From NCBI GenBank assembly GCA_016875225.1, contig VGRW01000007.1, positions 1 to 64,000 of the forward strand: DNA of 64,000 bases, in the 5' to 3' direction. The notes below the pieces were generated by a model. That model saw nothing but the letters and a program-made list of their open reading frames with translations. It was not told the origin of the DNA and searched no databases. The stretch is from Deltaproteobacteria bacterium (lineage in GTDB: Bacteria > Myxococcota_A > UBA9160 > SZUA-336). A program made the translations under genes and the position numbers. The stretch's first letter is position 1. Every line of letters begins with the position of its first letter. Below are positions 1 to 64,000 of this stretch, piece after piece.

Positions 1-1100
1 GGGGCCGCGCGCGCGTCCGCCTCGGAGAGTCCGATGCTCGCGACCTGCGGCTGGCTGTAGATGCAGGCCGGAACCTTGCGCAGATCGATGCCGTGCGTGC
101 GGATTCCGGCGATGATCTCGACCGCGGCGACGCCCTCATGTGACGCCTTGTGGGCGAGCAGCGGCGGACCGCTGCAATCCCCGACCGCGTACACGCCCGC
201 CGCTTTGGTCCGGTAGCTCGCATCGACCTTCACGAAGCCGCGTTCGATCTCGACGCCCCGCGTCTCCAGGCCCAGATCCTTTCCCAGCGCGCGGCGGCCG
301 ACGGCGACCAGCGCCTGGTCCGCGCGCAGCGTCTCGTCGCCCTTCCCGCCGGTGACCGTGACCGCGACGCCCTTCGCGTCGCTCTCCAGACCCTTGTAGG
401 CGGTTCCGGTCAGGATCTTGATCCCGGCGCGCGAGAGCGAGCTCGCGAGCGCCTTCGCGGTCTCCGCGTCGAAGCCGGGCAGGAGCTGATCCTTCATCTC
501 CACCACGGTCACCTTCGTGCCGTAGGCGTTGTACGCGTAGGCGAATTCGAGACCCACCGCGCCGCCGCCGATCACCACGAGCGACTCCGGGCGCTCGCGC
601 GCCTCGAGCGCCTCGCGGCTGGTGAGCACGCGCTTGCCGTCGATCGCGAGACCCGGAAACACGAACTCCGTCGAGCCGGTGGCGAGAATCACGTGGCTCG
701 CCTCGAGCGCCTGCTCGGCTCCGTCCGCGGTGACGACCACCTGGCTGCCGCTCGCGAGCCGACCGCGGCCCGCGACCACCTCGATCTTGTTCTTCTTCAT
801 CAGGCTGCGCACGCCGCGCGCGAGGCGCTCCGCCACCTTGCGACTCGCGTCGATCACCGCGCCGTAGTCGGCGGTGAGCTTCTCGACCGAGAGCCCCGGG
901 ACGCCGTGCTTCACCGCCTCGAAGATCTCGGCGGAGGACAGGATCGCCTTGGTCGGAATGCAGCCCCAGTTCAGGCAGACGCCGCCCAGGTTCGGCTGCT
1001 CCTCGACGATCGCGACCTGCATGCCCAGCTGCGCCGCGCGAATCGCGGCGACGTACCCGCCGGGCCCGGAACCGATCACGACCAGGTCGAACGCCTTCAT
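1..1100 (-). CDS. lpd: Dihydrolipoamide dehydrogenase (E3), 3' end beyond the window
   Basis: FAD/NAD-dependent flavoprotein that reoxidises the dihydrolipoyl groups of 2-oxoacid dehydrogenases and of the glycine cleavage H protein. About 366 N-terminal residues are visible of a usual ~465. The start at 1100 gives the FAD-binding GSGPGG near residue 10, then the redox-active disulfide in GVCLNWGCIPTK (Cys42, Cys47), a central NAD-binding GGGAVG, and the second FAD motif VGDCSG. The dimerisation domain is cut by the window edge. It lies 133 bp downstream of nuoB on the same strand. It could serve as the L protein for the gcv genes at 36-40 kb as well as for a 2-oxoacid dehydrogenase; no E1 or E2 gene is visible. 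Confidence 0.93.
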   Translation of the reverse strand, partial: MKAFDLVVIGSGPGGYVAAIRAAQLGMQVAIVEEQPNLGGVCLNWGCIPTKAILSSAEIFEAVKHGVPGLSVEKLTADYGAVIDASRKVAERLARGVRSLMKKNKIEVVAGRGRLASGSQVVVTADGAEQALEASHVILATGSTEFVFPGLAIDGKRVLTSREALEARERPESLVVIGGGAVGLEFAYAYNAYGTKVTVVEMKDQLLPGFDAETAKALASSLSRAGIKILTGTAYKGLESDAKGVAVTVTGGKGDETLRADQALVAVGRRALGKDLGLETRGVEIERGFVKVDASYRTKAAGVYAVGDCSGPPLLAHKASHEGVAAVEIIAGIRTHGIDLRKVPACIYSQPQVASIGLSEADARAA

Positions 1101-1193
1101 CCTCGCCCCGTCTCGAAGCGCGCCCGTCTCGGCGCGCCCCTGTTCTGGTTCGCCTCGGCGGCCGCGGTCTCTTCCCTACTCTTCGTGCGGAGT

Positions 1194-1213
1194 TGCCGCT
1201 CCCTTGAGCGGCA
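1194..1213. repeat. Perfect 8-bp inverted repeat between nuoB and lpd
   Basis: TGCCGCTC and GAGCGGCA flank a 4-base loop, giving a compact hairpin about 20 bp past the nuoB stop codon. There is no T-run after it on either strand, so it is not a classic rho-independent terminator. It could be an attenuator, an mRNA end-stabilising stem, or chance in GC-rich DNA. Confidence 0.35.
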
Positions 1214-1233
1214 GATGGGGGCGAGAACGGGCC

Positions 1234-1779
1234 TCAGGCGACCGGTTTTTCGATGATCGGCAGGAGCAGGTCCTTCGTCTCCTTGTGATGGGGCACGTTC
1301 CATCCGGGGGTGCGCTGAACCACGCCCTGCAGCCTGATCAGGCCGTCGAGCACGGCCTCCGGGCGCGGCGGGCAGCCCGGTATGTAGATGTCGACCGGGA
1401 CGATCGTGTCGATGCCCTGGACCGTCGAGTAGTTGTTGTACGGTCCACCCGAGCAGGTGCAGGCTCCCCAGGCCACGACCCACTTCGGCTCGGCCATCTG
1501 GTCGTAGACCTTCTTCAGTATGGGCGCCTGTCGGTGGCTGATCGTGCCGACCACCATCAGGAGGTCCGCCTGGCGCGGAGAGAAGCGCGGCAGCGCGGCG
1601 CCGAAGCGATCCAAGTCGTAGCGCGGTCCGGCCGCCGACATGAACTCCATGCCACAGCACGCGGTCACGAACGGATACAGGAAGAACGAATACTTCCGAC
1701 CCCAGTTCACGACCGCGTCCATCTTGGTCGTGAGGAAGGAGTCCTGGCCCTGCCTCAGGATCTCGCGCTTCTCGGTCAT
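1234..1779 (-). CDS. nuoB: NADH-quinone oxidoreductase subunit B
   Basis: Complex I connecting-module subunit that holds 4Fe-4S cluster N2, the last electron carrier before quinone. The 181-aa product has the tandem cysteines Cys41-Cys42 (TACCGMEF), then Cys107 in GACTCSGG and Cys136 in PGCPPRPE, which is the complete N2 ligand set. The frame stays open far upstream, but the ATG at 1779 gives the usual family length and N-terminus. A TATATT hexamer ends 8 bases before this ATG. No other nuo gene is next to it: lpd follows and a phosphatidylcholine synthase is divergent, so the subunit appears separated from the rest of complex I. Confidence 0.93.
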   Translation of the reverse strand: MTEKREILRQGQDSFLTTKMDAVVNWGRKYSFFLYPFVTACCGMEFMSAAGPRYDLDRFGAALPRFSPRQADLLMVVGTISHRQAPILKKVYDQMAEPKWVVAWGACTCSGGPYNNYSTVQGIDTIVPVDIYIPGCPPRPEAVLDGLIRLQGVVQRTPGWNVPHHKETKDLLLPIIEKPVA

Positions 1780-1803
1780 CGCGTCCCAATATACCGCCTC
1801 CGC

Positions 1804-1809
1804 TATGCT
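1804..1809 (+). promoter_or_regulatory. Candidate -10 element of the pcs gene (TATGCT)
   Basis: TATGCT lies exactly six bases before the GTG at 1816, so transcription would begin at or near the start codon. No convincing -35 hexamer is seen 16-18 bases upstream. The same six-base arrangement recurs at 30888, 43605, 44321 (minus strand) and 51345. Confidence 0.4.
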
Positions 1810-1815
1810 GTGCCC

Positions 1816-2535
1816 GTGCGCCGCTTCGCAGCCTGGCTCGTGCACCTCTACACGGCGTCTTCGGCCGTGCTCGGCGTGTATGGCGTCGTCGCCTGCTTCC
1901 AGGGTCAGTTCCGTCTGGCCATGTATCTGATGATGCTGACGATGGTGATCGACTCCACCGACGGGGCGCTCGCGCGCGCCGTCGACGTGCGCAAGCAGAT
2001 CCCCTGGTTCGACGGCCGCCGGCTGGACGACATCTGCGACTACTTCACCTACGTGCTGCTGCCGGTGTGCTTCCTGATCGCCGCACAGATGCTCCCGAAC
2101 CCCGCCTGGGTCGCGCTTCCCGTGCTCGCCTCCGCGTACGGATTCAGCCAGGACAAAGCGAAGACCGACGACTTCTTCTTCCTGGGCTGGCCCTCGTACT
2201 GGAACGTCGCGGTCATGTACCTGTACTTGATGCAGTCCGCGCCCTACACCGTGCTCGCTTGGGTGATCGGGCTCTCGGCCGCGATCTTCGTGCCGCTGAA
2301 GTACATCTATCCCAGCCGCACGCGAATGCTCCGACCGCTCTCGCTCGCGGTGCTCGCCGCGTGGGTGCTCACGTTCTCGTGCCTCGCGGTCCGGCCCGAT
2401 CCGTCGCCGCGCTGGATCTGGATCACTCTCGCGCTCGGTCCGGGCTACTACGTCGGGCTTTCGGCGCTGCTCAACGTGCCGCGGATCCGCGCGGCTCTGG
2501 GAAGCGCCGAGGCGGCCGGCGCGCAGCCGCGATAA
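1816..2535 (+). CDS. pcs: Phosphatidylcholine synthase (CDP-alcohol phosphotransferase family)
   Basis: Integral membrane enzyme of ~239 aa that joins choline to CDP-diacylglycerol to make phosphatidylcholine. The CDP-alcohol transferase signature is present as DSTDGALAR followed by FDGRRLDDICDY, with the wider spacing between the AR and the aspartates typical of Pcs rather than of PgsA or PssA. The segment DYFTYVLLP also matches the Pcs family. About seven or eight hydrophobic segments follow. The start could be GTG 1816, favoured by the -10 hexamer six bases upstream, or GTG 1810; neither has a Shine-Dalgarno sequence. It is divergent from nuoB across a ~36-bp gap. The exact alcohol substrate is inferred from the family. 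Confidence 0.8.
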   Translation: MRRFAAWLVHLYTASSAVLGVYGVVACFQGQFRLAMYLMMLTMVIDSTDGALARAVDVRKQIPWFDGRRLDDICDYFTYVLLPVCFLIAAQMLPNPAWVALPVLASAYGFSQDKAKTDDFFFLGWPSYWNVAVMYLYLMQSAPYTVLAWVIGLSAAIFVPLKYIYPSRTRMLRPLSLAVLAAWVLTFSCLAVRPDPSPRWIWITLALGPGYYVGLSALLNVPRIRAALGSAEAAGAQPR

Positions 2536-2547
2536 GCTAGCCCGGCC

Positions 2548-3504
2548 ATGCCCTTCGAGATCCTGCTCGCGAGCCCGCGCGGCTTCTGCGCCGGCGTCGA
2601 CCGTGCGATCGAGATCGTCGAGCTCGCGCTCGAAGTCTACGGGAAGCCCGTCTACGTGCGCCACGAGATCGTGCACAACCGACACGTGGTCGGCGGCCTG
2701 CGCCGGCAGGGCGCGATCTTCACCGAGAATCTCGCGGAGGTTCCCGAGGGCAGCCTGCTGATCTTCAGCGCGCACGGGATCTCGCCGGCCGTGCGCCGCG
2801 AGGCCGAGCAGCGCAAGCTCCGCACACTCGACGCCACCTGCCCGCTCGTTACCAAGGTGCACGTCGAGGCGCTGCGCTACGCGCGCGACGGCTTCGACAT
2901 CGTGCTGGTCGGACACCGCGGCCACGTCGAGGTCGAGGGCACGCTCGGCCACGCTCCGGGCCGCATGCACCTGGTCGAGACGATCGCCGACGTCGCGAAG
3001 CTCGAGATTCGCAGCCCCGACAAGCTCGCGGTGGTGACCCAGACCACGCTCTCGGTGGACGACACGCGCGAGATCATCGCCGCGCTCCGCGCGCGCTTCC
3101 CGAACATCCGCCTGCCCGGCAAGGACGACATCTGCTACGCGACGCAGAACCGCCAGAACGCGGTCAAGGCGCTGACCGAACGCTGCGACGTCGTACTGGT
3201 GGTGGGCGCGACGAGCTCGAGCAATTCGAATCGACTGGTCGAGGTCGCCGCCGCGCGCGGCGCGCGCGCACAGCTGGTCGAGGACGCGCAGAGCATCGAC
3301 CCGCGCTGGCTCGAGGGTTCGAGCTGCGTCGGCGTGACCGCCGGCGCCTCGACGCCAGAGTTCCTGGTGAAGGCGGTGACCGAGCGGCTGGTCGAGCTCG
3401 GCGGACGTCGCGTGGAGTCGCTCGCGATCGTCGACGAAGGCGTTCGATTCACATTGCCGCCCGAGCTCAAACGCGGCGCGCGCTTCGCGGCCCCCGGCGA
3501 GTGA
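2548..3504 (+). CDS. ispH: 4-hydroxy-3-methylbut-2-enyl diphosphate reductase
   Basis: Last enzyme of the MEP isoprenoid pathway. It reduces HMBPP to IPP and DMAPP with a 4Fe-4S cluster. The 318-aa product has the three cluster cysteines: Cys14 in [11 protein letters not shown], Cys98 in DATCPLV and Cys196 in [10 protein letters not shown]. The substrate-binding histidines in [12 protein letters not shown] and SAHGIS and the TSSSNSNRL stretch are also intact. The ATG at 2548 gives the standard N-terminus. Its stop codon overlaps the GTG start of the glnE N-terminal gene by four bases, so the two are probably co-translated. Confidence 0.96.
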
Positions 3505-4949
3505 GTTCCCTGCTCGATACCCTGATCGCCGCGGCCCTGCGCGGCGAGGCCACGAGCGGCGCATTCGAGGCGCTCGGCGCCAGCGACCCCGCGCTCACCG
3601 CGACACGGGTGGGCGAGGCCGTGGCACACGACGATCTCGCGGCCGCGCGCGAGCGCTGGCTTCCCGAGCTCCTGCTCTCCGCTCGACCCGGCTACGCGGC
3701 GCACTGCCTGGTGGAGCTCGCGGCGCGCTACCGCGGCACGCGCGGACGTCCGCTCGATCTCTCGAGAATGCCGGGCCTGCCTCGCCTGCTCGGGTCGAGC
3801 GACTTCCTCGCGCGCCTGCTGCTTCGCCACCCGCATTGGTGCGAGGAGCTCGCGGGCGATCCGCCCGACGCACCCGACGCCGGGACGATCGAGCCCGACT
3901 GGACCGCGATCCGGATCGCGAAATACAAGGGCCTGCTGCGCATCGCCGCGCGCGACATCGCGGGACGGCCCTTCGAGCACAGCCTCGACGAGCTGTCGCA
4001 GCTCGCCGATCGCTGCCTCGGCGCTGCGCTCGGCGCGGCCTCGCGCGAGACCGACGCGCCGCCGCCCGCGCTCTTCGCGCTCGGCAAACTCGGCGGCGCG
4101 GAGCTGAACTTCTCGTCCGACGTCGACCTGCTCTTCCTGTACGAGTCCGCGGAGGGCGAGCCCGACATGGAGCGCCACGCGAGCGTCGCGCGCCTGGTGC
4201 AGGTCTTCAAGAAACACCTCGAGGTTCCGAGTGAGGACGGCTTCGGCTACCGCGTCGATCTCGAGCTTCGGCCCGAGGGGCGCGGCGGCGTGATCGCAAA
4301 TCCCGTCGACGCGGCGCTCGGCTACTACGAGAGCTTCGGCGCGGACTGGGAGCGCCAGATGATGATCCGGCTGCGCCACGTCGCCGGCCCGCGCGCGACG
4401 GCCGAGGCGTTCGAGCGCGGGATCGGACCGTTCGTCTGGCGCCGCTCCGTCGGGCCCGAGGCGATCCGGGGCGTGCGCGCGATGAAGCGGCGCATCGAGG
4501 ACGAGCGGCTCGAAGCCGGCCGCGATCTCGAAGCCGACCTGAAGGAGGGCCCGGGAGGAATTCGCGACGTCGAGTTCCTGCTGCAGGCGTTCCAGCTCTT
4601 CTTCGGGGGCCGGGAGCCGGCCCTGCGCACGGGGAACGTGCTGCTCGGGCTCGACGCACTCGCGCGGCTCGGCCAGCTTCCCGAGCCCGTCACCGAGGCA
4701 CTGCGCGACGCCTACCTTTGGCTGCGCCGCGCCGAGCACTGCGTGCAGATGGTCGACGAGCGCCAGACCCAGGCCTTTCCGCGCGAGCCGACCGCCCAGC
4801 TCGGACTGGCGCGCCGGATGGGATACGCGGAGCCCGAAGGGCGCCATGCGCGCGAGGCGCTCCTCGACGACTGGACGCGCGTCCGGACCGAAGTTCGCCG
4901 GCACTTCGAAAACCTGGTGCTCGAGAGCGCGAGAGCCGATGAACCTTGA
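3501..4949 (+). CDS. glnE: GlnE N-terminal half (adenylyl-removing domain) as a separate protein
   Basis: Glutamine synthetase adenylyltransferase/adenylyl-removing enzyme is normally one protein of about 950 aa with two nucleotidyltransferase domains. This 482-aa gene matches only the first domain, which in E. coli removes AMP from glutamine synthetase. The nucleotidyltransferase motif [20 protein letters not shown] spans residues 195-214 with metal-binding Asp207 and Asp209, and is followed by a GlnD/GlnE-type helical region with [12 protein letters not shown] near residue 350. The start is GTG 3501, which overlaps the ispH stop as GTGA. The stop at 4949 lies 11 bases inside the next gene, which encodes the second half. 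Confidence 0.9.
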
Positions 4950-6255
4950 AGCAAAGCTCGAGGCCGCCTTGGGCGAATCGCCGCTGCGAGCGATGCTCGC
5001 CAACGCCGCGGCCCCGCTGGTCGAGCGCCGCGGCAGCGACCCGATCTGGGACCGCTTCGACGATCGCCAGCTCGCCGGCGTTGCCCGCGCCATTGCCGGG
5101 CATGCCGCCTGGGGCCGCTACCTCGCGCACCGCCCCGAGCTCCTGGCGCGAATCGCGAGCGCCGCTCCAGGCGCGCTGCGCGCGCGCGCGGCCGAGCTCG
5201 ACCGCGCCGCCGCGTACGACCCCGGCGTCGAGCTCGAGGACTTCCTCGACTCGCTGCGCCTGCTGCGCCGCGACGAGATGCTCTTCGCCGCGTGCCTGCA
5301 GCTCGGCGGGCTCGCGGACCCGGAGGAGGTGTCGGAGTTTCTCTCGCTGATCGCGGAGAGCTGCATGCGGCAGGCGCTCGCCGCAGCGGAGGGGCGCGTC
5401 GCCGACGGCAGTGGATCCGGGCTCGCCGTGCTGGGAATGGGAAAGCTCGCCGGCCGGGAGTTCACCTACCACTCCGACCTCGACGTGATCTTCCTGTACC
5501 GAGACGAGCTTCCCGACGCGCTGCAGCCTTCCCGGATCGCGCAGCGCTGGATCAGCTATCTGTCGACGATGACCGGGGCGGGCTACGCCTACCACGTGGA
5601 CTCGCGGCTTCGCCCTTCGGGGCAGCAAGGATCGCTGGTCACCACGCACGAGGCCTTCTCGCGCTACCAGGTCGAGCATGCCGCCACCTGGGAGCACCTC
5701 GCGCTGCTTCGCTCGCGCGCGGTGGCGGGCGATCTCGAGCGCGCGCAGCGCACCCTCACCGAGACTCGCGATCGGATCGCGCGCCAGGAGGAGAACCCGT
5801 GGACGTACGTCGCCGACATGCGCAAGCGCGTCGTCGAGGAGCGCGGCGTCGAGGACGAGAAGCAGGCCGCGCTGAAGGCCGGCCGAGGCGGCGTGATGGA
5901 CGTCGAGTTCCTGGCGGCGGGCGCGCTTCTCGAGCGTGGATTGCAGATCACCGACAGCGCGCTCCCGTCCGTGCCCGCGATGCTTCGGGCGGCCAGCGCG
6001 GGGGCGCGGATCGAGGCGCTGCTCGCGGACTACGCGATTCTGCGGCAGGTCGAGGCCTGCGCGCGCTGGCACGCGGGACGCGCGGTCGAGACGCTGCCGC
6101 TACAAGGCGAGATCGCCGAGCTGGTCGCGGCCCTGCTCGGCCGCGGCGAGACCGCGCGCGAGCTCGGCGCGCGCGTCGGCGCCTCTCGCGCGCGAATCGC
6201 ACACGCGTTCGAGCTCGTCTGCGCGCGCGGCTCGGTGGACGCGCTCGCGACCTGA
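4939..6255 (+). CDS. glnE: GlnE C-terminal half (adenylyltransferase domain) as a separate protein
   Basis: A 438-aa protein that corresponds to the adenylyl transferase half of GlnE, which adds AMP to glutamine synthetase when nitrogen is plentiful. The second nucleotidyltransferase motif, GMGKLAGREFTYHSDLDVIF, holds Asp180 and Asp182, and KAGRGGVMDVEFLAAG lies near residue 310. The reading frame is open upstream, but the ATG at 4939 falls at the natural domain linker and gives the N-terminus [16 protein letters not shown]. It overlaps the first-half gene by 11 bases in a different frame. Translation could be coupled, or a ribosomal frameshift could join the halves; a sequence error in the linker cannot be excluded. 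Confidence 0.88.
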   Translation: MNLEAKLEAALGESPLRAMLANAAAPLVERRGSDPIWDRFDDRQLAGVARAIAGHAAWGRYLAHRPELLARIASAAPGALRARAAELDRAAAYDPGVELEDFLDSLRLLRRDEMLFAACLQLGGLADPEEVSEFLSLIAESCMRQALAAAEGRVADGSGSGLAVLGMGKLAGREFTYHSDLDVIFLYRDELPDALQPSRIAQRWISYLSTMTGAGYAYHVDSRLRPSGQQGSLVTTHEAFSRYQVEHAATWEHLALLRSRAVAGDLERAQRTLTETRDRIARQEENPWTYVADMRKRVVEERGVEDEKQAALKAGRGGVMDVEFLAAGALLERGLQITDSALPSVPAMLRAASAGARIEALLADYAILRQVEACARWHAGRAVETLPLQGEIAELVAALLGRGETARELGARVGASRARIAHAFELVCARGSVDALAT

Positions 6256-6256
6256 C

Positions 6257-6637
6257 TCAGGTGCCGTAGATCGCGCCGACCAGGCCGCCGATCAGCAGGA
6301 TGCCGTTCGCGACGAAGCCGATCAGGAAGCCGATCCCGCGCCGCTCCGGATTCGCGAGGTAGCCCCGGGCGTAGACCGCGCGGCCGACGATGAACAGCAG
6401 GCCCAGGATCGCGCCCCACTTCTCGCTCACGTGCGTGCCGAAGACCCAGAGCGCGGGCAGGAAGAGCACCAGCTGCTCGAGCGTGTTCTGGTGCACGCGG
6501 TAGAACCGCTCGAAGATCTCGTGCCCGGTGGTCGCAGGAGCCTTGATCCCGTACGTTACCCGCGCGCGCCCGACCATGATCGAGAACGCCAGGTATTCGA
6601 AGAGGGCGAGCACGGTCACGATTCCGAGGTAATCCAT
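6257..6637 (-). CDS. MAPEG-family membrane protein
   Basis: Small integral membrane protein (126 aa) of the MAPEG family, related to microsomal glutathione transferases and eicosanoid-metabolising enzymes. The family core ERFYRVHQNTLEQLVLFLPALW is recognisable, with four predicted hydrophobic segments: near residues 5-22, 50-68, 75-90 and 104-123. A good ribosome-binding site (GGAGG) sits five bases before the ATG. It converges on glnE with a single base between the stop codons and is divergent from galE. Bacterial members may conjugate glutathione to lipophilic compounds, but the substrate is unknown here. Confidence 0.85.
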   Translation of the reverse strand: MDYLGIVTVLALFEYLAFSIMVGRARVTYGIKAPATTGHEIFERFYRVHQNTLEQLVLFLPALWVFGTHVSEKWGAILGLLFIVGRAVYARGYLANPERRGIGFLIGFVANGILLIGGLVGAIYGT

Positions 6638-6646
6638 GGTTCCTCC

Positions 6647-6662
6647 GAAGTCAGTCGACTTC
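6647..6662. promoter_or_regulatory. Inverted repeat in the MAPEG/galE divergent promoter region
   Basis: GAAGTC and GACTTC flank a 4-base centre, a perfect 6-bp inverted repeat midway between two divergent genes. A TAGCGT hexamer for galE lies at 6677-6682. The position fits an operator, but a short palindrome like this could be chance. Confidence 0.3.
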
Positions 6663-6696
6663 CATGCGGCGATGGTAGCGTGAACCCGGAAAACTC

Positions 6697-7689
6697 ATGC
6701 GCCTGTTGCTGACCGGCGGAGCCGGCTACGTGGGCGGGTTCACGGCCCGGCACCTCGCGGCGCTGGGACACGAGCTCCACGTGATCGACGACCTCTCGGC
6801 CGGCCACCGGGAGGCCGCCCCGCCCGGAAGCCTGACCGTCTGCGGCATCCACGAGCGCGAGCGGATCGCGGCGCTGATCCGCGATCACCAGATCGAGGCG
6901 GTGCTCCACTTCGCCGCGTTCACCTCGGTCGCCGACTCCGTGCGCAGGCCCGAGGCCTACTGGCGCAACAACGTCGCGGGCACGCTCGCTCTGCTCGAGG
7001 CGATGCGCGACGGAGGAGCGGATCGGATCGTCTTCTCGAGCACGGCCGCGGTCTTCGGCGAGACCTCCGAGATGCCGCTCGTCGAGACCGCGCCGCTCGC
7101 ACCGGCGAGCCCCTACGCGACCACCAAGCTCGCGGTCGAGCGCATGCTCGCAGACTTCGCGCGCGGGCAGGGCTTGCGCTTCGTGGCGCTGCGCTACTTC
7201 AACGCCGCGGGCGGCAGCGCCGACGGCGTGCACGGTGAGCACCACGAGCCCGAGACGCACCTGGTCCCGATCGTGCTGCAGACTCTGCTCGGCTTGCGCG
7301 ATCGCCTGACCGTGTACGGGCACGACTTCGCCACGCCCGACGGCACCTGCATCCGCGACTACGTCCACGTGGCCGACCTCGCCAGCGCGCACGCGCTCGC
7401 GCTCGACTGGACCGCGCGCGCCGCGTCCGGCGCGGGCGAGGCGATCAACCTGGGTACCGGGACGGGGCACTCGGTGCTCGAGGTGATCCGCGCGACCGAG
7501 CGCGTCACGGGCCGGAGCGTCCGCTTCGAGGTCGGCGAACGGCGCCCCGGCGACACGGCGCGACTCGTCGCGAGCCGCGAGCGAGCCCAGCGCGTGCTCG
7601 GCTGGGCTCCGCGCGCGAGCCTCGACGAGATCCTCGCGAGCGCCTGGGAGTGGCATCGCCGGAATCCACGTGGCTACACGCGTGAGTGA
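6697..7689 (+). CDS. galE: UDP-glucose 4-epimerase
   Basis: Extended short-chain dehydrogenase/reductase that interconverts UDP-glucose and UDP-galactose, feeding LPS or exopolysaccharide. The 330-aa product starts with the NAD-binding TGGAGYVGG, and has the active-site serines in [10 protein letters not shown] (Ser115/116), the catalytic Tyr140-x3-Lys144 in [11 protein letters not shown], and the substrate-binding [12 protein letters not shown]. The region [12 protein letters not shown] is typical of GalE. The ATG at 6697 gives a complete N-terminal fold. Its 3' end overlaps the start of the next gene, so the two are likely co-transcribed. Confidence 0.93.
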
Positions 7690-8602
7690 CGCCGCTCGAA
7701 GGCCCGTGGGCTGGATCGGCACCGGCGTGATGGGCGCCGCGATGTGCGCGCACATGATCGAGGCAGGGCACCCCGTCACCGTGCACTCCCGGACCCGCGC
7801 GCGCGCCGAGCCGCTGCTCTCGCGCGGCGCCGTCTGGGCCGACTCGCCTGCCGAGGTCGCCGCGCGGAGCGACGTGATCTTCACGATCGTCGGCTTCCCG
7901 GCAGACGTTCGCGAGGTCGTGCTCGGGCCGCGCGGCGCGCTCGGCCGCATTCGAACCGACGCGATCCTGGTCGACATGACGACGAGCGAGCCGAGCCTGG
8001 CGCGCGAGATCCATGCCGCGGCGCGAGCTCGCGGCGCCTGGGCTTTGGACGCCCCGGTCTCCGGCGGAGACGTCGGCGCGATCTCCGCGACGCTCTCGAT
8101 CATGGTCGGCGGCGACGCGTCCGTGCTCGAGCGGGTCCGACCGCTGCTCGCTCGACTCGGCCGGACGATCGTGCTCCAAGGGGACGCCGGCGCAGGCCAG
8201 CACACCAAGATGGTGAACCAGACGCTGATCGCCGCGAACATGGTGGGCGTCTGCGAGGCACTGCTGTACGCGCGGCGAGCGGGGCTCGATCCGCTGCGGG
8301 TGATCGCGTCCGTGGGCGGCGGCGCGGCCTCGTCCTGGGCGATCCACCAGCTCGGCCCGAAGATCGCCGCGCGCGATTTCGCGCCGGGCTTCTACGTCGA
8401 GCACTTCGTGAAGGACATGGGCATCGCGCTGCGCGAGGCGAAGCGGATGGGGCTCGCTCTGCCCGGGCTCGAACTCGCCGAGCGGCTGTACCGCGAGCTT
8501 CCACCGCTCGGGCACGGCCGCAGCGGCACGCAGGCGCTGGTCCTGGCGCTGGAGCGGCTGGCTCAGAGCGAAGAGAGCGACTTGTACCCGCCGCGGAAGT
8601 AG
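7682..8602 (+). CDS. 3-hydroxyisobutyrate dehydrogenase-family NAD(P) oxidoreductase
   Basis: Beta-hydroxyacid dehydrogenase of about 306 aa. It has the Rossmann motif [12 protein letters not shown], the substrate-binding [11 protein letters not shown] at residues 123-133 and the catalytic Lys176 in GQHTKMVNQ. Family members oxidise 3-hydroxyisobutyrate, tartronate semialdehyde or succinic semialdehyde; the substrate cannot be read from the sequence. A glycerate kinase lies 2 kb away on the other strand, which would fit a tartronate semialdehyde reductase role, but this is weak inference. I chose GTG 7682, which overlaps the galE stop; GTG 7670 is also possible. The 3' end overlaps the convergent flavin reductase gene by 40 bp. 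Confidence 0.85.
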
Positions 8603-9048
8603 ACGAGCGGCTCTCGCGCGGCGTCGAGCGAGGCGGCCTCGACCAGCCCGATGTAGACGATGTGGTCTCCAGCGTCGATCTCGTCGCGAACGCGGCAGTC
8701 GAGCGCGGCGAGGGCGCCGGGAAGTCGCGGGCAGCCGGTCGCGCCGAGCGCGCAGTCGAGCCCGTCGAAGCGGATCGCCTCGCGTTCCTTGTCCGCGAAC
8801 AGGTTCGAGAGCGCGCTCTGCTCGCTCGAGAGCACGTTCACGGTGAACGCGTGTGACTTTCGGATCAGAGCGTGGGTGTTCGAGCCCTTGTCGGCGCAGA
8901 CCAGCACCAGCGGCGGCGAGAGACTCACCGACGAGAAGGCCGACACCGTCATGCCCATGCGCTCGGCGCCGAGCTGCGATGTCACGATCGTGACTCCGCT
9001 CGCCCAGGCACCGAGCGCCTTCTTGAACGTCTCGCCATCGACGGGCAT
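8563..9048 (-). CDS. Flavin reductase-like FMN-binding protein
   Basis: A 161-aa split-barrel flavoprotein of the flavin reductase (HpaC/RutF-like) family, which uses NAD(P)H to reduce FMN or FAD for a partner monooxygenase. The start [20 protein letters not shown], the segment [20 protein letters not shown] and the late [13 protein letters not shown] are characteristic. The reading frame continues upstream, but the ATG at 9048 begins the domain precisely. It follows two cytochrome c genes on the same strand with an 11-bp gap, so it may be co-transcribed with them. No partner oxygenase is visible. Confidence 0.87.
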
Positions 9049-9059
9049 CCGCGGGCGCC

Positions 9060-9881
9060 CTACTGGACCCGGATCGTCTTCACGTCGCTGAACTTCACGC
9101 GCCCGGAGCTGCCGGTGAATCCTCCGAGCGGCACCTTTCCGGTCGGCGTCTCGACCGCGCCGTGCGGCGAGGACAGCTCGGTGCCGTAGAGCAGCACCGC
9201 CGCCAGCGGTACGTCGCCGGCCTGTGCCGGCGCGCGCAGCTTCCAGGCGACCTTCACGGTCGAATACGTTCCGGCCACCGGGTCGGACGCGATGCCTTCG
9301 ACGTTCACGTAGCTCGTGCCAGGCCGCAGCGCGGGGTTGCGGCCGTCGGTGAACTTCGTCTGTGGCTTGCCGTCGGGTCCCGTGACGACCGGCTTTCCGC
9401 TCACCTGCCAGCCGGCCGAGGTCGCGGGGCTCGACTGCCAGCGCTGATTCGAATCCACGAGCGCGATTCCGAGCACGGGCGCCGAGCCGCCGGTCACCTC
9501 GACGACGATCTCGATCAGCTCGCCGGCCTTCGCGCTCGCGGGCGCCGCGAGCGAGATCTTCGTCGCGGCGTCGACCTTCTGGATCGCCGCGATCAGCGCC
9601 TTCCGCTCCGCGGCGCCCAGACCCTTGTAGGGTGAGCCCTCGCCCGCGGTCTGGATCTTCGCGATGTGCTTGTTCGCGGCGAGCTCCGCGGCTACGCGCG
9701 GCGCGGGGACTCCGGCGAGCTGGTCGTCCGAAGCGGACGAGTGGCACGACGCGCAGTACGGCGCGACGTCGGCGACGTAGCCGGGCGTGCCGCCCGGATA
9801 CGCGTGCGTGAGGGCGGCCGGCGCGAGAATCGCACCGATCAGCGCGGAGATTGCCAGGGCTGAGATCCGGCGTCGGCTCAT
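9060..9881 (-). CDS. Secreted mono-haem cytochrome c with C-terminal beta-rich region
   Basis: A 273-aa exported protein. The N-terminus has basic residues, a hydrophobic stretch and a likely cleavage after THA near residue 27. One haem attachment motif, CASCH, is at residues 43-47, and the helical part ends near residue 110. The remaining ~160 residues look like a beta-sandwich (TYSTVKVAWKLRAPAQAGDV), resembling Reelin/choice-of-anchor type modules that often accompany cytochromes. I do not recognise a specific family. It sits 3 bp downstream of a five-haem cytochrome gene, so the pair probably forms an extracytoplasmic electron-transfer chain. Confidence 0.75.
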   Translation of the reverse strand: MSRRRISALAISALIGAILAPAALTHAYPGGTPGYVADVAPYCASCHSSASDDQLAGVPAPRVAAELAANKHIAKIQTAGEGSPYKGLGAAERKALIAAIQKVDAATKISLAAPASAKAGELIEIVVEVTGGSAPVLGIALVDSNQRWQSSPATSAGWQVSGKPVVTGPDGKPQTKFTDGRNPALRPGTSYVNVEGIASDPVAGTYSTVKVAWKLRAPAQAGDVPLAAVLLYGTELSSPHGAVETPTGKVPLGGFTGSSGRVKFSDVKTIRVQ

Positions 9882-9884
9882 CGG

Positions 9885-10442
9885 TCAGAACTCCTCATGG
9901 CAGTTTCGGCACACCGCGACGAGCCGCTCGCTCTGCAGGTACGCGAGCGACGCCCTGCGGCCCTTTGGATGCGCATCGTGGCACTCTACACAGTCGAACT
10001 CGAACGCGGGAAGATTGTGCACCTCGATCGCGTGGAATGCGTCGGCTCGCGCGGGCGAGTACACGCCGTGGCACTTCGCGCAGTCCTCGTTCCAGAGCGG
10101 GTGCTGCATGGTCTGCGGCTCCTCGAAGCGGCCGAGCAGGTACCGGAGCGCGTCGCGCGCGGCCACGGACTTGACCCGGAGCCGATTCGCGAAGCTCGCG
10201 CCGCCGTGGCAATCGATGCAGCGGAACTCGAGCTTTGCCTCGCGGTGCGCCGCGGCCAGGCTCGATGCGGGGCCCTCGGCGAAGTCCGCGGCCTTCTGCT
10301 CGTGGAGCGGCGTCGCGGCGTCCAGGTGACAGCTCGTGCAGAACTCGTTTCGCGACTCGAGCCGGTCGCTGATCAGCCAGCCGGCCGGAGCACTGGCGGC
10401 GAGCACGAGCAGCGCGATCCAGCCGAGTCTTCGCACGCACAT
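9885..10442 (-). CDS. Membrane-anchored pentahaem cytochrome c (NapC/NirT-like)
   Basis: A 185-aa protein with a single N-terminal membrane segment (residues 5-23) and five CxxCH motifs: CTSCH 35-39, CIDCH 75-79, CAKCH 121-125, CVECH 151-155 and CRNCH 178-182. NapC/NirT/NrfH proteins carry four or five haems and pass electrons from quinol to periplasmic reductases, so this is the likely role. It precedes a secreted mono-haem cytochrome with 3 bp between them. No nitrate, nitrite or sulfur reductase gene lies nearby, so the terminal acceptor is unknown. Confidence 0.82.
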   Translation of the reverse strand: MCVRRLGWIALLVLAASAPAGWLISDRLESRNEFCTSCHLDAATPLHEQKAADFAEGPASSLAAAHREAKLEFRCIDCHGGASFANRLRVKSVAARDALRYLLGRFEEPQTMQHPLWNEDCAKCHGVYSPARADAFHAIEVHNLPAFEFDCVECHDAHPKGRRASLAYLQSERLVAVCRNCHEEF

Positions 10443-10448
10443 CCGAGC

Positions 10449-11735
10449 TTAGTCCAGGCCGGAGCCCGGCTGCACCCGCACGAGCAGAAGGTCGGCGACG
10501 TTGGTCTGCGTGGGGCCGGTGCGGAACAGATCGCCCGCGGCGTCGAGCATCGGGTAGACGTCGCTCGCGGCGAGGCGCGAGCGGGGCTCGAAGCCGAGCG
10601 CGCCCGCACGAGCGAGACTCGCGGGATCGGCCCAGGCGCCAGCGGCGTCGGTCGGGCCATCACTTCCGTCCGTGCCCGCGCTGAGCGCGGCCCAGCCCGG
10701 CTCGCTCGAGAGCTCGAGCGCGAGGCGCACGGCGAGCTCCTGCGCGCGCCCTCCCCGCCCCGAGCCGCGAACCGTCACGGTCGGCTCTCCGCCCGCGACG
10801 AGCAGATCGAAGCCGTCCGCGCGCGCGCGTCGCACCTCGTCCGCGAGTCGCGGTGCCAGATCGGCGACGTCGTCGTCGAGCGCGCGACCGAGCGCGCGCG
10901 CACGCAGCCCGCGGGCTTTCGCCGCGGTCGACACGGCCGCGAGCGCGTCGTCGAGAGAAGCGACGACACGCCCCTCGCAGAGCGCGGCGCGCGCGTCGTC
11001 CGGCTCGAGCGTTTCCTCGATTTCCCCCGAAGCGCCGCGCTCGAGGTGTTCCCGCACGGATGGCGCGAGCCCATGCTCCACGCGGTGCGCGCGCACGATC
11101 TCGAGCGCGTCGCGAAAGCGCGTCGGGTCCGGGCTCGCGGGTCCCGAGCCGATCTCCGACAGCGCGTCACCCGGCACGTCGGAGACGGCATACACGCGAA
11201 CGCGTCGCCCGGCCGCGGCGCGAACCAGTCCTCCGCCCTTGATCGCGGAGACGTGCTTGCGGACGGTGTTGAGCTCGCGGATCGACACTCCCGAGCGCAG
11301 CAGAGTCCGGGTGAGCGCGCGCTTCTCGGCGAGCGTGATGCCCGCGGCCGGCGCGCACCAGAGCGCCGACGCCCCGCCAGAGATCAGGACGATCAGCTGC
11401 TCCGCGCCGGCGAGCGAGCCCGCCCGGAGGAGAGCGTCGCGCGCCGCGGCCTCGCTTCTGGAGTCCGGAAGCGGATGCGCGGCCTCGCGAACTTCGAGGC
11501 CGGCGATCCTGCGCGCGTGGCCGTCCTTGGTGGTGACCGCGCCAGACGCGATTCGCGTGCCGAGAACCGAGATCGCGGCCTCCGCCATCGCGCAGCCCGC
11601 CTTCCCCGCGGCGAGAAGCTGGAACGGGCCGGTCCCCGGATCGTCGGCTTCGAGCGCGCGTTCGAGCGCGCGCCCGGCGTGTACCGCGTCCAGCGCTACA
11701 GCGTGCAGCGCCGCGAGCAGCTCGCGCGCGCTCAC
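10449..11735 (-). CDS. Glycerate 2-kinase (MOFRL family)
   Basis: ATP-dependent kinase of about 428 aa that phosphorylates D-glycerate in serine-cycle or glyoxylate metabolism. It has the N-terminal domain with AAGKAGCAMAEAA, the glycine-rich VLISGGASALWCAPA and the C-terminal MOFRL domain with GGEPTVTVRGSGRGGRAQEL and AGTDGSDGPTDAAGAW. The start is GTG 11735, overlapping the stop of the upstream ompA-like gene as GTGA; the frame is open further upstream but without homology. It is the last gene of the dnaK operon, an odd place for a metabolic enzyme. Confidence 0.88.
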   Translation of the reverse strand: MSARELLAALHAVALDAVHAGRALERALEADDPGTGPFQLLAAGKAGCAMAEAAISVLGTRIASGAVTTKDGHARRIAGLEVREAAHPLPDSRSEAAARDALLRAGSLAGAEQLIVLISGGASALWCAPAAGITLAEKRALTRTLLRSGVSIRELNTVRKHVSAIKGGGLVRAAAGRRVRVYAVSDVPGDALSEIGSGPASPDPTRFRDALEIVRAHRVEHGLAPSVREHLERGASGEIEETLEPDDARAALCEGRVVASLDDALAAVSTAAKARGLRARALGRALDDDVADLAPRLADEVRRARADGFDLLVAGGEPTVTVRGSGRGGRAQELAVRLALELSSEPGWAALSAGTDGSDGPTDAAGAWADPASLARAGALGFEPRSRLAASDVYPMLDAAGDLFRTGPTQTNVADLLLVRVQPGSGLD

Positions 11736-12496
11736 TCCGCGGCGAGCGGCGCCAGCACGATCTCGATGCGGCGATTTCTCGCGCGGCCCGCGGGATCGGC
11801 GTTGCTCGCGATCGGCCGGAACTCGCCGAAGCCCGCCGCCTCGAGCCGCTCGGCCGCGACACCCTGCTCGGCGAGGAAGCGCGCCACCGTCGCGGCGCGG
11901 CCGACCGACAGCTCCCAGTTCGACGGGAAGCGTGCGGTCGCGATCGGCACGTCGTCGGTGTGGCCTTCGACGCGCACGCGGCGGTCGGAGACCTTGGCGA
12001 GCTGCCTCGCCACCTTCGCCAGCACCTCGCGCCCGCGCGGCTCGAGCTCGGCGCTTCCCGAGTCGAACAGGATCTGGTCGAGCGCGCGCACCTGCAGCCG
12101 GCCGCGGAGCTCCTCGATCTCGACCTCGCCCGAGCGCACCTCCGACTCGAGCTGCTCGACCAGGCTCTGGTAGGTGCCGGAGAGCTGCTGGATCTCGGCT
12201 TTCTTCGAGCTGCGCTCCGCCTCGAGCGTCTTGCGCAGCTCGGAGTTCCCGCCGCGCTCGGCCTCGATCTCGGCGATCAGGTTTAGTCGCTCCTGATCCA
12301 GCGACTGCTTCTCGAGAAGCAGCTTCTCTCGCGTCCCCCTCATGTCGAGCGCGCGCTGCTTGCACTGCACGAGATCGGCGGAGAGCGCTCGCTGCCGCGC
12401 GATCTCGGCTTCGTGGCGCGCCGGCGTCGCGCAGGCGCTGGCGAGCAGCAACAGCCCGAGCGCGAGCAGCGGGCGCGGGATCCGATTCAAACCCAC
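11732..12496 (-). CDS. OmpA/MotB-type peptidoglycan-binding lipoprotein
   Basis: A 254-aa lipoprotein with a signal peptide ending in the lipobox LLASAC, a coiled-coil region (about residues 28-135, rich in Glu, Arg and Gln) and a C-terminal OmpA domain. The domain shows ILFDSGSAELEPRGREVL, VEGHTDDVPI and RNRRIEIVL, the usual contacts with diaminopimelate peptidoglycan. It probably tethers the outer membrane to the cell wall. The start is GTG 12496, overlapping lon by 10 bases. Its place behind three protein-quality genes suggests envelope stress control. Confidence 0.85.
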   Translation of the reverse strand: MGLNRIPRPLLALGLLLLASACATPARHEAEIARQRALSADLVQCKQRALDMRGTREKLLLEKQSLDQERLNLIAEIEAERGGNSELRKTLEAERSSKKAEIQQLSGTYQSLVEQLESEVRSGEVEIEELRGRLQVRALDQILFDSGSAELEPRGREVLAKVARQLAKVSDRRVRVEGHTDDVPIATARFPSNWELSVGRAATVARFLAEQGVAAERLEAAGFGEFRPIASNADPAGRARNRRIEIVLAPLAAE

Positions 12497-14883
12497 ACGT
12501 CCCGGCCGAACACGATCTGCAACACCTGCTCGATCCTCTCCACGGGCTCGATCTTCAGGTCCGAGATGCGATCCGCTGGGATCTCGACCAGGTCCTTCTC
12601 GTTCCCCGCCGGAATCAGCACGTGCGTGACGCCGGCTCGCTTCGCCGCGAGGATCTTCTCCTTGATACCGCCGACCGGCAAGACCTTGCCGCGAAGCGTG
12701 ATCTCCCCGGTCATGGCCAGATCCGGCGGGACCGGCTTGTCGAGCAGCAGGCTCGCCAGCGCCGTCACGATCGCGATCCCCGCGCTCGGCCCGTCCTTGG
12801 GCGTCGCGCCCGCAGGGACGTGGATGTGGATCGCGCTTTCTCCGAACAGCGCGGGGTCGAGCCGGAGCTGCGCGGCGCTCGTGCGCACGAGCGCCACGGC
12901 CGTCATGGCGGACTCGCGCATCACGTCGCGCACCGAGCCGGTGATCTGCAGCTCGCCCTTCCCCTTCATGCGCGTCGCCTCGATGAACAGGATCTCGCCG
13001 CCGCCCTCGGTGACCGCGAGGCCCACGGAGACGCCCGGGATCTGCACCCGGCCGGCGACCTCGGGCTCGAAGCGTGCGGGCCCGAGCAGGCCGTGCAGAT
13101 CACCAGCCTCGAGGGTCGCGGCGCTCGCGTCGCCGGCCTCGACGATCCTGCGCGCGAGCTTGCGCGCGACCTTGCCGAGCTCGCGCTCGAGATTTCGCAG
13201 GCCCGCCTCGTGCGTGTAGTTGCGAATCACGGCGCGGATCGCCTCGTCGCTGATCCGCGGCGCGCGCTCGGTCAGACCGTGCTGCGCGAGCTGTCGCGGC
13301 AGCAGGTGGCGCCGCGCGATCTCGAGCTTGTCCTCTTCGGTGTAGCCCGGCAGCTCGATCACCTCCATCCGATCGCGGAGCGCCGGCGGGATGTTCTCGA
13401 GCATGTTCGCGGTGGCGATGAACAGCACCTTCGAAAGGTCGAAGGGAACCTCCAGGTAGTGATCGCTGAACGCCGAGTTCTGCTCCGGATCCAGCACCTC
13501 GAGCAGCGCCGACGACGGATCGCCGCGGAAATCCGCGCCGAGCTTGTCGATCTCGTCGAGGATGAAGACCGGGTTGTTGGTCCCGACGCGCCGAAGTGTC
13601 TGCAGGATCCGTCCCGGAAGCGAGCTCACGTAGGTGCGCCGGTGTCCGCGGATCTCCGCTTCGTCGCGCACCCCGCCGAGCGAGAGGCGCGCGAACTTGC
13701 GCCCGACCGCCCTTGCGATCGACCGACCGAGCGACGTCTTGCCGGTGCCCGGCGGGCCCACGAAGCACAGGATCGGGCCGCGCAGGTCGCGCTTGAGCTT
13801 CACCACCGCGATGAACTCGAGGATCCGCTCCTTCACCTTCTCGATGTCGTAGTGGTCCTCGTCGAGGATCACGCGAGCGCCCGCGATGTCGAGGGTGTCC
13901 TCGGTCGAGGTCGACCAGGGCAGATCCGCGATCCACTCCAGGTACGAGCGGATCGAGCCGGCCTCCATCGCGCCGGGCGGCTGTGCCGCCAGCCGGCCGA
14001 GCTCGCGCTCGGCGACCTCCATCACGCTCTCGGGGACCTTGGCCGCCTCGATCCGCCGGCGCAGCTCCTCGACCTGCTCGGTCGGCGTCTCGTACTCGCC
14101 GAGCTGCCTGCGGATCGCGCGCGCCTGCTCGCGAAGCACGTACTCGCGCTGGTTTCGGGTCAGCTCCTCTTGCACCTGCGTGCGGATCTCCTGCTCGAGC
14201 GAGCGTACCTCGGCTTCGCGCGCGAGATGCTCGGAGAGGCGCTCCAGGCGCTTCTGCACGTCGAGTTGCTCGAGCAGCTGCTGTCGATCCGCCACCGTGA
14301 GACCGAGGTTCGCGGCGACCACGTCGCCGAGCGCCGAGGAGTCCTCGAGCTGCGCGACCATCCCGCGCACCGGCTCGGAGATGGTCTGCGAGCCCTCGGC
14401 GACGATCGCGAACTGGCGTGCCACGTTGCGGTGCAGCGCCTCGAGCTCGAGGCTCGCGGAGCGGTCCTCGGCCAGCGCCTTCACGTGCGCGCGCAGATAG
14501 GGCCTGGTCTGCTCGTACGCGCCGACCTCGACGCGGCGCAGCCCCTGCACCCAGAGCCGCTGCGCGCCGTCCTCGGTCTTGGTCATGCGCAGGATTCGCA
14601 CCGCCGTGCCGACCGTGTACAAGTCCTCCGCGCCGGGCTCCGTCACCTCGGGGTCGCGCGCGGCGACTGTGACGATCAGGCGGTCCGCGGCGAGCGCGTC
14701 GTCCACCAGGCGCTTCGCGCGCTCGGTGGTCGCGGCCATCGGGGCGACGATCGTGGGAAACAGAACGGTGTTGCGCAGCGGCAGCACCGGCAGGATCTCG
14801 GGCAGCGGCTCCTCGCGACTCGGGACGGCGGACGGCTCGACCTCTTCGTCGGGCGCGCCGTGCATGAACTCGTCACTCGTCAT
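12487..14883 (-). CDS. lon: ATP-dependent protease Lon
   Basis: Cytoplasmic AAA+ serine protease that degrades misfolded and regulatory proteins. The 798-aa product has the N-terminal substrate domain (LPVLPLRNTVLFP near residue 32), a long coiled coil, Walker A GPPGTGKT at 376-383, Walker B FILDEIDKLG, and the catalytic dyad Ser700 (PKDGPSAG) and Lys743 (GGIKEK). The start ATG at 14883 overlaps the hsp20 stop by four bases. It is the third gene of a dnaK-hsp20-lon cluster and is presumably heat-induced with it. Confidence 0.96.
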   Translation of the reverse strand: MTSDEFMHGAPDEEVEPSAVPSREEPLPEILPVLPLRNTVLFPTIVAPMAATTERAKRLVDDALAADRLIVTVAARDPEVTEPGAEDLYTVGTAVRILRMTKTEDGAQRLWVQGLRRVEVGAYEQTRPYLRAHVKALAEDRSASLELEALHRNVARQFAIVAEGSQTISEPVRGMVAQLEDSSALGDVVAANLGLTVADRQQLLEQLDVQKRLERLSEHLAREAEVRSLEQEIRTQVQEELTRNQREYVLREQARAIRRQLGEYETPTEQVEELRRRIEAAKVPESVMEVAERELGRLAAQPPGAMEAGSIRSYLEWIADLPWSTSTEDTLDIAGARVILDEDHYDIEKVKERILEFIAVVKLKRDLRGPILCFVGPPGTGKTSLGRSIARAVGRKFARLSLGGVRDEAEIRGHRRTYVSSLPGRILQTLRRVGTNNPVFILDEIDKLGADFRGDPSSALLEVLDPEQNSAFSDHYLEVPFDLSKVLFIATANMLENIPPALRDRMEVIELPGYTEEDKLEIARRHLLPRQLAQHGLTERAPRISDEAIRAVIRNYTHEAGLRNLERELGKVARKLARRIVEAGDASAATLEAGDLHGLLGPARFEPEVAGRVQIPGVSVGLAVTEGGGEILFIEATRMKGKGELQITGSVRDVMRESAMTAVALVRTSAAQLRLDPALFGESAIHIHVPAGATPKDGPSAGIAIVTALASLLLDKPVPPDLAMTGEITLRGKVLPVGGIKEKILAAKRAGVTHVLIPAGNEKDLVEIPADRISDLKIEPVERIEQVLQIVFGRDVWV

Positions 14884-15320
14884 GTGGACCTCACCGCGAT
14901 CAGTCTCGCGCCGCTCTGTCGCTGGGGAAGCTCGATCGTGAGTACGCCGTTCTCGAGCCGGGCTCCGACCCGGTCGGCGTCATAGGGCTCGCGCATGCGC
15001 AGCACCCGCTCGAACGGGCCCTGGGGAATCTCGATCAGAAGGTGGTGCTGTCGGTCTTCGGAGCATCCGAACCTGCGACGACCGCTGATCTGCACGTATT
15101 CGCCGTCGACGACCACGCGCACGTCCTCGCTCGACACGCCCGCTAGCTCGACGCGCACCACGACCGAGCGCTCCGTCTGGTACACGTCGAGCGCGGGACG
15201 CCACGCGTCGACGCCGCCGGGCAGCCGCATCGCCGACGCGAGCACCCGCTCGAAGGCGCGGTCCATCTGCTCTTCGAGCTGTGCCAGCTCGCGGGCAATC
15301 TTGCCCCGCTGTACGCGCAT
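14880..15320 (-). CDS. Small heat-shock protein (Hsp20/alpha-crystallin)
   Basis: ATP-independent holdase of 146 aa. The alpha-crystallin domain spans about residues 45-140, with WRPALDVYQTERSVVVRVELAGV at its start and the late GARLENGVLTIELPQ, which carries the conserved G-x-L signature. The N-terminal arm contains an amphipathic helix (REFLAQ-like, ARELAQLEEQMDRAFERV). It lies 22 bp after dnaK and overlaps lon by 4 bp, so holdase, foldase and protease are made from one transcript. Confidence 0.92.
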   Translation of the reverse strand: MRVQRGKIARELAQLEEQMDRAFERVLASAMRLPGGVDAWRPALDVYQTERSVVVRVELAGVSSEDVRVVVDGEYVQISGRRRFGCSEDRQHHLLIEIPQGPFERVLRMREPYDADRVGARLENGVLTIELPQRQSGARLIAVRST

Positions 15321-15342
15321 CAGCGACTCCCGAGGCCGGGGT

Positions 15343-17244
15343 TCACTTCTCCTCGGTGAAGTCCGCGTCGACGACCTGGCCGTCTTCGCTCGCTCCGCTC
15401 TTCTCCGCCGCTCCCGGCTCCGTCGCCTGGCCCTGCGCCGCCTCCGCCTTGTAGAGCGCCTCGGAAACCGCGTGGAGCGCGCGCTGCAGCGCCTCGCCCT
15501 TCGCCTTCAGCTCGGCGGCATCGGCCGCCTCGTTGGCGAGCAGCGTCTTGCAGTCGGAGATCGCGCTCTCGAGCGGGTTCAGCTGCGCGAGCGGGATCTT
15601 CTCCTTGTGCTCGCGCACGGTCTTCTCCGCCTCGTAGACCATCGCGTCGAGCGCGTTACGCGCGTCGATGCGCTCGCGCCGCTGCTTGTCGTCCGAGGCG
15701 TTCAGCTCGGCGTCGCGGACCATCTTCTCGATCGCGGTCTTGTCGAGGCCGCTCGATCCCTCGATGCGGATCGACTGCTGCTTCTTCGACGCCTTGTCGA
15801 GCGCGGAGACCGAGAGGATTCCGTTCGCGTCGATGTCGAAGCTCACCTCGACCTGCGGCACGCCGCGTGGCGCGGGCGGCAGTCCGTCGAGCACGAAGCG
15901 TCCGAGCGTGCGGTTGTCGACCGCCATCTCGCGCTCGCCCTGCAGGACGTGGATCTCGACCTGCGGCTGGTTGTCGCTCGCGGTCGAGAACACCTGGCTG
16001 CGCTTGGTCGGGATCGTGGTGTTGCGCTCGACGAGCTTGGTCATCACGCCGCCGAGCGTCTCGATTCCGAGCGAGAGCGGCGTCACGTCGAGCAGGAGCA
16101 CGTCCTTCACCTCGCCGGTGAGCACGCCCGCCTGGATCGCGGCGCCGACCGCGACCACCTCGTCCGGGTTCACACCGCGGTGCGGCTCGCGGCCGAAGAA
16201 CGACTTCACGAGCTCTTGCACCTTCGGGATCCGCGTGGAGCCGCCGACGAGCACGACCTCGTCGATCTCGCCAGGCGCGAGCCCCGCGTCCTTGCACACC
16301 TGGCGCACCGGATCGAGCGTGCGCTGCACCAGATCCTCGATCAGCTGCTCGAACTTCGCGCGCGACAGGCGCAGGTTCATGTGCTTGGGGCCCGACGCGT
16401 CCGCGGTGACGTAGGGCAGATTGATCTCCGTCTCCGTCACGGTCGAGAGCTCGATCTTCGCCTTCTCCGCGGCTTCCTTCAGCCGCTGCATCGCCATCGG
16501 GTCCTTGCCGAGGTCGACGCCCTGGTCCTTCTTGAACTCCTCGACCAGGTAGCGGATCACGCGGTCGTCGAAGTCGTCGCCGCCGAGGTGCGTGTCGCCG
16601 TTGGTCGAGAGAACCTCGACGGTGTTGTCACCGACCTCGAGCACGCTGATGTCGAACGTGCCGCCGCCGAGGTCGTAGACGGCGATCTTCTCGTCCTTCT
16701 TCTTGTCGAGCGAGTACGCCAGCGACGCCGCAGTCGGCTCGTTCACGAGCCGCAGCACCTCGAGACCCGCGATCGTTCCCGCGTCCTTGGTCGCCTGGCG
16801 CTGGGCGTCGTTGAAGTACGCGGGGACCGTGATCACCGCCTGCGTCACGGGCTGGCCGAGGTAGGCCTCGGCGGCGGCCTTGAGCTTCTGCAGGATCATC
16901 GCGGAGATCTCGGGCGGCGTGTACGACTTGCCGCCCGCCTCGACGGTGACCAGATCGTTCTTGCCCGGCACGACCTTGTACGGGACCAGCTTCATCTCGT
17001 TGGTCACCTCGGCCATCCGCCGCCCCATGAATCGCTTGATCGAGTAGACCGTGTTCACGGGATTGGTGATCGCCTGGCGCCGCGCGATCTGGCCGACCAG
17101 ACGCTGCCCGTCCTTGGTGAACGCGACGACGGATGGCGTCGTGCGACCCCCCTCCTCGTTCGCGATCACCTTCGGCTCGCCGCCTTCCATGACCGCCACG
17201 ACGGAGTTCGTCGTACCCAGGTCGATCCCGATCACACGTCCCAT
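15343..17244 (-). CDS. dnaK: Chaperone DnaK (Hsp70)
   Basis: Hsp70 chaperone of 633 aa. The nucleotide-binding domain starts with [14 protein letters not shown], and contains [17 protein letters not shown] and [13 protein letters not shown]. The interdomain linker [16 protein letters not shown] is intact, followed by the substrate-binding domain and a lid. The C-terminal tail is short and ends in DFTEEK, slightly different from the usual acidic EEVKD. ATG 17244 follows a GGGGGA ribosome-binding site. It heads an operon with hsp20 and lon; dnaJ and grpE are not in this window. Confidence 0.97.
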
Positions 17245-17316
17245 GAAGCTATTCCCCCGATGACTGAAATCCTAAGCTGAATCGGGTACTTGCAGCCCGA
17301 TCCAGAGACGCGGCGC

Positions 17317-17345
17317 AAGCTAGGGCCGACCCCTCGAGTGTCAAG
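17317..17345 (-). promoter_or_regulatory. Promoter of the dnaK operon
   Basis: Read on the minus strand, CTTGACA (-35, 17339-17345) and TAGCTT (-10, 17317-17322) are 16 bases apart, a near-consensus sigma70 arrangement. The same bases also fit the sigma32 pattern CTTG-N17-CYTATNT with one mismatch (CCTAGCT), so heat-shock sigma control is plausible. No CIRCE repeat is visible. The leader to the dnaK ATG is about 65 bases. Confidence 0.65.
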
Positions 17346-17350
17346 CAGGG

Positions 17351-17800
17351 TCAGGCGACGTCCAGGAACGGAAGCGGGCGGACGCGCACGATCAGGCTGC
17401 GCCGCTCCTCTACGAAGCCGAGGGCTCCCCACCAGCTGCGGCCGAACACGCGCAGGACGATCCGGTTCTCGCCGTCGTGAAGCCCCATCAACGAGCCGCC
17501 GGCACCGTTTCGCCCGAGCGTCAGCGACGCGGTCACGTCGCGATCGTTCAACAGGCACTGGAACGTCTCGACCGCGACGCGGGGCCCGCCGACGAACGAG
17601 ACCAACAGGTCGACCGCGCCGAGCGGGGTCTCGAACTCTCCCGGCGGGATCTGCACCTCCATCAGCGGCGAGCCCAGATAGACCCGGCGCAGCAGCGCCT
17701 CGCGAAGATCGTCGGCGCCGCCGCCGGAACGGACGAGCTCGAGCCCGCCGACTCCGGCGATCGCGACGAGGACGGCGAATAGGACGATGGAGCGCTTCAT
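17351..17800 (-). CDS. Uncharacterised membrane-anchored or exported protein
   Basis: A 149-aa protein with an N-terminal hydrophobic segment (residues 4-22, start MKRSIVLFAVLVAIAGVGG) that could be a signal anchor. The rest is beta-rich, with patterns such as GENRIVLRVFGRSWWGALG and a lone Cys in FQCLLNDRDV. I do not recognise the family. It stands alone between the dnaK operon and the divergent gsp operon. The minus-strand TAGGAT about 13 bases before its ATG may be a -10 element. Coding is supported by a full-length frame with the neighbours' codon pattern. Confidence 0.65.
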   Translation of the reverse strand: MKRSIVLFAVLVAIAGVGGLELVRSGGGADDLREALLRRVYLGSPLMEVQIPPGEFETPLGAVDLLVSFVGGPRVAVETFQCLLNDRDVTASLTLGRNGAGGSLMGLHDGENRIVLRVFGRSWWGALGFVEERRSLIVRVRPLPFLDVA

Positions 17801-17967
17801 CTACCGGGCGGGGATCCTACAGTCGGCGCCGCGCGGTTGCCGATCCATGAACCGTTTCTGCACGAGGCCCGGATCTGGCAACGGCGCGCGTGTCCGCCCC
17901 GACTCCAGCGGAATTTCTCGGGTTTTCATCGCACTTCAGGAGCCCAGCCGGCGGGGGTAGTGAGCGA

Positions 17968-18849
17968 GTGTTTCTGCGCTACGGCATGCGAGCCCTACAG
18001 ATCGCGCTCGGGATCGCGTGTCTGGCGGTGGTGTACGCGGGCCTCGCTCCCGTCCTGCGCGCCGGACCGATCGCGGATGCCTCGGTTCCGCCGCTGCAGG
18101 CCCCAGGCGAGAGGGACGCGAGCCTCGACCGCTACCGCGTGATCTCCAGCCGGAATCTGTTTCGAAGCAGCGTCGCTGCGCCGACCGCGCCCGTCACTGA
18201 AGAGCTCAAGGAGAGCGCGCTGCGGCTGAAGCTCTGCGGAACCTGGGCCGCGCAGCCCGCCGACCAGTCCGTCGCCTGCATCGACGACCAGGGCACCCAG
18301 AAGCGCCGCGCGTTCAGGGTCGGCCAGGAGATCAGCCCCGGCGTGCGGCTGCTCGCGGTCGACCGCCGGCGTGCGGTGATCGACAACCATGGCGCGCGCG
18401 AGCAGCTGAAGATGGAAGAGGCTGCGGCCGGAGGCGCCATCGCTCCGCGCAACCCCGCCGCGGCGCGCGCTGCGCCGGCGGGCGCGCCGGCGCGAGCGGC
18501 CACACCTCGACTCTCCGAGCGCCTGCGTCAGCTTCGCGAGCGGGCGCCCGCAGCCGAGTCGCCGCCCGCGGGCGCACCCGCGCCGAGCAAGCTCGAGAAG
18601 GCGCTGAACGGAGCGCAGCTTCTCCCCGTGTACGGCGAGAGCGGCAGCTTCGACGGAATTCGCGTCTCCGGAATCCAGCCCGGCGGGCCGTTCGCGGGGC
18701 TGGCCGAGAACACGGTCTGCTTCGAGGTCAACGGCATCAAGCTCGACTCTCCGCAGGCGCTCCCCACCGGGTTGGTGATGAACAGCGATGGCGACGCCTG
18801 CCTGCGCTGCCGACTGCCGGACGGCCAGGAGGTCACGCGATGCCTGTAG
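17968..18849 (+). CDS. gspC: Type II secretion inner-membrane protein GspC
   Basis: Bitopic protein that links the inner-membrane platform to the secretin. It has one membrane segment (RALQIALGIACLAVVYAGL), the periplasmic HR domain with SSRNLF and LKLCGTWAAQPADQSVACI, a Pro/Ala-rich linker, and a C-terminal PDZ-like region with GIRVSGIQPGGPFAGL. I chose GTG 17968, which has GGGGGTAG about 9 bases upstream; ATG 17986 or an in-frame GTG at 17890 are alternatives. The gene overlaps gspD by 10 bases and opens the twelve-gene gsp operon. Confidence 0.88.
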   Translation: MFLRYGMRALQIALGIACLAVVYAGLAPVLRAGPIADASVPPLQAPGERDASLDRYRVISSRNLFRSSVAAPTAPVTEELKESALRLKLCGTWAAQPADQSVACIDDQGTQKRRAFRVGQEISPGVRLLAVDRRRAVIDNHGAREQLKMEEAAAGGAIAPRNPAAARAAPAGAPARAATPRLSERLRQLRERAPAAESPPAGAPAPSKLEKALNGAQLLPVYGESGSFDGIRVSGIQPGGPFAGLAENTVCFEVNGIKLDSPQALPTGLVMNSDGDACLRCRLPDGQEVTRCL

Positions 18850-21368
18850 CCGTCCTGCTCGCGCTCTTGCTGCTGCTCGGAAGCGCCGGCGCCGCGGGAG
18901 CGCAGGACGCACCGCCCGTGGGCGGGACGATGGTCACGCTCGACTTCCAGGACGCGGAGATCACCGAGGTGATCGGCGTGATCGCGCAGGCCACGGGCAA
19001 GAACTTCCTCTACGACGATCGCGTGCGTGGCCGCGTGACCGTGATCTCGCCCGAGCCCGTCTCCGCGGACGAGGCCTACCGCGTCTTCGAATCGATCCTG
19101 CAGGTGAAGGGCTTCACGACGGTTCCCTCGCCCGGCGGGATCCTGAAGATCGTGCCGCTTCGCGACGCGAAGGAGAACCCGATCGAGACGGTCGCGGGAC
19201 CGAAGCCGTTCGAGAACCGCGACCTGTTCATCACGCGCCTGCTGCCGCTGCGCTTCGTGAAGGCGGAGCAGATCAGCGAGACGCTGAAGCCCCTCGTCTC
19301 GAAGGAAGCGAGCGTCATCTCCTACGCGCCGACCAACACGCTGATCATCACCGACTCGGCCTCGAACATCCGGCGCCTCGTGAACATCATCGACCAGATC
19401 GACGTGTCGACCTACCAGGAGCAGATCAAGCTGATCCCGATCCGCTACGCGGGCGCAGCCGCGCTCACCGGGCAGCTCGCCGAGATCTTCGGCAGTGAGA
19501 GCAGCGGGGCCGCCGCAAGCCAGGCCGGCTCGCGGATTCGCCGCGCGCGCGCGGCCCAGCCCGGCCAGCCGCAGGCGGGAGTGCCCGGCGTCGAGACGGT
19601 GGTCGGGGGCGGCGGAGAGCCCCGCTTCATCCCGGACGAGCGCACCAACTCGATCGTCGTGATCGCCACCAAGGCCGTGCTGCGCGAGGTCGAGCGGATC
19701 ATCGAGTTGCTCGACTACGAGCGGAAGGGCGCGGGGCGGATCCACGTCTACCGGCTTCAGAACGCCGACGCCGAGGAGATCGCCCAGACGCTCTCGAGCC
19801 TGGCGACGGGAACGTCGGGCGCGCCCCGACCGGCGACCACGCGGACCAGCCTGTCCGGTCTCGGCGGCGCGGCGGCTCAGGTGAGCGCGGCGGCGGCGGG
19901 TGGCGCAGGCGGTCTGGGCGGCACCGTCGCGGATCTCGGCGACGGCGTGCGAATCAGCGCCGACGCGCCGACGAATTCGTTGATCATCCAGGCCAGCCCC
20001 GAGGCGTTCGCGACGCTCTCCGAGGTGATCGAGGCGCTCGACATCCGTCGTCCGCAGGTGATGGTCGAGGCGCTGATCATGGAGGTCGACGTCACCGACT
20101 CGGAGGATCTCGGCGCGGGTTGGATCTACAACACGAAGATCGGCAGCAACGGCGTGCTGAGCATGGGCAGCGCCACGGGCGCGGCGCCGCCCTCGGTGAG
20201 CGCGCTTCTCGGCGGGCTGGCGAGCACCGCGGCGGGCGCCCCGAACTTCACGACGGCGCTTCTCGCCGGCTCGATCGAGGTCGTGAACGCCGATGGCGAC
20301 ATCGTTCAGATCCCGATCATCCAGGCGATCATCACCGCCTCGAAGTCGGACAACGACGTGAACATCATCTCGGCGCCGACGATCCTGACCGCGGACAACG
20401 AGGAGGCGGAGATCGTCGTCGGCGAGAACATCCCCGTGCCGACCTCGCGCCTGCAAGCCACCAGCACGACGACCGATCCGAACAACCCGTTCCAGACCTC
20501 GCAGAACATCGCGCGCGAGGACGTCGGCGTGACGCTGCGCGTGACGCCGCAGATCAGCGAAGGCGACACCGTCCGACTGAACATCTTCCAGGAGATCAGC
20601 GAGGTCGACGAGAGCAAGTCCAACGACACGCTCGGACCGACCACACGCAACCGCAAGGTCGAGAACACCGTCTACGTGCGCGACGGCGAGGCGGTGATGA
20701 TCGGCGGGATCCTGGCCGAGGCGCAGGGCTCGACCGAGACCAAGGTTCCGTGGCTGGGCGACATCCCGATCCTGGGCTGGGCGTTCAAGGGGACCAAGGA
20801 CGTGGTGCGCAAGACGAACCTGCTCGTGGTGCTCACGCCGAAGATCGTGCGCGGGCCGGACGACCTCGCGCGCGTCACCGTCGAGGGACGCGAGCGCTTC
20901 CGCGATGCCTCACGCGAGCAGATGAACCTGAGCGAGGACGAGCGGGAGGAGCGGCGAGCCGCGCTCGAGGCCGGCGTGCCCCTGCCGCGCGACCCAAATC
21001 CGGTACGCCGCGAGCTCGAGCGCCACGACGGTCGCTACCCGATCCGGGAGCTCCCCGAGCTTCGCGACCAGACTCGAGCGAACGAGCGCGCACGCGTGAA
21101 GGAGATCGAAGAGATGAAGGCGAGCGAGGCCAGCGGAAGCTACCTCGTGCAGGTCGCCCGCTTCGCGCGCGCCGAAGACGCGGTGTCGCTGCTGCAGAAG
21201 CTGATGGCCGACGGCTACGACGGCACGGTGCTCACGCGCAGCGAGCAAGGCCAGACGACGAACTGGGTGCAGCTCGGACCGTACGTGACCGAGACCCGCG
21301 CACAGGCGGTCGCGCGCGACCTGAACGCGACCCACGGCTTCACCTCCCTCGTGATCGTGGAGCCGTAG
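18840..21368 (+). CDS. gspD: Type II secretion secretin GspD with C-terminal SPOR domain
   Basis: Outer-membrane secretin channel. The 842-aa product has a signal peptide (1-22), N0 domain (TLDFQDAEITEVIGVIAQ), N1-N3 domains with a Gly/Ala-rich insertion near 220-250 and another near 320-360, and the secretin core (EDVGVTLRVTPQI; EAVMIGGIL; VPWLGDIPILGWAFK). Typical GspD has 650-700 residues. The extra C-terminus ends in a SPOR domain at about 765-842 (SYLVQVARFARAEDAVSLL and WVQLGPYVTETRAQAVARDL), which binds denuded peptidoglycan glycans. A charged linker (700-764) joins the two. The fusion suggests that the channel is anchored to or targeted by septal cell wall. Confidence 0.95.
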   Translation: MPVAVLLALLLLLGSAGAAGAQDAPPVGGTMVTLDFQDAEITEVIGVIAQATGKNFLYDDRVRGRVTVISPEPVSADEAYRVFESILQVKGFTTVPSPGGILKIVPLRDAKENPIETVAGPKPFENRDLFITRLLPLRFVKAEQISETLKPLVSKEASVISYAPTNTLIITDSASNIRRLVNIIDQIDVSTYQEQIKLIPIRYAGAAALTGQLAEIFGSESSGAAASQAGSRIRRARAAQPGQPQAGVPGVETVVGGGGEPRFIPDERTNSIVVIATKAVLREVERIIELLDYERKGAGRIHVYRLQNADAEEIAQTLSSLATGTSGAPRPATTRTSLSGLGGAAAQVSAAAAGGAGGLGGTVADLGDGVRISADAPTNSLIIQASPEAFATLSEVIEALDIRRPQVMVEALIMEVDVTDSEDLGAGWIYNTKIGSNGVLSMGSATGAAPPSVSALLGGLASTAAGAPNFTTALLAGSIEVVNADGDIVQIPIIQAIITASKSDNDVNIISAPTILTADNEEAEIVVGENIPVPTSRLQATSTTTDPNNPFQTSQNIAREDVGVTLRVTPQISEGDTVRLNIFQEISEVDESKSNDTLGPTTRNRKVENTVYVRDGEAVMIGGILAEAQGSTETKVPWLGDIPILGWAFKGTKDVVRKTNLLVVLTPKIVRGPDDLARVTVEGRERFRDASREQMNLSEDEREERRAALEAGVPLPRDPNPVRRELERHDGRYPIRELPELRDQTRANERARVKEIEEMKASEASGSYLVQVARFARAEDAVSLLQKLMADGYDGTVLTRSEQGQTTNWVQLGPYVTETRAQAVARDLNATHGFTSLVIVEP

Positions 21369-21377
21369 GAGGCAGCG

Positions 21378-23117
21378 ATGGCCAGCCCCGTGCAGCTCCG
21401 CGCGGCCCTGCTCCAGCACACCTCGCTCAGCGAATCGGACCTCGCCCAGGCGATGAAGAAGCAGGAGCAGTCGGGACGGCGTCTCACCGATCTCCTGCTC
21501 GAGCTCGAGCTCGTGCCCGAAGGCGAGCTGATCGGCGCGCTCGCCGCCATGTACGGAATTCCCACCCGCGAGACGCTCGCGCCCGAGGACATCGACGCGG
21601 AGCTCGCCACCCAGCTTCCGATCTCGTTCGCGAAGCACCACCACGTGCTGCCGATCCGCCGCGACGGGGACCGGCTCGAGGTCGCGATCGCGGATCCGCT
21701 GCTCACCGATCCGCTCGACGACGTGCGAATGGTCTTCGCCGGCGCGCGCTGCGAGCCCGTGCTGGTCACGCGCCGCGCGATCCTGAACTGCATCAATCAC
21801 GTCTACGACCAGGCGAGCTCCGCGGAGGACGTGGCCGAGGAGTTCGCGGAGACCGACCTCGCCGACATCGCGAGCGAGCTGATCTCGGAGCCGGAGGACC
21901 TGCTCGACTCCTCCGAGGAGAGCGCGCCGATCATCCGGCTGGTGAACTCGCTGCTTCAGCAGGCGGTGAAGGAGCGCGCGAGCGACATCCACATCCAGCC
22001 CGGCGAGAAGGACCTCGTCGTGCGCTTCCGGATCGACAACCTGCTGCACGAGCCGATAAGGCCGCTGCCGCGGCGCATGCAGCAGGCGATCACGACGCGC
22101 ATCAAGATCATGGGCCGACTGGACATCGCCGAGAAGCGCCTGCCGCAGGACGGCCGGATCGTGCTCAAGATCGCCGGTCGGGACTACGACGTGCGCCTCT
22201 CGACGCTGCCGACACAGTACGGTGAACGCTGCGTGCTCCGGCTTCTGCCGCGCACGCAGGAGCTGCTCTCGATCGAGAAGATCGGCCTCTCGCCCGGCCA
22301 CCAGGAGACGCTGCGAAAGCTGATCCGGCGCAACAACGGGATCATCCTGGTCACCGGGCCGACCGGCTCCGGCAAGACCAATACGCTCTACGCGGCGCTG
22401 GCCGACATCAACAAGCCCGATCAGAACATCATCACGATCGAGGACCCGGTCGAGATCCGGCTGCCGGGAATCAGCCAGATCGAGGTGAAGTCGGCGATCG
22501 GCCTGACCTTCGCCGCGGGCCTGCGCTCGATCCTGCGCCAGAACCCGAACGTGATCCTGATCGGCGAGATCCGCGACTTGGAGACGGCCGAGATCGCGAT
22601 CCAGGCCAGCCTCACCGGCCACCTGGTCTTCTCGACGCTGCACACCAACGAGGCCGCAGGCACGATCACCCGCTTGATCGACATGGGTGTCGAGCCGTTC
22701 CTGATCGCGTCGTCGCTCGTCGCCGCGATCGGCCAGCGGCTGATCCGCGTGCTGTGCAAGCGCTGCCGCGAGCCGTACGCGCCGGGCGACGAGGAGCTCG
22801 CGGAGCTTTCGCTGTCGCGCGCGAAGATCGCCGGCAAGACGATCTACCGCGCCAAGGGCTGCGTGCACTGCAACCACACCGGCTACCACGGCCGCACCGG
22901 CATCTTCGAGATCCTGCCCATCGACGAGACGATCCGGCCGATGATCACGCGCGGCGTCGACTCGAAGCAGATCCAGGACGCGGCGCTCGCGGCGGGAATG
23001 CAGACCATGCGCATGCACGGCGCGCGGATGGTGCTCGAAGGCACGACGTCGATCGCGGAGATCGTGCGGCAGACCGAGGAGGAAGCGGTCGCGGCGCTCG
23101 ATCCGCAGGCGGCCTGA
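21378..23117 (+). CDS. gspE: Type II secretion ATPase GspE
   Basis: Hexameric cytoplasmic ATPase that powers pseudopilus assembly. The 579-aa product has an N-terminal MshEN-type domain that binds the platform, Walker A GPTGSGKT at 327-334, the Asp box ITIEDPVE, Walker B-like NPNVILIGEIRD and the His box FSTLHTNEA. A tetracysteine zinc site (CKRC and CVHC) lies near residues 457-500. AGGAGG precedes the ATG by seven bases. The full-length N-terminus is similar to the PilB/GspE class that in some bacteria binds c-di-GMP. Confidence 0.95.
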   Translation: MASPVQLRAALLQHTSLSESDLAQAMKKQEQSGRRLTDLLLELELVPEGELIGALAAMYGIPTRETLAPEDIDAELATQLPISFAKHHHVLPIRRDGDRLEVAIADPLLTDPLDDVRMVFAGARCEPVLVTRRAILNCINHVYDQASSAEDVAEEFAETDLADIASELISEPEDLLDSSEESAPIIRLVNSLLQQAVKERASDIHIQPGEKDLVVRFRIDNLLHEPIRPLPRRMQQAITTRIKIMGRLDIAEKRLPQDGRIVLKIAGRDYDVRLSTLPTQYGERCVLRLLPRTQELLSIEKIGLSPGHQETLRKLIRRNNGIILVTGPTGSGKTNTLYAALADINKPDQNIITIEDPVEIRLPGISQIEVKSAIGLTFAAGLRSILRQNPNVILIGEIRDLETAEIAIQASLTGHLVFSTLHTNEAAGTITRLIDMGVEPFLIASSLVAAIGQRLIRVLCKRCREPYAPGDEELAELSLSRAKIAGKTIYRAKGCVHCNHTGYHGRTGIFEILPIDETIRPMITRGVDSKQIQDAALAAGMQTMRMHGARMVLEGTTSIAEIVRQTEEEAVAALDPQAA

Positions 23118-23122
23118 GGGCG

Positions 23123-24346
23123 ATGCCGGTCTACCGCTACAAGGGGGTCGCCGCGGGAAATCGCGCGGTCTCCGCGACGATCGACGCGGACAGCCTGCGC
23201 GCCGCGCGCCTGAAGCTGCGCGCGGACGGGATCTTCCCCACCGAGATCGTCGCCGGAAAGACGCGCGGCGAGACCTCGGAGCTGCTCTCGAAACTGCGGC
23301 TGCCCGCGTTGCGGCGCGTCCCCGACCTGGATCTCTCGATGTTCTCGAGCCAGCTCTCGACGCTGATCTCCGCGGGTGTGCCGCTGGTCCAGGCGCTCTC
23401 CGCGCTCACCGAGCAGGTCGAGCGCGAGCGCTTCAAGACCGTGGTCGGAGCGGTGCGCGAGTCCGTGAACCAGGGCTCGTCGCTCGCCGAGGCGCTGGCC
23501 GAGCACCCGCACGTCTTCGACGAGCTCTACTGCTCGATGGTGCGGGCGGGAGAATCCTCGGGCGCGCTCGCGCCGGTGCTCTTGCGGCTCGCCGACTACG
23601 TCGAGAGCCGGATGGATCTGCGCAACCAGCTGATCAACGCGATGATCTATCCCGCGCTGATGCTCGCGTTCAGTGCCGCGGTCGCGGGCGTCCTGCTGGT
23701 GAAGGTGATCCCGAACATCACGACGATGCTCCGCGACATGAAGCAGGAGCTGCCGCTCGTGACGCGAGTCGTGGTGGCGGTCTCGGACGTCGTCACGGTG
23801 TACTGGTTTCCCGCACTGGTCGTGCTCGCGGCGGCGCTCTTGATCTGGACCCGGATCGTCCGGACCGAGCGCGGCCGCTTCGCCTGGGACGGGTTCATGC
23901 TCCGCACCCCGGTCTTCGGCCGGCTGATCCGCTACGTGGCGATCGCCCGCTTCGCGCGGACGCTCGCGACGCTCTCCGCCGGCGGCGTGAACATCGTCGG
24001 CGCGCTCGAGATCGCGCGCAGCGTGACCGCCAATGCCGTGATCGCCAAGGCCGTCGACGGCGTGAAGGATGCGATCACGCGCGGCTCCTCGATCGCCGCG
24101 CAGATGCGCACGAGCGGCGAGTTCCCGCCGCTCGTCACGCACATGATCTCGGTCGGCGAGGCTTCCGGGGAGCTCCCCTCGATGCTCGGAAAGCTCGCCG
24201 ACACCTACGACACCCAGGTCGAGAACGCGCTGCAGCGCATGCTCGCACTGCTCGGTCCGATCCTGCTCGTCTTCGTCGCGATCGTGATCCTGGTGATCAT
24301 CCTCTCGACGCTTCTGCCGCTCATGAACATGACGTCCGCGCTCTAG
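23123..24346 (+). CDS. gspF: Type II secretion platform protein GspF
   Basis: Polytopic inner-membrane protein (407 aa) at the centre of the assembly platform. Two homologous cytoplasmic GspF domains are visible (MFSSQLSTLISAGVPLVQAL and RFARTLATLSAGGVNIVGAL), each with the conserved E-SG motif (AGESSGAL and VGEASGEL). Three membrane segments lie near residues 175-195, 225-245 and 375-398. The start MPVYRYKG is the usual family N-terminus at ATG 23123, five bases after gspE; the longer open frame upstream lies inside gspE. Confidence 0.95.
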   Translation: MPVYRYKGVAAGNRAVSATIDADSLRAARLKLRADGIFPTEIVAGKTRGETSELLSKLRLPALRRVPDLDLSMFSSQLSTLISAGVPLVQALSALTEQVERERFKTVVGAVRESVNQGSSLAEALAEHPHVFDELYCSMVRAGESSGALAPVLLRLADYVESRMDLRNQLINAMIYPALMLAFSAAVAGVLLVKVIPNITTMLRDMKQELPLVTRVVVAVSDVVTVYWFPALVVLAAALLIWTRIVRTERGRFAWDGFMLRTPVFGRLIRYVAIARFARTLATLSAGGVNIVGALEIARSVTANAVIAKAVDGVKDAITRGSSIAAQMRTSGEFPPLVTHMISVGEASGELPSMLGKLADTYDTQVENALQRMLALLGPILLVFVAIVILVIILSTLLPLMNMTSAL

Positions 24347-24372
24347 GGCGGCCCTTCAAGGAGATTCCCCCC

Positions 24373-24822
24373 ATGCGACTCGAAGAACGCGACGGCTTCA
24401 CCCTGATCGAGATCATGGTGGTCGTGCTGATCGTCGGCCTCTTGATGACGGTGCTCGCGACCAACGTCTTCCGGCGGCTCGGCGGCGCGCAGGCCGACAT
24501 CGCGCGCCTGCAGGTCTCGAAGCTCTCGCAGCAGCTCGAGCTGTACAAGCTCGACAACGGCACCTACCCCACGAGCGAGCAGGGGCTCGATGCGCTGGTC
24601 CACGAGCCGACCACCGAGCCGCGGCCGCGGCGCTACCCGGACGGCGGCTACGTCTCGTCGAAGGATCTGCTCGATCCCTGGCAGGTGCCCTTCAAGTACG
24701 AGCGACCGGGAAAGAACAACGCGCGGAGCTTCGATCTGTACAGCTTCGGCGCGGACGGTCAGCCCGGTGGCGACGGCGAGAACGCCGAGATCGGAAACTG
24801 GGAAGTGACCGAACCGCGCTGA
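24373..24822 (+). CDS. gspG: Major pseudopilin GspG
   Basis: Main subunit of the periplasmic pseudopilus. The 149-aa precursor has a prepilin cleavage site after ERDG, giving a mature FTLIEIMVVVLIVGLL helix with Glu5. The C-terminus keeps the calcium-binding beta region (DLLDPWQVPFKYERPG; DLYSFGADGQPGGDGENAEI). AAGGAG lies nine bases before the ATG. A prepilin peptidase is needed for processing and is not in this window. Confidence 0.95.
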   Translation: MRLEERDGFTLIEIMVVVLIVGLLMTVLATNVFRRLGGAQADIARLQVSKLSQQLELYKLDNGTYPTSEQGLDALVHEPTTEPRPRRYPDGGYVSSKDLLDPWQVPFKYERPGKNNARSFDLYSFGADGQPGGDGENAEIGNWEVTEPR

Positions 24823-24825
24823 GCC

Positions 24826-25407
24826 GTGAACCTTCGAGGCGCCGAAGCCGGCTTCACCCTGCTCGAGCTGCTGGTCGTGCTGCTGCTGATCGTGCTCGTG
24901 ACGGGCGTGTTCACGACCCGCATCGGCGGCGGATTCGGCGTTCACCTGCGCAACTCCGGACGCACGCTCGCCGCGGAGCTCGAGTACGTCGGCCAGCGCG
25001 CGGTGACCACGGGTCGGGCGCAGCGCTTCGTGATCGACCTGGACCAGCAGGTCTTCCGCCTCGAAGAGCTGCCGCCGGAAGCGCCCGCGACCGAAGCGGA
25101 GCTTCCCGAGCACGCCGAGAACCTCGACCTGGCCCCGCCGCTCTCGGAAGCGGTCTTCGCTCCCGTCGAGGGACGGATCGGCGAGTGGCGCGCACTCGAC
25201 GACGCGGACGAAGTGCGATTCCTCGAGGTGCGGCTCGGCGGCGCGCCCAGCCACGAGGGCGCGGTCGGAATCGGCTTCTCTTCCGACGGCGCGAGCGATC
25301 CCGCGGAGATCTGGCTGCGCGACGACGGCGGCTACGAGCTGCTAATCCGCGTGGTCGCCTTCACCGGCGAGATCCGCGTCGAGGAGGTCGACGCCGGTGG
25401 CCCGTAG
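24826..25407 (+). CDS. gspH: Minor pseudopilin GspH
   Basis: A 193-aa pseudopilin with cleavage site AEAG followed by FTLLELLVVLLLIVLV and Glu5. It sits between gspG and gspI, the normal gspH position, and its length suits GspH. The start is GTG 24826, four bases after gspG. Its 3' end overlaps gspI by 11 bases. The globular part is acidic and poorly conserved, as is usual in this family, so the assignment rests on the N-terminus and order. Confidence 0.85.
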   Translation: MNLRGAEAGFTLLELLVVLLLIVLVTGVFTTRIGGGFGVHLRNSGRTLAAELEYVGQRAVTTGRAQRFVIDLDQQVFRLEELPPEAPATEAELPEHAENLDLAPPLSEAVFAPVEGRIGEWRALDDADEVRFLEVRLGGAPSHEGAVGIGFSSDGASDPAEIWLRDDGGYELLIRVVAFTGEIRVEEVDAGGP

Positions 25408-25954
25408 CCGCGACGGATTCACGCTGATCGAAGTCCTGGCGGCGCTGCTGATCGTCGGGCTGGTCTTCGGCCTCTTGCTCGAATCGGTGACCGCGAACCT
25501 CGACGATCTCGGGCGCGCGCGTCTGGAGGCTCGCGCGACGCAGCTGGCCGAGGAACGCGCGCGCCAGCTCGCGGGCGAGATCAGCGCAGGGGCCGAGATC
25601 GAGGACGGCGAGACCGAAGGCGAGTACGAGCCTCCCGACGCGGATCTGCGCTGGCACGTGAACGTGTCGGAGCAGACGCTCGAGCTGCCGGAGGACTATC
25701 CCGCCGAGGTCTCGCCCTCCCCGCTCTTCGCCGTGCCGGGGGCTGCGCGCCCGGCCGCGTTGCCGGGCCGGGTCCCGCCGCTTCGGCTGGTCGAGGTGCG
25801 CGTCTTCGCGGTCGAGGACGAGCCCGAGAGCGCGACGCCGTTCGTCCTGCTCGTGACCGCCCCTCCCGATCCCGCGCGGCTCGAGGAGCTGCGCAAGCAG
25901 CGCGAGCAGGCGCCGCCGCCCGAGGCTCCCAAGACAGGAGGGGCCACGCCATGA
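25397..25954 (+). CDS. gspI: Minor pseudopilin GspI
   Basis: A 185-aa pseudopilin with cleavage site SRDG before FTLIEVLAALLIVGLVFGLL. GspI starts the tip complex with J and K. The segment ATQLAEERARQLAGEI is the typical continuation of the N-terminal helix in GspI. GTG 25397 is the likely start and overlaps gspH by 11 bases. The C-terminus is extended by a Glu/Pro-rich tail (about 150-185). Confidence 0.85.
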   Translation: MARSRDGFTLIEVLAALLIVGLVFGLLLESVTANLDDLGRARLEARATQLAEERARQLAGEISAGAEIEDGETEGEYEPPDADLRWHVNVSEQTLELPEDYPAEVSPSPLFAVPGAARPAALPGRVPPLRLVEVRVFAVEDEPESATPFVLLVTAPPDPARLEELRKQREQAPPPEAPKTGGATP

Positions 25955-26886
25955 GCCCGCGGTCGGCGCGCGGGTTCACGCTTCTCGAGGTGATGGTCGC
26001 CATCTTCATCATGGCGCTGGTGATCACGTTCGCCTTCCAGGCGTACCAGGGAATCGCGGAGGCCTACACGCGCGTCTCGGACGGCACGTCGCGCGATCGC
26101 GCGGCGCGAATCCTGCTCGATCGGATCGAGCGCGAGCTCGTCGGCGCGGTCCTCGTGCAGCGCGAGCTCGGGGTGGACCCGCTCACCCACCCCTACGTCT
26201 TCTACGGCCAGCCGCTCCAGCAGAGCGACTCCGAGGGCTTCGAGCTGCGCTTCGTCACCCAGACGCCGCTTCGCTCGCCGGGCAGCCCGCCCGCGCCGCT
26301 GGCGCTCGTGTCGTACGGCACGGTGGCGTCGCGATCCGGCCACGGCGTCGACCTGCTCCGGCAGGAGGAGGCGCTGCCCGCGGAGCTCCGCAAGGAGGTG
26401 GAGTGGACCCAGCCGCAGACCGTGGCCGACGAGCTCGCGATCTTCTCGATGAGCTTCGTCGGCGAAGGAAGCGAGGCCCCAGGGGTCTGGGACTCGACGA
26501 GCGTGGCACAGCTCGACCAGCTTCCCCTCTCGATCGAGCTCAGGCTCGCGCTCTGGGAGATGGGACCGGACGGCGAGCCCTGGCCCGGTCTCGAGATCAC
26601 GCGGCTCGTGGACCTGCCGGTTCGTCCGTTCCGACTGAGCGCCGAGGATGCAGAGAAGAACCGGGGCGCGGCCGACTGCGGATCCGGCGTGACGGTGGCC
26701 GTCTGCCTGGCGGGCTTCGAGGCGGAGCTCGCGGCGGCGAGCCCGGCGCTCGCGGCGGCGATCGAGGAGGCCCGGAACCAGACGGAGGACGCCTGCTGGA
26801 GCGACCCCGAGCCGTCTCCGGCGCTGCAGCGCCTGAAGGTGTTGCTGAACGGGCTGCCCGGCTTCGACGAGGGGAGCTGCCCGTGA
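25951..26886 (+). CDS. gspJ: Minor pseudopilin GspJ
   Basis: A 311-aa tip pseudopilin, longer than the usual ~200 residues. The cleavage site is ARG before FTLLEVMVAIFIMALV, with a following helix that carries ARILLDRIERELVGAV, the GspJ pattern. Two or three Cys in the C-terminal insertion (residues 230-311) may form disulfides. It overlaps gspI and gspK by four bases each, consistent with coupled translation of the I-J-K tip complex. Confidence 0.88.
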   Translation: MSPRSARGFTLLEVMVAIFIMALVITFAFQAYQGIAEAYTRVSDGTSRDRAARILLDRIERELVGAVLVQRELGVDPLTHPYVFYGQPLQQSDSEGFELRFVTQTPLRSPGSPPAPLALVSYGTVASRSGHGVDLLRQEEALPAELRKEVEWTQPQTVADELAIFSMSFVGEGSEAPGVWDSTSVAQLDQLPLSIELRLALWEMGPDGEPWPGLEITRLVDLPVRPFRLSAEDAEKNRGAADCGSGVTVAVCLAGFEAELAAASPALAAAIEEARNQTEDACWSDPEPSPALQRLKVLLNGLPGFDEGSCP

Positions 26887-27938
26887 CCCGAGCCCGCGAC
26901 GAGGACGGCGTGGTCCTGCTTCTCGTGCTCGTCCTGGTGGTGGTCGCGATCTCGACGGCGTACGCGCTCGCCAAGACATCGGTGATCGAGGCGATCAGCA
27001 CGCGCCAGTACGGTCAGTACGCGCGGGCGACGCTGCTCGCGCGCTCGGGAATCGCCCTCGCCGTCCGCACGCTCCAGGACGACGTGCTCGAGGGCGACCC
27101 GATCACGAAACAGGTGGAGTCGGAGCTCGACGCCTGGGCGCTGCTCTCGAAGCAGGAGATCGAGCTCCCGGGCGAGGCGGTGCTGCACGTGACGGTTCGC
27201 GACACCGGGGGTCGGCTGAACCTGAACGCGCTCGTGGACGCGAAGGGCGCGCGCATCGGCGAGAACAGCAAGGCGTTCCTGAAGGCGGCCCTGGCGCACA
27301 TCGCCGAGACCGCGCCGGCGTTCAAGGGCTCGAGCGCGTATGGCGACGAGGATGTCGACGAACTCGCCGACGCGCTCCTCGACTGGCTCGACAAGGACGA
27401 AGAGACGCGCGTGGGCACGCCGGAGGAGGAGTACTACGTCGGGATCAAGAAGGCCGCGAGCGCGCCGCTGGATCGGCCCGTCTTCTCGCTGGACGAGCTC
27501 GCCGCGGTTCCCGGACTCGACGCCTTGATGCTCGAATCGCTCAAGGCCTACTTTACGACCTACCCTATGTTTCCTGCCCCGGGCTCCGGCGGAGCGAATC
27601 TCAACACCGCCCCGCCACACGTGCTCGGGATGATCTACCACGGTCTCGGAAAGGAGTTCGAGCTGCTCGATTCGCGCGACGTCTTCGGCCTGCTCCGCGC
27701 GCGCCAGGAGGGACGGGTCTTCTGTCCCACCGAGGGGCCCGAGCCCTGCGCCAGCTTCTACCGCACGCTCGGGATCGCCGAGGGCGAGGAGGTCTTCCCA
27801 CCGCTCTCGTACACGAGCCGCGTGTTCCGGATCGACTCCGAGGCGCGAGTCGGCGAGACGCGCGCGTGCGTGAGCAGCGTGGTCGACCGCGGCAACGGCG
27901 CGGAGCCCACCACCCTCTACTACCGGCTGGGCTGCTGA
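26883..27938 (+). CDS. gspK: Minor pseudopilin GspK
   Basis: Large tip pseudopilin of 351 aa. The leader RARDEDG is followed by VVLLLVLVLVVVAIS, which lacks Glu5 as GspK proteins do. The region LNLNALVDAKGARI and the later FSLDELAAVPGLDALMLESL match the GspK globular domain, which contains helix-hairpin-helix-like repeats, and ANLNTAPPHVL is a family landmark. GTG 26883 overlaps the gspJ stop. The stop codon shares one base with the gspL ATG (TGATG). Confidence 0.9.
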   Translation: MTRARDEDGVVLLLVLVLVVVAISTAYALAKTSVIEAISTRQYGQYARATLLARSGIALAVRTLQDDVLEGDPITKQVESELDAWALLSKQEIELPGEAVLHVTVRDTGGRLNLNALVDAKGARIGENSKAFLKAALAHIAETAPAFKGSSAYGDEDVDELADALLDWLDKDEETRVGTPEEEYYVGIKKAASAPLDRPVFSLDELAAVPGLDALMLESLKAYFTTYPMFPAPGSGGANLNTAPPHVLGMIYHGLGKEFELLDSRDVFGLLRARQEGRVFCPTEGPEPCASFYRTLGIAEGEEVFPPLSYTSRVFRIDSEARVGETRACVSSVVDRGNGAEPTTLYYRLGC

Positions 27939-29509
27939 TGTTCGAGAGGAGCGTCGTCGGCCTAGACATCGGCTCCTGGTCGGTCAAGGTCGCCGAGCTT
28001 TCCGCGGGCCTGCGCGGCGCGAGGTTCGTGCGCTTCGCGGAGCTGCGGCTGCCGCGCAACGCCCCGTCCGAAGAGATCGAGGCGACGATCCAGCTCTGGG
28101 TGCAGAGCCGGAACCTCTCCCCCGAGACTCTGGTCACGGCGCTCGCGACCGGCCACCTGACCCAGCGCCACCTGCGCTTCCCGTTCGCGGGGGCCAAGCG
28201 GGTCGCCGCCGCGCTCGCGTTCGAGATCGACGAGGAGCTGCCGCTCCCGCTCTCGAGCGTCGTGCTCGCGCACGAGCAGGTTCTCACGCGCCCCGACCAG
28301 ACGGACGTGCTGGTCGCGATCGCGCCGCGTTCCGACGTCTTTGCGCACCTCGCCTCGTTGCGCCGGATGGAGCTCGAGCCGCGCGTGATCGAGTGCGAGG
28401 GCGCGTCGCTCGCGAACCTGTCCTCGTTCCTGGGACTCGACGACGTGTCGCGCCTGATCCTCGACGTCGGCCACGCGAAGACGAACCTCTGCCTGCTCGT
28501 CGACGGGAAGCCGATCGCGCTGCGCCGGATCCCGATCGCCGGGCGCCAGCTCAGCGAGGCGCTCGCGCGCGACATGAAGCTCTCGCTCGAAGCCGCCGAG
28601 GAACACAAACACGAGATGGGCGTCTTCGAGCTCGGAAGCTCGAAGCCGATCTCGCCCGGCATCCGCGACGCGCTCGAGCGCCTCGCGCGCGAGGTGCAGC
28701 GCTCCGTGCAGGCGATCGTCGGCGATCCGCTCGATCCGGTCCATCCGACCGAGATCCTGCTCGTCGGCGGCTCCGCGCAGCTCCGCGGGCTGGCCGGCTT
28801 CTTCGCCGAGCAGACGGGCCTGCCCACGCGCGTGCTCGAAAGCGCGCGCACCAGCGACGGTGGCGACCGCTTCATCGAGGCCGGCCCGGCGCTTTTCGCG
28901 CAGGCCGCGGCGCTGGCGCTGCGCGGCTCGTCGACGGACCGGGTCACGCAGAGCGATTTCCGCCAGGGCGACCTCGCCTACGCGCCCGACCTCTCCGGCC
29001 TGCGCCCGCAGCTCCGCTTCACGGTGGGCCTCTTCGCGCTCTTTCTCGTCATCTGGGTCGCGAGCGCGGCCCTCGGATCCTGGCTGGAGAGCCGGCGTGT
29101 GGCGCAGGCCCAGGCGCAGCTCGACTCGATCTACCGGCAGGTGTTTCCCGACTCCCCGCCGTCGAGCGCGCCGCTCCAGTCGCTGGAGAAGCGCGCGGCC
29201 GAGACGCGCGAGCTCGCGGCACACCTCGGTGTCACTGGAAAAGGGCTCTCGGTGCTGGAGATCCTGAGGCAGATCTCGGCGCTCGCGCCCGAATCCCTGG
29301 ACGTCTCGCTGGACGAGCTCTCGATCGAGCGCCAGAGCATCGTCGCGCGCGGCCACAGCTCGGACTTCGTCTCGGCGGACCAGCTCAAGGCCGAGCTCTC
29401 CAAGTTCGAGGGCTTCCAGCGCGTGCTGGTGACCGACGTCAAGACCGACTCGCGCCGCGGCGGCAAGACCTTCACGCTCTCGATCCGGCTCGGGGGGGGC
29501 GAGGAATGA
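27938..29509 (+). CDS. gspL: GspL, PilM-like platform protein
   Basis: A 523-aa protein with an actin-like cytoplasmic domain of PilM type (VVGLDIGSWSVKVAEL at 7-22; LILDVGHAKTNLCLLVDG; TEILLVGGSAQLRGL), one membrane segment at 361-381, then a periplasmic ferredoxin-like domain. It thus resembles a fusion of PilM and PilN, which is what GspL is in structural terms; the nucleotide-binding motifs look more intact than in classical GspL. It recruits GspE. The ATG shares a base with the gspK stop. Confidence 0.9.
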   Translation: MFERSVVGLDIGSWSVKVAELSAGLRGARFVRFAELRLPRNAPSEEIEATIQLWVQSRNLSPETLVTALATGHLTQRHLRFPFAGAKRVAAALAFEIDEELPLPLSSVVLAHEQVLTRPDQTDVLVAIAPRSDVFAHLASLRRMELEPRVIECEGASLANLSSFLGLDDVSRLILDVGHAKTNLCLLVDGKPIALRRIPIAGRQLSEALARDMKLSLEAAEEHKHEMGVFELGSSKPISPGIRDALERLAREVQRSVQAIVGDPLDPVHPTEILLVGGSAQLRGLAGFFAEQTGLPTRVLESARTSDGGDRFIEAGPALFAQAAALALRGSSTDRVTQSDFRQGDLAYAPDLSGLRPQLRFTVGLFALFLVIWVASAALGSWLESRRVAQAQAQLDSIYRQVFPDSPPSSAPLQSLEKRAAETRELAAHLGVTGKGLSVLEILRQISALAPESLDVSLDELSIERQSIVARGHSSDFVSADQLKAELSKFEGFQRVLVTDVKTDSRRGGKTFTLSIRLGGGEE

Positions 29510-30069
29510 ACGACCTGCTCGCGCCGCTGCGCGGCTACCTCGCCTCGCGCTCGCCGCGGGAGCGCTGGCTTCTGGTCGCCGGCGCCTGCGCGCTGGCGCT
29601 GGTGATCGTGTACGCCGGGCTCGTGGTTCCGCTCGACGATCGCTCGCGCGAGGCGGACCGGCGCGTCGCGCAGCTCGAGCTCGAGCTGATCCGGGCGATC
29701 GGCATTGCCGGCGAGATGCGCGCGCTGCAGGGCGAGCTCGCGAGCGTCGAGAGTCGGATCCAGCCCGGTTCCGACACGAACCTGATCGCGCTGCTCTCCA
29801 CGCTCGCGGCCGACGCCCGAATCTCGCAGGAGCAGCTGGAGTCGATCGAGCCCCGGCAGCCGTCGACCAACGCGAAGTACCCGGAGACGCGAGCGGAGGT
29901 GCGCCTGAAGGGTGCGTCGCTCGAGCAGACGGTCGAGTTCCTGCACAAGATCGAGACCTCGGGCTCGCACCTGATCGTGCGCTCGCTGAAGATCCGCGCC
30001 CGCGGAGACGGCGCGAGCGGCGGCGTGCTGGACGTGAGCTTCTCGGTCTCGAGCTTCGAACGCGCCTAG
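29506..30069 (+). CDS. gspM: GspM-type platform protein
   Basis: A 187-aa bitopic protein with a short cytoplasmic start, one membrane segment (WLLVAGACALALVIVYAGLVV, about 21-41), a coiled coil (ADRRVAQLELELIRAIGIAGEMRAL region) and a ferredoxin-like periplasmic domain. This is the GspM/PilO fold that pairs with GspL. The start ATG 29506 overlaps the gspL stop as ATGA. Sequence identity in this family is always low, so order and architecture carry the assignment. Confidence 0.85.
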   Translation: MNDLLAPLRGYLASRSPRERWLLVAGACALALVIVYAGLVVPLDDRSREADRRVAQLELELIRAIGIAGEMRALQGELASVESRIQPGSDTNLIALLSTLAADARISQEQLESIEPRQPSTNAKYPETRAEVRLKGASLEQTVEFLHKIETSGSHLIVRSLKIRARGDGASGGVLDVSFSVSSFERA

Positions 30070-30079
30070 GGGATCCGCG

Positions 30080-30841
30080 TTGAGGTCGCGATGGCTGCGC
30101 GGATTTGCGCTGGCTGCGGCGGGCCTTGCGATCGCGATCTGGCTGGCGCCGGCGCTCTTGCTGCGTCCGGTCTGCACGCGCCTCCTCGCATCCTCCGGGA
30201 TCTCGATCGAGCTCGACGGCGTGCGCCCGGCATGGCCCTGGGGAGCGGCGGTCGAGCGGGCCCGCGTCGTACGGGGCGCATCTGCGCTCGAGTTCGCGGC
30301 CTTACGCGCGCGGCTGTTTCCGTCGGGGCTTCGCGCGGAAGCGCAGGTCGGTGCAGGATCGCTGCTCCTTTCGACGCGAGGGATCCGGCTTCGCGGCGGC
30401 GTGCTGCGCGCGCAGTCGTTCCCGCTCGACCGGCTGGTCGACCTCGCGCCGTCCTTCGGCTTGCGCGGAACCGCCGACGGCGTGTACCGCTTCGGCGACC
30501 GCGAGGCGCTCGAGCTCACGCTCTCGCGCGGGGCGCTGCGGCTTCGCGCCCCGGTGGCCTTCGAGCTCGCGTTCGCGCAGCTCGTCGTCGCGGCGGTTCG
30601 CGAGCGCGACGGCGGCTGGCGCGTCGAGCTCGCAGACATCTCCGGCCCGCCGCTCTCGGCCCGAGCCACAGGAAGGATCGGCCCGGAAGGCGGGCTCGCG
30701 TTCGACGTCGAGGTCACGCGGCTCGAGGAGCCGGCGCGCGAAGCCTTCGCCATGGCCGGGCTCCCGACTGGACCGACGCCGTTCCGCGCGAGGATCGGGG
30801 GAACGCTCGAGGCACCGATCTTCTCGCCGCTCGCCCGCTAG
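30080..30841 (+). CDS. gspN: GspN-type protein
   Basis: A 253-aa protein with an N-terminal membrane segment (FALAAAGLAIAIWLAPALLL) and a beta-rich AsmA/GspN-like remainder (ISIELDGVRPAWPWGAAVE; FPSGLRAEAQVGAGSLLL). GspN is an accessory factor found at the end of some type II operons, including those of delta-group bacteria. The likely start is TTG 30080, which has AGGGGAT six bases upstream. No gspO prepilin peptidase follows. Confidence 0.75.
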   Translation: MRSRWLRGFALAAAGLAIAIWLAPALLLRPVCTRLLASSGISIELDGVRPAWPWGAAVERARVVRGASALEFAALRARLFPSGLRAEAQVGAGSLLLSTRGIRLRGGVLRAQSFPLDRLVDLAPSFGLRGTADGVYRFGDREALELTLSRGALRLRAPVAFELAFAQLVVAAVRERDGGWRVELADISGPPLSARATGRIGPEGGLAFDVEVTRLEEPAREAFAMAGLPTGPTPFRARIGGTLEAPIFSPLAR

Positions 30842-30887
30842 GCCGCGCGCCCGACCCGCGCGTCTTTCGATTGCGCGAGGCGCCGGG

Positions 30888-30893
30888 TAGAGT
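30888..30893 (+). promoter_or_regulatory. Candidate -10 element before the MBL hydrolase (TAGAGT)
   Basis: TAGAGT lies six bases before the GTG at 30900, in the 58-bp gap after gspN. The gap suggests a new transcription unit with an almost leaderless message. No strong -35 is seen. Confidence 0.4.
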
Positions 30894-30899
30894 GCAGGC

Positions 30900-31766
30900 G
30901 TGGATTCCATGTGGGGCATGAAGCTCCCCGACATCGAGCGCTGGTCTGCGCAGGTGCTCGTGGTGCGCGGACAGAATCCCGGCCCGTTCACCGGGCCGGG
31001 GACGAACAGCTATCTGGTCGGGCGCGGCTCGCGTCCGCTCCTGATCGATCCCGGATCGGGCCATGCCGGTTACCTGACGCTGCTCGAGCAGGCGCTCGCG
31101 AGCGACTTCGCGGGCGCAGCTCCCGCGGAGATCCTGGTCACGCACGTCCACCCGGATCACATCGGCGGAGTGGCGGAGGTGCTCGGCCGCTTCGGTCCGC
31201 TTCGCGTCTCGAAGCGACCGTGGCCCGGCAAGGACGAGCGCTTCGGACTCGCGCTCACGCCGATCCGATCGGGCGACGTGTTCCGCAGCGAAGGCGCGAC
31301 GCTGCGCGCGATCCACACGCCCGGCCACGCCGAAGACCACATCTGCTTCTACCTGGAGGAAGAGCGCGCGCTCTTCACCGGCGACCTCGTGCTCGGTGCG
31401 GGCACCACCGTGATTCCGCTCGACGGCGGCGACATGGGCGCGTATCTCGCGTCGCTGGAGCAGCTGCTCGGGCTCGAGCTCGAACGCATCTATCCGGGCC
31501 ACGGCCCGCTGATCGCGGACCCGAAGGCGAAGCTTCGCGAGTACATCGAGCACCGCCTGGCGCGCGAGCGGCAGATCGTCGCGGCGGTGCGCGCAGGCGC
31601 GAGCACCGTCGACCGGATGGTCGAGCGCATCTACACCGACACGCCGCGCGCGCTCTGGCCGGCGGCGGGGCAGTCCGTGCTCTCGCACCTGCACAAGCTG
31701 GAGCGTGAGCGCCGCGCCTCCCGAAGCCGGGACGCCGGAGGCGAGGAGCACTGGGCGGTCTCGTGA
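30900..31766 (+). CDS. Metallo-beta-lactamase fold hydrolase (LACTB2-like)
   Basis: A 288-aa MBL-fold enzyme with metal motif THVHPDHIGG, a further His in HTPGHAEDHICFY, Asp in FTGDLVLGAG and His in YPGHGPLI. A C-terminal helical/winged region (REYIEHRLARERQIVAAV) is typical of the LACTB2 group, some members of which are endoribonucleases; the true substrate is unknown. GTG 30900 is the first start; ATG 30909 is an alternative. The stop overlaps the next gene by four bases. Confidence 0.88.
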   Translation: MDSMWGMKLPDIERWSAQVLVVRGQNPGPFTGPGTNSYLVGRGSRPLLIDPGSGHAGYLTLLEQALASDFAGAAPAEILVTHVHPDHIGGVAEVLGRFGPLRVSKRPWPGKDERFGLALTPIRSGDVFRSEGATLRAIHTPGHAEDHICFYLEEERALFTGDLVLGAGTTVIPLDGGDMGAYLASLEQLLGLELERIYPGHGPLIADPKAKLREYIEHRLARERQIVAAVRAGASTVDRMVERIYTDTPRALWPAAGQSVLSHLHKLERERRASRSRDAGGEEHWAVS

Positions 31767-32482
31767 GCGAGCCCGACACACTCTTCGAGCGGCTGGCGTC
31801 GCCGAGCCACCGGGTCAAGCACGCCGCCTGCGACGAGGCGCTGTCGCGGCTGCGCGCGGATCCGGCACTTCGCGAGCCGCTTCGCGCCCTGCTCGGCAGC
31901 CCCGACCCGCACGCGCGCTTCTCGGCGGTCTGGGTGCTGTTCCAGGCCGAGCGTCCGACGCTTCGCCTGCTGCCCGCGCTGCTCGGCGCGCTCGAGCTCC
32001 CCGACGGAGACCTGCGCTGGCAAGCCGCTCAGATGCTGACGGCGCTCGGCCGACTCGCACCCGAAGTCCTTCCCGTGGTTCTGCATGAGGCGCGAGCCTC
32101 CGAGTCCGCGGTGCGGCGTCGGATGGCGATCTTCGTGCTGCGCGAGCTCGCGCCGGAGCGCGCCGAGACCGGCGCGGTCTACCTCGCCGCGCTCGACGAT
32201 CGCGACCCGGAGGTGCGGCGCGCCGCCCTCTCGTGCTTCGCCAAGCTCACCGATCCCGACCTCGCGCTCGCCCGTCGCGCGCTCGCGCTCGCAGGCGGCT
32301 CCGACCCCGATCCGCGCATGACGCGGATCGCGACGGTCGTGCTGCCGGGGCTCGCGAGCTTCCACCCCGAGCTGCGCGGTGAGATCGAGACCTTGCTCGG
32401 CGAGCTCGAGCACTCGTCGGATCCCTCGCTGGTCCGCGGCGCGCAGGCCGCGCGAAGGCAGCTGGACGCCTCGAATGCGTGA
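31763..32482 (+). CDS. HEAT-repeat protein
   Basis: A 239-aa all-helical protein made of about six HEAT-like repeats, for instance DPHARFSAVWVLFQAE, DGDLRWQAAQMLTALG and DPEVRRAALSCFAKL. Such repeats form curved scaffolds for protein binding. No catalytic motif or membrane segment is seen. It is co-transcribed between the MBL hydrolase and maf, overlapping both, but the link to either is unknown. Confidence 0.8.
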   Translation: MSEPDTLFERLASPSHRVKHAACDEALSRLRADPALREPLRALLGSPDPHARFSAVWVLFQAERPTLRLLPALLGALELPDGDLRWQAAQMLTALGRLAPEVLPVVLHEARASESAVRRRMAIFVLRELAPERAETGAVYLAALDDRDPEVRRAALSCFAKLTDPDLALARRALALAGGSDPDPRMTRIATVVLPGLASFHPELRGEIETLLGELEHSSDPSLVRGAQAARRQLDASNA

Positions 32483-33065
32483 GAAGCGGCGCGCGCTGGT
32501 GCTCGCGTCGAGCTCCCCGCGACGGCGCGAGCTGCTCGCCGCCGCCGGCTTCGCGTTCGAGATCGCCGAGCCCGACATCGACGAGGTCGCGGGTCCGGGC
32601 GAGGCGCCCGAGGCGCAGGCGCGCAGGCTCGCGCTCGAGAAGGCGCACGCGGTGGCCGCGCGCTTTCCCGAAGAGGCCTGCGTGCTCGCCGCCGACACGC
32701 TGGTCGTCGTGGACGAAGACGTGCTCGGCAAGCCGCGCGACCCCGACGAGGCGGTCGAGATGATGCTGCGCATCCAGGGCCGAACGCATCGCGTGCTCAC
32801 GGGCTTTGCGTTCGTGGTTCGCGCGCTGGGTGTCGTGGAGAGCGACGTCGTCGAGAGCGTGGTGCGCATGCACGCGGTCGATCGCGACACGGCGCGCGCC
32901 TACGCGCGCTCCGGCGAGCCGCTCGACAAGGCCGGCGCGTACGCGGCGCAGGGCGAAGGCGGGCGCTTCGTCGCCGGGATCTCCGGCTCGCGGTCGAACG
33001 TGATCGGCCTGCCGATGGAGTCGGTGGTGGCCCGCCTGGCCGGCCTGGGGGTCGCGCCCGAATGA
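32475..33065 (+). CDS. maf: Maf-family nucleoside triphosphate pyrophosphatase
   Basis: House-cleaning enzyme of 196 aa that hydrolyses dTTP/UTP or modified nucleotides to monophosphates. The N-terminal LVLASSSPRRRELLAAAGF is the Maf signature, followed by EKAHAVAARFPEEACVLAADTLVV and DKAGAYAAQGEGGRFVAGISGS. The last part suits the dTTP/UTP-type (YhdE) subgroup. ATG 32475 overlaps the HEAT gene by 8 bp, and the stop overlaps yggS by 4 bp. Confidence 0.93.
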   Translation: MREKRRALVLASSSPRRRELLAAAGFAFEIAEPDIDEVAGPGEAPEAQARRLALEKAHAVAARFPEEACVLAADTLVVVDEDVLGKPRDPDEAVEMMLRIQGRTHRVLTGFAFVVRALGVVESDVVESVVRMHAVDRDTARAYARSGEPLDKAGAYAAQGEGGRFVAGISGSRSNVIGLPMESVVARLAGLGVAPE

Positions 33066-33769
33066 GCGAGCTGGTCGAACGGCTTGCGCACGTGAGGGCG
33101 CGGATCGAGCGCGCCTCGCTCGCCGTCGGTCGGGATCCGGCGGCCGTCAAGCTTCTCGCCGTCTCGAAGATGCAGTCGCCGGAGCGTGTGCTCGAGGCCG
33201 TGCGCGCGGGCCTGCTCGCCTTCGGCGAGAATCGCGTCCAGGAGGCGGAGGGAAAGATCCCCGCCGTGACGGCCGCTTGTGATTCGCCCATCGAGTGGCA
33301 CTTGATCGGGGGTCTGCAGCGCAACAAGGCCCGGCGCGCAGTCGAGCTCTTCGACGTGATCGAATCGGTGGATCGCCTCGAGCTGCTCGTCGCGCTCGAA
33401 AAGGCGGCCAGCGAGCGAGGCGTCCGACCGCGCATCCTCCTGCAGGTCAACATCGACCGCGAGCTGCAGAAGGGCGGCTGCATGCCGTCGAAGCTCGCGG
33501 AGCTCGCCGCCGAAGCGGACGCCTGCCCGAGCCTGGAGCTGGTCGGACTGATGGCGATCCCGCGCGCCTGGGACAATCCGGAGCAGGTCCGGCCCGCGTT
33601 TGCGCGCTTGCGCGGACTGCTCGCGGATCTGAACCGGACGCGCCCGCGCGAGCGCGCGCTGCGCGAGCTCTCGATGGGCATGACGAGCGACTACGAGGTC
33701 GCGGTGCAAGAGGGCGCAACCCTGCTGCGCATCGGCACCGCCCTCTTCGGGGAAAGAGAGCGGAAATGA
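33062..33769 (+). CDS. yggS: PLP homeostasis protein (YggS/PLPBP)
   Basis: Alanine racemase-fold protein of 235 aa that binds pyridoxal phosphate and buffers its cellular level. Lys36 in LLAVSKMQSPE is the PLP Schiff-base residue. FGENRVQEAEGKI, EWHLIGGLQRNKARRAV and LSMGMTSDYEVAVQEGATLLRIG are family hallmarks. It overlaps maf and proC by four bases each. The order yggS-proC-divIVA resembles the ylm region of division clusters. Confidence 0.94.
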   Translation: MSELVERLAHVRARIERASLAVGRDPAAVKLLAVSKMQSPERVLEAVRAGLLAFGENRVQEAEGKIPAVTAACDSPIEWHLIGGLQRNKARRAVELFDVIESVDRLELLVALEKAASERGVRPRILLQVNIDRELQKGGCMPSKLAELAAEADACPSLELVGLMAIPRAWDNPEQVRPAFARLRGLLADLNRTRPRERALRELSMGMTSDYEVAVQEGATLLRIGTALFGERERK

Positions 33770-34575
33770 CGGGACTTCCCGGAAGCGTGGGAACGATCGG
33801 CGCGGGCAACATGGCGGAGGCGATCCTGTGCGGGCTACTGCGCGCCGGGGTCTCGCCCGCCTCTCTTTCTGCCGCGGATCCGGACGCGAGCCGCCGCGAG
33901 CGGATCGAGGCGCTCGGCGTGCGCACGACCGCGAGCAATCTCGAGCTCGCGCGCGGCGCCGAGCTGGTCGTGCTCGCGGTGAAGCCGCAGCAGCTCGCGA
34001 GCGCGGCCGCCTCGCTGCCGCGCGACGGCGGCCCGCTCTACCTCTCGATCGTGGCGGGCGCCACGACCGCGGTGCTCCGGCGACAGCTCGGAGCGCACGC
34101 CCGGATCGTCCGCAGCATGCCCAACACGCCCGCGCTGATCGGCGCGGGGATCAGCGCGGTCGCGAGCGACAGCGGCGCCACTCCCGGCGACCTCGAACTG
34201 GCCTGCGCGGTGCTCCGCGCGGTCGGCTCGGTCGTGCGCGTCCCGGAGTCCGCGCTCGACGCGGTGACGGGTCTGTCCGGATCCGGCCCCGCCTATCTGT
34301 TTGCGTTCATCGAGGCGCTGATCGAGGCGGGCGCGCGCGAGGGACTGGCACCGGAGACCGCGCGCGCGCTCGCGCTCGAGACCGTCCACGGCGCCGCGCG
34401 GCTGGCGCTCGAATCCGGCGAGGATCCCGCCGTGCTTCGCGAGCGCGTGAGCTCGCCGGGCGGCACCACGCTCGCCGGCCTGGGCGCCCTTTCCGAAGGG
34501 GGGGGCCGCGAGGCGATCCTGGCCGCCGTCCACCGGGCCACCGAGCGCTCGAAGCAGCTTGCCGCCGGGGGCTGA
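33766..34575 (+). CDS. proC: Pyrroline-5-carboxylate reductase
   Basis: Last enzyme of proline synthesis, reducing pyrroline-5-carboxylate with NAD(P)H. The 269-aa product has the Rossmann motif TIGAGNMAEAIL, the segment VVLAVKPQQL, MPNTPALIGAGISAV, and the C-terminal dimerisation signature with LSGSGPAYLFAFIEAL and VSSPGGTTLAGL. ATG 33766 overlaps the yggS stop. Confidence 0.95.
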   Translation: MTGLPGSVGTIGAGNMAEAILCGLLRAGVSPASLSAADPDASRRERIEALGVRTTASNLELARGAELVVLAVKPQQLASAAASLPRDGGPLYLSIVAGATTAVLRRQLGAHARIVRSMPNTPALIGAGISAVASDSGATPGDLELACAVLRAVGSVVRVPESALDAVTGLSGSGPAYLFAFIEALIEAGAREGLAPETARALALETVHGAARLALESGEDPAVLRERVSSPGGTTLAGLGALSEGGGREAILAAVHRATERSKQLAAGG

Positions 34576-34643
34576 CCGGCGCGCACCGCGTTCGACGTTC
34601 CGCTCAAGGCGCCGAGGGTTTCGGCCGATTCTGCTGGCTAGAG

Positions 34644-35111
34644 ATGCGCCTCACCCCGCTCGAGATCCGGCAGCACCAGTTCACGACCCGCCTGCGCGGG
34701 TTCGACGCGAGCGAGGTGCAGGCCTTCCTCGAGACCGTCGTCGCCGACTTCGAGGACGTGGTGCGGGAGAACGCGCAGCTGCGCCGCGAGGCCGAGCGGC
34801 TCGCGCGCGATCTCGACGCGTACCGCGCGCGCGAAAAGACGATCCAGGACACGCTCACCACCGCGCAGACCGTCGTCGAGCAGCTGAAGCGCACGGCGAT
34901 CAAAGAGAGCGAGACGATGATCGTCGACGCGGAGCTTCGCGCAGAGAAGATCCTCGCCGAGGCGCGCGAGCGCCGAGCCGAGCTCGCGAACGAGATCCGC
35001 GAGCAGCGCTACCTGCGCCAGCGACTCGAGCTCGACCTGCGCCGCTCGCTCGAGGGCTACGCGAAGCTGATCGACGCCTTCTCCTCGGCCGACGACGCAA
35101 GCGACCCGTAG
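34644..35111 (+). CDS. divIVA: DivIVA-domain cell division/polarity protein
   Basis: A 155-aa coiled-coil protein. The N-terminal lipid-binding domain is clear: RLTPLEIRQHQFTTRLRGFD then EVQAFLETVVADFEDV, with most of the rest predicted as coiled coil (34-145). DivIVA binds curved membranes at poles and septa and recruits other proteins. It is best known in Gram-positives but also occurs in delta-group bacteria. It is 68 bp downstream of proC; yggT and sepF, often found here, are absent. Confidence 0.9.
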   Translation: MRLTPLEIRQHQFTTRLRGFDASEVQAFLETVVADFEDVVRENAQLRREAERLARDLDAYRAREKTIQDTLTTAQTVVEQLKRTAIKESETMIVDAELRAEKILAEARERRAELANEIREQRYLRQRLELDLRRSLEGYAKLIDAFSSADDASDP

Positions 35112-35139
35112 CGCGCGATCCGCGCCCGTTCTCCCGCGT

Positions 35140-35168
35140 TTGACCCGCGAATGGCGCTGGCCTAGATT
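35140..35168 (+). promoter_or_regulatory. Promoter of the fmdB-folD-gcv operon
   Basis: TTGACC (35140-35145) and TAGATT (35163-35168) are separated by 17 bases, a near-consensus sigma70-type promoter. The predicted transcript starts near 35175 and has a ~30-base leader with AGGAGA before the fmdB ATG. No glycine riboswitch-sized leader is present. Confidence 0.7.
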
Positions 35169-35205
35169 GCGCCGCGCCCGCGGATTCCCCAGGAGAATCG
35201 AGTAC

Positions 35206-35523
35206 ATGCCGACGTACGAGTACGAGTGCTCCAAGGGCCACCGGTTCGAGGCCGAGCAGTCGATCAACGATCCCGCGCTGAAGCGCTGCCGTGTCTGCCG
35301 TTCGAAAGTGCAGCGACTGATCTCCGCGAGCGCGTTCATCCTGAAGGGCGGCGGCTGGTACTCCGACGGCTACGGAAGCGCGAAGCCCGGCTCGAGCAGC
35401 GAGACCAAATCGGAATCCACGCCCGCCCCGAAGTCCGAGACCAGGACCGAGACGAAGTCCGAGCCCAAGACGAAGACCGCCGCCAAGCCGTCCGGCGGAT
35501 CGGCCGCGAGCAGCGGCTCGTGA
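35206..35523 (+). CDS. FmdB-family zinc-ribbon protein
   Basis: A 105-aa putative regulatory protein. The N-terminal zinc ribbon [15 protein letters not shown] plus [12 protein letters not shown] is the FmdB signature. The C-terminal 40 residues are low complexity (Lys, Ser, Thr, Glu). ATG 35206 has AGGAGA eight bases upstream; an in-frame start further up would add an arginine-rich stretch that family members lack. It overlaps folD by four bases and is the first gene behind the promoter. Confidence 0.88.
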
Positions 35524-36368
35524 CGAGGATCGCGAGCGGCAAGGAGCTCGCCGAAGAGATCCTGGCCGACGTGCGAAAGCGTGTCTCCGAGCTTCGCGGC
35601 GGGCCGCCGTGTCTGGCCGTCGTGCTCGTCGGTGAAGACCCCGCATCGCAGATCTACGTGCGCAACAAGGGCCGCGGCGCGCGCGCCTGCGGAATCGCGT
35701 CGCGCGAGATCCGACTGCCGGCGACGGCCAGCGAAGCCGAGGTGCTGGCGGTCGTCGCGGAGCTCAACCGCGATCCCGGCGTGCACGGCTTCCTGGTGCA
35801 GCTGCCGCTGCCCCCGCACATCGATCCTGGGCGAGTGGCCCTGGCGATCGACCCGGACAAGGACGTCGACGGGCTGCATCCTCAGAACGCGGGGCGTCTG
35901 GTCGCCAATGAACGCGCGCTGGTCTCGTGCACCCCGCTCGGCTGCATCTACGTGCTCGACCGCTTCGGCGTTCCGATCGAGGGCGCGAACGCGGTCGTGA
36001 TCGGGCGCAGCAACATCGTCGGAAAGCCCGTCGCGCTGCTGCTCCTGCACCGGAACGCCACGGTGACGATCTGCCACTCGCGCACGCGCGACCTGCCCGA
36101 GATCGTGCGCCGCGCCGACATCGTCGTGGCTGCGCTCGGAAAGCCGCGCTTCGTCCAGGGCGATTGGATTCGCGAGGGCGCGGCCGTGATCGACGTCGGC
36201 GTGAATCGGGTCGACGGAAAAATCGTCGGCGACGTAGACTTCGAGCAGGCGAACGGCCGGGCGGGCGTGCTCACGCCCGTTCCGGGAGGGGTGGGTCTGT
36301 TGACGGTCGCGATGCTGCTGCGAAACACCGTGCAGGCCTTCGAAACCCGGACCGCCACCGCACCGTGA
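35520..36368 (+). CDS. folD: Methylenetetrahydrofolate dehydrogenase/cyclohydrolase
   Basis: Bifunctional enzyme that converts 5,10-methylene-THF to 10-formyl-THF. The 282-aa product has the catalytic Lys in [17 protein letters not shown], the substrate motif [13 protein letters not shown], the nucleotide-binding [18 protein letters not shown] and the family ending [22 protein letters not shown] 35520 overlaps the fmdB stop. Being upstream of gcvT, it directly processes the methylene-THF made by glycine cleavage. Confidence 0.95.
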
Positions 36369-37471
36369 GCTCCGACGCGCCGGGCGCCGCGCTCCGCCGC
36401 ACGCCCGTCTGGGCCCGGCACGTGGAGGCCGGCGCGCGAATGACTCCGTTCGCGGGCTTCGACATGCCCGTGGTCTACAGCTCGATCCTCGACGAGCACC
36501 GCGCGGTCCGCGCGCGGGCCGGGCTCTTCGACGTCTCGCACATGGGCGAGCTGCGCCTGCGCGGACCCGCGGCGCTCGAAAACGCGCAGCGCGTCTTCAG
36601 CAACGACGTCGCGGGCACCGCCCCGGGACGCGTCCGCTACGGGCTGCTGTGTGTGGAGAGCGGCGGAGTCGTCGACGACGTCACGCTCTACCGCACGGGC
36701 GAGCGCGAGATCCTGCTCTGCGTGAACGCGTCGAACGTCGCGTCGGTCCTCTCCTGGCTGCGCCAGGTGCACGCCGGTGCGCGGCTGGACTGCGAGATCG
36801 AAGACGAGAGCGACGCGACCGGGCTGGTCGCGCTGCAGGGACCGCAGGCGCTCGCGATCGCGGCGAAGCTCCTCGCGGCGGATTTTCGCGCGCCGAAGCG
36901 CTGGCACTTCGCGCGCACCGAGCTGGCCGGGGTCCGTGTGCTGCTCTCGCGCACCGGCTACACGGGCGAGGACGGCTACGAGATCTTCGCGCCGGCCGAG
37001 CGCACGGTCGCGCTCTGGGACGCGCTTCGCGAGGCGGGCGGCGAGTCGCTCGCGCTCGCGGGTCTGGGCGCGCGAGACACGCTGCGCACCGAGATGGCCT
37101 ACCCGCTCTACGGCCACGAGCTCGACCTCGAGCACGATCCGATCGAGGCCGGGCTCGAGCGCTTCTTGGCCTTCGGCCGCGGCTTCTGCGGCGAGCCCGC
37201 GCTGCGCCGGCGCGCCGAGGAAGGCCCGAAGCGCCGGCTCGTCGGCCTGCGGCTCGAGGGGCGGCAGGTCGCCCGTCCCGGCTTCCGGATCGTCTCCGAG
37301 CGGGGCGACGGCGTCGTCACCAGCGGCACCTTCGGACCGAGTGTCGATGCCTCGATCGCGCTAGGCTACGTTCCGGCCGGGTTCGCAGCGGGCGCGCAGC
37401 TTCACGTCGAGATCCGCGGCAAGAACGCGCCGTGCGCGATCGTAGCGACGCCGTTCCACAAGCGAGGCTAG
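36365..37471 (+). CDS. gcvT: Glycine cleavage system T protein (aminomethyltransferase)
   Basis: Transfers the aminomethyl carbon from H protein to tetrahydrofolate, releasing ammonia. The 368-aa product shows [50 protein letters not shown] and [21 protein letters not shown], all family landmarks including the folate-binding Asp region. GTG 36365 overlaps folD by four bases. It is the first of four consecutive gcv genes. Confidence 0.95.
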
Positions 37472-37489
37472 GGACCAAGAGAGCTCGAG

Positions 37490-37897
37490 ATGGCAGACCA
37501 CGACTACAAGATCCCCGATGACTGTCACTACACCGAGTCGGACGAGTGGGTCCGCGTCGACGGCGCGACCGTGCGGATCGGCATCACAGACTACGCGCAG
37601 TCCGAGCTGAACGACATCGTCTTCGTCGAGCTTCCCGAGCGCGGCTCGCAGCTCGAGGCCGGGCAGACCTTCGGCGTGGTCGAGTCGGTGAAGGCGGTGA
37701 GCGATCTGCTCGCGCCGATCTCCGGAGAGGTGACGGAGGTGCACGCGAAGCTCGCCGACCACCCCGAGTGGCTGAACGAGGACGCCTACGGTCGCGGCTG
37801 GATCATCGCGATGACGCCGGAGGACATGGACGCGCTCGACGGGCTGATGACCGCCGCCGAGTACCGCGCCCACGTGAAGGCTCGCGCGGGGAAGTGA
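37490..37897 (+). CDS. gcvH: Glycine cleavage system H protein
   Basis: Lipoyl carrier that shuttles the aminomethyl group between P, T and L proteins. The 135-aa product keeps the lipoylation site Lys68 in GVVESVKAVSDLLAPISGEV and the N-terminal TESDEWVRVDG. AGAGAG is near the ATG. It lies 18 bp after gcvT and overlaps gcvPA by 4 bp. Confidence 0.96.
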   Translation: MADHDYKIPDDCHYTESDEWVRVDGATVRIGITDYAQSELNDIVFVELPERGSQLEAGQTFGVVESVKAVSDLLAPISGEVTEVHAKLADHPEWLNEDAYGRGWIIAMTPEDMDALDGLMTAAEYRAHVKARAGK

Positions 37898-39219
37898 GCT
37901 ACGTCCCCCACACGCCCGCGGAGCTTGGCGCGATGCTCTCGCGCGTCGGGGCGAGCTCTCCCGATGCGCTGCTCGAATCCGTTCCGGCGGGCCTGCGAAG
38001 CCGGGCCGAGCTGAAGCTCTCCCCCGCGCTCGACGAGCGCAATCTGCTGCGCCACTTCGGCGCGCGCGCGGCGGAGAACCGCACGGTGGAGAGCGGCCCG
38101 AGCTTCCTGGGCGCCGGCGCGTATCACCACTTCATCCCGGCCGCCGTCGACGCGCTCGCCTCGCGCGGCGAGTTCATGACCGCCTACACGCCCTACCAGG
38201 CCGAGATCAGCCAGGGCACGCTGCAGATGATCTTCGAGTTCCAGACTCTGATCTGTCAGCTCACCGGAATGGACGTCGCGAACGCCTCGATCTACGACGG
38301 CGCAAGCTCCCTCGCCGAGGCCGCGCTGATGGCCGCGCGCGTCACGCGCCGGACACGGATCTGTGTCAGCGCGGGGCTGCACCCGCACTGGCGCGAGGTG
38401 CTGCGCACCTACACCGAAGGAATCGGCCTCACGCTATCGACGCTCGATCTCGACGAGTCCGGCCGCACGGCGACCCGACCGCTCCCCGCCGACACCGCGG
38501 CCGTGATCGTCCAGTCGCCGAATTTCTTCGGCTGCATCGAGGATCTGGCCGAAGCATCCGAGGCCGCGCACGCCGTCGGGGCACTGGCGATCGCGGCCAG
38601 CGCGGAGGCGCTCTCGCTCGCCCTGCTCCGCCCGCCCGGCGAGCTCGGCTGCGACATCGCCTGCGGCGAGGCGCAGTCGTTCGGGCTGCCGCTCTCGTTC
38701 GGCGGACCGTACGCGGGCTTTCTGGCCGCACGCGAGAAATTCGTGCGCCAGCTGCCCGGCCGCCTGATCGGAGAGAGCGTCGACTCGATCGGGCAGCGCG
38801 CGTTCGTGATGACGCTGACCACGCGCGAGCAGCACATCCGGCGCGAGAAGGCGACCAGCAACATCTGCACGAATCAGGGTCTCTGCGCGCTTCGCGTGGC
38901 GATCTGGCTCGCGGCGGTCGGCAAGGCCGGGATCCGGCGGCTCGCCGGGATCAACCTGTCCCTCTCCACCTACGCGCGCCGGGCCTGCGCAGAGGCCGGG
39001 CTCGCGCTGCCCTTCGCGGCGCCGGTCTTCAACGAGTTCGTGGTCGCGGTCCCCGATCTTCCGCGCAAGCTCGACGCGCTGGCCGCGCGCGGCGTCCAGG
39101 CGGGGCTTCCGCTCGCGGGACGAGGGGCGCAAGCGCGGGGCGATCGCCTGCTGGTCTGCACGACCGAGATGAACACGCGCGCCGAGATCGACGCGCTCGT
39201 GCGCGGGCTCGCGGCTTGA
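37894..39219 (+). CDS. gcvPA: Glycine dehydrogenase (decarboxylating) subunit 1
   Basis: N-terminal half of P protein as a separate chain, the form common in thermophiles, Gram-positives and many delta-group bacteria. The 441-aa product has SYVPHTPAELGAML, FLGAGAYHHFIPAAVDAL, FMTAYTPYQAEISQGTLQ and SNICTNQGLCALR. It lacks the PLP lysine, which is on GcvPB. GTG 37894 overlaps gcvH. Confidence 0.95.
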   Translation: MSYVPHTPAELGAMLSRVGASSPDALLESVPAGLRSRAELKLSPALDERNLLRHFGARAAENRTVESGPSFLGAGAYHHFIPAAVDALASRGEFMTAYTPYQAEISQGTLQMIFEFQTLICQLTGMDVANASIYDGASSLAEAALMAARVTRRTRICVSAGLHPHWREVLRTYTEGIGLTLSTLDLDESGRTATRPLPADTAAVIVQSPNFFGCIEDLAEASEAAHAVGALAIAASAEALSLALLRPPGELGCDIACGEAQSFGLPLSFGGPYAGFLAAREKFVRQLPGRLIGESVDSIGQRAFVMTLTTREQHIRREKATSNICTNQGLCALRVAIWLAAVGKAGIRRLAGINLSLSTYARRACAEAGLALPFAAPVFNEFVVAVPDLPRKLDALAARGVQAGLPLAGRGAQARGDRLLVCTTEMNTRAEIDALVRGLAA

Positions 39220-40703
39220 GCACTCCGGGGCGCTCCGGCCTCGTCTTCCGCGAGCCGCTGCTCTTCGAGTCCTCGCGGCCGGGGCGAAGCGGCGTGCGGA
39301 TCGACGATCCCGACGTTCCGCCGGTCGACCCGGTTCGCGAGCTCGGGGCCGGGCTCGTGCGCGACGAGATCCGCGACTTCCCCGAACTCTCGGAGCTCGA
39401 CGTCGTGCGCCACTTCACGCGCCTGTCGCAGTGGAACTACGGCATCGACTCCGGTTTCTTCCCGCTCGGCTCGTGCACGATGAAGTACAACCCGCGCGTG
39501 AACGAGGCCGTCGCGCGGCTGCCCGGCCTCGCGGCGGTCCACCCCGCGAGCGACGAGTCCGCGCTGCAGGGCGTGCTGGCGCTGGCGTGCGAGCTCGAGG
39601 AGGCGCTGGCGGAGATCTCGGGCCTCGACCGCGTGACGCTGCAGCCGGCCGCGGGTGCGCAGGGCGAGTTCGTCGGCGTGCGCATGATCTCCGCCTACCA
39701 CCGCGCGCGCGGCGATCTCGCGCGCAAGCGCGTGCTGATCCCCGACACCGCCCACGGCACCAACCCCGCGAGCGCCGCGCTGAACGGCCTCGAGGTGGTC
39801 GAGGTGAAGAGCGGCCCCGACGGCATCGTCCACCCGGAAGCGCTCGCGGCGCTGGCCGACGAGCGGACCGCCGCGCTGATGATCACCAATCCCAACACGC
39901 TCGGGCTCTTCGAGAGTCACATCGAAGAGCTGTCCCGGGTGGTCCACGCCGCCGGGGGACTGGTGTACCTGGACGGCGCGAACATGAACGCGCTGCTCGG
40001 CGTCGCCAAGCCCGGCCACATGGGCGTGGACGTGATGCACTTCAACCTGCACAAGACCTTCTCGACGCCGCACGGCGGCGGCGGGCCGGGCTCGGGTCCG
40101 GTCGCGATCCGCAACATCCTCGCGCCGTATCTGCCCACGCCGGTGATCCGGCTCGAGAACGGGCGCCATCGGCTCGATTCGGAGTTCCCGCACTCGATCG
40201 GGCGCGTGCACGCGTGGTACGGCAACGCCGGAATCTGGCTGCGCGCGCTCGCGTACATCCGGACACTCGGCGCCTCGGGCCTTGCCGAAGTGAGCTCGCG
40301 GGCGATCCTGAACGCGAACTACGTGCTCGAGTCCCTGCGCGCGGACTACGACGTGCCGCACCAGCGCCGGGTCATGCACGAGTGCGTGCTCAGCGACCGA
40401 CGACAGCACGAGCACGGCGTCACCACCGCCGACATCGCCAAGCGCCTGATGGATTACGGCTACCACCCGCCGACGATCTACTTTCCGCTGGTGGTTTCCG
40501 GGGCGATGATGATCGAGCCGACCGAGTGCGAGTCGCAGGAGGCGCTCGACGGCTTCATCGAGGCGATGCGCGCGATCGCCCGCGAGGCGGAGACGCAGCC
40601 GGGCCTGGTCACCGGCGCGCCCGAGCGGCCGATCGTGCGCCGGATCGACGAGGTGCGGGCCGCGCGCAAGCCCCGACTGCGCTGGACGCCGGAAGGCGCA
40701 TGA
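39216..40703 (+). CDS. gcvPB: Glycine dehydrogenase (decarboxylating) subunit 2
   Basis: PLP-bearing half of P protein (495 aa), which decarboxylates glycine and loads the aminomethyl group on GcvH. The Schiff-base Lys280 lies in FNLHKTFSTPHGGGGPG; the start of the fold shows YPLGSCTMKYNPR-like FFPLGSCTMKYNPRVNE, and DTAHGTNPASAAL is also intact. The start appears to be TTG 39216, overlapping the gcvPA stop as TTGA. It ends four bases into the next gene. Confidence 0.95.
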   Translation: MSTPGRSGLVFREPLLFESSRPGRSGVRIDDPDVPPVDPVRELGAGLVRDEIRDFPELSELDVVRHFTRLSQWNYGIDSGFFPLGSCTMKYNPRVNEAVARLPGLAAVHPASDESALQGVLALACELEEALAEISGLDRVTLQPAAGAQGEFVGVRMISAYHRARGDLARKRVLIPDTAHGTNPASAALNGLEVVEVKSGPDGIVHPEALAALADERTAALMITNPNTLGLFESHIEELSRVVHAAGGLVYLDGANMNALLGVAKPGHMGVDVMHFNLHKTFSTPHGGGGPGSGPVAIRNILAPYLPTPVIRLENGRHRLDSEFPHSIGRVHAWYGNAGIWLRALAYIRTLGASGLAEVSSRAILNANYVLESLRADYDVPHQRRVMHECVLSDRRQHEHGVTTADIAKRLMDYGYHPPTIYFPLVVSGAMMIEPTECESQEALDGFIEAMRAIAREAETQPGLVTGAPERPIVRRIDEVRAARKPRLRWTPEGA

Positions 40704-42334
40704 TCCGCAGGCTCGCGCTCTTCACGGTGGCGCTCGCGGGCGTCGCCGCCGCCGTGCCCGCGCGCGCGCAGAACCCGTTCGCGAGCGACCTCAGCGTCGA
40801 GCGCGAGCAGGAGATGACCGCGCAGATCCACGCGCAGATCCGCTCGCAGGCGAAGCTCGTCGCCGATCCGGTGCTGGTCGGCTACGTGCAGGAGATCGGC
40901 GAGGGACTCGCGCGCACCACGGAGCCGCAGCCGTTCATCTTCCGCTTCTTCCTGATCGACGACCCGGCCCTGAACGCCTTCACGATCGGCGGCGGGTACG
41001 TGTACATCACCACGGGAGTGCTCGGTCAGGCCGGCGACGTGAACGAGTTCGCGGGTGTGCTCGCGCACGAGATCGGCCACGTCGAGATGCGCCACGTCGC
41101 GCGGCGAAGCGGGGGACAGGGGCTCGCGACGCTGGCGACGCTCGCCAGCCTCGCGGCGGTGATCGCGGGTGCGGATCCCGGCGTCCTGATCGCGACGCAG
41201 GGCCTGAACGTCTCGCTGCAGCTCAAGCACTCGCGCAGCTTCGAGGAGGAGGCCGACCGGGAGGGGATCGCGATCATGAGCGCCGCCGGCTACGACCCGG
41301 ACGGCATGACGCGATTCTTCCAGCGCATCCTCGCGGCGAATCCCGACGCCGGGGCGGGCATCCCCGCCTATCTGTTCACGCACCCCGCGGTGAAGGAGCG
41401 GATCGCCGCGACGAAGGTCGAGATCGTGCGGAGCGGATCGGGAAGCCTGCCGCCGCGTTCGGCCCCGTCGGCGCAGGGCGGAGCCGCGGCCGACGCCGCT
41501 CCGGAGCGCGGCGCCGCCGCGAAGCCCGGCGTGCCGCCCGTGGCGAGCGAGACGGAGCTCGCAAATCGACGCCTCGTGCAGATGCAGCTGCGACTCGCGG
41601 AGCTCTCCGAGCGCCGGTCGCTGGCCAAGGGGCTGCAGCCGCGCGCGACGTTCGACGCCGCGAAGACCGATCCGCTGATGTCGCGCGCGCACGAGGCGCG
41701 CACCGACGGCGACGACGAGCGCGCAGACCGGCTGCTCGCGGAGGCCGAGGCGCTCGAGCCCGGCGATCCGCGCGTCGCGCTCGCGCGCGCGGAGCTCGCG
41801 ATCGAGGCCGGAGATCTCCCGCGCGCCCGAGCCCAGCTCGAGCGCGCGCTCGCGCTCGATCCGAACGTGGCGCTGGTGCAGTACCAGCTCGGCTCGGTCT
41901 ACGCGCGGCTCGGCGACAAGTCGCGCGCGGCGTTCTACCTGGAGCAGGCGGTCGCGAACTTCCGGCCCAACACCGGAGCGCGACGGCGCGCCGAGTTCGA
42001 GCTCGCGCGGCTCGAGTTTCCGATCCTGGAAGCGAGCGGGCTGGCGGCCGGCGGCCGGAAGGCGGCGCGTTCGAGCTTCACCCGCGGTGAGAGCGTGGTC
42101 TGGTGGGGAGACGTGAGCCCGCGCTTCTACCCGATGAATCCGCTCTTCCTGGTGCGCTGGCGCGGGCCGTCCGGCGGATCCGTGTTCCAGCAGACGCTGC
42201 GGATGAGCCCCGGGGGGCGCGTCGCCTCGGAGCTGCGCACGGGCGAGTCGCCTCCCGGCGCGTGGAAGGTCGAGATCAGCGTCGAGGACCTCGTGATCGA
42301 GACGCTGGAGTTCGAGCTCTCGGCCGGATCGTAG
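40700..42334 (+). CDS. M48 metalloprotease with TPR domain (BepA-like)
   Basis: Periplasmic zinc protease of 544 aa, probably in outer-membrane protein quality control. It has a signal peptide ending ARA (about 23), the zinc motif HEIGH at 123-127, a third ligand in FEEEADREG near 182-184, then an Ala/Pro-rich linker (~235-265), TPR repeats (about 330-430) and an unusual C-terminal ~110 residues with a WWGDVSPRFYPMNPLFLVRW stretch that looks like a beta module. BepA itself ends after the TPRs, so the tail is extra. The ATG overlaps the gcvPB stop. Confidence 0.9.
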   Translation: MIRRLALFTVALAGVAAAVPARAQNPFASDLSVEREQEMTAQIHAQIRSQAKLVADPVLVGYVQEIGEGLARTTEPQPFIFRFFLIDDPALNAFTIGGGYVYITTGVLGQAGDVNEFAGVLAHEIGHVEMRHVARRSGGQGLATLATLASLAAVIAGADPGVLIATQGLNVSLQLKHSRSFEEEADREGIAIMSAAGYDPDGMTRFFQRILAANPDAGAGIPAYLFTHPAVKERIAATKVEIVRSGSGSLPPRSAPSAQGGAAADAAPERGAAAKPGVPPVASETELANRRLVQMQLRLAELSERRSLAKGLQPRATFDAAKTDPLMSRAHEARTDGDDERADRLLAEAEALEPGDPRVALARAELAIEAGDLPRARAQLERALALDPNVALVQYQLGSVYARLGDKSRAAFYLEQAVANFRPNTGARRRAEFELARLEFPILEASGLAAGGRKAARSSFTRGESVVWWGDVSPRFYPMNPLFLVRWRGPSGGSVFQQTLRMSPGGRVASELRTGESPPGAWKVEISVEDLVIETLEFELSAGS

Positions 42335-42336
42335 CC

Positions 42337-43467
42337 GTGGACCGGATCACGGCCGGGATCTACGAGCGCCGCGCCGCGGAGTGGATCGCGCGCCGCGACA
42401 CGTCGGCCGACGGGCGGCGCCGCGTCGCGAGGCTCGCGAGCCGGCTCGACCCCGGCTCGCTCGTCGCGGACCTGGGCTGCGGACCCGGCTGGCACGGCGC
42501 GCTTCTCGCTCGGCGCGGTCTCGAAGTGATCGGGCTCGATCTCTCGAGCGCCATGCTCCGCGCGGCGCGAAGACGAGTCCGCGGCGCGCGGCTGGTGCGC
42601 GCCGATCTCGCGCACCTGCCCTTCGCACGCGCCTCGCTCGACGCCGCCTGGGCGCGAAACTGCTACATGCACCTGCCCGCGCGGGAGCTGCCCGCGGCCT
42701 TCGCGGAGCTGCACCGGGTTCTGCGCCCCGGCGCGCACGTGATGCTCTCGCTTGCGAATCTCGAGGCGCTCGCGCCGAGCTCGAGCGAGCGCCGCACCGC
42801 GCTGCTCTCGCGGCGCGGTGGCGAGGACGTCCTGCGCGGGCGGCTCTTCGTCGCGCGCGATCCGCAGGGCTGGACGGACCTGCTCGAGGGCGCCGGCTTC
42901 CGCGCGATCTCGTGCGAGCCGGGTGGGAATCCGTTCTGGCTCTGGTTCGAAGGCCGCCGTGCTCGCTCGCTCCCCGACTCGCTCGCGCCGCGACTCGAGC
43001 TCCTGGTCTGCGGCTCGAATCCGTCGCCGCTCGCGGCGGAGACCGGCGTGCCGTTCGCGGGACCGGGCAATCGCTTCTGGCCTGCGGCGATTCGCGCGGG
43101 CCTGGTCGCAAGCGATCGCGACTCCGACGACGCGCTGCGCCGCGGCGTCGGCTTCACCGACCTCGTGAAGCGCGTCACGGCGAGCGCAAGCGCAGTCTCG
43201 CCGCGAGAGTACGCGCGCGGCGGAGAGCGGCTCGCGCGACTGGTGCGGACCTGGCGGCCGCGCGCGCTGCTCTTCGTCGGACTCGAGGGATTTCGGAGCG
43301 CGTTCGACCGCTCCGCGCGACCCGGCGTTCTTCGCGGCGGCTTCGCCGGCCGCCCGGCCTACCTCATGCCGTCGACTTCGGGAAGGAACGCTTCGAGCTC
43401 GCTCGCCGCCCTCTCCGCGCATCTGCGCCGGGCGCGCGGGTTGACGCGGATCCGCGCATCCGGCTGA
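42337..43467 (+). CDS. Fusion of class I methyltransferase and Mug-type mismatch uracil-DNA glycosylase
   Basis: A 376-aa protein with two domains. Residues 1-205 form a SAM-dependent methyltransferase: ADLGCGPGWHGALLA is motif I, VIGLDLSSAML motif II, and FAELHRVLRPGAHVMLSL motif IV. Residues 218-370 match Mug: LLVCGSNPSPLAAETGVPFA, then GPGNRFWPAAIRAGL, GVGFTDLVKR and PAYLMPSTSGRNASSS. Asn228 in GSNPS corresponds to the catalytic Asn of E. coli Mug (GINPG). The methyltransferase lacks the NPPY-type motif of DNA amino-methylases. GTG 42337 follows the protease stop by two bases. The target of methylation is unknown. Confidence 0.82.
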   Translation: MDRITAGIYERRAAEWIARRDTSADGRRRVARLASRLDPGSLVADLGCGPGWHGALLARRGLEVIGLDLSSAMLRAARRRVRGARLVRADLAHLPFARASLDAAWARNCYMHLPARELPAAFAELHRVLRPGAHVMLSLANLEALAPSSSERRTALLSRRGGEDVLRGRLFVARDPQGWTDLLEGAGFRAISCEPGGNPFWLWFEGRRARSLPDSLAPRLELLVCGSNPSPLAAETGVPFAGPGNRFWPAAIRAGLVASDRDSDDALRRGVGFTDLVKRVTASASAVSPREYARGGERLARLVRTWRPRALLFVGLEGFRSAFDRSARPGVLRGGFAGRPAYLMPSTSGRNASSSLAALSAHLRRARGLTRIRASG

Positions 43468-43480
43468 ATCGGGGCGCTCT

Positions 43481-43579
<99 letters not shown>

Positions 43580-43604
43580 CGCGGGTCGGGGCGAGCGCGC
43601 TCGT

Positions 43605-43610
43605 TATACT
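43605..43610 (+). promoter_or_regulatory. -10 element of the hibernation factor gene (TATACT)
   Basis: TATACT lies exactly six bases before the ATG at 43617, in the 37-bp gap after tRNA-Sec. Nothing resembling a Shine-Dalgarno sequence fits in between, so a leaderless message is likely. Confidence 0.55.
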
Positions 43611-43616
43611 CGGCGC

Positions 43617-43925
43617 ATGCCATTCCACATCCACTTTCGAGACACGCCCCACTCGGACCATCTGCGCGGCGAGTGCGAGGGCTGGGCCGCGGCGCTGCGC
43701 AGCGAGTTCCCCGAGACGTCGCGGGTCGAGGTCACCGTGTCGCACGACGGCGACGACCACGAGGTGCACGTCCACGTCACCGGAAAGCACGTCGACGTGG
43801 CGTCGAGCGGGAAGCACCGGGATTCCGTTCTCGCGTCGGCCCGCGATGCCTTCGACAAGCTCCACGCCCAGCTTCGCAAGCACCACGACCGGAAGATCTT
43901 CCAGCACCGCCGCGACAAGCCCTGA
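43617..43925 (+). CDS. Ribosome hibernation factor-like protein (HPF/RaiA family)
   Basis: A 102-aa protein of the S30AE/HPF family, which binds the 30S decoding site in starving cells. The beta strands RVEVTVSHDGDDHEVHVHV and the C-terminal helix SVLASARDAFDKLHAQLRKH match the family, including the basic tail that contacts rRNA (KHHDRKIFQHRRDKP). It is rather divergent at the N-terminus, so a related stress role is possible. It appears monocistronic. Confidence 0.75.
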   Translation: MPFHIHFRDTPHSDHLRGECEGWAAALRSEFPETSRVEVTVSHDGDDHEVHVHVTGKHVDVASSGKHRDSVLASARDAFDKLHAQLRKHHDRKIFQHRRDKP

Positions 43926-43948
43926 CGCCGCCCGCCGCCTCGCGACGC

Positions 43949-44314
43949 CTACCCCAGAATGAAGTGGATCTTCAGCGCCAGGTACATCGAGCCCTGGAAG
44001 CGGAGCCTTCCCTTCATCACCGCCGTCGGCGCTTTGAGCTCGCCCGCGTTCAGCTTGCGCCAGGTCTCGAGGTCGGTGGAGAGCACGAGATCCGGCGTCT
44101 CGATCCTTCCCGAATCGCCGCGGATCGCTCCGTCGCTGAGCTCGAGCCAGAAGGGGCCGCCGCCGTCACCGGCGAGCTCGAACTGGATGCGCGCGTTCAG
44201 GTCCGCGATCTTCGCGCGGCGCTCCGGGTCGGTCCGCACCGCCTCGGGAGCCCAGCGGCGGAAGAAGTCGGCGGGGTCGATGTCGTCGGGCGGACGCGCG
44301 CGCTCGCTGCTCAC
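43949..44314 (-). CDS. SCP2 sterol-binding domain protein
   Basis: A 121-aa protein with an SCP-2-like lipid-binding fold: KIADLNARIQFELAGDGGGP, FWLELSDGAI, PDLVLSTDLETWRKLNAGEL and AVMKGRLRFQGSMYLALKI. Bacterial members bind fatty acids or polyketides. Start GTG 44314 has a minus-strand TAGAAT six bases upstream, overlapping the end of the EAL gene, which suggests its own promoter. It converges on the hibernation factor gene. Confidence 0.85.
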   Translation of the reverse strand: MSSERARPPDDIDPADFFRRWAPEAVRTDPERRAKIADLNARIQFELAGDGGGPFWLELSDGAIRGDSGRIETPDLVLSTDLETWRKLNAGELKAPTAVMKGRLRFQGSMYLALKIHFILG

Positions 44315-44320
44315 GCCGCG

Positions 44321-44326
44321 ATTCTA
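44321..44326 (-). promoter_or_regulatory. Candidate -10 element of the SCP2 gene (TAGAAT)
   Basis: On the minus strand TAGAAT is six bases before GTG 44314 and overlaps the stop codon of the EAL gene. The geometry is the same as at 43605, only ~0.7 kb away. Confidence 0.45.
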
Positions 44327-45673
44327 TCGCGGCCTGCCCGGGGCCAGGGCCCTGGATGCGCCGCTCGGCGTCGAGCCGCCGCGCCCCAGGTAGAAGCCCT
44401 GTCCGAACTCGATGCCGAGCGTGCGGATCACCGACAGCTCCTGCGCGGTCTCGATGCCCTCGGCGATCACCTGCGAGCCCATCTTCGCGGAGAGCGACTG
44501 GAGTCCGCGCAGCACCTCCTGCTTCTCGGGGCTGTCCTCGATGCTCCGCACCAGCGACATGTCGATCTTCAGGAAGTCGGGCTGCAGCTCGAGCGCGGCC
44601 TCCAGGCTGGAGAAGCCGGAGCCGGTGTCGTCGAGCGCGATCCGGAAGCCGAGCCCCGAGAAGTGGTCGATCGCCTCGCGGAAGATCGGGAAATTCGAGA
44701 TCGCCTGGCGCTCGGAGATCTCGAGCACCAGATTGCGCGGACCGAGCCCGAGCTCGGCGAGCGTCTCGCACACGTGCGCGGCCTGGAAGTCGGGGTCCTG
44801 GATGCAGGTGGGCAGGATGTTCAGGAACAGCAGCTGATCCGCCGCGATTCCGCGCGCGTTCGAGAGCGCGCGCCGTCTGCACAGGCTGTCGAGCTCGTAC
44901 TCGCGGTCGAAGAGCTCGGCGGTGCCGAAGAGCGCCATCGGCGTCTCGAGCCCCGTGCCGGCGGGCCCCCGCGAGAGCGCCTCGTAGCCGAGCACCGCAT
45001 TCGTCGCCAGAGCCACGATCGGCTCGAATACCGTCGTCACCGTCTGCTCGAGCAGGATCTTCTCGAGCATGCCGTTGCGCTCGCGTCGGGATCGCTCGTG
45101 CTCGAAGCGCGCGTCCTCGAGGGTTCGGTCGATCAGATGCCGGAGCTGCGCCTCGGGGCGCTGGAACGGCCGGTGCAGCACGAAGCCCGCGCCGACCGCG
45201 AGCTCGGGCACGCGGTTCAGGTAGGGATAGACGACGCGCTTTAGCCCTTGTGAGGCCCAGGCCCGAAGCTCGGCGGAGACCCGCGGCAGATCGTGCAGGA
45301 AGAACTCGGCGTCGTCGCGAAGGCGCGGCATGAACACCAGAAGGTGTTCCTCCTCGAGTGCGCCCGAAGCGAGAAGCATCTCCTCGCCGATCGCGCTCTC
45401 CACGCGCGCTCGAACGCCTTCGGCGAGCGCCTCGATCGAGCTGCGGAACGCGCGTGGCCCGTGGAGCTTCTCGATCGCGAGGAGCGGCGTGGCGTCGATC
45501 AGGAGCATCCCGAGCGCGCCCTGCTTCACCAGCCCCGTCGCGATCTCTCCGAGACGGCTACCGAGCGGCGCGAGCGCGCGGAGCGCGGAGAGCGTCGGCT
45601 CACGCTCCTCGGCCTGCGGCTCGGAATCGTCGATCTCGTCCGTCACACCCACCTCGGAATCCGCTGCGATCAC
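44324..45673 (-). CDS. c-di-GMP phosphodiesterase (EAL domain) with degenerate GGDEF-like region
   Basis: A 449-aa cytoplasmic signalling protein. Residues ~45-170 look like a GGDEF fold without the GGDEF motif. The EAL domain (~205-440) keeps the catalytic set: Glu231 (YEAL), Asn285 (LFLNI), Glu318 (LEISE), Asp348-Asp349 (IALDDTGSG, a variant of DDFGTG), Lys369 (FLKID) and Glu405 (AEGIET). It should therefore hydrolyse c-di-GMP. No membrane segment or REC domain is seen. The start is GTG 45673. An HD-GYP protein, the other c-di-GMP phosphodiesterase type, is 8 kb away. Confidence 0.9.
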   Translation of the reverse strand: MIAADSEVGVTDEIDDSEPQAEEREPTLSALRALAPLGSRLGEIATGLVKQGALGMLLIDATPLLAIEKLHGPRAFRSSIEALAEGVRARVESAIGEEMLLASGALEEEHLLVFMPRLRDDAEFFLHDLPRVSAELRAWASQGLKRVVYPYLNRVPELAVGAGFVLHRPFQRPEAQLRHLIDRTLEDARFEHERSRRERNGMLEKILLEQTVTTVFEPIVALATNAVLGYEALSRGPAGTGLETPMALFGTAELFDREYELDSLCRRRALSNARGIAADQLLFLNILPTCIQDPDFQAAHVCETLAELGLGPRNLVLEISERQAISNFPIFREAIDHFSGLGFRIALDDTGSGFSSLEAALELQPDFLKIDMSLVRSIEDSPEKQEVLRGLQSLSAKMGSQVIAEGIETAQELSVIRTLGIEFGQGFYLGRGGSTPSGASRALAPGRPR

Positions 45674-45736
45674 CGCTGGATCGGCCTTCCGCTGCTCCAG
45701 CTTGATCGGCGGGACGCGAATCGGGGGCGAGCGGCG

Positions 45737-45910
45737 CTAAAAGACTTCGTGAGGTACGAGCTCGTACATCATCGTGAGCGTGATGTGATTCCCCGACTCA
45801 CTCTGGACGACCTGCACGACGTGACAGGGCGTGACCTCGAGGAACTTGTTGACCTCTTCCTCGAGCTCCTTCGGCAGACCTCGGAAGACTCGACAGCGCA
45901 GAGACTGCAT
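45737..45910 (-). CDS. Small conserved-looking protein of 57 aa
   Basis: A short gene between the MoeB and EAL genes on the same strand. ATG 45910 has GGAGG eight bases upstream, a textbook ribosome-binding site. The product has an N-terminal basic part (MQSLRCRVFRGLPKELEEEV), a helix, and a beta-like end (HVVQVVQSESGNHITLTMMY). Two Cys are present. I do not recognise a family. The strong ribosome-binding site and intact codon pattern support it as real. It lies 25 bp after moeB, so it may share that operon. Confidence 0.7.
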   Translation of the reverse strand: MQSLRCRVFRGLPKELEEEVNKFLEVTPCHVVQVVQSESGNHITLTMMYELVPHEVF

Positions 45911-45935
45911 TCGAACCACCTCCGCGGGTTTGGAA

Positions 45936-47084
45936 TCAGCCCCGCGTGAGCTTCGGATCGACCGAGACCGCCCAGGCCTCGATCCCCCCGGCCAGATTTT
46001 CCACGTTCCGGAAGCCCTTCGAGCGCAGCAGCTGACAGGCGCGCCGGCTTCGCCCCCCGCTCTTGCAATGGATCACGACCGGACGTTCTCGCCACGACTC
46101 GAGCTCGGCGAGCGACGCTTCGAGCGACCCCAGCGGAATCAGCCGGGCTCCCGGAATTCGCGCCTGCTCGGCCTCGAAGGGCTCGCGCACGTCGAGGAGC
46201 AGAAGCTCGTCCCCGGCCGCGAGGCGCTCGCGCAGCGCGCTCGGCGCGAGCTCCGGAATCGCGTCCTCGGCCGCCCCGTCGCCGCGCGAGGCGCAGAACG
46301 CCGCGTAGTCGATCGGGGCCGTGATCGTCGGGCTCTCGCCGCAGACCGCGCAGGCGGGATCCTTCGGGATTCGGAAGCGGCGGAACTCCATCGCGAGCGC
46401 GTCGTAGACGAGCAGCCGTCCGATCAGCGGCTCGCCGGCCCCGAGCAGCAGCTTCAGGACCTCCGTCGCCTGCAGCATTCCGATCACGCCGGGCAGAACG
46501 CCCAGCACCCCCGCTTCGGCGCAGTTGGGCGCGAGGTCGGGCGGCGGCGGCTCGGCGAACAGGCAGCGGTAGCACGGCCCGCGGCGCGCATCGAAGACCG
46601 CCACCTGACCCTCGAATCGCATCACGCTTCCGTAGACCAGGGGCTTTCCGAGCCAGACACAGAGGTCGCTGGTGAGATACCGGCTCGGAAACGTGTCGGT
46701 GCCATCGAGCACGACGTCGTACCCCGCGAGGATCTCGCGCGCGTTCGCGGCCTCGAGCTTCAGCCGGTGCTCCCGCACGTCGACGTCGGGATTGAGCTCG
46801 CGCAGCCGCTCGGCGGCGACGGAGACCTTCGGCTGGCCCACGTCGCGCGTTCGGTACAGGACCTGGCGCTGCAGGTTCGAGGCGTCGACCAGGTCGAAGT
46901 CCGCGATTCCGATCCGGCCGACCCCGGCGGCCGCCAGGTACAGCGCCGCGGGCGAGCCCAGACCGCCTGCGCCGATCAGCAACACGCTCGACGCGAGAAG
47001 CTTCTCCTGTCCGACGACGCCGACGCCATCGAGCAGCAGATGCCGCTTGTAGCGCTCCAGCTGCTCGGGTTCGAGCCGACTCAT
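45936..47084 (-). CDS. moeB: MoeB/ThiF-type adenylyltransferase with C-terminal rhodanese domain
   Basis: E1-like enzyme of 382 aa that adenylates the C-terminus of a sulfur carrier (MoaD or ThiS) and sulfurates it. The ATP site LLIGAGGLGSPAALYLA (36-52), the catalytic Cys188 in APNCAEAGVLGVL, and zinc cysteines 171/174 and 245/248 are present. The rhodanese domain (~275-380) has active Cys340 in HCKSGGRS. This two-domain form is the MOCS3/MoeBR type. ATG 47084 has TACCTT seven bases upstream. Confidence 0.92.
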   Translation of the reverse strand: MSRLEPEQLERYKRHLLLDGVGVVGQEKLLASSVLLIGAGGLGSPAALYLAAAGVGRIGIADFDLVDASNLQRQVLYRTRDVGQPKVSVAAERLRELNPDVDVREHRLKLEAANAREILAGYDVVLDGTDTFPSRYLTSDLCVWLGKPLVYGSVMRFEGQVAVFDARRGPCYRCLFAEPPPPDLAPNCAEAGVLGVLPGVIGMLQATEVLKLLLGAGEPLIGRLLVYDALAMEFRRFRIPKDPACAVCGESPTITAPIDYAAFCASRGDGAAEDAIPELAPSALRERLAAGDELLLLDVREPFEAEQARIPGARLIPLGSLEASLAELESWRERPVVIHCKSGGRSRRACQLLRSKGFRNVENLAGGIEAWAVSVDPKLTRG

Positions 47085-47091
47085 GGCATCG

Positions 47092-47097
47092 AAGGTA
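47092..47097 (-). promoter_or_regulatory. Candidate -10 element of moeB (TACCTT)
   Basis: On the minus strand TACCTT is seven bases before the moeB ATG, in the 50-bp gap after the histidine kinase gene. It is a weaker case of the near-leaderless layout seen elsewhere. Confidence 0.3.
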
Positions 47098-47134
47098 GCA
47101 CCGCGACCCGAGAGCCGGAACTCGCTGGCGGGCG

Positions 47135-49261
47135 CTACGGGTCCGCGGTCTTGGCCAGGTGCAGCGCGATCGTCTCGAGTAGCACCACGCGCTCGATCGG
47201 CTTGGTCGCGAAGGCGTCGCAGCCCGCGTCGAGACAGCGCTGTCGCTCGGAGGGAAGCGCGTGAGCGGTGAGCGCGATGATCGGCCCGGTGTAGCCGCTC
47301 TCGCGCAGGCGGCGCGTCGCCTCGTATCCGTCGAGCACCGGCATCTGCACGTCCATCAGGATCACGCGGAAGGGCCGCTCCTCGTCGAGCGAGGCGAGCG
47401 CGAGCTCGACGCCGATCGAGCCGTTCTCCGCGGTCGTCACCTCGAACCCGGCGCGCTCGAGCACGTGGCGGATCACGCGCTGGTTGTCGGGGCCGTCCTC
47501 GACCAGCAGGACCCGACCGCTGGCGCGCAGCTTCTCGAGCGCGCGTCGCATTCGCCCGGTGCTCGGCGTGTCCGATTCCTGGCTCCCGGGAACGCCGCCC
47601 GCCTCGTCGATGGGGTGCGCGGGAACGCGAACGCAGAAATCGCTGCCCTTGCCGACCACGCTCGTGGCCGAGATCGCGCCGCCGAGCCGCTCGACGATGC
47701 GCTTGGTGATCGCCAGCCCCAGCCCGGTGCCGCCGAAACGACGCGTCATCGAGCTATCGCCCTGGCGGAACGGCTCGAAGATCTCGGCGAGCACCGCGTC
47801 GTCGATGCCGATCCCGGTGTCGCGCACGCAGAACTCCAGCGTTCGGTCCGCGTCGTCGTAGCGGGCGATCACGCGGACCGAGCCTGCGGAGGTGAACTTC
47901 ACCGCATTGCCGACCAGGTTCAGCAGGATCTGGCGCAGGCGGACCGGGTCGGAGAGCAGCCGATCCGGAATCGGGCCGTCGAGCTCCAGGACGAGCTCGA
48001 CGCGCTTCTCGCTCGCGCGCGGGCGGAGCAGGTCGACCACGTCGCCGAAGATCCGCGCGGGGGCGCACGGCACCTCCTCGATCTCGAGCCGATTCGCCTC
48101 GATCTTCGAGAAGTCGAGGATGTCGTTCAGGATCTCCAGAAGATAGGCGCCGTTGCGCCGGATGGTCCGGAGCGCGTCCTGCCGCTCGACGGGGGTGGAG
48201 GCTTCGTCCTCGAGCAGGATGTCGGTGAAGCCGAGGATCGCCGTCATCGGCGTGCGGATCTCGTGGCTCATGTTGGCGAGGAACTCGGTCTTGGCCGCCG
48301 CCGCCTGCTCGGCCTTGCGCCGCGAGCGCTCGAGATCCGCGTTCGCGCGCTTGAGCGCGCGCGCGTAGCCGCGCAGGCGCTGCTCCTCGCGCCGCCGGCG
48401 CTCGATGTCGCGCAGAACCACGGTGTGAAGCCGCTCGCCCGCGAGATCGAACGAGCAGATCGTGACCGCGACGGGAACCGTCGCCCCGCCCGGCGCGTGG
48501 GCGGTGAGCTCGAGCTGCGCGCCGGCGTCGAAGGCCGAGCTCGGATTCCCGCCCCCGATCTCCGACGCCGCGCCCTCGAGATCGGGCAGAAGCTCGGCGA
48601 GCGCGGCGCCCGCGAGCCAGATCGGGTCGGTCCGGAACAGCGCGCAGGCCGCAGCGTTGTGGAAGGCGACGGTGCCATCGCTGCGGACGACGATCATCGC
48701 GTCCGTCATCGACTTGAGGATCCCGCGGGTCAGCGCCTCGCTGGCCTCGGGCTCGGCCGAGAAGCGCATCTGCATCAGCTCGGTCGCGGCCCGGCCCGCG
48801 CTGGCGCGCAGGATCGACGGATCGTCGGCCGCCGAAGGCAGCGGACCGTCGTGCATCGCGCAGAGCTCGCCGAGCACCTGCCCGTCCGCCGCGAAGACGA
48901 CCGCACCCACGTAGCCGCGAACGCCGTGCTCGCGCAGCGACGCGTCGTCGGGAAAGACTTCCTGGGCGCGGTCGCGGAAGACGCAGAACTCCGCGCCGAT
49001 CGCGTCGGCCGCGGCGCTTCCGGCGAGCGGCTGCCGGGCACCGCGCGTGACGCCCGCACCGTCCCAGAGCGCCACCGTCTCGAGCGAGTCGTCGGCGTTC
49101 AGCACGGAGATGCGCGCGAAGCGCGTTCCGAGCGCCTGCGCGAGCCCCTTCACCAGCGCGGGGAAGAACGCCTCGCCACGCGCCAGAGAGGTATCTTCGA
49201 GAAGCGCACGAATGCGCTGCTCCGCCCTGACATCCACTGCGGTGGGTCCCCTCACTCGCAT
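47135..49261 (-). CDS. Hybrid sensor histidine kinase (GAF-PAS-HisKA-HATPase-REC)
   Basis: A soluble 708-aa hybrid kinase. GAF-like domain at ~15-165, PAS at ~175-290 (ILKSMTDAMIVVRSDGTVAFHN), coiled coil, HisKA with His333 (FLANMSHEIRTPM), N box RLRQILLNLVGNAVKF, G boxes DTGIGI and FGGTGLGLAI, and a C-terminal receiver with Asp637 (VILMDVQMPVLDG). No membrane segment. ATG 49261 is chosen because the longer open frame upstream runs through tRNA-Leu. The output partner is unknown; no Hpt domain protein is visible here. Confidence 0.92.
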   Translation of the reverse strand: MRVRGPTAVDVRAEQRIRALLEDTSLARGEAFFPALVKGLAQALGTRFARISVLNADDSLETVALWDGAGVTRGARQPLAGSAAADAIGAEFCVFRDRAQEVFPDDASLREHGVRGYVGAVVFAADGQVLGELCAMHDGPLPSAADDPSILRASAGRAATELMQMRFSAEPEASEALTRGILKSMTDAMIVVRSDGTVAFHNAAACALFRTDPIWLAGAALAELLPDLEGAASEIGGGNPSSAFDAGAQLELTAHAPGGATVPVAVTICSFDLAGERLHTVVLRDIERRRREEQRLRGYARALKRANADLERSRRKAEQAAAAKTEFLANMSHEIRTPMTAILGFTDILLEDEASTPVERQDALRTIRRNGAYLLEILNDILDFSKIEANRLEIEEVPCAPARIFGDVVDLLRPRASEKRVELVLELDGPIPDRLLSDPVRLRQILLNLVGNAVKFTSAGSVRVIARYDDADRTLEFCVRDTGIGIDDAVLAEIFEPFRQGDSSMTRRFGGTGLGLAITKRIVERLGGAISATSVVGKGSDFCVRVPAHPIDEAGGVPGSQESDTPSTGRMRRALEKLRASGRVLLVEDGPDNQRVIRHVLERAGFEVTTAENGSIGVELALASLDEERPFRVILMDVQMPVLDGYEATRRLRESGYTGPIIALTAHALPSERQRCLDAGCDAFATKPIERVVLLETIALHLAKTADP

Positions 49262-49345
49262 CGGTGCGCCACAGATCCAATTCGGTCGGAAACGGGGCGC
49301 GCTGAACGCTGGCGGGGGGATCGCCGTCTGGCGGGAACGGGCATT

Positions 49346-49428
49346 TGCCGGAGGCGGGAATCGAACCCGCACGCCTTTTGGGCACGCGATTTTGAGTCGC
49401 GCGCGTCTGCCAGTTCCGCCACTCCGGC
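49346..49428 (-). tRNA. tRNA-Leu (anticodon CAA)
   Basis: An 83-base class II tRNA. The 7-bp acceptor stem (49422-49428 with 49347-49353) is perfect, the anticodon loop on the minus strand is CTCAAAA with CAA at positions 34-36, a long variable arm follows, and the T arm is GCGGGTTCGATTCCCGC. CCA is not encoded, unlike the other two tRNAs in this window. Confidence 0.95.
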
Positions 49429-49437
49429 CGGGCGCGC

Positions 49438-49443
49438 AGTCTA
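49438..49443 (-). promoter_or_regulatory. -10 element of tRNA-Leu (TAGACT)
   Basis: On the minus strand TAGACT ends ten bases before the mature 5' end of tRNA-Leu, the right distance for a short 5' leader. The -35 region is weak. Confidence 0.45.
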
Positions 49444-49456
49444 GCGCATCGGCTGC

Positions 49457-49485
49457 TTGACCCTCCCGCCGGCCGCGGGTAGCCT
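49457..49485 (+). promoter_or_regulatory. Promoter of tRNA-Ala
   Basis: TTGACC (49457-49462) and TAGCCT (49480-49485) are 17 bases apart, with the mature tRNA starting 17 bases further on. The same TTGAC/TAGNNT consensus is seen before dnaK and fmdB, which makes it a good model of this organism's housekeeping promoter. Confidence 0.7.
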
Positions 49486-49501
49486 CCGCCGCGACCGACG
49501 T

Positions 49502-49577
49502 GGGGCTGTAGCTCAGCTGGGAGAGCGCCTGAATGGCATTCAGGAGGTCGGCGGTTCGATCCCGCTCAGCTCCACCA
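49502..49577 (+). tRNA. tRNA-Ala (anticodon GGC)
   Basis: A 76-base tRNA. Acceptor stem GGGGCTG pairs with CAGCTCC (one G-T pair), anticodon stem-loop CCTGA-ATGGCAT-TCAGG gives GGC, and the T loop is GGTTCGATC. CCA is encoded. It is divergent from tRNA-Leu. Confidence 0.97.
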
Positions 49578-49604
49578 CGACGCGCTCGCGCCGGATAGAC
49601 GCGG

Positions 49605-50321
49605 ATGTGCGGGCGCTACACGCTGCACACCGAGAAGCAGGCGCTGGCGGAGCGCTTCGACTTCGACCCCGGCGACCTCGCGGCGCTGGCGCCGCGCTAC
49701 AACGTCGCCCCGACACAGAACGTTGTCGTGGTGCGCGGCGGCGCGGAGCGGCGCGTGGCGTCGCTCATGCGCTGGGGTCTGGTGCCGGCGTGGGCGAAGA
49801 CGCGGGCCGGGCTGCCGCAGCTGATCAACGCGCGCAGCGAGGGTGTCGCGTCGAAGCCCGCGTTCCGCGCGCCGCTGCGCCGGCAGCGCTGCCTGATTCC
49901 CGCGGACGGCTTCTACGAGTGGCAGGCGCCCGTGCCGCCCGGGAAGCGCAAGATCCCGCACTGGATCGGGCTCGCGAGCTCCGAGGTGTTCGCGATGGCG
50001 GGGCTCTGGTCGGTCTGGCAGCCGAAGGATGGCGAGATCGGCGAGCCGCTGCACTCGTGCGTGATCGTGACCGCCGCGGCGAACGAGGCCGTGCACGCGA
50101 TCCACGAGCGCATGCCCGTGATCCTGCCGCGCGACGCCGAGTCGGCCTGGCTCGACCCCTCACTCGACGGGAACGTCGAGGCGATCACAGCGCTCCTCAC
50201 TCCGGTCGCGGGCCGCGCCCTGCGCGCGCACCCGGTCTCGACCCGCGTGAACTCGGTGCGCAACGACGACCCGTCCCTGCTCGAGCTCGCGACCGACGAT
50301 CCTCAGCTCGGCTTCCTCTAG
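49605..50321 (+). CDS. yedK: SRAP-domain abasic-site protein (YedK/HMCES family)
   Basis: A 238-aa protein that covalently caps abasic sites in single-stranded DNA through Cys2. The start MCGRYTLHTEKQAL places the catalytic Cys right after the initiator Met. RYNVAPTQNVVVV carries the conserved Asn, and LMRWGLVPAWAKT, LINARSEGVASKPAF, DGFYEWQ with the catalytic Glu, and HERMPVILP with the active His are all present. It follows tRNA-Ala by 27 bp, and overlaps the 3' end of a convergent gene by 4 bp. Confidence 0.94.
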   Translation: MCGRYTLHTEKQALAERFDFDPGDLAALAPRYNVAPTQNVVVVRGGAERRVASLMRWGLVPAWAKTRAGLPQLINARSEGVASKPAFRAPLRRQRCLIPADGFYEWQAPVPPGKRKIPHWIGLASSEVFAMAGLWSVWQPKDGEIGEPLHSCVIVTAAANEAVHAIHERMPVILPRDAESAWLDPSLDGNVEAITALLTPVAGRALRAHPVSTRVNSVRNDDPSLLELATDDPQLGFL

Positions 50322-51310
50322 CCAGCCGCGTCGTCCACCTGAAGCACGACCTTGCCGAAGTGCGCGCTCGATTCGACCCGATCGTGGGCGGCCTGGGCGT
50401 CGCGAAGCGGCAGGACGCGGTCGACGACGGCGCGAAGCGAGCCGCGCTCGAGCGCCGCGCCGAAGCGAGCCAGGAATCCGCGCACGATCTCGGCCTTCTC
50501 CGCGGCCGGGCGCGCGCGCAGCGTCGAGCCGATGATCGTGAGCCGTTTCATGAGCAGCAGGCCGAGATTCAGCTCGGCCTTCGCGCCGCCCATCAGGCCG
50601 ATCAGCACCAGCCGTCCGCCGACGCGCAGGCAGGCGAGGTGCTGCGCCAGGTACGGGGCGCCGATCGAGTCGAGCACGACATCGACGCCCGCGCCCCCCG
50701 TCGCCTCGAGCACGGCCGGAGCGAACTCGCCCTTCGAGTAATCGAGCGCGACGTCCGCGCCGAGCTCGCGGCAGCGCGCGCACTTGGCGGGGCTTCCGGC
50801 GGTCACGATCGAGCGCACGCCCGCCTCGCGGAGCAGCTGGATCGCGGCCGTTCCGATGCCGCTGCCGCCGCCGTGCACGAGCGCCCAGCCTGCCGCCGGC
50901 GCCTGCGCGAGCTGGAACAGGTTCAAGTGACAGGTGAGGAAGACCTCGGGAATCGCAGCAGCTTCGAGCAGCGAGAGCCCCGCCGGCACGCGCATCGCGG
51001 ATCCGGCGTCGACGCAGACCTCGGCCGCGTATCCCCCGCCCGAGAGCAGCGCCATCACCCGGTCCCCGGGCGCGAAGCCGCGGACGTCGCTCGCGACCTC
51101 GACCACCGTGCCCGCGCACTCGAGCCCGAGCACGGCCGACGCGCCGGGCGGCGGCGGGTAGAGCCCGCGGCGCTGCATCAGGTCGGCGCGGTTCACGGCG
51201 CTCGCAGCGACCGCGATCCGCAGCTCGCCCGCGCGGAGCTCCGGACGCGGAGCGTCGGCCAGCACCAGCTTCGCGGCCCTGCCCTCGCCCTCGATCAATA
51301 TCGCCTTCAC
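50318..51310 (-). CDS. Zinc-independent NADPH:quinone oxidoreductase (MDR family)
   Basis: Medium-chain reductase of 330 aa similar to the PIG3/QorA group. The N-terminal catalytic domain has NRADLMQRRGLYPPPPGAS and LGLECAGTVVEV without zinc cysteines. The nucleotide-binding region reads LVHGGGSGIGTAAIQLLREA, and DVVLDSIGAPYL and VLIGLMGG follow. It reduces quinones or enones with NADPH. It is divergent from the PP2C gene and appears to be a single-gene unit. Confidence 0.9.
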   Translation of the reverse strand: MKAILIEGEGRAAKLVLADAPRPELRAGELRIAVAASAVNRADLMQRRGLYPPPPGASAVLGLECAGTVVEVASDVRGFAPGDRVMALLSGGGYAAEVCVDAGSAMRVPAGLSLLEAAAIPEVFLTCHLNLFQLAQAPAAGWALVHGGGSGIGTAAIQLLREAGVRSIVTAGSPAKCARCRELGADVALDYSKGEFAPAVLEATGGAGVDVVLDSIGAPYLAQHLACLRVGGRLVLIGLMGGAKAELNLGLLLMKRLTIIGSTLRARPAAEKAEIVRGFLARFGAALERGSLRAVVDRVLPLRDAQAAHDRVESSAHFGKVVLQVDDAAG

Positions 51311-51344
51311 ACCGCTCCCTCCCGCAACGCGAGGCCGACATTAC

Positions 51345-51350
51345 TATCCT
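51345..51350 (+). promoter_or_regulatory. Candidate -10 element of the PP2C gene (TATCCT)
   Basis: TATCCT is six bases before ATG 51357, or alternatively TACTAT (51342-51347) nine bases before it. No Shine-Dalgarno sequence is present in the remaining space. Confidence 0.45.
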
Positions 51351-51356
51351 GCCCGG

Positions 51357-52079
51357 ATGCGCGCGATCGAACTTCTCGGACGCCACTGGCCGGAGCTCGG
51401 GCCGCTCGCGCTCGCGGAGCTCGACGGTGGCGGGGCGCTGGCGATCTCGCGCGGCGCGGCGCCGAAGACCTACGCGCACAAGGATCCGAACGAGGATGCC
51501 GCGCTGCTGGTGCGCCTTCCGGCGGGCGTGCTGCTCGCCGTCGCCGACGGCTTCAACGGCGTCGAGGCGGCCGAGCTCGCGATCGCGCGCACGCGCGCGC
51601 TCGCGGAGCCGCTCCTGCTCGCGAGCGGCGCCGCGTTTCGCGAGCGCGTCTGCGAGCTGCTCGACGACGTGCGCACTCGGCTGCCCAGGGGCAGCGAGTC
51701 GCGCTCCTGCCTGGTGCTCGCGGCGCTTCGCGGCGCGAGCTGCGAGCTGGCGAGCTTCGGCGACGCGTTCGCGTTTCGCGCCGGCTCGCCGCTCCCGCTG
51801 ATGCAGCAGAACACGATTCTCGTCGGCAGCGAGCGCGGCCCGGGCCAGATCGCGCCGGCCCGCTGGCACACGAGCTTCGAGCGCGCGAAGCGAGAGCGGA
51901 TCGCGCTGGTCTCGGACGGCGTGATCAACTTCACGCCCGATCCCTCGCTGATCCCGGGCTCGCTTTCCGGATTCGCGACGGATCTCGAGTGCGCGCGCGA
52001 GCTCGCGCTCGCCGCGCTTCGCGCGGGCGCGGCCGACAACGTCGCGGTCGCGGCGTTCTCCGGAGACACCGACGCCTGA
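51357..52079 (+). CDS. PP2C-type serine/threonine phosphatase
   Basis: A 240-aa PPM-family phosphatase. Metal-binding acidic residues lie in KDPNEDAALLV (Asp47), LLAVADGFNG (Asp64), ALVSDGVINF and GAADNVAVAAF, the standard order of PP2C motifs. The domain is compact, without sensor or membrane parts. Such phosphatases act on phosphorylated Ser/Thr, including the STAS antagonists of partner-switching systems. A STAS protein is encoded 2 kb downstream on the same strand. Confidence 0.82.
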   Translation: MRAIELLGRHWPELGPLALAELDGGGALAISRGAAPKTYAHKDPNEDAALLVRLPAGVLLAVADGFNGVEAAELAIARTRALAEPLLLASGAAFRERVCELLDDVRTRLPRGSESRSCLVLAALRGASCELASFGDAFAFRAGSPLPLMQQNTILVGSERGPGQIAPARWHTSFERAKRERIALVSDGVINFTPDPSLIPGSLSGFATDLECARELALAALRAGAADNVAVAAFSGDTDA

Positions 52080-52408
52080 CGCCCTTCGCCGCGTCTCGCG
52101 TCCGAGACGTCCCGGATCCGGGACACGCATCGGCAGGCGCAGGTGGCGGGACCGGCCGGCGGCCCGCGCGAGGCGCGGAGATCTGCGCGGAGCTGCGCCT
52201 CCACGCGATCGCAAGGCCGGCACCTGGCCGCGCAGCTCTGCGGCAACTGCGCGCAACTCGGTCCCGGCGTCGGGAATCGCTTGCCGGCGGCAACGCGGGC
52301 GCAGCGCTCGCGCAACTCGCGGGCGACTCCCCGCGCGGGGCGCCGAATCCGCGCCGCGGGCGCGCGCTTCGCCCGGTGCAGGCACGCCGCTTGAAGTGAG
52401 CGGGGACC
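52080..52408. other. 329-bp non-coding region with two adjacent inverted repeats
   Basis: No convincing gene is seen here; a short open frame within is arginine/alanine-rich and typical of GC-rich noise. At its 5' end, GTCTCG-CGTC-CGAGAC (52093-52108) is followed at once by a perfect 16-bp palindrome, GTCCCGGATCCGGGAC (52109-52124). The stems could end the PP2C transcript or serve as a regulatory site for the HD-GYP gene. GCGGGGA before ATG 52409 is that gene's ribosome-binding site. It is the longest gap in the window. Confidence 0.55.
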
Positions 52409-53572
52409 ATGTCCGTCCCCCGCGAGCCCGTCGAGAAGCCGGGCGTGCTCTTCGTCGACGACGAGGTCAACATCCTGAAGGCGATCACGCGCCTGTTCCG
52501 CCAGGAGCCGGTGCGCGTCTACACGGCGAATTCCTCGGCGCAGGCGCTCGCGCTTCTCGAAACCGAGTCGATCCAGGTCGTGGTCTCCGATCAGCGCATG
52601 CCGGGCGGACCCGGCGTGAAGCTGCTCGCGCTGGTGCGCGAACGCTTCCCGGAGATCGTGCGCATCATGCTGACGGGGCACACCGAGATCGACGTCGCGA
52701 TCGAGGCGATCAACCACGGCCAGATCTACCGCCTGATGACGAAGCCCTGGGACGATCACGAGCTGCGCGCCACGGTGCGCCAGGCCCTCGACGACTGGTC
52801 GATGCGCGAGGAGATCCGCCGCCTGAACCAGATCGCGCAGCTCCAGAACGCCGAGCTGCAAGCGATGAACGCCTCGCTCGAGCAGAAGGTCGACGAGCGC
52901 ACGCGCGAGCTGCAGCTCGCGAACCTCGAGCTGCGCAAGGCATACCTGCCCACCGTGCGCGCGCTCTCGGAGGCGGTCGACGCGAAGGATCCGTACACGC
53001 GCGGCCACTCCGAACGCGTCGGCGTCTACGCGTCGCGAATCGCGCGAGAGCTCGGCTGCGGTCTCGACTTCATCGAGCGGATCTACCTGGCCGGCCTGCT
53101 GCACGACATCGGCAAGATCGGCATCCCCGACGCGATCATCGGCAAGCCCGAGCGCCTCTCGCGCGAGGAGTACGCGCAGATGAAGCGCCACCCGGAGATC
53201 GGCGCGCGGATCCTCGAGCCGGTCGCCTTCCTCGCCGACGTCGTTCCGTGCGTGCGCCACCACCACGAGTGGTACGACGGCTCCTCGAACGGCTACCCGT
53301 CGCAGCTCCGCGCCGCGCAGATTCCGTACCCCAGCCGCATCATCCTGGTCGCCGACACCGTCGAGGCGATGACCTCCGATCGCCCGTACCGCAACGCGCT
53401 GCCGTTCGAACGCGTGATCGAGGAGATCGCGACCTTCAGCGGCACGCAGTTCGACCCGGCGGTCGCCGACGCCTTCATCCGCATCGCGGAGCGCGAGGAG
53501 GAGGCCTTCATCGAGACCGCGTCCAAGTTCGACATCGAGGCCTTCGTGCGCGGCACCTGGACGGCGCGATGA
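52409..53572 (+). CDS. Response regulator with HD-GYP domain (c-di-GMP phosphodiesterase)
   Basis: A 387-aa RpfG-like protein. The receiver (12-125) has Asp17-Asp18, phospho-acceptor Asp61 (VVVSDQRMPGG), Thr89 and Lys112 (MTKPW). A coiled coil (~130-180) links it to the HD-GYP domain (180-387), with HD at 232-233 (LLHDIGKIGIPD), the metal ligands in HHHEWYD (284-290) and the GYP tripeptide at 295-297 (SSNGYPSQL). It should degrade c-di-GMP when phosphorylated. Its stop overlaps the V4R-STAS gene, so the two act together. Confidence 0.93.
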   Translation: MSVPREPVEKPGVLFVDDEVNILKAITRLFRQEPVRVYTANSSAQALALLETESIQVVVSDQRMPGGPGVKLLALVRERFPEIVRIMLTGHTEIDVAIEAINHGQIYRLMTKPWDDHELRATVRQALDDWSMREEIRRLNQIAQLQNAELQAMNASLEQKVDERTRELQLANLELRKAYLPTVRALSEAVDAKDPYTRGHSERVGVYASRIARELGCGLDFIERIYLAGLLHDIGKIGIPDAIIGKPERLSREEYAQMKRHPEIGARILEPVAFLADVVPCVRHHHEWYDGSSNGYPSQLRAAQIPYPSRIILVADTVEAMTSDRPYRNALPFERVIEEIATFSGTQFDPAVADAFIRIAEREEEAFIETASKFDIEAFVRGTWTAR

Positions 53573-54549
53573 GCCGCGCGCGGGACGAGGACATGGACGG
53601 GGTCGAGGTGCCGCTCGAGCTTCGCGGCGCGTTCGAGAACCCCGACGAGCTCGCGCGCCTGCGGCGCAACGCCTTCGAGGGCGTGGGGCGACCCTACGCG
53701 GACGGGATCCTGTACGGGATCGGTCTCTCCCGCGGCCTGCTCGACGGGCTGCTCGTCGCGCGCCGCTTCGGCGCCGCGCTCGGCGGCGCGCCGCGCCAGA
53801 GCGGCCCCGGGCTGCCGATGGTCTTCAGGCCCGGTCGCATCCGCGCGGATCGCGGCTTCGGCGGGGAGCTCCAGGATTCGGTCGAGGCAGCGATCCACCT
53901 GCGCGAGCTCGGTCCCGACCCCGATCCCGTCTGTCACGTGAGCGCGGGCTACGGCTCCGGCTGGTACTCGGCACTGCTCGGCGAGTTCCAGCTCGTGCGC
54001 GAGCTGGCGTGCTCCGCGCAGGGCGCGCACGCGTGCAGCTTCGACGCGCGTCCGGCCGCGGCCTGGCTCGACGCCGGCGACGCCTGGGCCGCCACGCGCC
54101 TGGCCTACCTCGACTACGACGCGATGCGATCGGCCGCGCTGGAGCGGCTCGCGCAGGACGTCGACGAGTCGGAGGGCTCGATGATGGGCGCGTTCGACCC
54201 GCTCTCGCCCGCGGTCCACGTCTGGGGTCCGGTGATGATCCTCCCCTACTCGGGCGCCGCCGACTCGCTCGAGGCGGTCGAGACGATTCTCGGCGACCTC
54301 GGTCCGGGCGCGCTCCGCGTCGCCGTGCTCGACCTCACGGGCGCGCGAATCGGGCCGCTCGAAGCGACCGGGCTGCTTCGGCTGCTCGAGGTGCTCGAGG
54401 CGAACAAGCTCGAGAGCATCGTGGTCGGGCCGCCGTGGCTCGCGGACCCGGCCTGGCTGCCCCGCTCGGCGACGCTCTCGCTGCCGCTTCGCGCGGCCGA
54501 GATCTCCGAAGGGATCCGCCTGGCGTTCCAGCTGGCGCGCTTCGTCTAG
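53569..54549 (+). CDS. V4R-STAS domain protein, putative signalling switch
   Basis: A 326-aa protein. Residues ~35-160 match the V4R small-molecule-binding fold: YADGILYGIGLSRGLLDGLL and the typical end GYGSGWYSALLGEF then ACSAQGAHACSF, with Cys122/148/156 as possible metal ligands. Residues ~213-325 form a STAS domain resembling RsbR (VAVLDLTGARIGPLEATGLL), with Thr267 near the position that is phosphorylated in RsbR/RsbS. ATG 53569 overlaps the HD-GYP stop as ATGA. The pairing suggests that ligand sensing feeds into a phosphorylation switch; the partner kinase is not visible. Confidence 0.72.
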   Translation: MSRARDEDMDGVEVPLELRGAFENPDELARLRRNAFEGVGRPYADGILYGIGLSRGLLDGLLVARRFGAALGGAPRQSGPGLPMVFRPGRIRADRGFGGELQDSVEAAIHLRELGPDPDPVCHVSAGYGSGWYSALLGEFQLVRELACSAQGAHACSFDARPAAAWLDAGDAWAATRLAYLDYDAMRSAALERLAQDVDESEGSMMGAFDPLSPAVHVWGPVMILPYSGAADSLEAVETILGDLGPGALRVAVLDLTGARIGPLEATGLLRLLEVLEANKLESIVVGPPWLADPAWLPRSATLSLPLRAAEISEGIRLAFQLARFV

Positions 54550-54553
54550 CGCG

Positions 54554-55549
54554 TCAGCCGAACTGCCGGATCTCGACCCCCGCCTCGCGCAGCAGCCCGA
54601 TCGAGACCTCGCCGAGCAGGAAGTGGGCGTCGTAGACCACCTCCTCGAGACCGGCGTTGATGATCATCTTCGTGCACATCAGGCACGGACACAGCGTGGT
54701 GTAGATGGTGCCGCCGCGCACGCTCACGCCGTGGTAGGCGGACTGGGTCAGCGCGTTCTCCTCGGCGTGGCTGCACAGGCACTCGTCCAGGCGCGTGCCG
54801 GACTCGGCCACGCCGTTGCAGCGCGGGCAGCCGCCCTCGTTGCAGTTGCGGGTGCCGCGCGGCGTGCCGTTGTAGCCGGTCGAGATGATGCGCCGGTCGC
54901 GCGCGATCACGGCTCCGACCTTGCGCTTGACGCAGTTGCTCCGCGACGAGACCACGCGCGCGATGCTCATGAAGTACTCGTCCCAGGACGGCCGCTCGCG
55001 AAACTGCAGCTTGTCGCGCAGCACCTCCCCGAGCTGCGCGGAGAGCTCCTCGAGCGAGCCGTCGTTCGAGATCGTCTCGTCGGCCAGCGCCTTCACGGCG
55101 AGCAGCTGCTGCGCGGCCGCGTCGGCGCTGCCGAGCTCGCGCGCCTCCTGCGCCACGAACGCCTCGAAGGTCGCCGCGTCACCGCCGCGCGCGCGCTCGC
55201 GCGAGCGCTCGAAGCGCACCCGCGGGGAAGCGTCGACCCAGAGCAGGAGCAGCCCGCCGCCCGCGCGCAGGCACTCGACCTCGGCCGGGTGGCGGATCGA
55301 GTCGATGACGTGGTTGCGGTCGCCGGGAAGGTGCACCTGCGCTCGCTCCGCCAGGACCGCCGGGCCGTGGCGATCGCGCAGGCGCCGGCCGCGCTCGATC
55401 ATGTTCTCGCGGGTCGGCGCGAGGCCCTCGCGCGCGAGGTCTTCGCGGATCACGTCCGAGAGCGAGACCGGGTAGAAGCCGCGCCGCTCCAGCAGCCGGA
55501 CGACCTCGCCCTTGCCCGCGGCGTTGGGACCGGCGACTCCGACTCGCAT
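54554..55549 (-). CDS. P-loop kinase-dCMP deaminase fusion
   Basis: A 331-aa protein. Residues 1-180 form a nucleotide-kinase-like domain with Walker A GPNAAGKGE (7-15) and SIRHPAEVECLR. Residues 187-331 form a deoxycytidylate deaminase with catalytic HAEENAL (261-267) and CPCLMC (287-292); the zinc insert NCNEGGCPRCN is also complete. dCMP deaminase supplies dUMP for dTMP synthesis. The two-domain layout is also found in eukaryotic dCMP deaminases and in phage-defence AvcD-type deaminases. ATG 55549 has GGAGA just upstream. Frame extends further up, without homology. Confidence 0.85.
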   Translation of the reverse strand: MRVGVAGPNAAGKGEVVRLLERRGFYPVSLSDVIREDLAREGLAPTRENMIERGRRLRDRHGPAVLAERAQVHLPGDRNHVIDSIRHPAEVECLRAGGGLLLLWVDASPRVRFERSRERARGGDAATFEAFVAQEARELGSADAAAQQLLAVKALADETISNDGSLEELSAQLGEVLRDKLQFRERPSWDEYFMSIARVVSSRSNCVKRKVGAVIARDRRIISTGYNGTPRGTRNCNEGGCPRCNGVAESGTRLDECLCSHAEENALTQSAYHGVSVRGGTIYTTLCPCLMCTKMIINAGLEEVVYDAHFLLGEVSIGLLREAGVEIRQFG

Positions 55550-55611
55550 TCGCTCTCCTCCCCTCGGCCGGCAGCGTACCACGCGTTTGCTAGCCTCGGC
55601 CGGAGCTCGTC

Positions 55612-56559
55612 GTGAAGCAGACCAGAACGCTCGTCACCGGTGCGGCCGGCTTCGTGGGCTCATGGCTCGTGCCGGCGCTCTGCGCCGCGGGACGCGAGCC
55701 GATCGGCAGCGATCTTCCCGGCCAGCCCGCCTGCGATGCGCAGATCGCCTGGCGAGAGTGCGATCTGCGCAGCCGCGCCGCGGTCGACGAGCTCGTCTCG
55801 GCAGCCCGGCCCGACGAGGTCGTGCACCTGGCCGCGATCGCCTCGCCGAGCCAGGTCGAGCGGGAGCCGCTATCGGGCTTGCGCGCGAACTACGTTGCGC
55901 TCGATCACCTGCTGCTCGCCCTGCGCGAGCGCGCCCCGCGAGCACGGCTGCTCTTCGTCTCGACCGGCGAGGTCTACGGTCTCTCCCCGGCGCCCGCTCC
56001 GCCGTGGCGCGAGACCGACCCGCTCCGGCCGATGACCGCGTACGCCGCGACCAAGGCCGCCGCGGAGCAGCGGGTTCGCCTGGCGATCGAGCGCGACGGG
56101 CTCGACGCGCTGATCGCCCGCCCGTTCAACCACACCGGCCGGGGGCGACCGCCGATCTACGCCGAGAGCTCCTTCGCCGAGCAGATCGCGCGCATCGAGC
56201 GCGGCCTGCAGGAGCCGGTGCTCCGGGTCGGGAATCTCGACGCGGAGCGCGACTTCAGCGACGTGCGCGACGTGGTCGCGGCCTACGCCGTGCTGCTCGA
56301 ACGCGGCGAGAGCGGCGCCACCTACAACGTCTGCTCCGGACGCGCGCGGCGGATCGCCGAGATCCTCGAGCTTCTGGTCTCTCGCGCGCGGGTGCGGCCG
56401 CGAATCGAGGTCGACCCGGAGCGCTGGCGCCCGCTTCCCGAGGGGCGCCGCTCGCGCGCGGGGAATTCGGACCGGCTCCGCGCGCTCGGCTGGCGCGCGG
56501 CTCACCCGCTCGAGGACACGCTCGACGCGCTGCTCGACGGCTTTCGGGACGCGCCGTGA
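55612..56559 (+). CDS. Nucleotide-sugar reductase/epimerase (GDP-6-deoxy-4-keto-mannose reductase-like)
   Basis: Extended SDR enzyme of 315 aa. TGAAGFVGSWLV binds NAD(P), FVSTGEVYG is the active-site serine/threonine region, AYAATKAAAE carries Tyr-x3-Lys, and ARPFNHTGRGRPPIYAESSF resembles the Rmd group that makes GDP-rhamnose. NLDAERDFSDVRDVVAAY is the usual late motif. GTG 55612 is the likely start. Its 3' end overlaps prmA by 58 bp in opposite orientation. The exact sugar is uncertain. Confidence 0.83.
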   Translation: MKQTRTLVTGAAGFVGSWLVPALCAAGREPIGSDLPGQPACDAQIAWRECDLRSRAAVDELVSAARPDEVVHLAAIASPSQVEREPLSGLRANYVALDHLLLALRERAPRARLLFVSTGEVYGLSPAPAPPWRETDPLRPMTAYAATKAAAEQRVRLAIERDGLDALIARPFNHTGRGRPPIYAESSFAEQIARIERGLQEPVLRVGNLDAERDFSDVRDVVAAYAVLLERGESGATYNVCSGRARRIAEILELLVSRARVRPRIEVDPERWRPLPEGRRSRAGNSDRLRALGWRAAHPLEDTLDALLDGFRDAP

Positions 56560-57389
56560 AGCAGAAGGCGCGCGCACCAGGTCTCGCCCGACTGGACCTC
56601 GCTCACCTCGCGCACGCAAGCCCAGTCGAGCCCGGCGAGCGCGGCGTCGAGCCTCGGCCGCTCGAGCTCGAGCTGACCCGAGAGCACCAGCGCCCGGCGC
56701 GTCCGAGAAGCGAGCGCCGGCAGGCAGGGCACGAGCTCGTGCAGGAGCAGATTCGCAACGCCCACATCGAAGTGTGCGCCCTTCGCGAGCGCCTCGATCC
56801 CTCCGCAGTAGAGCGAGAGCGGCAGGCGGTTCCGCGCGCGGTTCTCGACCGCGTTCACGATCGCGATCGGATCGGTGTCGAAGCCGACCGCGCGCGCGGC
56901 CCCGACGCGCAGGGCCGCGAGCGCGAGGATGCCGCTTCCCGTGCCCACGTCGAGGACCGACTCGCCCGGGCGCAGCGCCTCGAGCAGGAGCCCGAGGGCG
57001 AGTCGGGTCGAGGCGTGCTCGCCCGAGCCGAAGGCCTGCTGCGGGTCGATCACGAGCTCGGGCTCGCCCGCGCTCGCGCAGAAGCTCGGCCGGATCCAGA
57101 CGCCCGCGACGAGCCGGGGCGCCAGCCCGCTGCGCCACTCGCGCTCCCAGTCCGCGTCGGGCACGAGCTCCGGACCCGACACCGAGATGCGTCGATTCGG
57201 ATCGGCCAGCGCCCGCAGGCCCGCAGCGCTCGCCTCGTCGGGATGGAAGTACGCCAGCATCTCCGCCTCGCGCTCCTCCACGCCGAGCGTGCCGAGCGAT
57301 GACAGCTCGGCAAGCAGCCGCTCGCGCTCGTCCTGCGGCGCCGCGATCCGGAAGACGACGAATTCGTTCGGCCCTGCTCGTCTCGGCAC
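56502..57389 (-). CDS. prmA: Ribosomal protein L11 methyltransferase
   Basis: SAM-dependent enzyme (295 aa) that trimethylates L11. N-terminal L11-binding domain, then DPQQAFGSGEHASTRLAL (typical PrmA), SAM motif VLDVGTGSGILALAAL and VANLLLHELVPCL in place of the usual NILA. GTG 57389 with GGGAGA 8 bases upstream is the likely start. Both its ends overlap opposite-strand genes: rmd-like at the 3' end and the aminopeptidase at the 5' end. Confidence 0.9.
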   Translation of the reverse strand: MPRRAGPNEFVVFRIAAPQDERERLLAELSSLGTLGVEEREAEMLAYFHPDEASAAGLRALADPNRRISVSGPELVPDADWEREWRSGLAPRLVAGVWIRPSFCASAGEPELVIDPQQAFGSGEHASTRLALGLLLEALRPGESVLDVGTGSGILALAALRVGAARAVGFDTDPIAIVNAVENRARNRLPLSLYCGGIEALAKGAHFDVGVANLLLHELVPCLPALASRTRRALVLSGQLELERPRLDAALAGLDWACVREVSEVQSGETWCARLLLHGASRKPSSSASSVSSSG

Positions 57390-58390
57390 TTCTCTTCTCG
57401 TCTCCCGCCGAGTCGGATGCCGACTCGAGCCTCGCGTACCTGGCGCGTCTGGGCGTGGGACAGACGCGGCTTCTGCTCTCGCGCGAGCGCATCACGCCGC
57501 AGCTTCTCGCCTCGCTCGAGCCGATCGAGCAGCAGGGCTACGCGAGCCTGCGCCGCGCGCTCGAGTTCGGAGAGTCGCTCGGACTCGCGCGCACGACAAG
57601 CTACCGCGATCTGGTCGGCGAACGCGGGAGCGGGCTCGTGCACGTGGTGACGGCGGCACCGGCGGATCGGGTCGAGCCGCTCTCCTGGTGGTTCCCGATC
57701 AGCGGACGGGTCTCGTACCGCGGCTACTTCGAAGAGGACCGCGCCCGGAGCTTCGCCGCCGAGCTCGCGAGCCAGGGCTACGACACCTATCTGCGCCCCG
57801 CCCCGCTCTACAGCACGCTCGGCTGGTTCGACGATCCGATTCCGCGCGCGGTGCTCTCCTGGCCCGAGGCCGATCTGGTCGACACGTTCCTGCACGAGCT
57901 CGTGCACCAGACGATCTTCGTCGCGGGCGACATCGCCTACGACGAGGCGCTGGCGAGCTTCATCGCGCACCACGCGACGCTCGAGCTTCTCGCTGCGGAT
58001 CCCGAGCAACGCAGCCGCGCCGAGGGGGGCTTCGCCGACGAGCTCACGTTCGCGGAGCTGCTCGGCGAGCTGCGCGACGAGCTCGAGCTCGTCTACGCCG
58101 CGGCCGCTGACCCGGAGCAGGCCCGGGCGCTTCGCGCTCCGGTCTTCGCGCGCTACCAGCGCGAGGTCCACGCCGCCCGGCCCTGGCGTTCGAAGCGCTA
58201 CGCGCGCTTTCCGGAGCTCGAGCTCTCGAATGCCTGGCTCGCCGCGCAGCGCGCCTACGTCGGCGAGCTGCCCTGCTTCGCGGCGGAGCTCGCGGCGCTC
58301 GGCGGCGACCTCGCCGCCTTCGTGCGCGCGCACCGCGACGAGCCGGGCCATCGCTTCGCGAGCTGCGCCGGTGCGGAGGTCGCGAAGTGA
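57299..58390 (+). CDS. Predicted secreted zinc aminopeptidase
   Basis: Member of the putative aminopeptidase family (PF10023 type), about 363 aa from ATG 57299. The zinc motif HELVH is at about 199-203 in DTFLHELVHQTIFVAGDIAYDEALASFI. The region SWWFPISGRVSYRGYF is another family landmark. An N-terminal RRRIRSALLVSALLFSSPA looks like a signal peptide, possibly with a long basic n-region. The only ATG in reach lies inside prmA on the other strand (91-bp overlap); a later non-ATG start such as CTG 57374 is possible. Confidence 0.78.
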   Translation: MTARQAAARARPAAPRSGRRRIRSALLVSALLFSSPAESDADSSLAYLARLGVGQTRLLLSRERITPQLLASLEPIEQQGYASLRRALEFGESLGLARTTSYRDLVGERGSGLVHVVTAAPADRVEPLSWWFPISGRVSYRGYFEEDRARSFAAELASQGYDTYLRPAPLYSTLGWFDDPIPRAVLSWPEADLVDTFLHELVHQTIFVAGDIAYDEALASFIAHHATLELLAADPEQRSRAEGGFADELTFAELLGELRDELELVYAAAADPEQARALRAPVFARYQREVHAARPWRSKRYARFPELELSNAWLAAQRAYVGELPCFAAELAALGGDLAAFVRAHRDEPGHRFASCAGAEVAK

Positions 58391-58956
58391 CTCGACCGGG
58401 GACGCGCCCGTTCGTGCTCCTCGACCGCGACGGCACGCTGCTCGAGGAGCGCGAGTACGCCTTCCGCCTCGAGGACTACGCGGCGCTCCCGGGCGCGCAC
58501 GCCGCCGTCGCGCGGCTCCGTGCTTCGGGCTTCGGCGTCGTGGTGCTATCGAACCAGTCGGGGATCGCGCGCGGGATCTTCGGCGAGGCCGACCACTCGC
58601 GCTTCGCGGCGCGACTGCGCGAGGACTTCGCCTCGCATGGCGCCGCGCTCGACGGCTACTACCACTGCCCGCACGCGCCCGACGCGGGCTGCGACTGCCG
58701 CAAGCCGCGGACCGGGCTCGCGCTGCGCGCGATGCGCGAGCACGGCGTCGATCTGGCGCGGAGCTTCGTGATCGGGGACAAGGACGTCGACGTGGAGCTG
58801 GCGCGAAACCTCGGCTGTCGCGGCATTCTGGTGCGGACGGGACACGGCGCGGCGCACGTCGGGCGCGTGCCGCCAGGAACTCCGATCGCGAGAGATCTGG
58901 CGGACGCGGTCGAGCGATTCGTGCTCGCGGACGCGGCCGCTCAGCGCGTCACGTAG
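58387..58956 (+). CDS. gmhB: D-glycero-D-manno-heptose 1,7-bisphosphate 7-phosphatase
   Basis: HAD phosphatase of 189 aa in ADP-heptose synthesis for the LPS core. Catalytic Asp13 and Asp15 lie in LLDRDGTLLEE, motif II in VVLSNQSGIARGIF, the zinc loop is CPHAPDAGCDC (Cys94, His96, Cys102, Cys104), and motif IV is VIGDKDVDVELA. GTG 58387 overlaps the aminopeptidase stop. This supports an outer membrane with heptose-containing LPS. Confidence 0.92.
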   Translation: MTRPGTRPFVLLDRDGTLLEEREYAFRLEDYAALPGAHAAVARLRASGFGVVVLSNQSGIARGIFGEADHSRFAARLREDFASHGAALDGYYHCPHAPDAGCDCRKPRTGLALRAMREHGVDLARSFVIGDKDVDVELARNLGCRGILVRTGHGAAHVGRVPPGTPIARDLADAVERFVLADAAAQRVT

Positions 58957-59081
58957 CGCAGGATGATGGCGAGCGCGGCAAGCACCATCAGCACGTTCAG
59001 CACCCAATTGATGCGCCGCCAGTGCGCCGCCCTCTGCTCGCGCCACACCTCGGGATCCACGCCGTCCGGTCGCTTCGCCAT
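58941..59081 (-). CDS. Small single-pass membrane protein of 46 aa
   Basis: A short gene nine bases after the comEC stop on the same strand. The product starts MAKRPDGVDPEVWREQRAAH, then has a basic patch (WRRIN) and one membrane segment (WVLNVLMVLAALAIILRYV), ending in TR, which suggests a cytoplasmic N-terminus. The ribosome-binding site is weak (GAGGA 16 bases upstream). The amphipathic helix plus hydrophobic segment is unlike random GC-rich frames. The last 16 bp overlap gmhB. No family is recognised. Confidence 0.6.
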   Translation of the reverse strand: MAKRPDGVDPEVWREQRAAHWRRINWVLNVLMVLAALAIILRYVTR

Positions 59082-59090
59082 GCGCGAAGT

Positions 59091-61394
59091 CTACCAGTCC
59101 TCGCGAAACGGTCGCGTGAGGAATGGATCGACCCGCGGGCCGGGACGCCCGAGCCGGACCGCGATGGCTCCGTAGCTTCGCGTCGTCCAGAGCGAGATCG
59201 AGCGCACCGCGAGCCGCTCGCGCACTCGGGGATTCGGCAGCGGCGAGCGCGGCCGGCGGCCGGCGCTGGCGATCGCGATCTCCGGCGCGAACGCGTCGAG
59301 AAAGCGCGGATCGCTCGAGGTCGCGCTGCCGTGGTGGCCGAGCTTCAGCACCGAGCACGGCTTCGGCTGAAGCGCGAGCTCGCGCTCCACCGCGGCGGGC
59401 GCGTCGCCCATGAGCAGCGCGCAGGCCTCGGCAGCCTCGACGCGCAGCACGAGCGACCCCGCGTTCGTGCCGGACGCCACGAGCCCTGCGGGCGGCCAGA
59501 GCGCGTGGAGCGAGAGGCCCGCGGCCGCGCCAATCGTGCCGGCAGCGACGATGCGCAAGGCCACGCCTCGCCGGGCGGCGAGCCCGCGCAGCCGGCGCAG
59601 CACGGGCGCCCCGAGCGTCTGCGCGGTGACCCAGAGCTCGGCCACGGGCAGCGCGTCGAGCACGGCCGCGGCGCCGCCCACGTGGTCGAGGTCGGCGTGC
59701 GTGAGCACCAGCGCGTCGAGCCTGCGAATGCCTTCGGCGCGAAGCGCCGGGAGCACGATGCCGCGCCCGGCGTCGAAGCCCGCGAAGCGCGTGCCCGCGT
59801 CGACGAGCCAGGCGTGTCGCCCGGCGCGGAGCAGGATCGCGTCTCCGTGACCGACGTCGAGGAAGAGCAGGCTCGGCTCCGCGGCGGAGCGGTTCTCCAC
59901 GCGGAGCGCGCCCGCCGCGGCGAACGTCGCCAGCGCGAACAGCGCGAGCGCAGGACCGCGCCGGCCCAGCGCGAACGCCCTGCCTCCGAATCCGAGCGCC
60001 GCGAGCCCCAGCGCGAGCGCGACCGGATCGCCCGCGCCCGCCAACAAGTCCGGGCTCGCGCAGCGCTCGAGCAGCCGAAGCCCGAGCTCGGCCGAGCCCC
60101 GCGCGAGCGCGAGCAGCCACGAAGCCGAGTCGCCGAGCAGGCCCGAGGCGAGCGCGAGCGGCACGACCAGCGCCGTGAAGTACGGCACGGCCAGCGCGTT
60201 CGCGAGCAGCCATCCGGCTGGGAGGGGCGCGCCGATCGACGCGGCGAGCGGCGCGGTAGCCAGCCCCGCCGCGAGCGAGACGTGCAGCGATCCGCGCAGG
60301 AACCCCGGCGGCGGACGCCAGAGCAGAAGCCCCGCGACCGCCGTGAAGGAGAGCTGGAGGGAAGCCTCGAAGAGGGCCGCCGGATCGAGCGCGAGCACGA
60401 TCAGAAGCGCGAGAGCGAGCGCATTCCACGCCGCGCCCGTGCGCCCGCCGAGCAGAGCGACCCCCGCCGCGAACGCCATCGCCGCGGCGCGAAGCGCGGG
60501 TGGCCCCAGACCGCAGAGCGCCGCGTAGCCGAGCCCGGTGGCCACGCCGATCGCGAGGCCGAGCGACCCCGCCGCGCGCACGAGCGGCAGCCAGCTCGCG
60601 CGGCGCAGCGCGAATGTGACGCCCGTCGCGGCGAGCCAGACGACGAAGGTCACGTGCGTTCCCGAGACCGAGAGCAGGTGCGTGGTGCCGGACGCCGCGA
60701 AGACCGCGCGCAGAGACTCGTCCAGGCGACTGGTGTCGGCAGTCGCAAGCGCCCGGAGCAGCACGCCGCCGCGCGTGCCCGGCGCGTGCTCCGGGTCGAG
60801 TCGCGAGCCGATCGCGCGGCGCAGGCGCTCGAGCTCGGCTTCGGGCCCGTGCGGCACCGGGGCGATCCGGGTCAGCGCGTGGTCTTCGAGCCGCGCGATG
60901 CGCCTCACGCCGCGGCGCGCGAGGCGCCGGCGCGCGTCCGCGCCGCCCGGCTTGGTCGCGGGCCGCGCGCGCTCGAGCCGGAGCCGCGCGAGCGCGCGCT
61001 CGCCCGGCAGCAGCTCGCAGGCCGTTCCCTCGCCGCGAAGCAGCGCGCGCCCCGGCCAAGCGCCGTGCACGTACACGAAAATGCGACAGCCGCTCGGTTC
61101 CGCGATCGGCGCCTCGAGCGCGGTAAGCGGCACCGGCGCGCGCGCGACCTCGGGGGCCGGCAGGTGAAGGCGCAGGCCGAGCGCGAGCGCTCCCAGGCCA
61201 AGTCCGAGCAGCGCCTCGCCGATCCGGGCCACGCGAGCGCGAGCGCGCCATCGCCAGAGCGCGAGGCCCGCGAGCGCGAGAGATCCCGCAAAGACGGGCG
61301 CGAGCCCGAGTCGATCCTCGAGCGCGATGCCCAGCGCGAACGGAGCGGCCAGCCGCAGCAGCGGCAAGCGCACGGGCAGCTGCACGGCGAGCAC
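59091..61394 (-). CDS. comEC: DNA uptake channel protein ComEC/Rec2
   Basis: Polytopic membrane protein (767 aa) that forms the inner-membrane channel for single-stranded DNA in transformation. The N-terminal part has an OB-like region (~85-170), the Competence domain (~200-480) has the landmark LSVSGTHVTFVVWL, LRAAAMAFAAGVALLGGR and several membrane segments, and the C-terminal MBL-like nuclease domain (~510-767) has LDVGHGDAILLR, THADLDHVGG and LKLGHHGSATSSD. The start is probably GTG 61394. Whether transformation works is unknown, but the type II/IV pilus-like machinery needed for uptake is partly present. Confidence 0.92.
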   Translation of the reverse strand: MLAVQLPVRLPLLRLAAPFALGIALEDRLGLAPVFAGSLALAGLALWRWRARARVARIGEALLGLGLGALALGLRLHLPAPEVARAPVPLTALEAPIAEPSGCRIFVYVHGAWPGRALLRGEGTACELLPGERALARLRLERARPATKPGGADARRRLARRGVRRIARLEDHALTRIAPVPHGPEAELERLRRAIGSRLDPEHAPGTRGGVLLRALATADTSRLDESLRAVFAASGTTHLLSVSGTHVTFVVWLAATGVTFALRRASWLPLVRAAGSLGLAIGVATGLGYAALCGLGPPALRAAAMAFAAGVALLGGRTGAAWNALALALLIVLALDPAALFEASLQLSFTAVAGLLLWRPPPGFLRGSLHVSLAAGLATAPLAASIGAPLPAGWLLANALAVPYFTALVVPLALASGLLGDSASWLLALARGSAELGLRLLERCASPDLLAGAGDPVALALGLAALGFGGRAFALGRRGPALALFALATFAAAGALRVENRSAAEPSLLFLDVGHGDAILLRAGRHAWLVDAGTRFAGFDAGRGIVLPALRAEGIRRLDALVLTHADLDHVGGAAAVLDALPVAELWVTAQTLGAPVLRRLRGLAARRGVALRIVAAGTIGAAAGLSLHALWPPAGLVASGTNAGSLVLRVEAAEACALLMGDAPAAVERELALQPKPCSVLKLGHHGSATSSDPRFLDAFAPEIAIASAGRRPRSPLPNPRVRERLAVRSISLWTTRSYGAIAVRLGRPGPRVDPFLTRPFREDW

Positions 61395-61430
61395 CTCGCC
61401 GGGACCCGGGCCGTGGGGTGAGGCGCGGAG

Positions 61431-61763
61431 CTAGTGGAGGACGCGGGCGGCTTCGGGCGCGCCGAGCTGCTGGCGAAGGCGATCGAGGAACACCGTCACC
61501 ACCTTCAGGGACTCGTCGATCTTCTTCATCTCGGTCACGAACTGGCCCACCAGCACCTGAGCCTCGTGCAGCGCCTTGTCCTCCACCGGGGGAATCGCGC
61601 GGTAGGCCGCGGCCAGACACTCCATGAGCTGCTCCCAGTCGTCCGAGCTCGGTCGGCTCTGCGCGACCTGGTCGAACAACGGGACGAATTGCTCGGCGAA
61701 CACGGGGCTGACCCCGTACCGACCCTCCAGCACCTCGACGATCTTCTTGTGGAACGGTGACAT
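61431..61763 (-). CDS. Uncharacterised helical protein
   Basis: About 110 aa from ATG 61763 (MSPFHKKIVEVLEGRYGVSP), all-helical with repeated hydrophobic spacing and without Cys-rich, membrane or catalytic motifs. I do not recognise a family. Alternative starts at 61832 or further upstream would add a less typical, lower-GC stretch. A sigma54-type promoter pattern just upstream (61777-61792) supports the shorter start. It sits between an aspartic protease gene and comEC on the same strand. Confidence 0.65.
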   Translation of the reverse strand: MSPFHKKIVEVLEGRYGVSPVFAEQFVPLFDQVAQSRPSSDDWEQLMECLAAAYRAIPPVEDKALHEAQVLVGQFVTEMKKIDESLKVVTVFLDRLRQQLGAPEAARVLH

Positions 61764-61776
61764 GGGCGGGGATGAG

Positions 61777-61792
61777 AGCAAATCGGATGCCA
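61777..61792 (-). promoter_or_regulatory. Candidate sigma54 promoter
   Basis: On the minus strand TGGCATCCGATTTGCT shows the invariant GG and GC ten bases apart and matches TGGCAC-N5-TTGCW at all but one position. The predicted start site falls within a few bases of ATG 61763. No upstream activator site could be identified. Confidence 0.4.
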
Positions 61793-61927
61793 ACGCGTAT
61801 TCTCCTGATTCGCGAAGCGGATTCTCGATCATCGACTCGGACTTGAACGCGTAGCTGCGCAATTCCGACCGCTCGGCGCTGCGCCTCTCGCGAGGAATCG
61901 CTTTCTCCCGACGGAGGACTGCGCTTC

Positions 61928-62800
61928 TCACCGCAGGCGGTCGGGAAATCCTGCGGCCTGCGCGCGGCTCTCCAGCTCCTCGAGCTGGCGCTGCAGCTTC
62001 TCTTCCTCGCGGTCGAGTCGCTCGAGATAGCGCTGCGCCTGTGTCTCCGATTCCGGCGGCACCGAGTCACGCGCCTTCTGCAGAGCGGCGAGCTGTCGAT
62101 CGATCTGCTCGAAGCGCTTGCGCCAGCTCTCCGCGGCGACGCCACCGAAGACGCCCTGCACCGAGCCCGGGTCGAGCTCGCTGAGCCGCAGCTCGCCCAG
62201 CTCCGGATCGATCGCCACGCGGTAGCGGTTCCAGAACGGCATTCCGAGCAGGCCCGAGCTCATCGTGTCGAGCACCGCCATCTCGACGTTCTCCGCGTAG
62301 AGCGTGCCGATTCTGAGCGACGCGATCATCACGACCGGTACGCGCATCGGCTGGCCCGAGACGCCGACGACCGAGATCCGCGGCGTGTCTTCGTCGATCT
62401 CGACGCCGAGCTCGTCGGCCGCCCAGCGCGGCAGCGTGTTCAGCGACGCCCCGGTGTCCGCCTTGAAGTTGCACACCAGCCGATCCTCGAGCGAGGCGTC
62501 CAGGCTGATCTCGTGCCCGGAGCTCTGGAACAGCAGAACGTGCTCGCGCGCGGTCGCGGCCCGGGGCGGGGCGACCGACTCCAGCGCCAGCGAGTGCGCC
62601 GCCTCGCGATCGGTCTTCTCGAGCGCCCCCGGACTCTGCGGCTGCATCGTGATCGACTGGCCGGTCGGAACCTTCGCGCCGTCGTCGGTCACGTGGACCT
62701 GGCCGCGCTCGTCGGTCCACTGGTAGAGCTCGGCGCGCGGGCCGGCAGCTTGCAGGCAGAAGCCCAGGCAAGCCAGTGCGGCAATGGTGAAGCTGCGCAT
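61928..62800 (-). CDS. Periplasmic retropepsin-like aspartic protease with DUF4124 domain
   Basis: A 290-aa exported protein. A signal peptide (MRSFTIAALACLGFCLQAAG) is followed by a DUF4124-like module (ELYQWTDERGQVHVTDDG), and an aspartic protease domain with the active site ADTGAS at about 114-119 and the second landmark GLLGMPFWNRYRV. The C-terminal ~60 residues are a coiled coil (SETQAQRYLERLDREEEKL). GGAGG lies five bases before the ATG. Retropepsin-like enzymes act as dimers; the substrate is unknown. Confidence 0.85.
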   Translation of the reverse strand: MRSFTIAALACLGFCLQAAGPRAELYQWTDERGQVHVTDDGAKVPTGQSITMQPQSPGALEKTDREAAHSLALESVAPPRAATAREHVLLFQSSGHEISLDASLEDRLVCNFKADTGASLNTLPRWAADELGVEIDEDTPRISVVGVSGQPMRVPVVMIASLRIGTLYAENVEMAVLDTMSSGLLGMPFWNRYRVAIDPELGELRLSELDPGSVQGVFGGVAAESWRKRFEQIDRQLAALQKARDSVPPESETQAQRYLERLDREEEKLQRQLEELESRAQAAGFPDRLR

Positions 62801-62820
62801 CGATTCCTCCCCCGCTCGGG

Positions 62821-64000
62821 TCAGTCGGGGTCCGTGTCCCCGGATCCATCGGCGGCGGAGCTGGCGTTCTTGACCGGCGTGTCGGTCGCGACCGAGGAGG
62901 CCGCTTGAGCCTGGAAGAAGCGGTGCACGAGCGCCGCATCGGCCTTGGAGAGCTTGGGCACGGCCTCGAGCTCGGCCTGCGAGGCGCTGCGCACCTTCTC
63001 CAGGCTGCCCAGCGTGCGCAGCAGCGCGCGCCGCTTCACCGGGCCGATGCCGGGCAGCTCGTCCAGGATGGAGCGGAGCTGCGTCTTCCTGCGCAGCTCG
63101 CGCTGGTAGCCGATCGCGAAGCGGTGCGACTCGTCGCGGATGCGCTGCAGAAGCAGCAGCGCGGGCGCGTCCGGCGCGAGCAGCACGGGATCCTTCACTC
63201 CGGGCAGGAACAGCTTCTCGCGCTTCGACCCTCCGTGGCGCAGTACGCGCCCGGAGCCCGACTCGTCGTCGCGCTCCTTCGCCAGGGACGCGAGTGCCAT
63301 GCCCTCGATGCCGAGGTCCGCAAAGAGAGCGCGCGCGGCGTTCAGCTGCCCCTTCCCGCCGTCGAGAAGCAGCAGGTCCGGCGCCGGATCGCGGTCGAGC
63401 TTCTCGAGCCGCCGGCGCAGCACCTCGCGCATCGCGCCGTAGTCGTCGCCCGGCAGGGTCTCGCGCAACTTGTAGCGACGGTAGCCGTCCTTCTCGGGTC
63501 GGCCGTCGACGAAGACCACGCGCGACGCCACGCCGAGCGTGCCCTGCAGGTGCGAGATGTCGTAGCACTCGACGCGCGACGGCCGTTTCTCCATTCGCAC
63601 TGCCTCGCGCAGGCTCTCGAGCACGACCTCGCTGGTCTGCTCGCGCCGACCGCGCTCGGCCAGCGCCAGCTCGGCATTGTGCGTCGCGAGGTCCACCAGA
63701 CGCCGGCTCTCGCCCCGCTGCGGCGTGCGCACGCGAACCGCGCGGCCGGCGCGCTCGCGCCAGTGCTCCTCGAACGCCGCCCGGAGCTCGGCTTCGAGCT
63801 CGACCGGCACCAGCACCTCGCGCGGGATCTCGCGGTCCGCGGCGTAGAACTGGCCGAGGAACGAGCCGAGCGCCTCGGCGTCGTCGCCCGCGACGTCGCG
63901 AAACGCGTAGGCATTGCCGCCGGCCAGGTTCCCGAGCCGCACGTGCAGAACCTGGAACTCGAGCCGAGGTCCGTCGCGCGCGAGCCCGAAGACGTCGCGG
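62821..64000 (-). CDS. uvrC: UvrABC excinuclease subunit C, 5' end beyond the window
   Basis: C-terminal ~390 residues of UvrC, which makes both incisions in nucleotide excision repair. Visible are the RNase H-like endonuclease domain that makes the 5' cut (VECYDISHLQGTLGVASRVV; DLLLLDGGKGQLNAA; LLLLQRIRDESHRFAIGYQR) and the C-terminal helix-hairpin-helix pair (LDELPGIGPVKRRALLRTLG). The GIY-YIG nuclease half lies outside. The C-terminus has an extra Ala/Asp/Ser tail. The aspartic protease gene follows 20 bp later. Confidence 0.95.
   Translation of the reverse strand, partial: RDVFGLARDGPRLEFQVLHVRLGNLAGGNAYAFRDVAGDDAEALGSFLGQFYAADREIPREVLVPVELEAELRAAFEEHWRERAGRAVRVRTPQRGESRRLVDLATHNAELALAERGRREQTSEVVLESLREAVRMEKRPSRVECYDISHLQGTLGVASRVVFVDGRPEKDGYRRYKLRETLPGDDYGAMREVLRRRLEKLDRDPAPDLLLLDGGKGQLNAARALFADLGIEGMALASLAKERDDESGSGRVLRHGGSKREKLFLPGVKDPVLLAPDAPALLLLQRIRDESHRFAIGYQRELRRKTQLRSILDELPGIGPVKRRALLRTLGSLEKVRSASQAELEAVPKLSKADAALVHRFFQAQAASSVATDTPVKNASSAADGSGDTDPD

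What the first reader, a model, noticed from the sequence alone, without database searches (positions are those of the whole stretch)
51357..54549. Possible signalling module: PP2C phosphatase, HD-GYP response regulator and V4R-STAS protein
Three consecutive genes join phosphoprotein dephosphorylation, c-di-GMP breakdown and a ligand-binding STAS switch with a Thr near the RsbR/RsbS phosphosite. The last two overlap as ATGA. This would couple a two-component signal and a small molecule sensed by V4R to partner switching. The combination is not one I recognise as described.
Basis: inference. Interest (0 to 1): 0.6.

Follow-up and report, generated by a model that had tools for sequence, protein, structure and literature searches.

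The report
Ligand sensor wired to c-di-GMP breakdown
Two overlapping genes, kept side by side throughout a little-known class of uncultured bacteria, encode an enzyme predicted to destroy the signalling molecule c-di-GMP and a small-molecule sensor built from stress-sensor (stressosome) parts that has lost its usual phosphorylation switch; the neighbouring phosphatase gene is probably not part of the unit.

Summary
The genes are real. In 55 of 56 public loci with enough upstream sequence the HD-GYP gene lies directly before V4R-STAS; the surrounding genes differ between the window's family and the rest of the class. Outside the window's family a third gene (DUF4388-DnaJ-TPR) follows in 51 of 51 loci. 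The PP2C gene is linked only in part of the window's family. No RsbS was found in this genome; the best RsbT/RsbW-type hits are ordinary histidine kinases. In other Myxococcota, V4R-STAS proteins with the phosphosite intact sit in rsbR-S-T-X operons (4 loci). Best reading: a stressosome-type sensor moved to c-di-GMP control, probably acting without phosphorylation on its operon-partner phosphodiesterase. Physical contact, ligand and activity are inferred.

The parts
52409..53572 (+). REC-HD-GYP response regulator (core gene 1)
   Evidence: Pfam Response_reg 9e-21 and HD_5 3.7e-33; 26-member alignment at 74% mean column identity with D61, T89, K112, H200, H232-D233, K236, H261, H284-H286, G295-Y296-P297 invariant and D316 invariant
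52445..52777 (+). receiver domain of the regulator
   Evidence: Pfam residues 13-123
52961..53464 (+). HD-GYP domain, predicted cyclic-dinucleotide phosphodiesterase
   Evidence: Pfam residues 185-352; profile matches to V-cGAP3 5z7c 4.9e-50, PmGH 4mcw 1.5e-39 and PA4781 4r8z 1.5e-24
53569..54549 (+). V4R-STAS protein (core gene 2)
   Evidence: ATGA overlap with the regulator; orthologues in 48 of 60 relatives and 60 public contigs; AlphaFold model mean pLDDT 83.9
53614..54072 (+). XylR_N/V4R-type sensor domain (residues 16-168) with zinc site C122, E145, C148, C156
   Evidence: profile match to PoxR 1.4e-25 and MopR; fold match to PoxR/MopR/DmpR; ligand columns conserved in 57-58 of 58
54205..54543 (+). 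RsbR-type STAS domain (residues 213-325); phosphosite column is Pro263, Thr267 lies four residues downstream
   Evidence: profile match to stressosome RsbR; fold match to 7b0u, 7o0i, 6jhk; column counts
51357..52079 (+). PP2C-like phosphatase; neighbour, probably not part of the module
   Evidence: metal-ligand Asp conserved in five family homologues; at this place only in part of family f1; next to a different small gene elsewhere in the class
52080..52408 (.). 329-bp gap between PP2C and the regulator
   Evidence: no gene called there, no Rfam match, no promoter- or terminator-like site by simple scan

Best explanation
A two-gene signalling module. The second protein is an RsbR-type stressosome sensor whose N-terminal domain is a zinc-containing V4R/XylR_N small-molecule sensor. 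In this bacterial class its STAS domain has lost the phospho-acceptor, and the protein has been separated from RsbS/RsbT and fixed in an operon with a receiver-HD-GYP phosphodiesterase. Most likely a hydrophobic or aromatic metabolite binds the V4R domain, the change passes through the linker helix (residues 183-204) to the STAS domain, and the STAS domain acts on the HD-GYP response regulator by direct, phosphorylation-independent contact, gating c-di-GMP (or 3'3'-cGAMP) hydrolysis together with phosphorylation of Asp61 by an unidentified histidine kinase. Shown here: gene pairing, domain identities, intact phosphodiesterase and receiver residues, intact zinc site, loss of the STAS phosphosite, no RsbS in this genome. 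Inferred: physical contact, ligand, direction of control, enzymatic activity.
For: The regulator lies directly upstream of V4R-STAS in 55 of 56 public loci; regulator and V4R-STAS occur in 47 and 48 of 60 relatives and are missing together in ten. Between the window's family and the rest of the class the flanking genes differ while the pair stays. ATGA-type 4-bp overlap in the window and in L031, L036, L037. STAS is RsbR-type by profile and fold. The phosphosite column is Ser/Thr in 6 of 58, against 10 of 12 in V4R-STAS proteins from outside the class, four of which lie in rsbR-S-T-X operons. RsbS is absent from the own genome and from all but four or five of 60 relatives. Catalytic and receiver residues are invariant. 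Precedents: HsbA, an anti-anti-sigma factor, binds the diguanylate cyclase HsbD (PMC5085249); the Moorella stressosome controls c-di-GMP through its RsbT-like kinase (cited in PMC4976288); B. subtilis stressosome signalling persists without the RsbR/RsbS phosphosites (PMC3944199).
Against: No interaction or assay data; co-operon position does not prove contact. Two relatives keep V4R-STAS without the regulator (G004, contig L035; G041, contig L163), so V4R-STAS may have another partner. The phenol-anchoring His of MopR is lost in the whole class and Trp134 is Leu in the window, so the ligand is unknown and the pocket could be vestigial. STAS phosphosite alignment is uncertain by one residue (Gly or Glu in most of the class). 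In most of the class the third gene DUF4388-DnaJ-TPR could be the real STAS partner.
Confidence: 0.5

Rival explanations
1. Co-operonic but parallel: the HD-GYP regulator answers to an unlinked histidine kinase, and V4R-STAS works on a different partner, such as the DUF4388-DnaJ-TPR protein that follows it in most of the class; the genes are co-expressed because they serve the same process.
For: DUF4388-DnaJ-TPR follows V4R-STAS in 51 of 51 loci outside the window's family; G041 keeps V4R-STAS plus that gene without the regulator; the receiver domain is complete and a hybrid histidine kinase lies at 47135-49261.
Against: In the window's family the third gene is missing from the locus while the pair persists; translational overlap of the pair; no case of the regulator without V4R-STAS could be shown.
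Confidence: 0.27
2. Classical partner switching: V4R-STAS is phosphorylated at a Ser/Thr by an unlinked RsbT/RsbW-like kinase and dephosphorylated by the adjacent PP2C.
For: RsbR-type STAS; PP2C is close and has its metal-binding Asp residues; Ser233 aligns with the RsbR T171 position.
Against: Thr267 is Thr in 1 of 58, the T205-equivalent is Ser/Thr in 6 of 58 and Pro in the window, the T171-equivalent is Ser/Thr in 20 of 58; no RsbS in the genome; the HATPase_c_2 hits over the cut-off are histidine kinases; PP2C is not linked in most of the class.
Confidence: 0.07
3. Silent stressosome shell: V4R-STAS assembles with other STAS proteins into a stressosome-like particle and affects c-di-GMP only indirectly.
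For: STAS fold matches stressosome cores; orphan RsbR paralogues are common in other Myxococcota.
Against: No RsbS in this genome; the Pfam STAS search found four proteins, three in long frames (588-643 aa, SulP-like by size) and one of 390 aa.
Confidence: 0.08
4. A three-gene module that needs the PP2C, specific to the window's family.
For: PP2C lies directly upstream in G000 and G009, upstream with one extra gene in G001, and beside V4R-STAS in G004.
Against: G006 and G007 have the pair without PP2C, G005 has PP2C on another contig; elsewhere PP2C sits beside a small gene; 329-bp gap.
Confidence: 0.08

Closest known systems
Stressosome sensor RsbR (RsbR-RsbS-RsbT, e.g. Listeria 7b0u, Vibrio 7o0i)
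   Same: N-terminal sensor + linker + RsbR-type STAS; V4R-STAS homologues with the phosphosite lie in rsbR-S-T-X operons in other Myxococcota
   Different: phospho-acceptor lost, RsbS absent from the genome and RsbT not found, operon partner is an HD-GYP response regulator; V4R as a stressosome sensor domain not found in the papers searched
Moorella thermoacetica stressosome that controls c-di-GMP (Quin et al. 2012, cited in PMC4976288; PDB 3ztb)
   Same: stressosome-type STAS protein feeding c-di-GMP signalling
   Different: there the RsbT kinase homologue phosphorylates a diguanylate cyclase; here no such kinase was found and the enzyme is a phosphodiesterase
HsbA-HsbD of Pseudomonas aeruginosa (PMC5085249)
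   Same: an anti-anti-sigma (STAS-type) protein acts on a c-di-GMP enzyme
   Different: HsbA is a small single-domain protein in a kinase/phosphatase partner switch (own knowledge) and targets a cyclase; here the STAS carries its own sensor and lacks the phosphosite
MopR/DmpR/PoxR phenol sensors
   Same: XylR_N/V4R fold with the same Cys/Glu/Cys/Cys zinc site
   Different: no AAA+ or DNA-binding part; phenol-anchoring His absent in the class, Trp absent in the window; output is STAS
NosP/NosK/NosR nitric-oxide systems (PMC12570481; NCBIfam NF053512)
   Same: separate sensor protein encoded with a REC-HD-GYP regulator; the regulator scores 357.7 bits
   Different: below NosR's cut-off (400); no adjacent NosP or kinase; HD motif intact here, degenerate in the Burkholderia NosR

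Membership tests
Stressosome RsbR | C-terminal RsbR-type STAS domain | tested here: met
   profile 7o0i 2.1e-5, Foldseek 7b0u 3.6e-4 and 7o0i 6.1e-4
Stressosome RsbR | N-terminal sensor domain | tested here: met
   V4R/XylR_N
Stressosome RsbR | phosphorylatable Thr in STAS (RsbRA T171/T205) | tested here: not met
   T205-equivalent: Pro263 in the window, Ser/Thr in 6 of 58; T171-equivalent: Ser233 in the window, Ser/Thr in 20 of 58
Stressosome RsbR | linked or co-occurring RsbS and RsbT | tested here: not met
   no RsbS in the own genome, four of 60 relatives with clear hits; HATPase_c_2 hits over the cut-off are histidine kinases; weaker hits were not examined one by one
Partner-switching module (RsbV/RsbW, SpoIIAA/AB, HsbA/HsbR) | conserved phospho-Ser/Thr plus dedicated HATPase_c_2 kinase | tested here: not met
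HD-GYP c-di-GMP phosphodiesterase | HD and GYP motifs with metal ligands | tested here: met
   H200, H232-D233, K236, H261, H284-H286, G295-Y296-P297, D316 invariant in 26 of 26; GYP loop two residues longer than in the PDB relatives
HD-GYP c-di-GMP phosphodiesterase | hydrolysis of c-di-GMP | not testable with these tools
   best PDB relative is the 3'3'-cGAMP-specific 5z7c, so the substrate is open
V4R/XylR_N aromatic sensor | Cys/Glu/Cys/Cys zinc site | tested here: met
   C122, E145, C148, C156 in 57-58 of 58; four-ligand site described in PMC7264223 and PMC10715001
V4R/XylR_N aromatic sensor | His106/Trp134 phenol anchors | tested here: not met
   Pro83/Leu101 in the window; the class has no His among the common residues at the first, Trp in 51 of 58 at the second
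NosR (NCBIfam NF053512) | curated score cut-off 400 bits | tested here: not met
   357.7 bits
PP2C phosphatase (51357-52079) | metal-binding Asp motifs | tested here: met
   D47, D64, D136, D187, D227-N228 conserved in five homologues; Pfam score below cut-off

The most novel reading that the evidence does not exclude
A stressosome sensor protein has left the RsbS/RsbT phosphorylation cycle and become a ligand-operated, phosphorylation-independent regulator of one cyclic-dinucleotide phosphodiesterase, so that one enzyme integrates a two-component input (Asp61) and a metabolite input (V4R). The change happened once, at the base of a whole class of Myxococcota.
Probability: 0.38. Interest if true: 0.68.

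Novelty: new variant of a known kind. Interest (0 to 1): 0.55.

Why it matters
It would show how a modular stress sensor can be moved from sigma-factor control to second-messenger control and why RsbR-type STAS domains without a phosphosite persist. It would add V4R (aromatic/zinc) sensors to the known input domains of stressosomes and give a defined two-protein system in which phosphorylation-independent STAS signalling can be tested directly. It also suggests a conserved c-di-GMP input for a bacterial class represented here only by metagenome assemblies.

Tried and rejected
RNA element or riboswitch in the 329-bp gap: no Rfam match; no promoter- or terminator-like site. RsbT/RsbW in the genome: the three HATPase_c_2 hits over the cut-off are histidine kinases. 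Third gene moved elsewhere in the window's family: only distant paralogues of about 630 aa, also present in G010, which lacks the pair. NosR membership: below cut-off. PMC9756655 seemed to link V4R and HD-GYP but 'V4R' there is part of an accession number. A first tree contained a wrong row, L162, after re-indexing of my gene calls; it was discarded and redone. Searches failed on coordinates or script errors and were repeated; one search was a report format error. The paper search for DUF4388/PATAN returned only place names among the papers listed. An early working guess that the gene at 44324-45508 was selA was wrong: it encodes an EAL-domain protein.

Full report
OBSERVATION. The three ORFs exist where stated. 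The HD-GYP regulator and the V4R protein overlap by ATGA; the PP2C gene ends 329 bp before the regulator. Pfam supports REC, HD-GYP and V4R above cut-off; PP2C_2 is below cut-off in the window protein, but close homologues keep the Asp motifs. The C-terminal STAS is invisible to Pfam in the window protein, reaches E <= 0.1 in 20 of 39 orthologues, and is established by a profile match to stressosome RsbR (7o0i, 2.1e-5) and by an AlphaFold model (mean pLDDT 83.9) whose fold matches PoxR/MopR/DmpR over the N-terminal half and RsbR/RsbS over the C-terminal half.

WHAT IS CONSERVED. A search of 60 relatives found V4R-STAS in 48 and the regulator in 47. Ten lack both. Discordant genomes are mainly contig edges (G003, G030); two are real: G004 (contig L035) and G041 (contig L163) have V4R-STAS without the regulator. 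No clear case of the regulator without V4R-STAS was seen. In 60 public contigs, nearly all labelled as MAGs and mostly as Deltaproteobacteria or Myxococcota (isolate names UBA9160, UBA4427, SZUA-336 and PRO3 suggest GTDB class UBA9160, an inference from memory), the regulator lies directly upstream in 55 of 56 loci with enough sequence, and a DUF4388-DnaJ-TPR gene (domains) directly downstream in 51 of 55; the four exceptions, L070-L073, belong to the window's family. The gene maps show that between that family and the rest of the class the flanking genes differ, while the pair stays. The regulator is far more conserved (74% mean column identity) than V4R-STAS (about 40%).

PP2C. It is linked to the pair only in part of the window's family (G000, G001, G009; beside V4R-STAS in G004). 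G006 and G007 have the pair without it, and G005 has it on another contig. Elsewhere in the class homologues are unlinked, often beside a 125-145 aa gene, thioredoxin-like 2Fe-2S in L155 (weak). I treat it as a neighbour.

PHOSPHOSITE. Aligned with RsbR from an rsb operon (L165) and with V4R-STAS from outside the class, the T205-equivalent column is Pro263 in the window and Gly 29, Ala 11, Glu 5, Thr 4, Asp 3, Pro 2, Ser 2, Asn 2 among 58 orthologues; the T171-equivalent is Ser233 in the window, Ala 29, Ser 17, Thr 3 overall; the Thr267 column is Thr once. The alignment around the site can slip by one residue, which would put Glu there in most of the class; neither alternative is phosphorylatable.

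ORIGIN. A phylum-wide profile search (284 genomes) found full-length V4R-STAS outside the class in only two genomes (G232, G269); a search of the class of G232 gave more. Their neighbourhoods show two arrangements: rsb operons with RsbS, a HATPase_c_2 kinase, a SpoIIE-type PP2C and a second HATPase_c_2 kinase in L160, L193, L195 and L199 (domains checked in L160), and orphans. The phosphosite is Thr or Ser in 10 of 12. A tree separates the class from these proteins with full support (100/100); it is unrooted, so the direction (stressosome first, c-di-GMP later) is the simpler reading and not proven. RsbS occurs clearly in only four of 60 relatives, with one marginal hit that lies in a V4R-STAS gene itself, and not in the window's genome.

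SENSOR AND ENZYME. The zinc ligands known from DmpR and MopR (PMC7264223, PMC10715001) correspond to C122, E145, C148 and C156 and are kept in 57-58 of 58. The phenol-anchoring His106 is lost in the class, Trp134 is kept in 51 of 58 but is Leu in the window, while three V4R-STAS from outside the class keep both. So the sensor fold is intact and its ligand is probably not phenol. The HD-GYP domain has all catalytic residues in every sequence and a GYP loop two residues longer than in PDB relatives; its best solved relative is the 3'3'-cGAMP phosphodiesterase V-cGAP3, so c-di-GMP is likely but not certain. The receiver has its Asp61, Thr89 and Lys112; no cognate kinase is fixed beside it. A hybrid histidine kinase at 47135-49261 on the other strand is a candidate only.

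MECHANISM. I favour ligand-gated, phosphorylation-independent control of the HD-GYP enzyme by the STAS domain. Precedents for each half exist: HsbA binds the diguanylate cyclase HsbD (PMC5085249); a Moorella stressosome feeds c-di-GMP signalling (as cited in PMC4976288); B. subtilis stressosomes signal without RsbR T171 and RsbS S59 phosphorylation (PMC3944199). The main rival is that the two proteins are co-expressed but act on different partners, with DUF4388-DnaJ-TPR as the STAS partner in most of the class.

NOVELTY. No paper in the searched library was found to join V4R with STAS, with stressosomes or with HD-GYP; that library omits most subscription journals. I class it as a new variant of a known kind.

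Noticed in passing
L160:1651-4766, L193, L195, L199: rsbR-S-T-X-like operons in other Myxococcota whose RsbR carries a V4R/XylR_N sensor with the phenol-anchoring His/Trp kept in most; two HATPase_c_2 kinases per operon. Possible aromatic-sensing stressosomes.
   Followed up: partly
window 43481-43575 (+): tRNA-Sec (Rfam RF01852, 75.6 bits): the organism probably uses selenocysteine.
   Followed up: no
window 44324-45508 (-): EAL-domain protein (Pfam 8e-48), a second candidate c-di-GMP phosphodiesterase about 7 kb from the HD-GYP gene.
   Followed up: no
window 47135-49261 (-): Hybrid histidine kinase (HisKA-HATPase_c-REC) about 3 kb from the HD-GYP regulator; homologues by blast cluster near the pair in only 7 loci.
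   Followed up: partly
L039:9008-10489 and 28 other loci: DUF4388-DnaJ-TPR protein of about 500 aa fixed downstream of V4R-STAS in the class except the window's family; function unknown.
   Followed up: partly
G057:C32:357-1265: V4R-STAS matched in two separate pieces, suggesting a frameshift or assembly error.
   Followed up: no
L155:1038-2289, L152:155-1278: PP2C homologues of the window's phosphatase lie beside a 125-145 aa gene (thioredoxin-like 2Fe-2S in L155, weak), a possible separate two-gene unit.
   Followed up: partly
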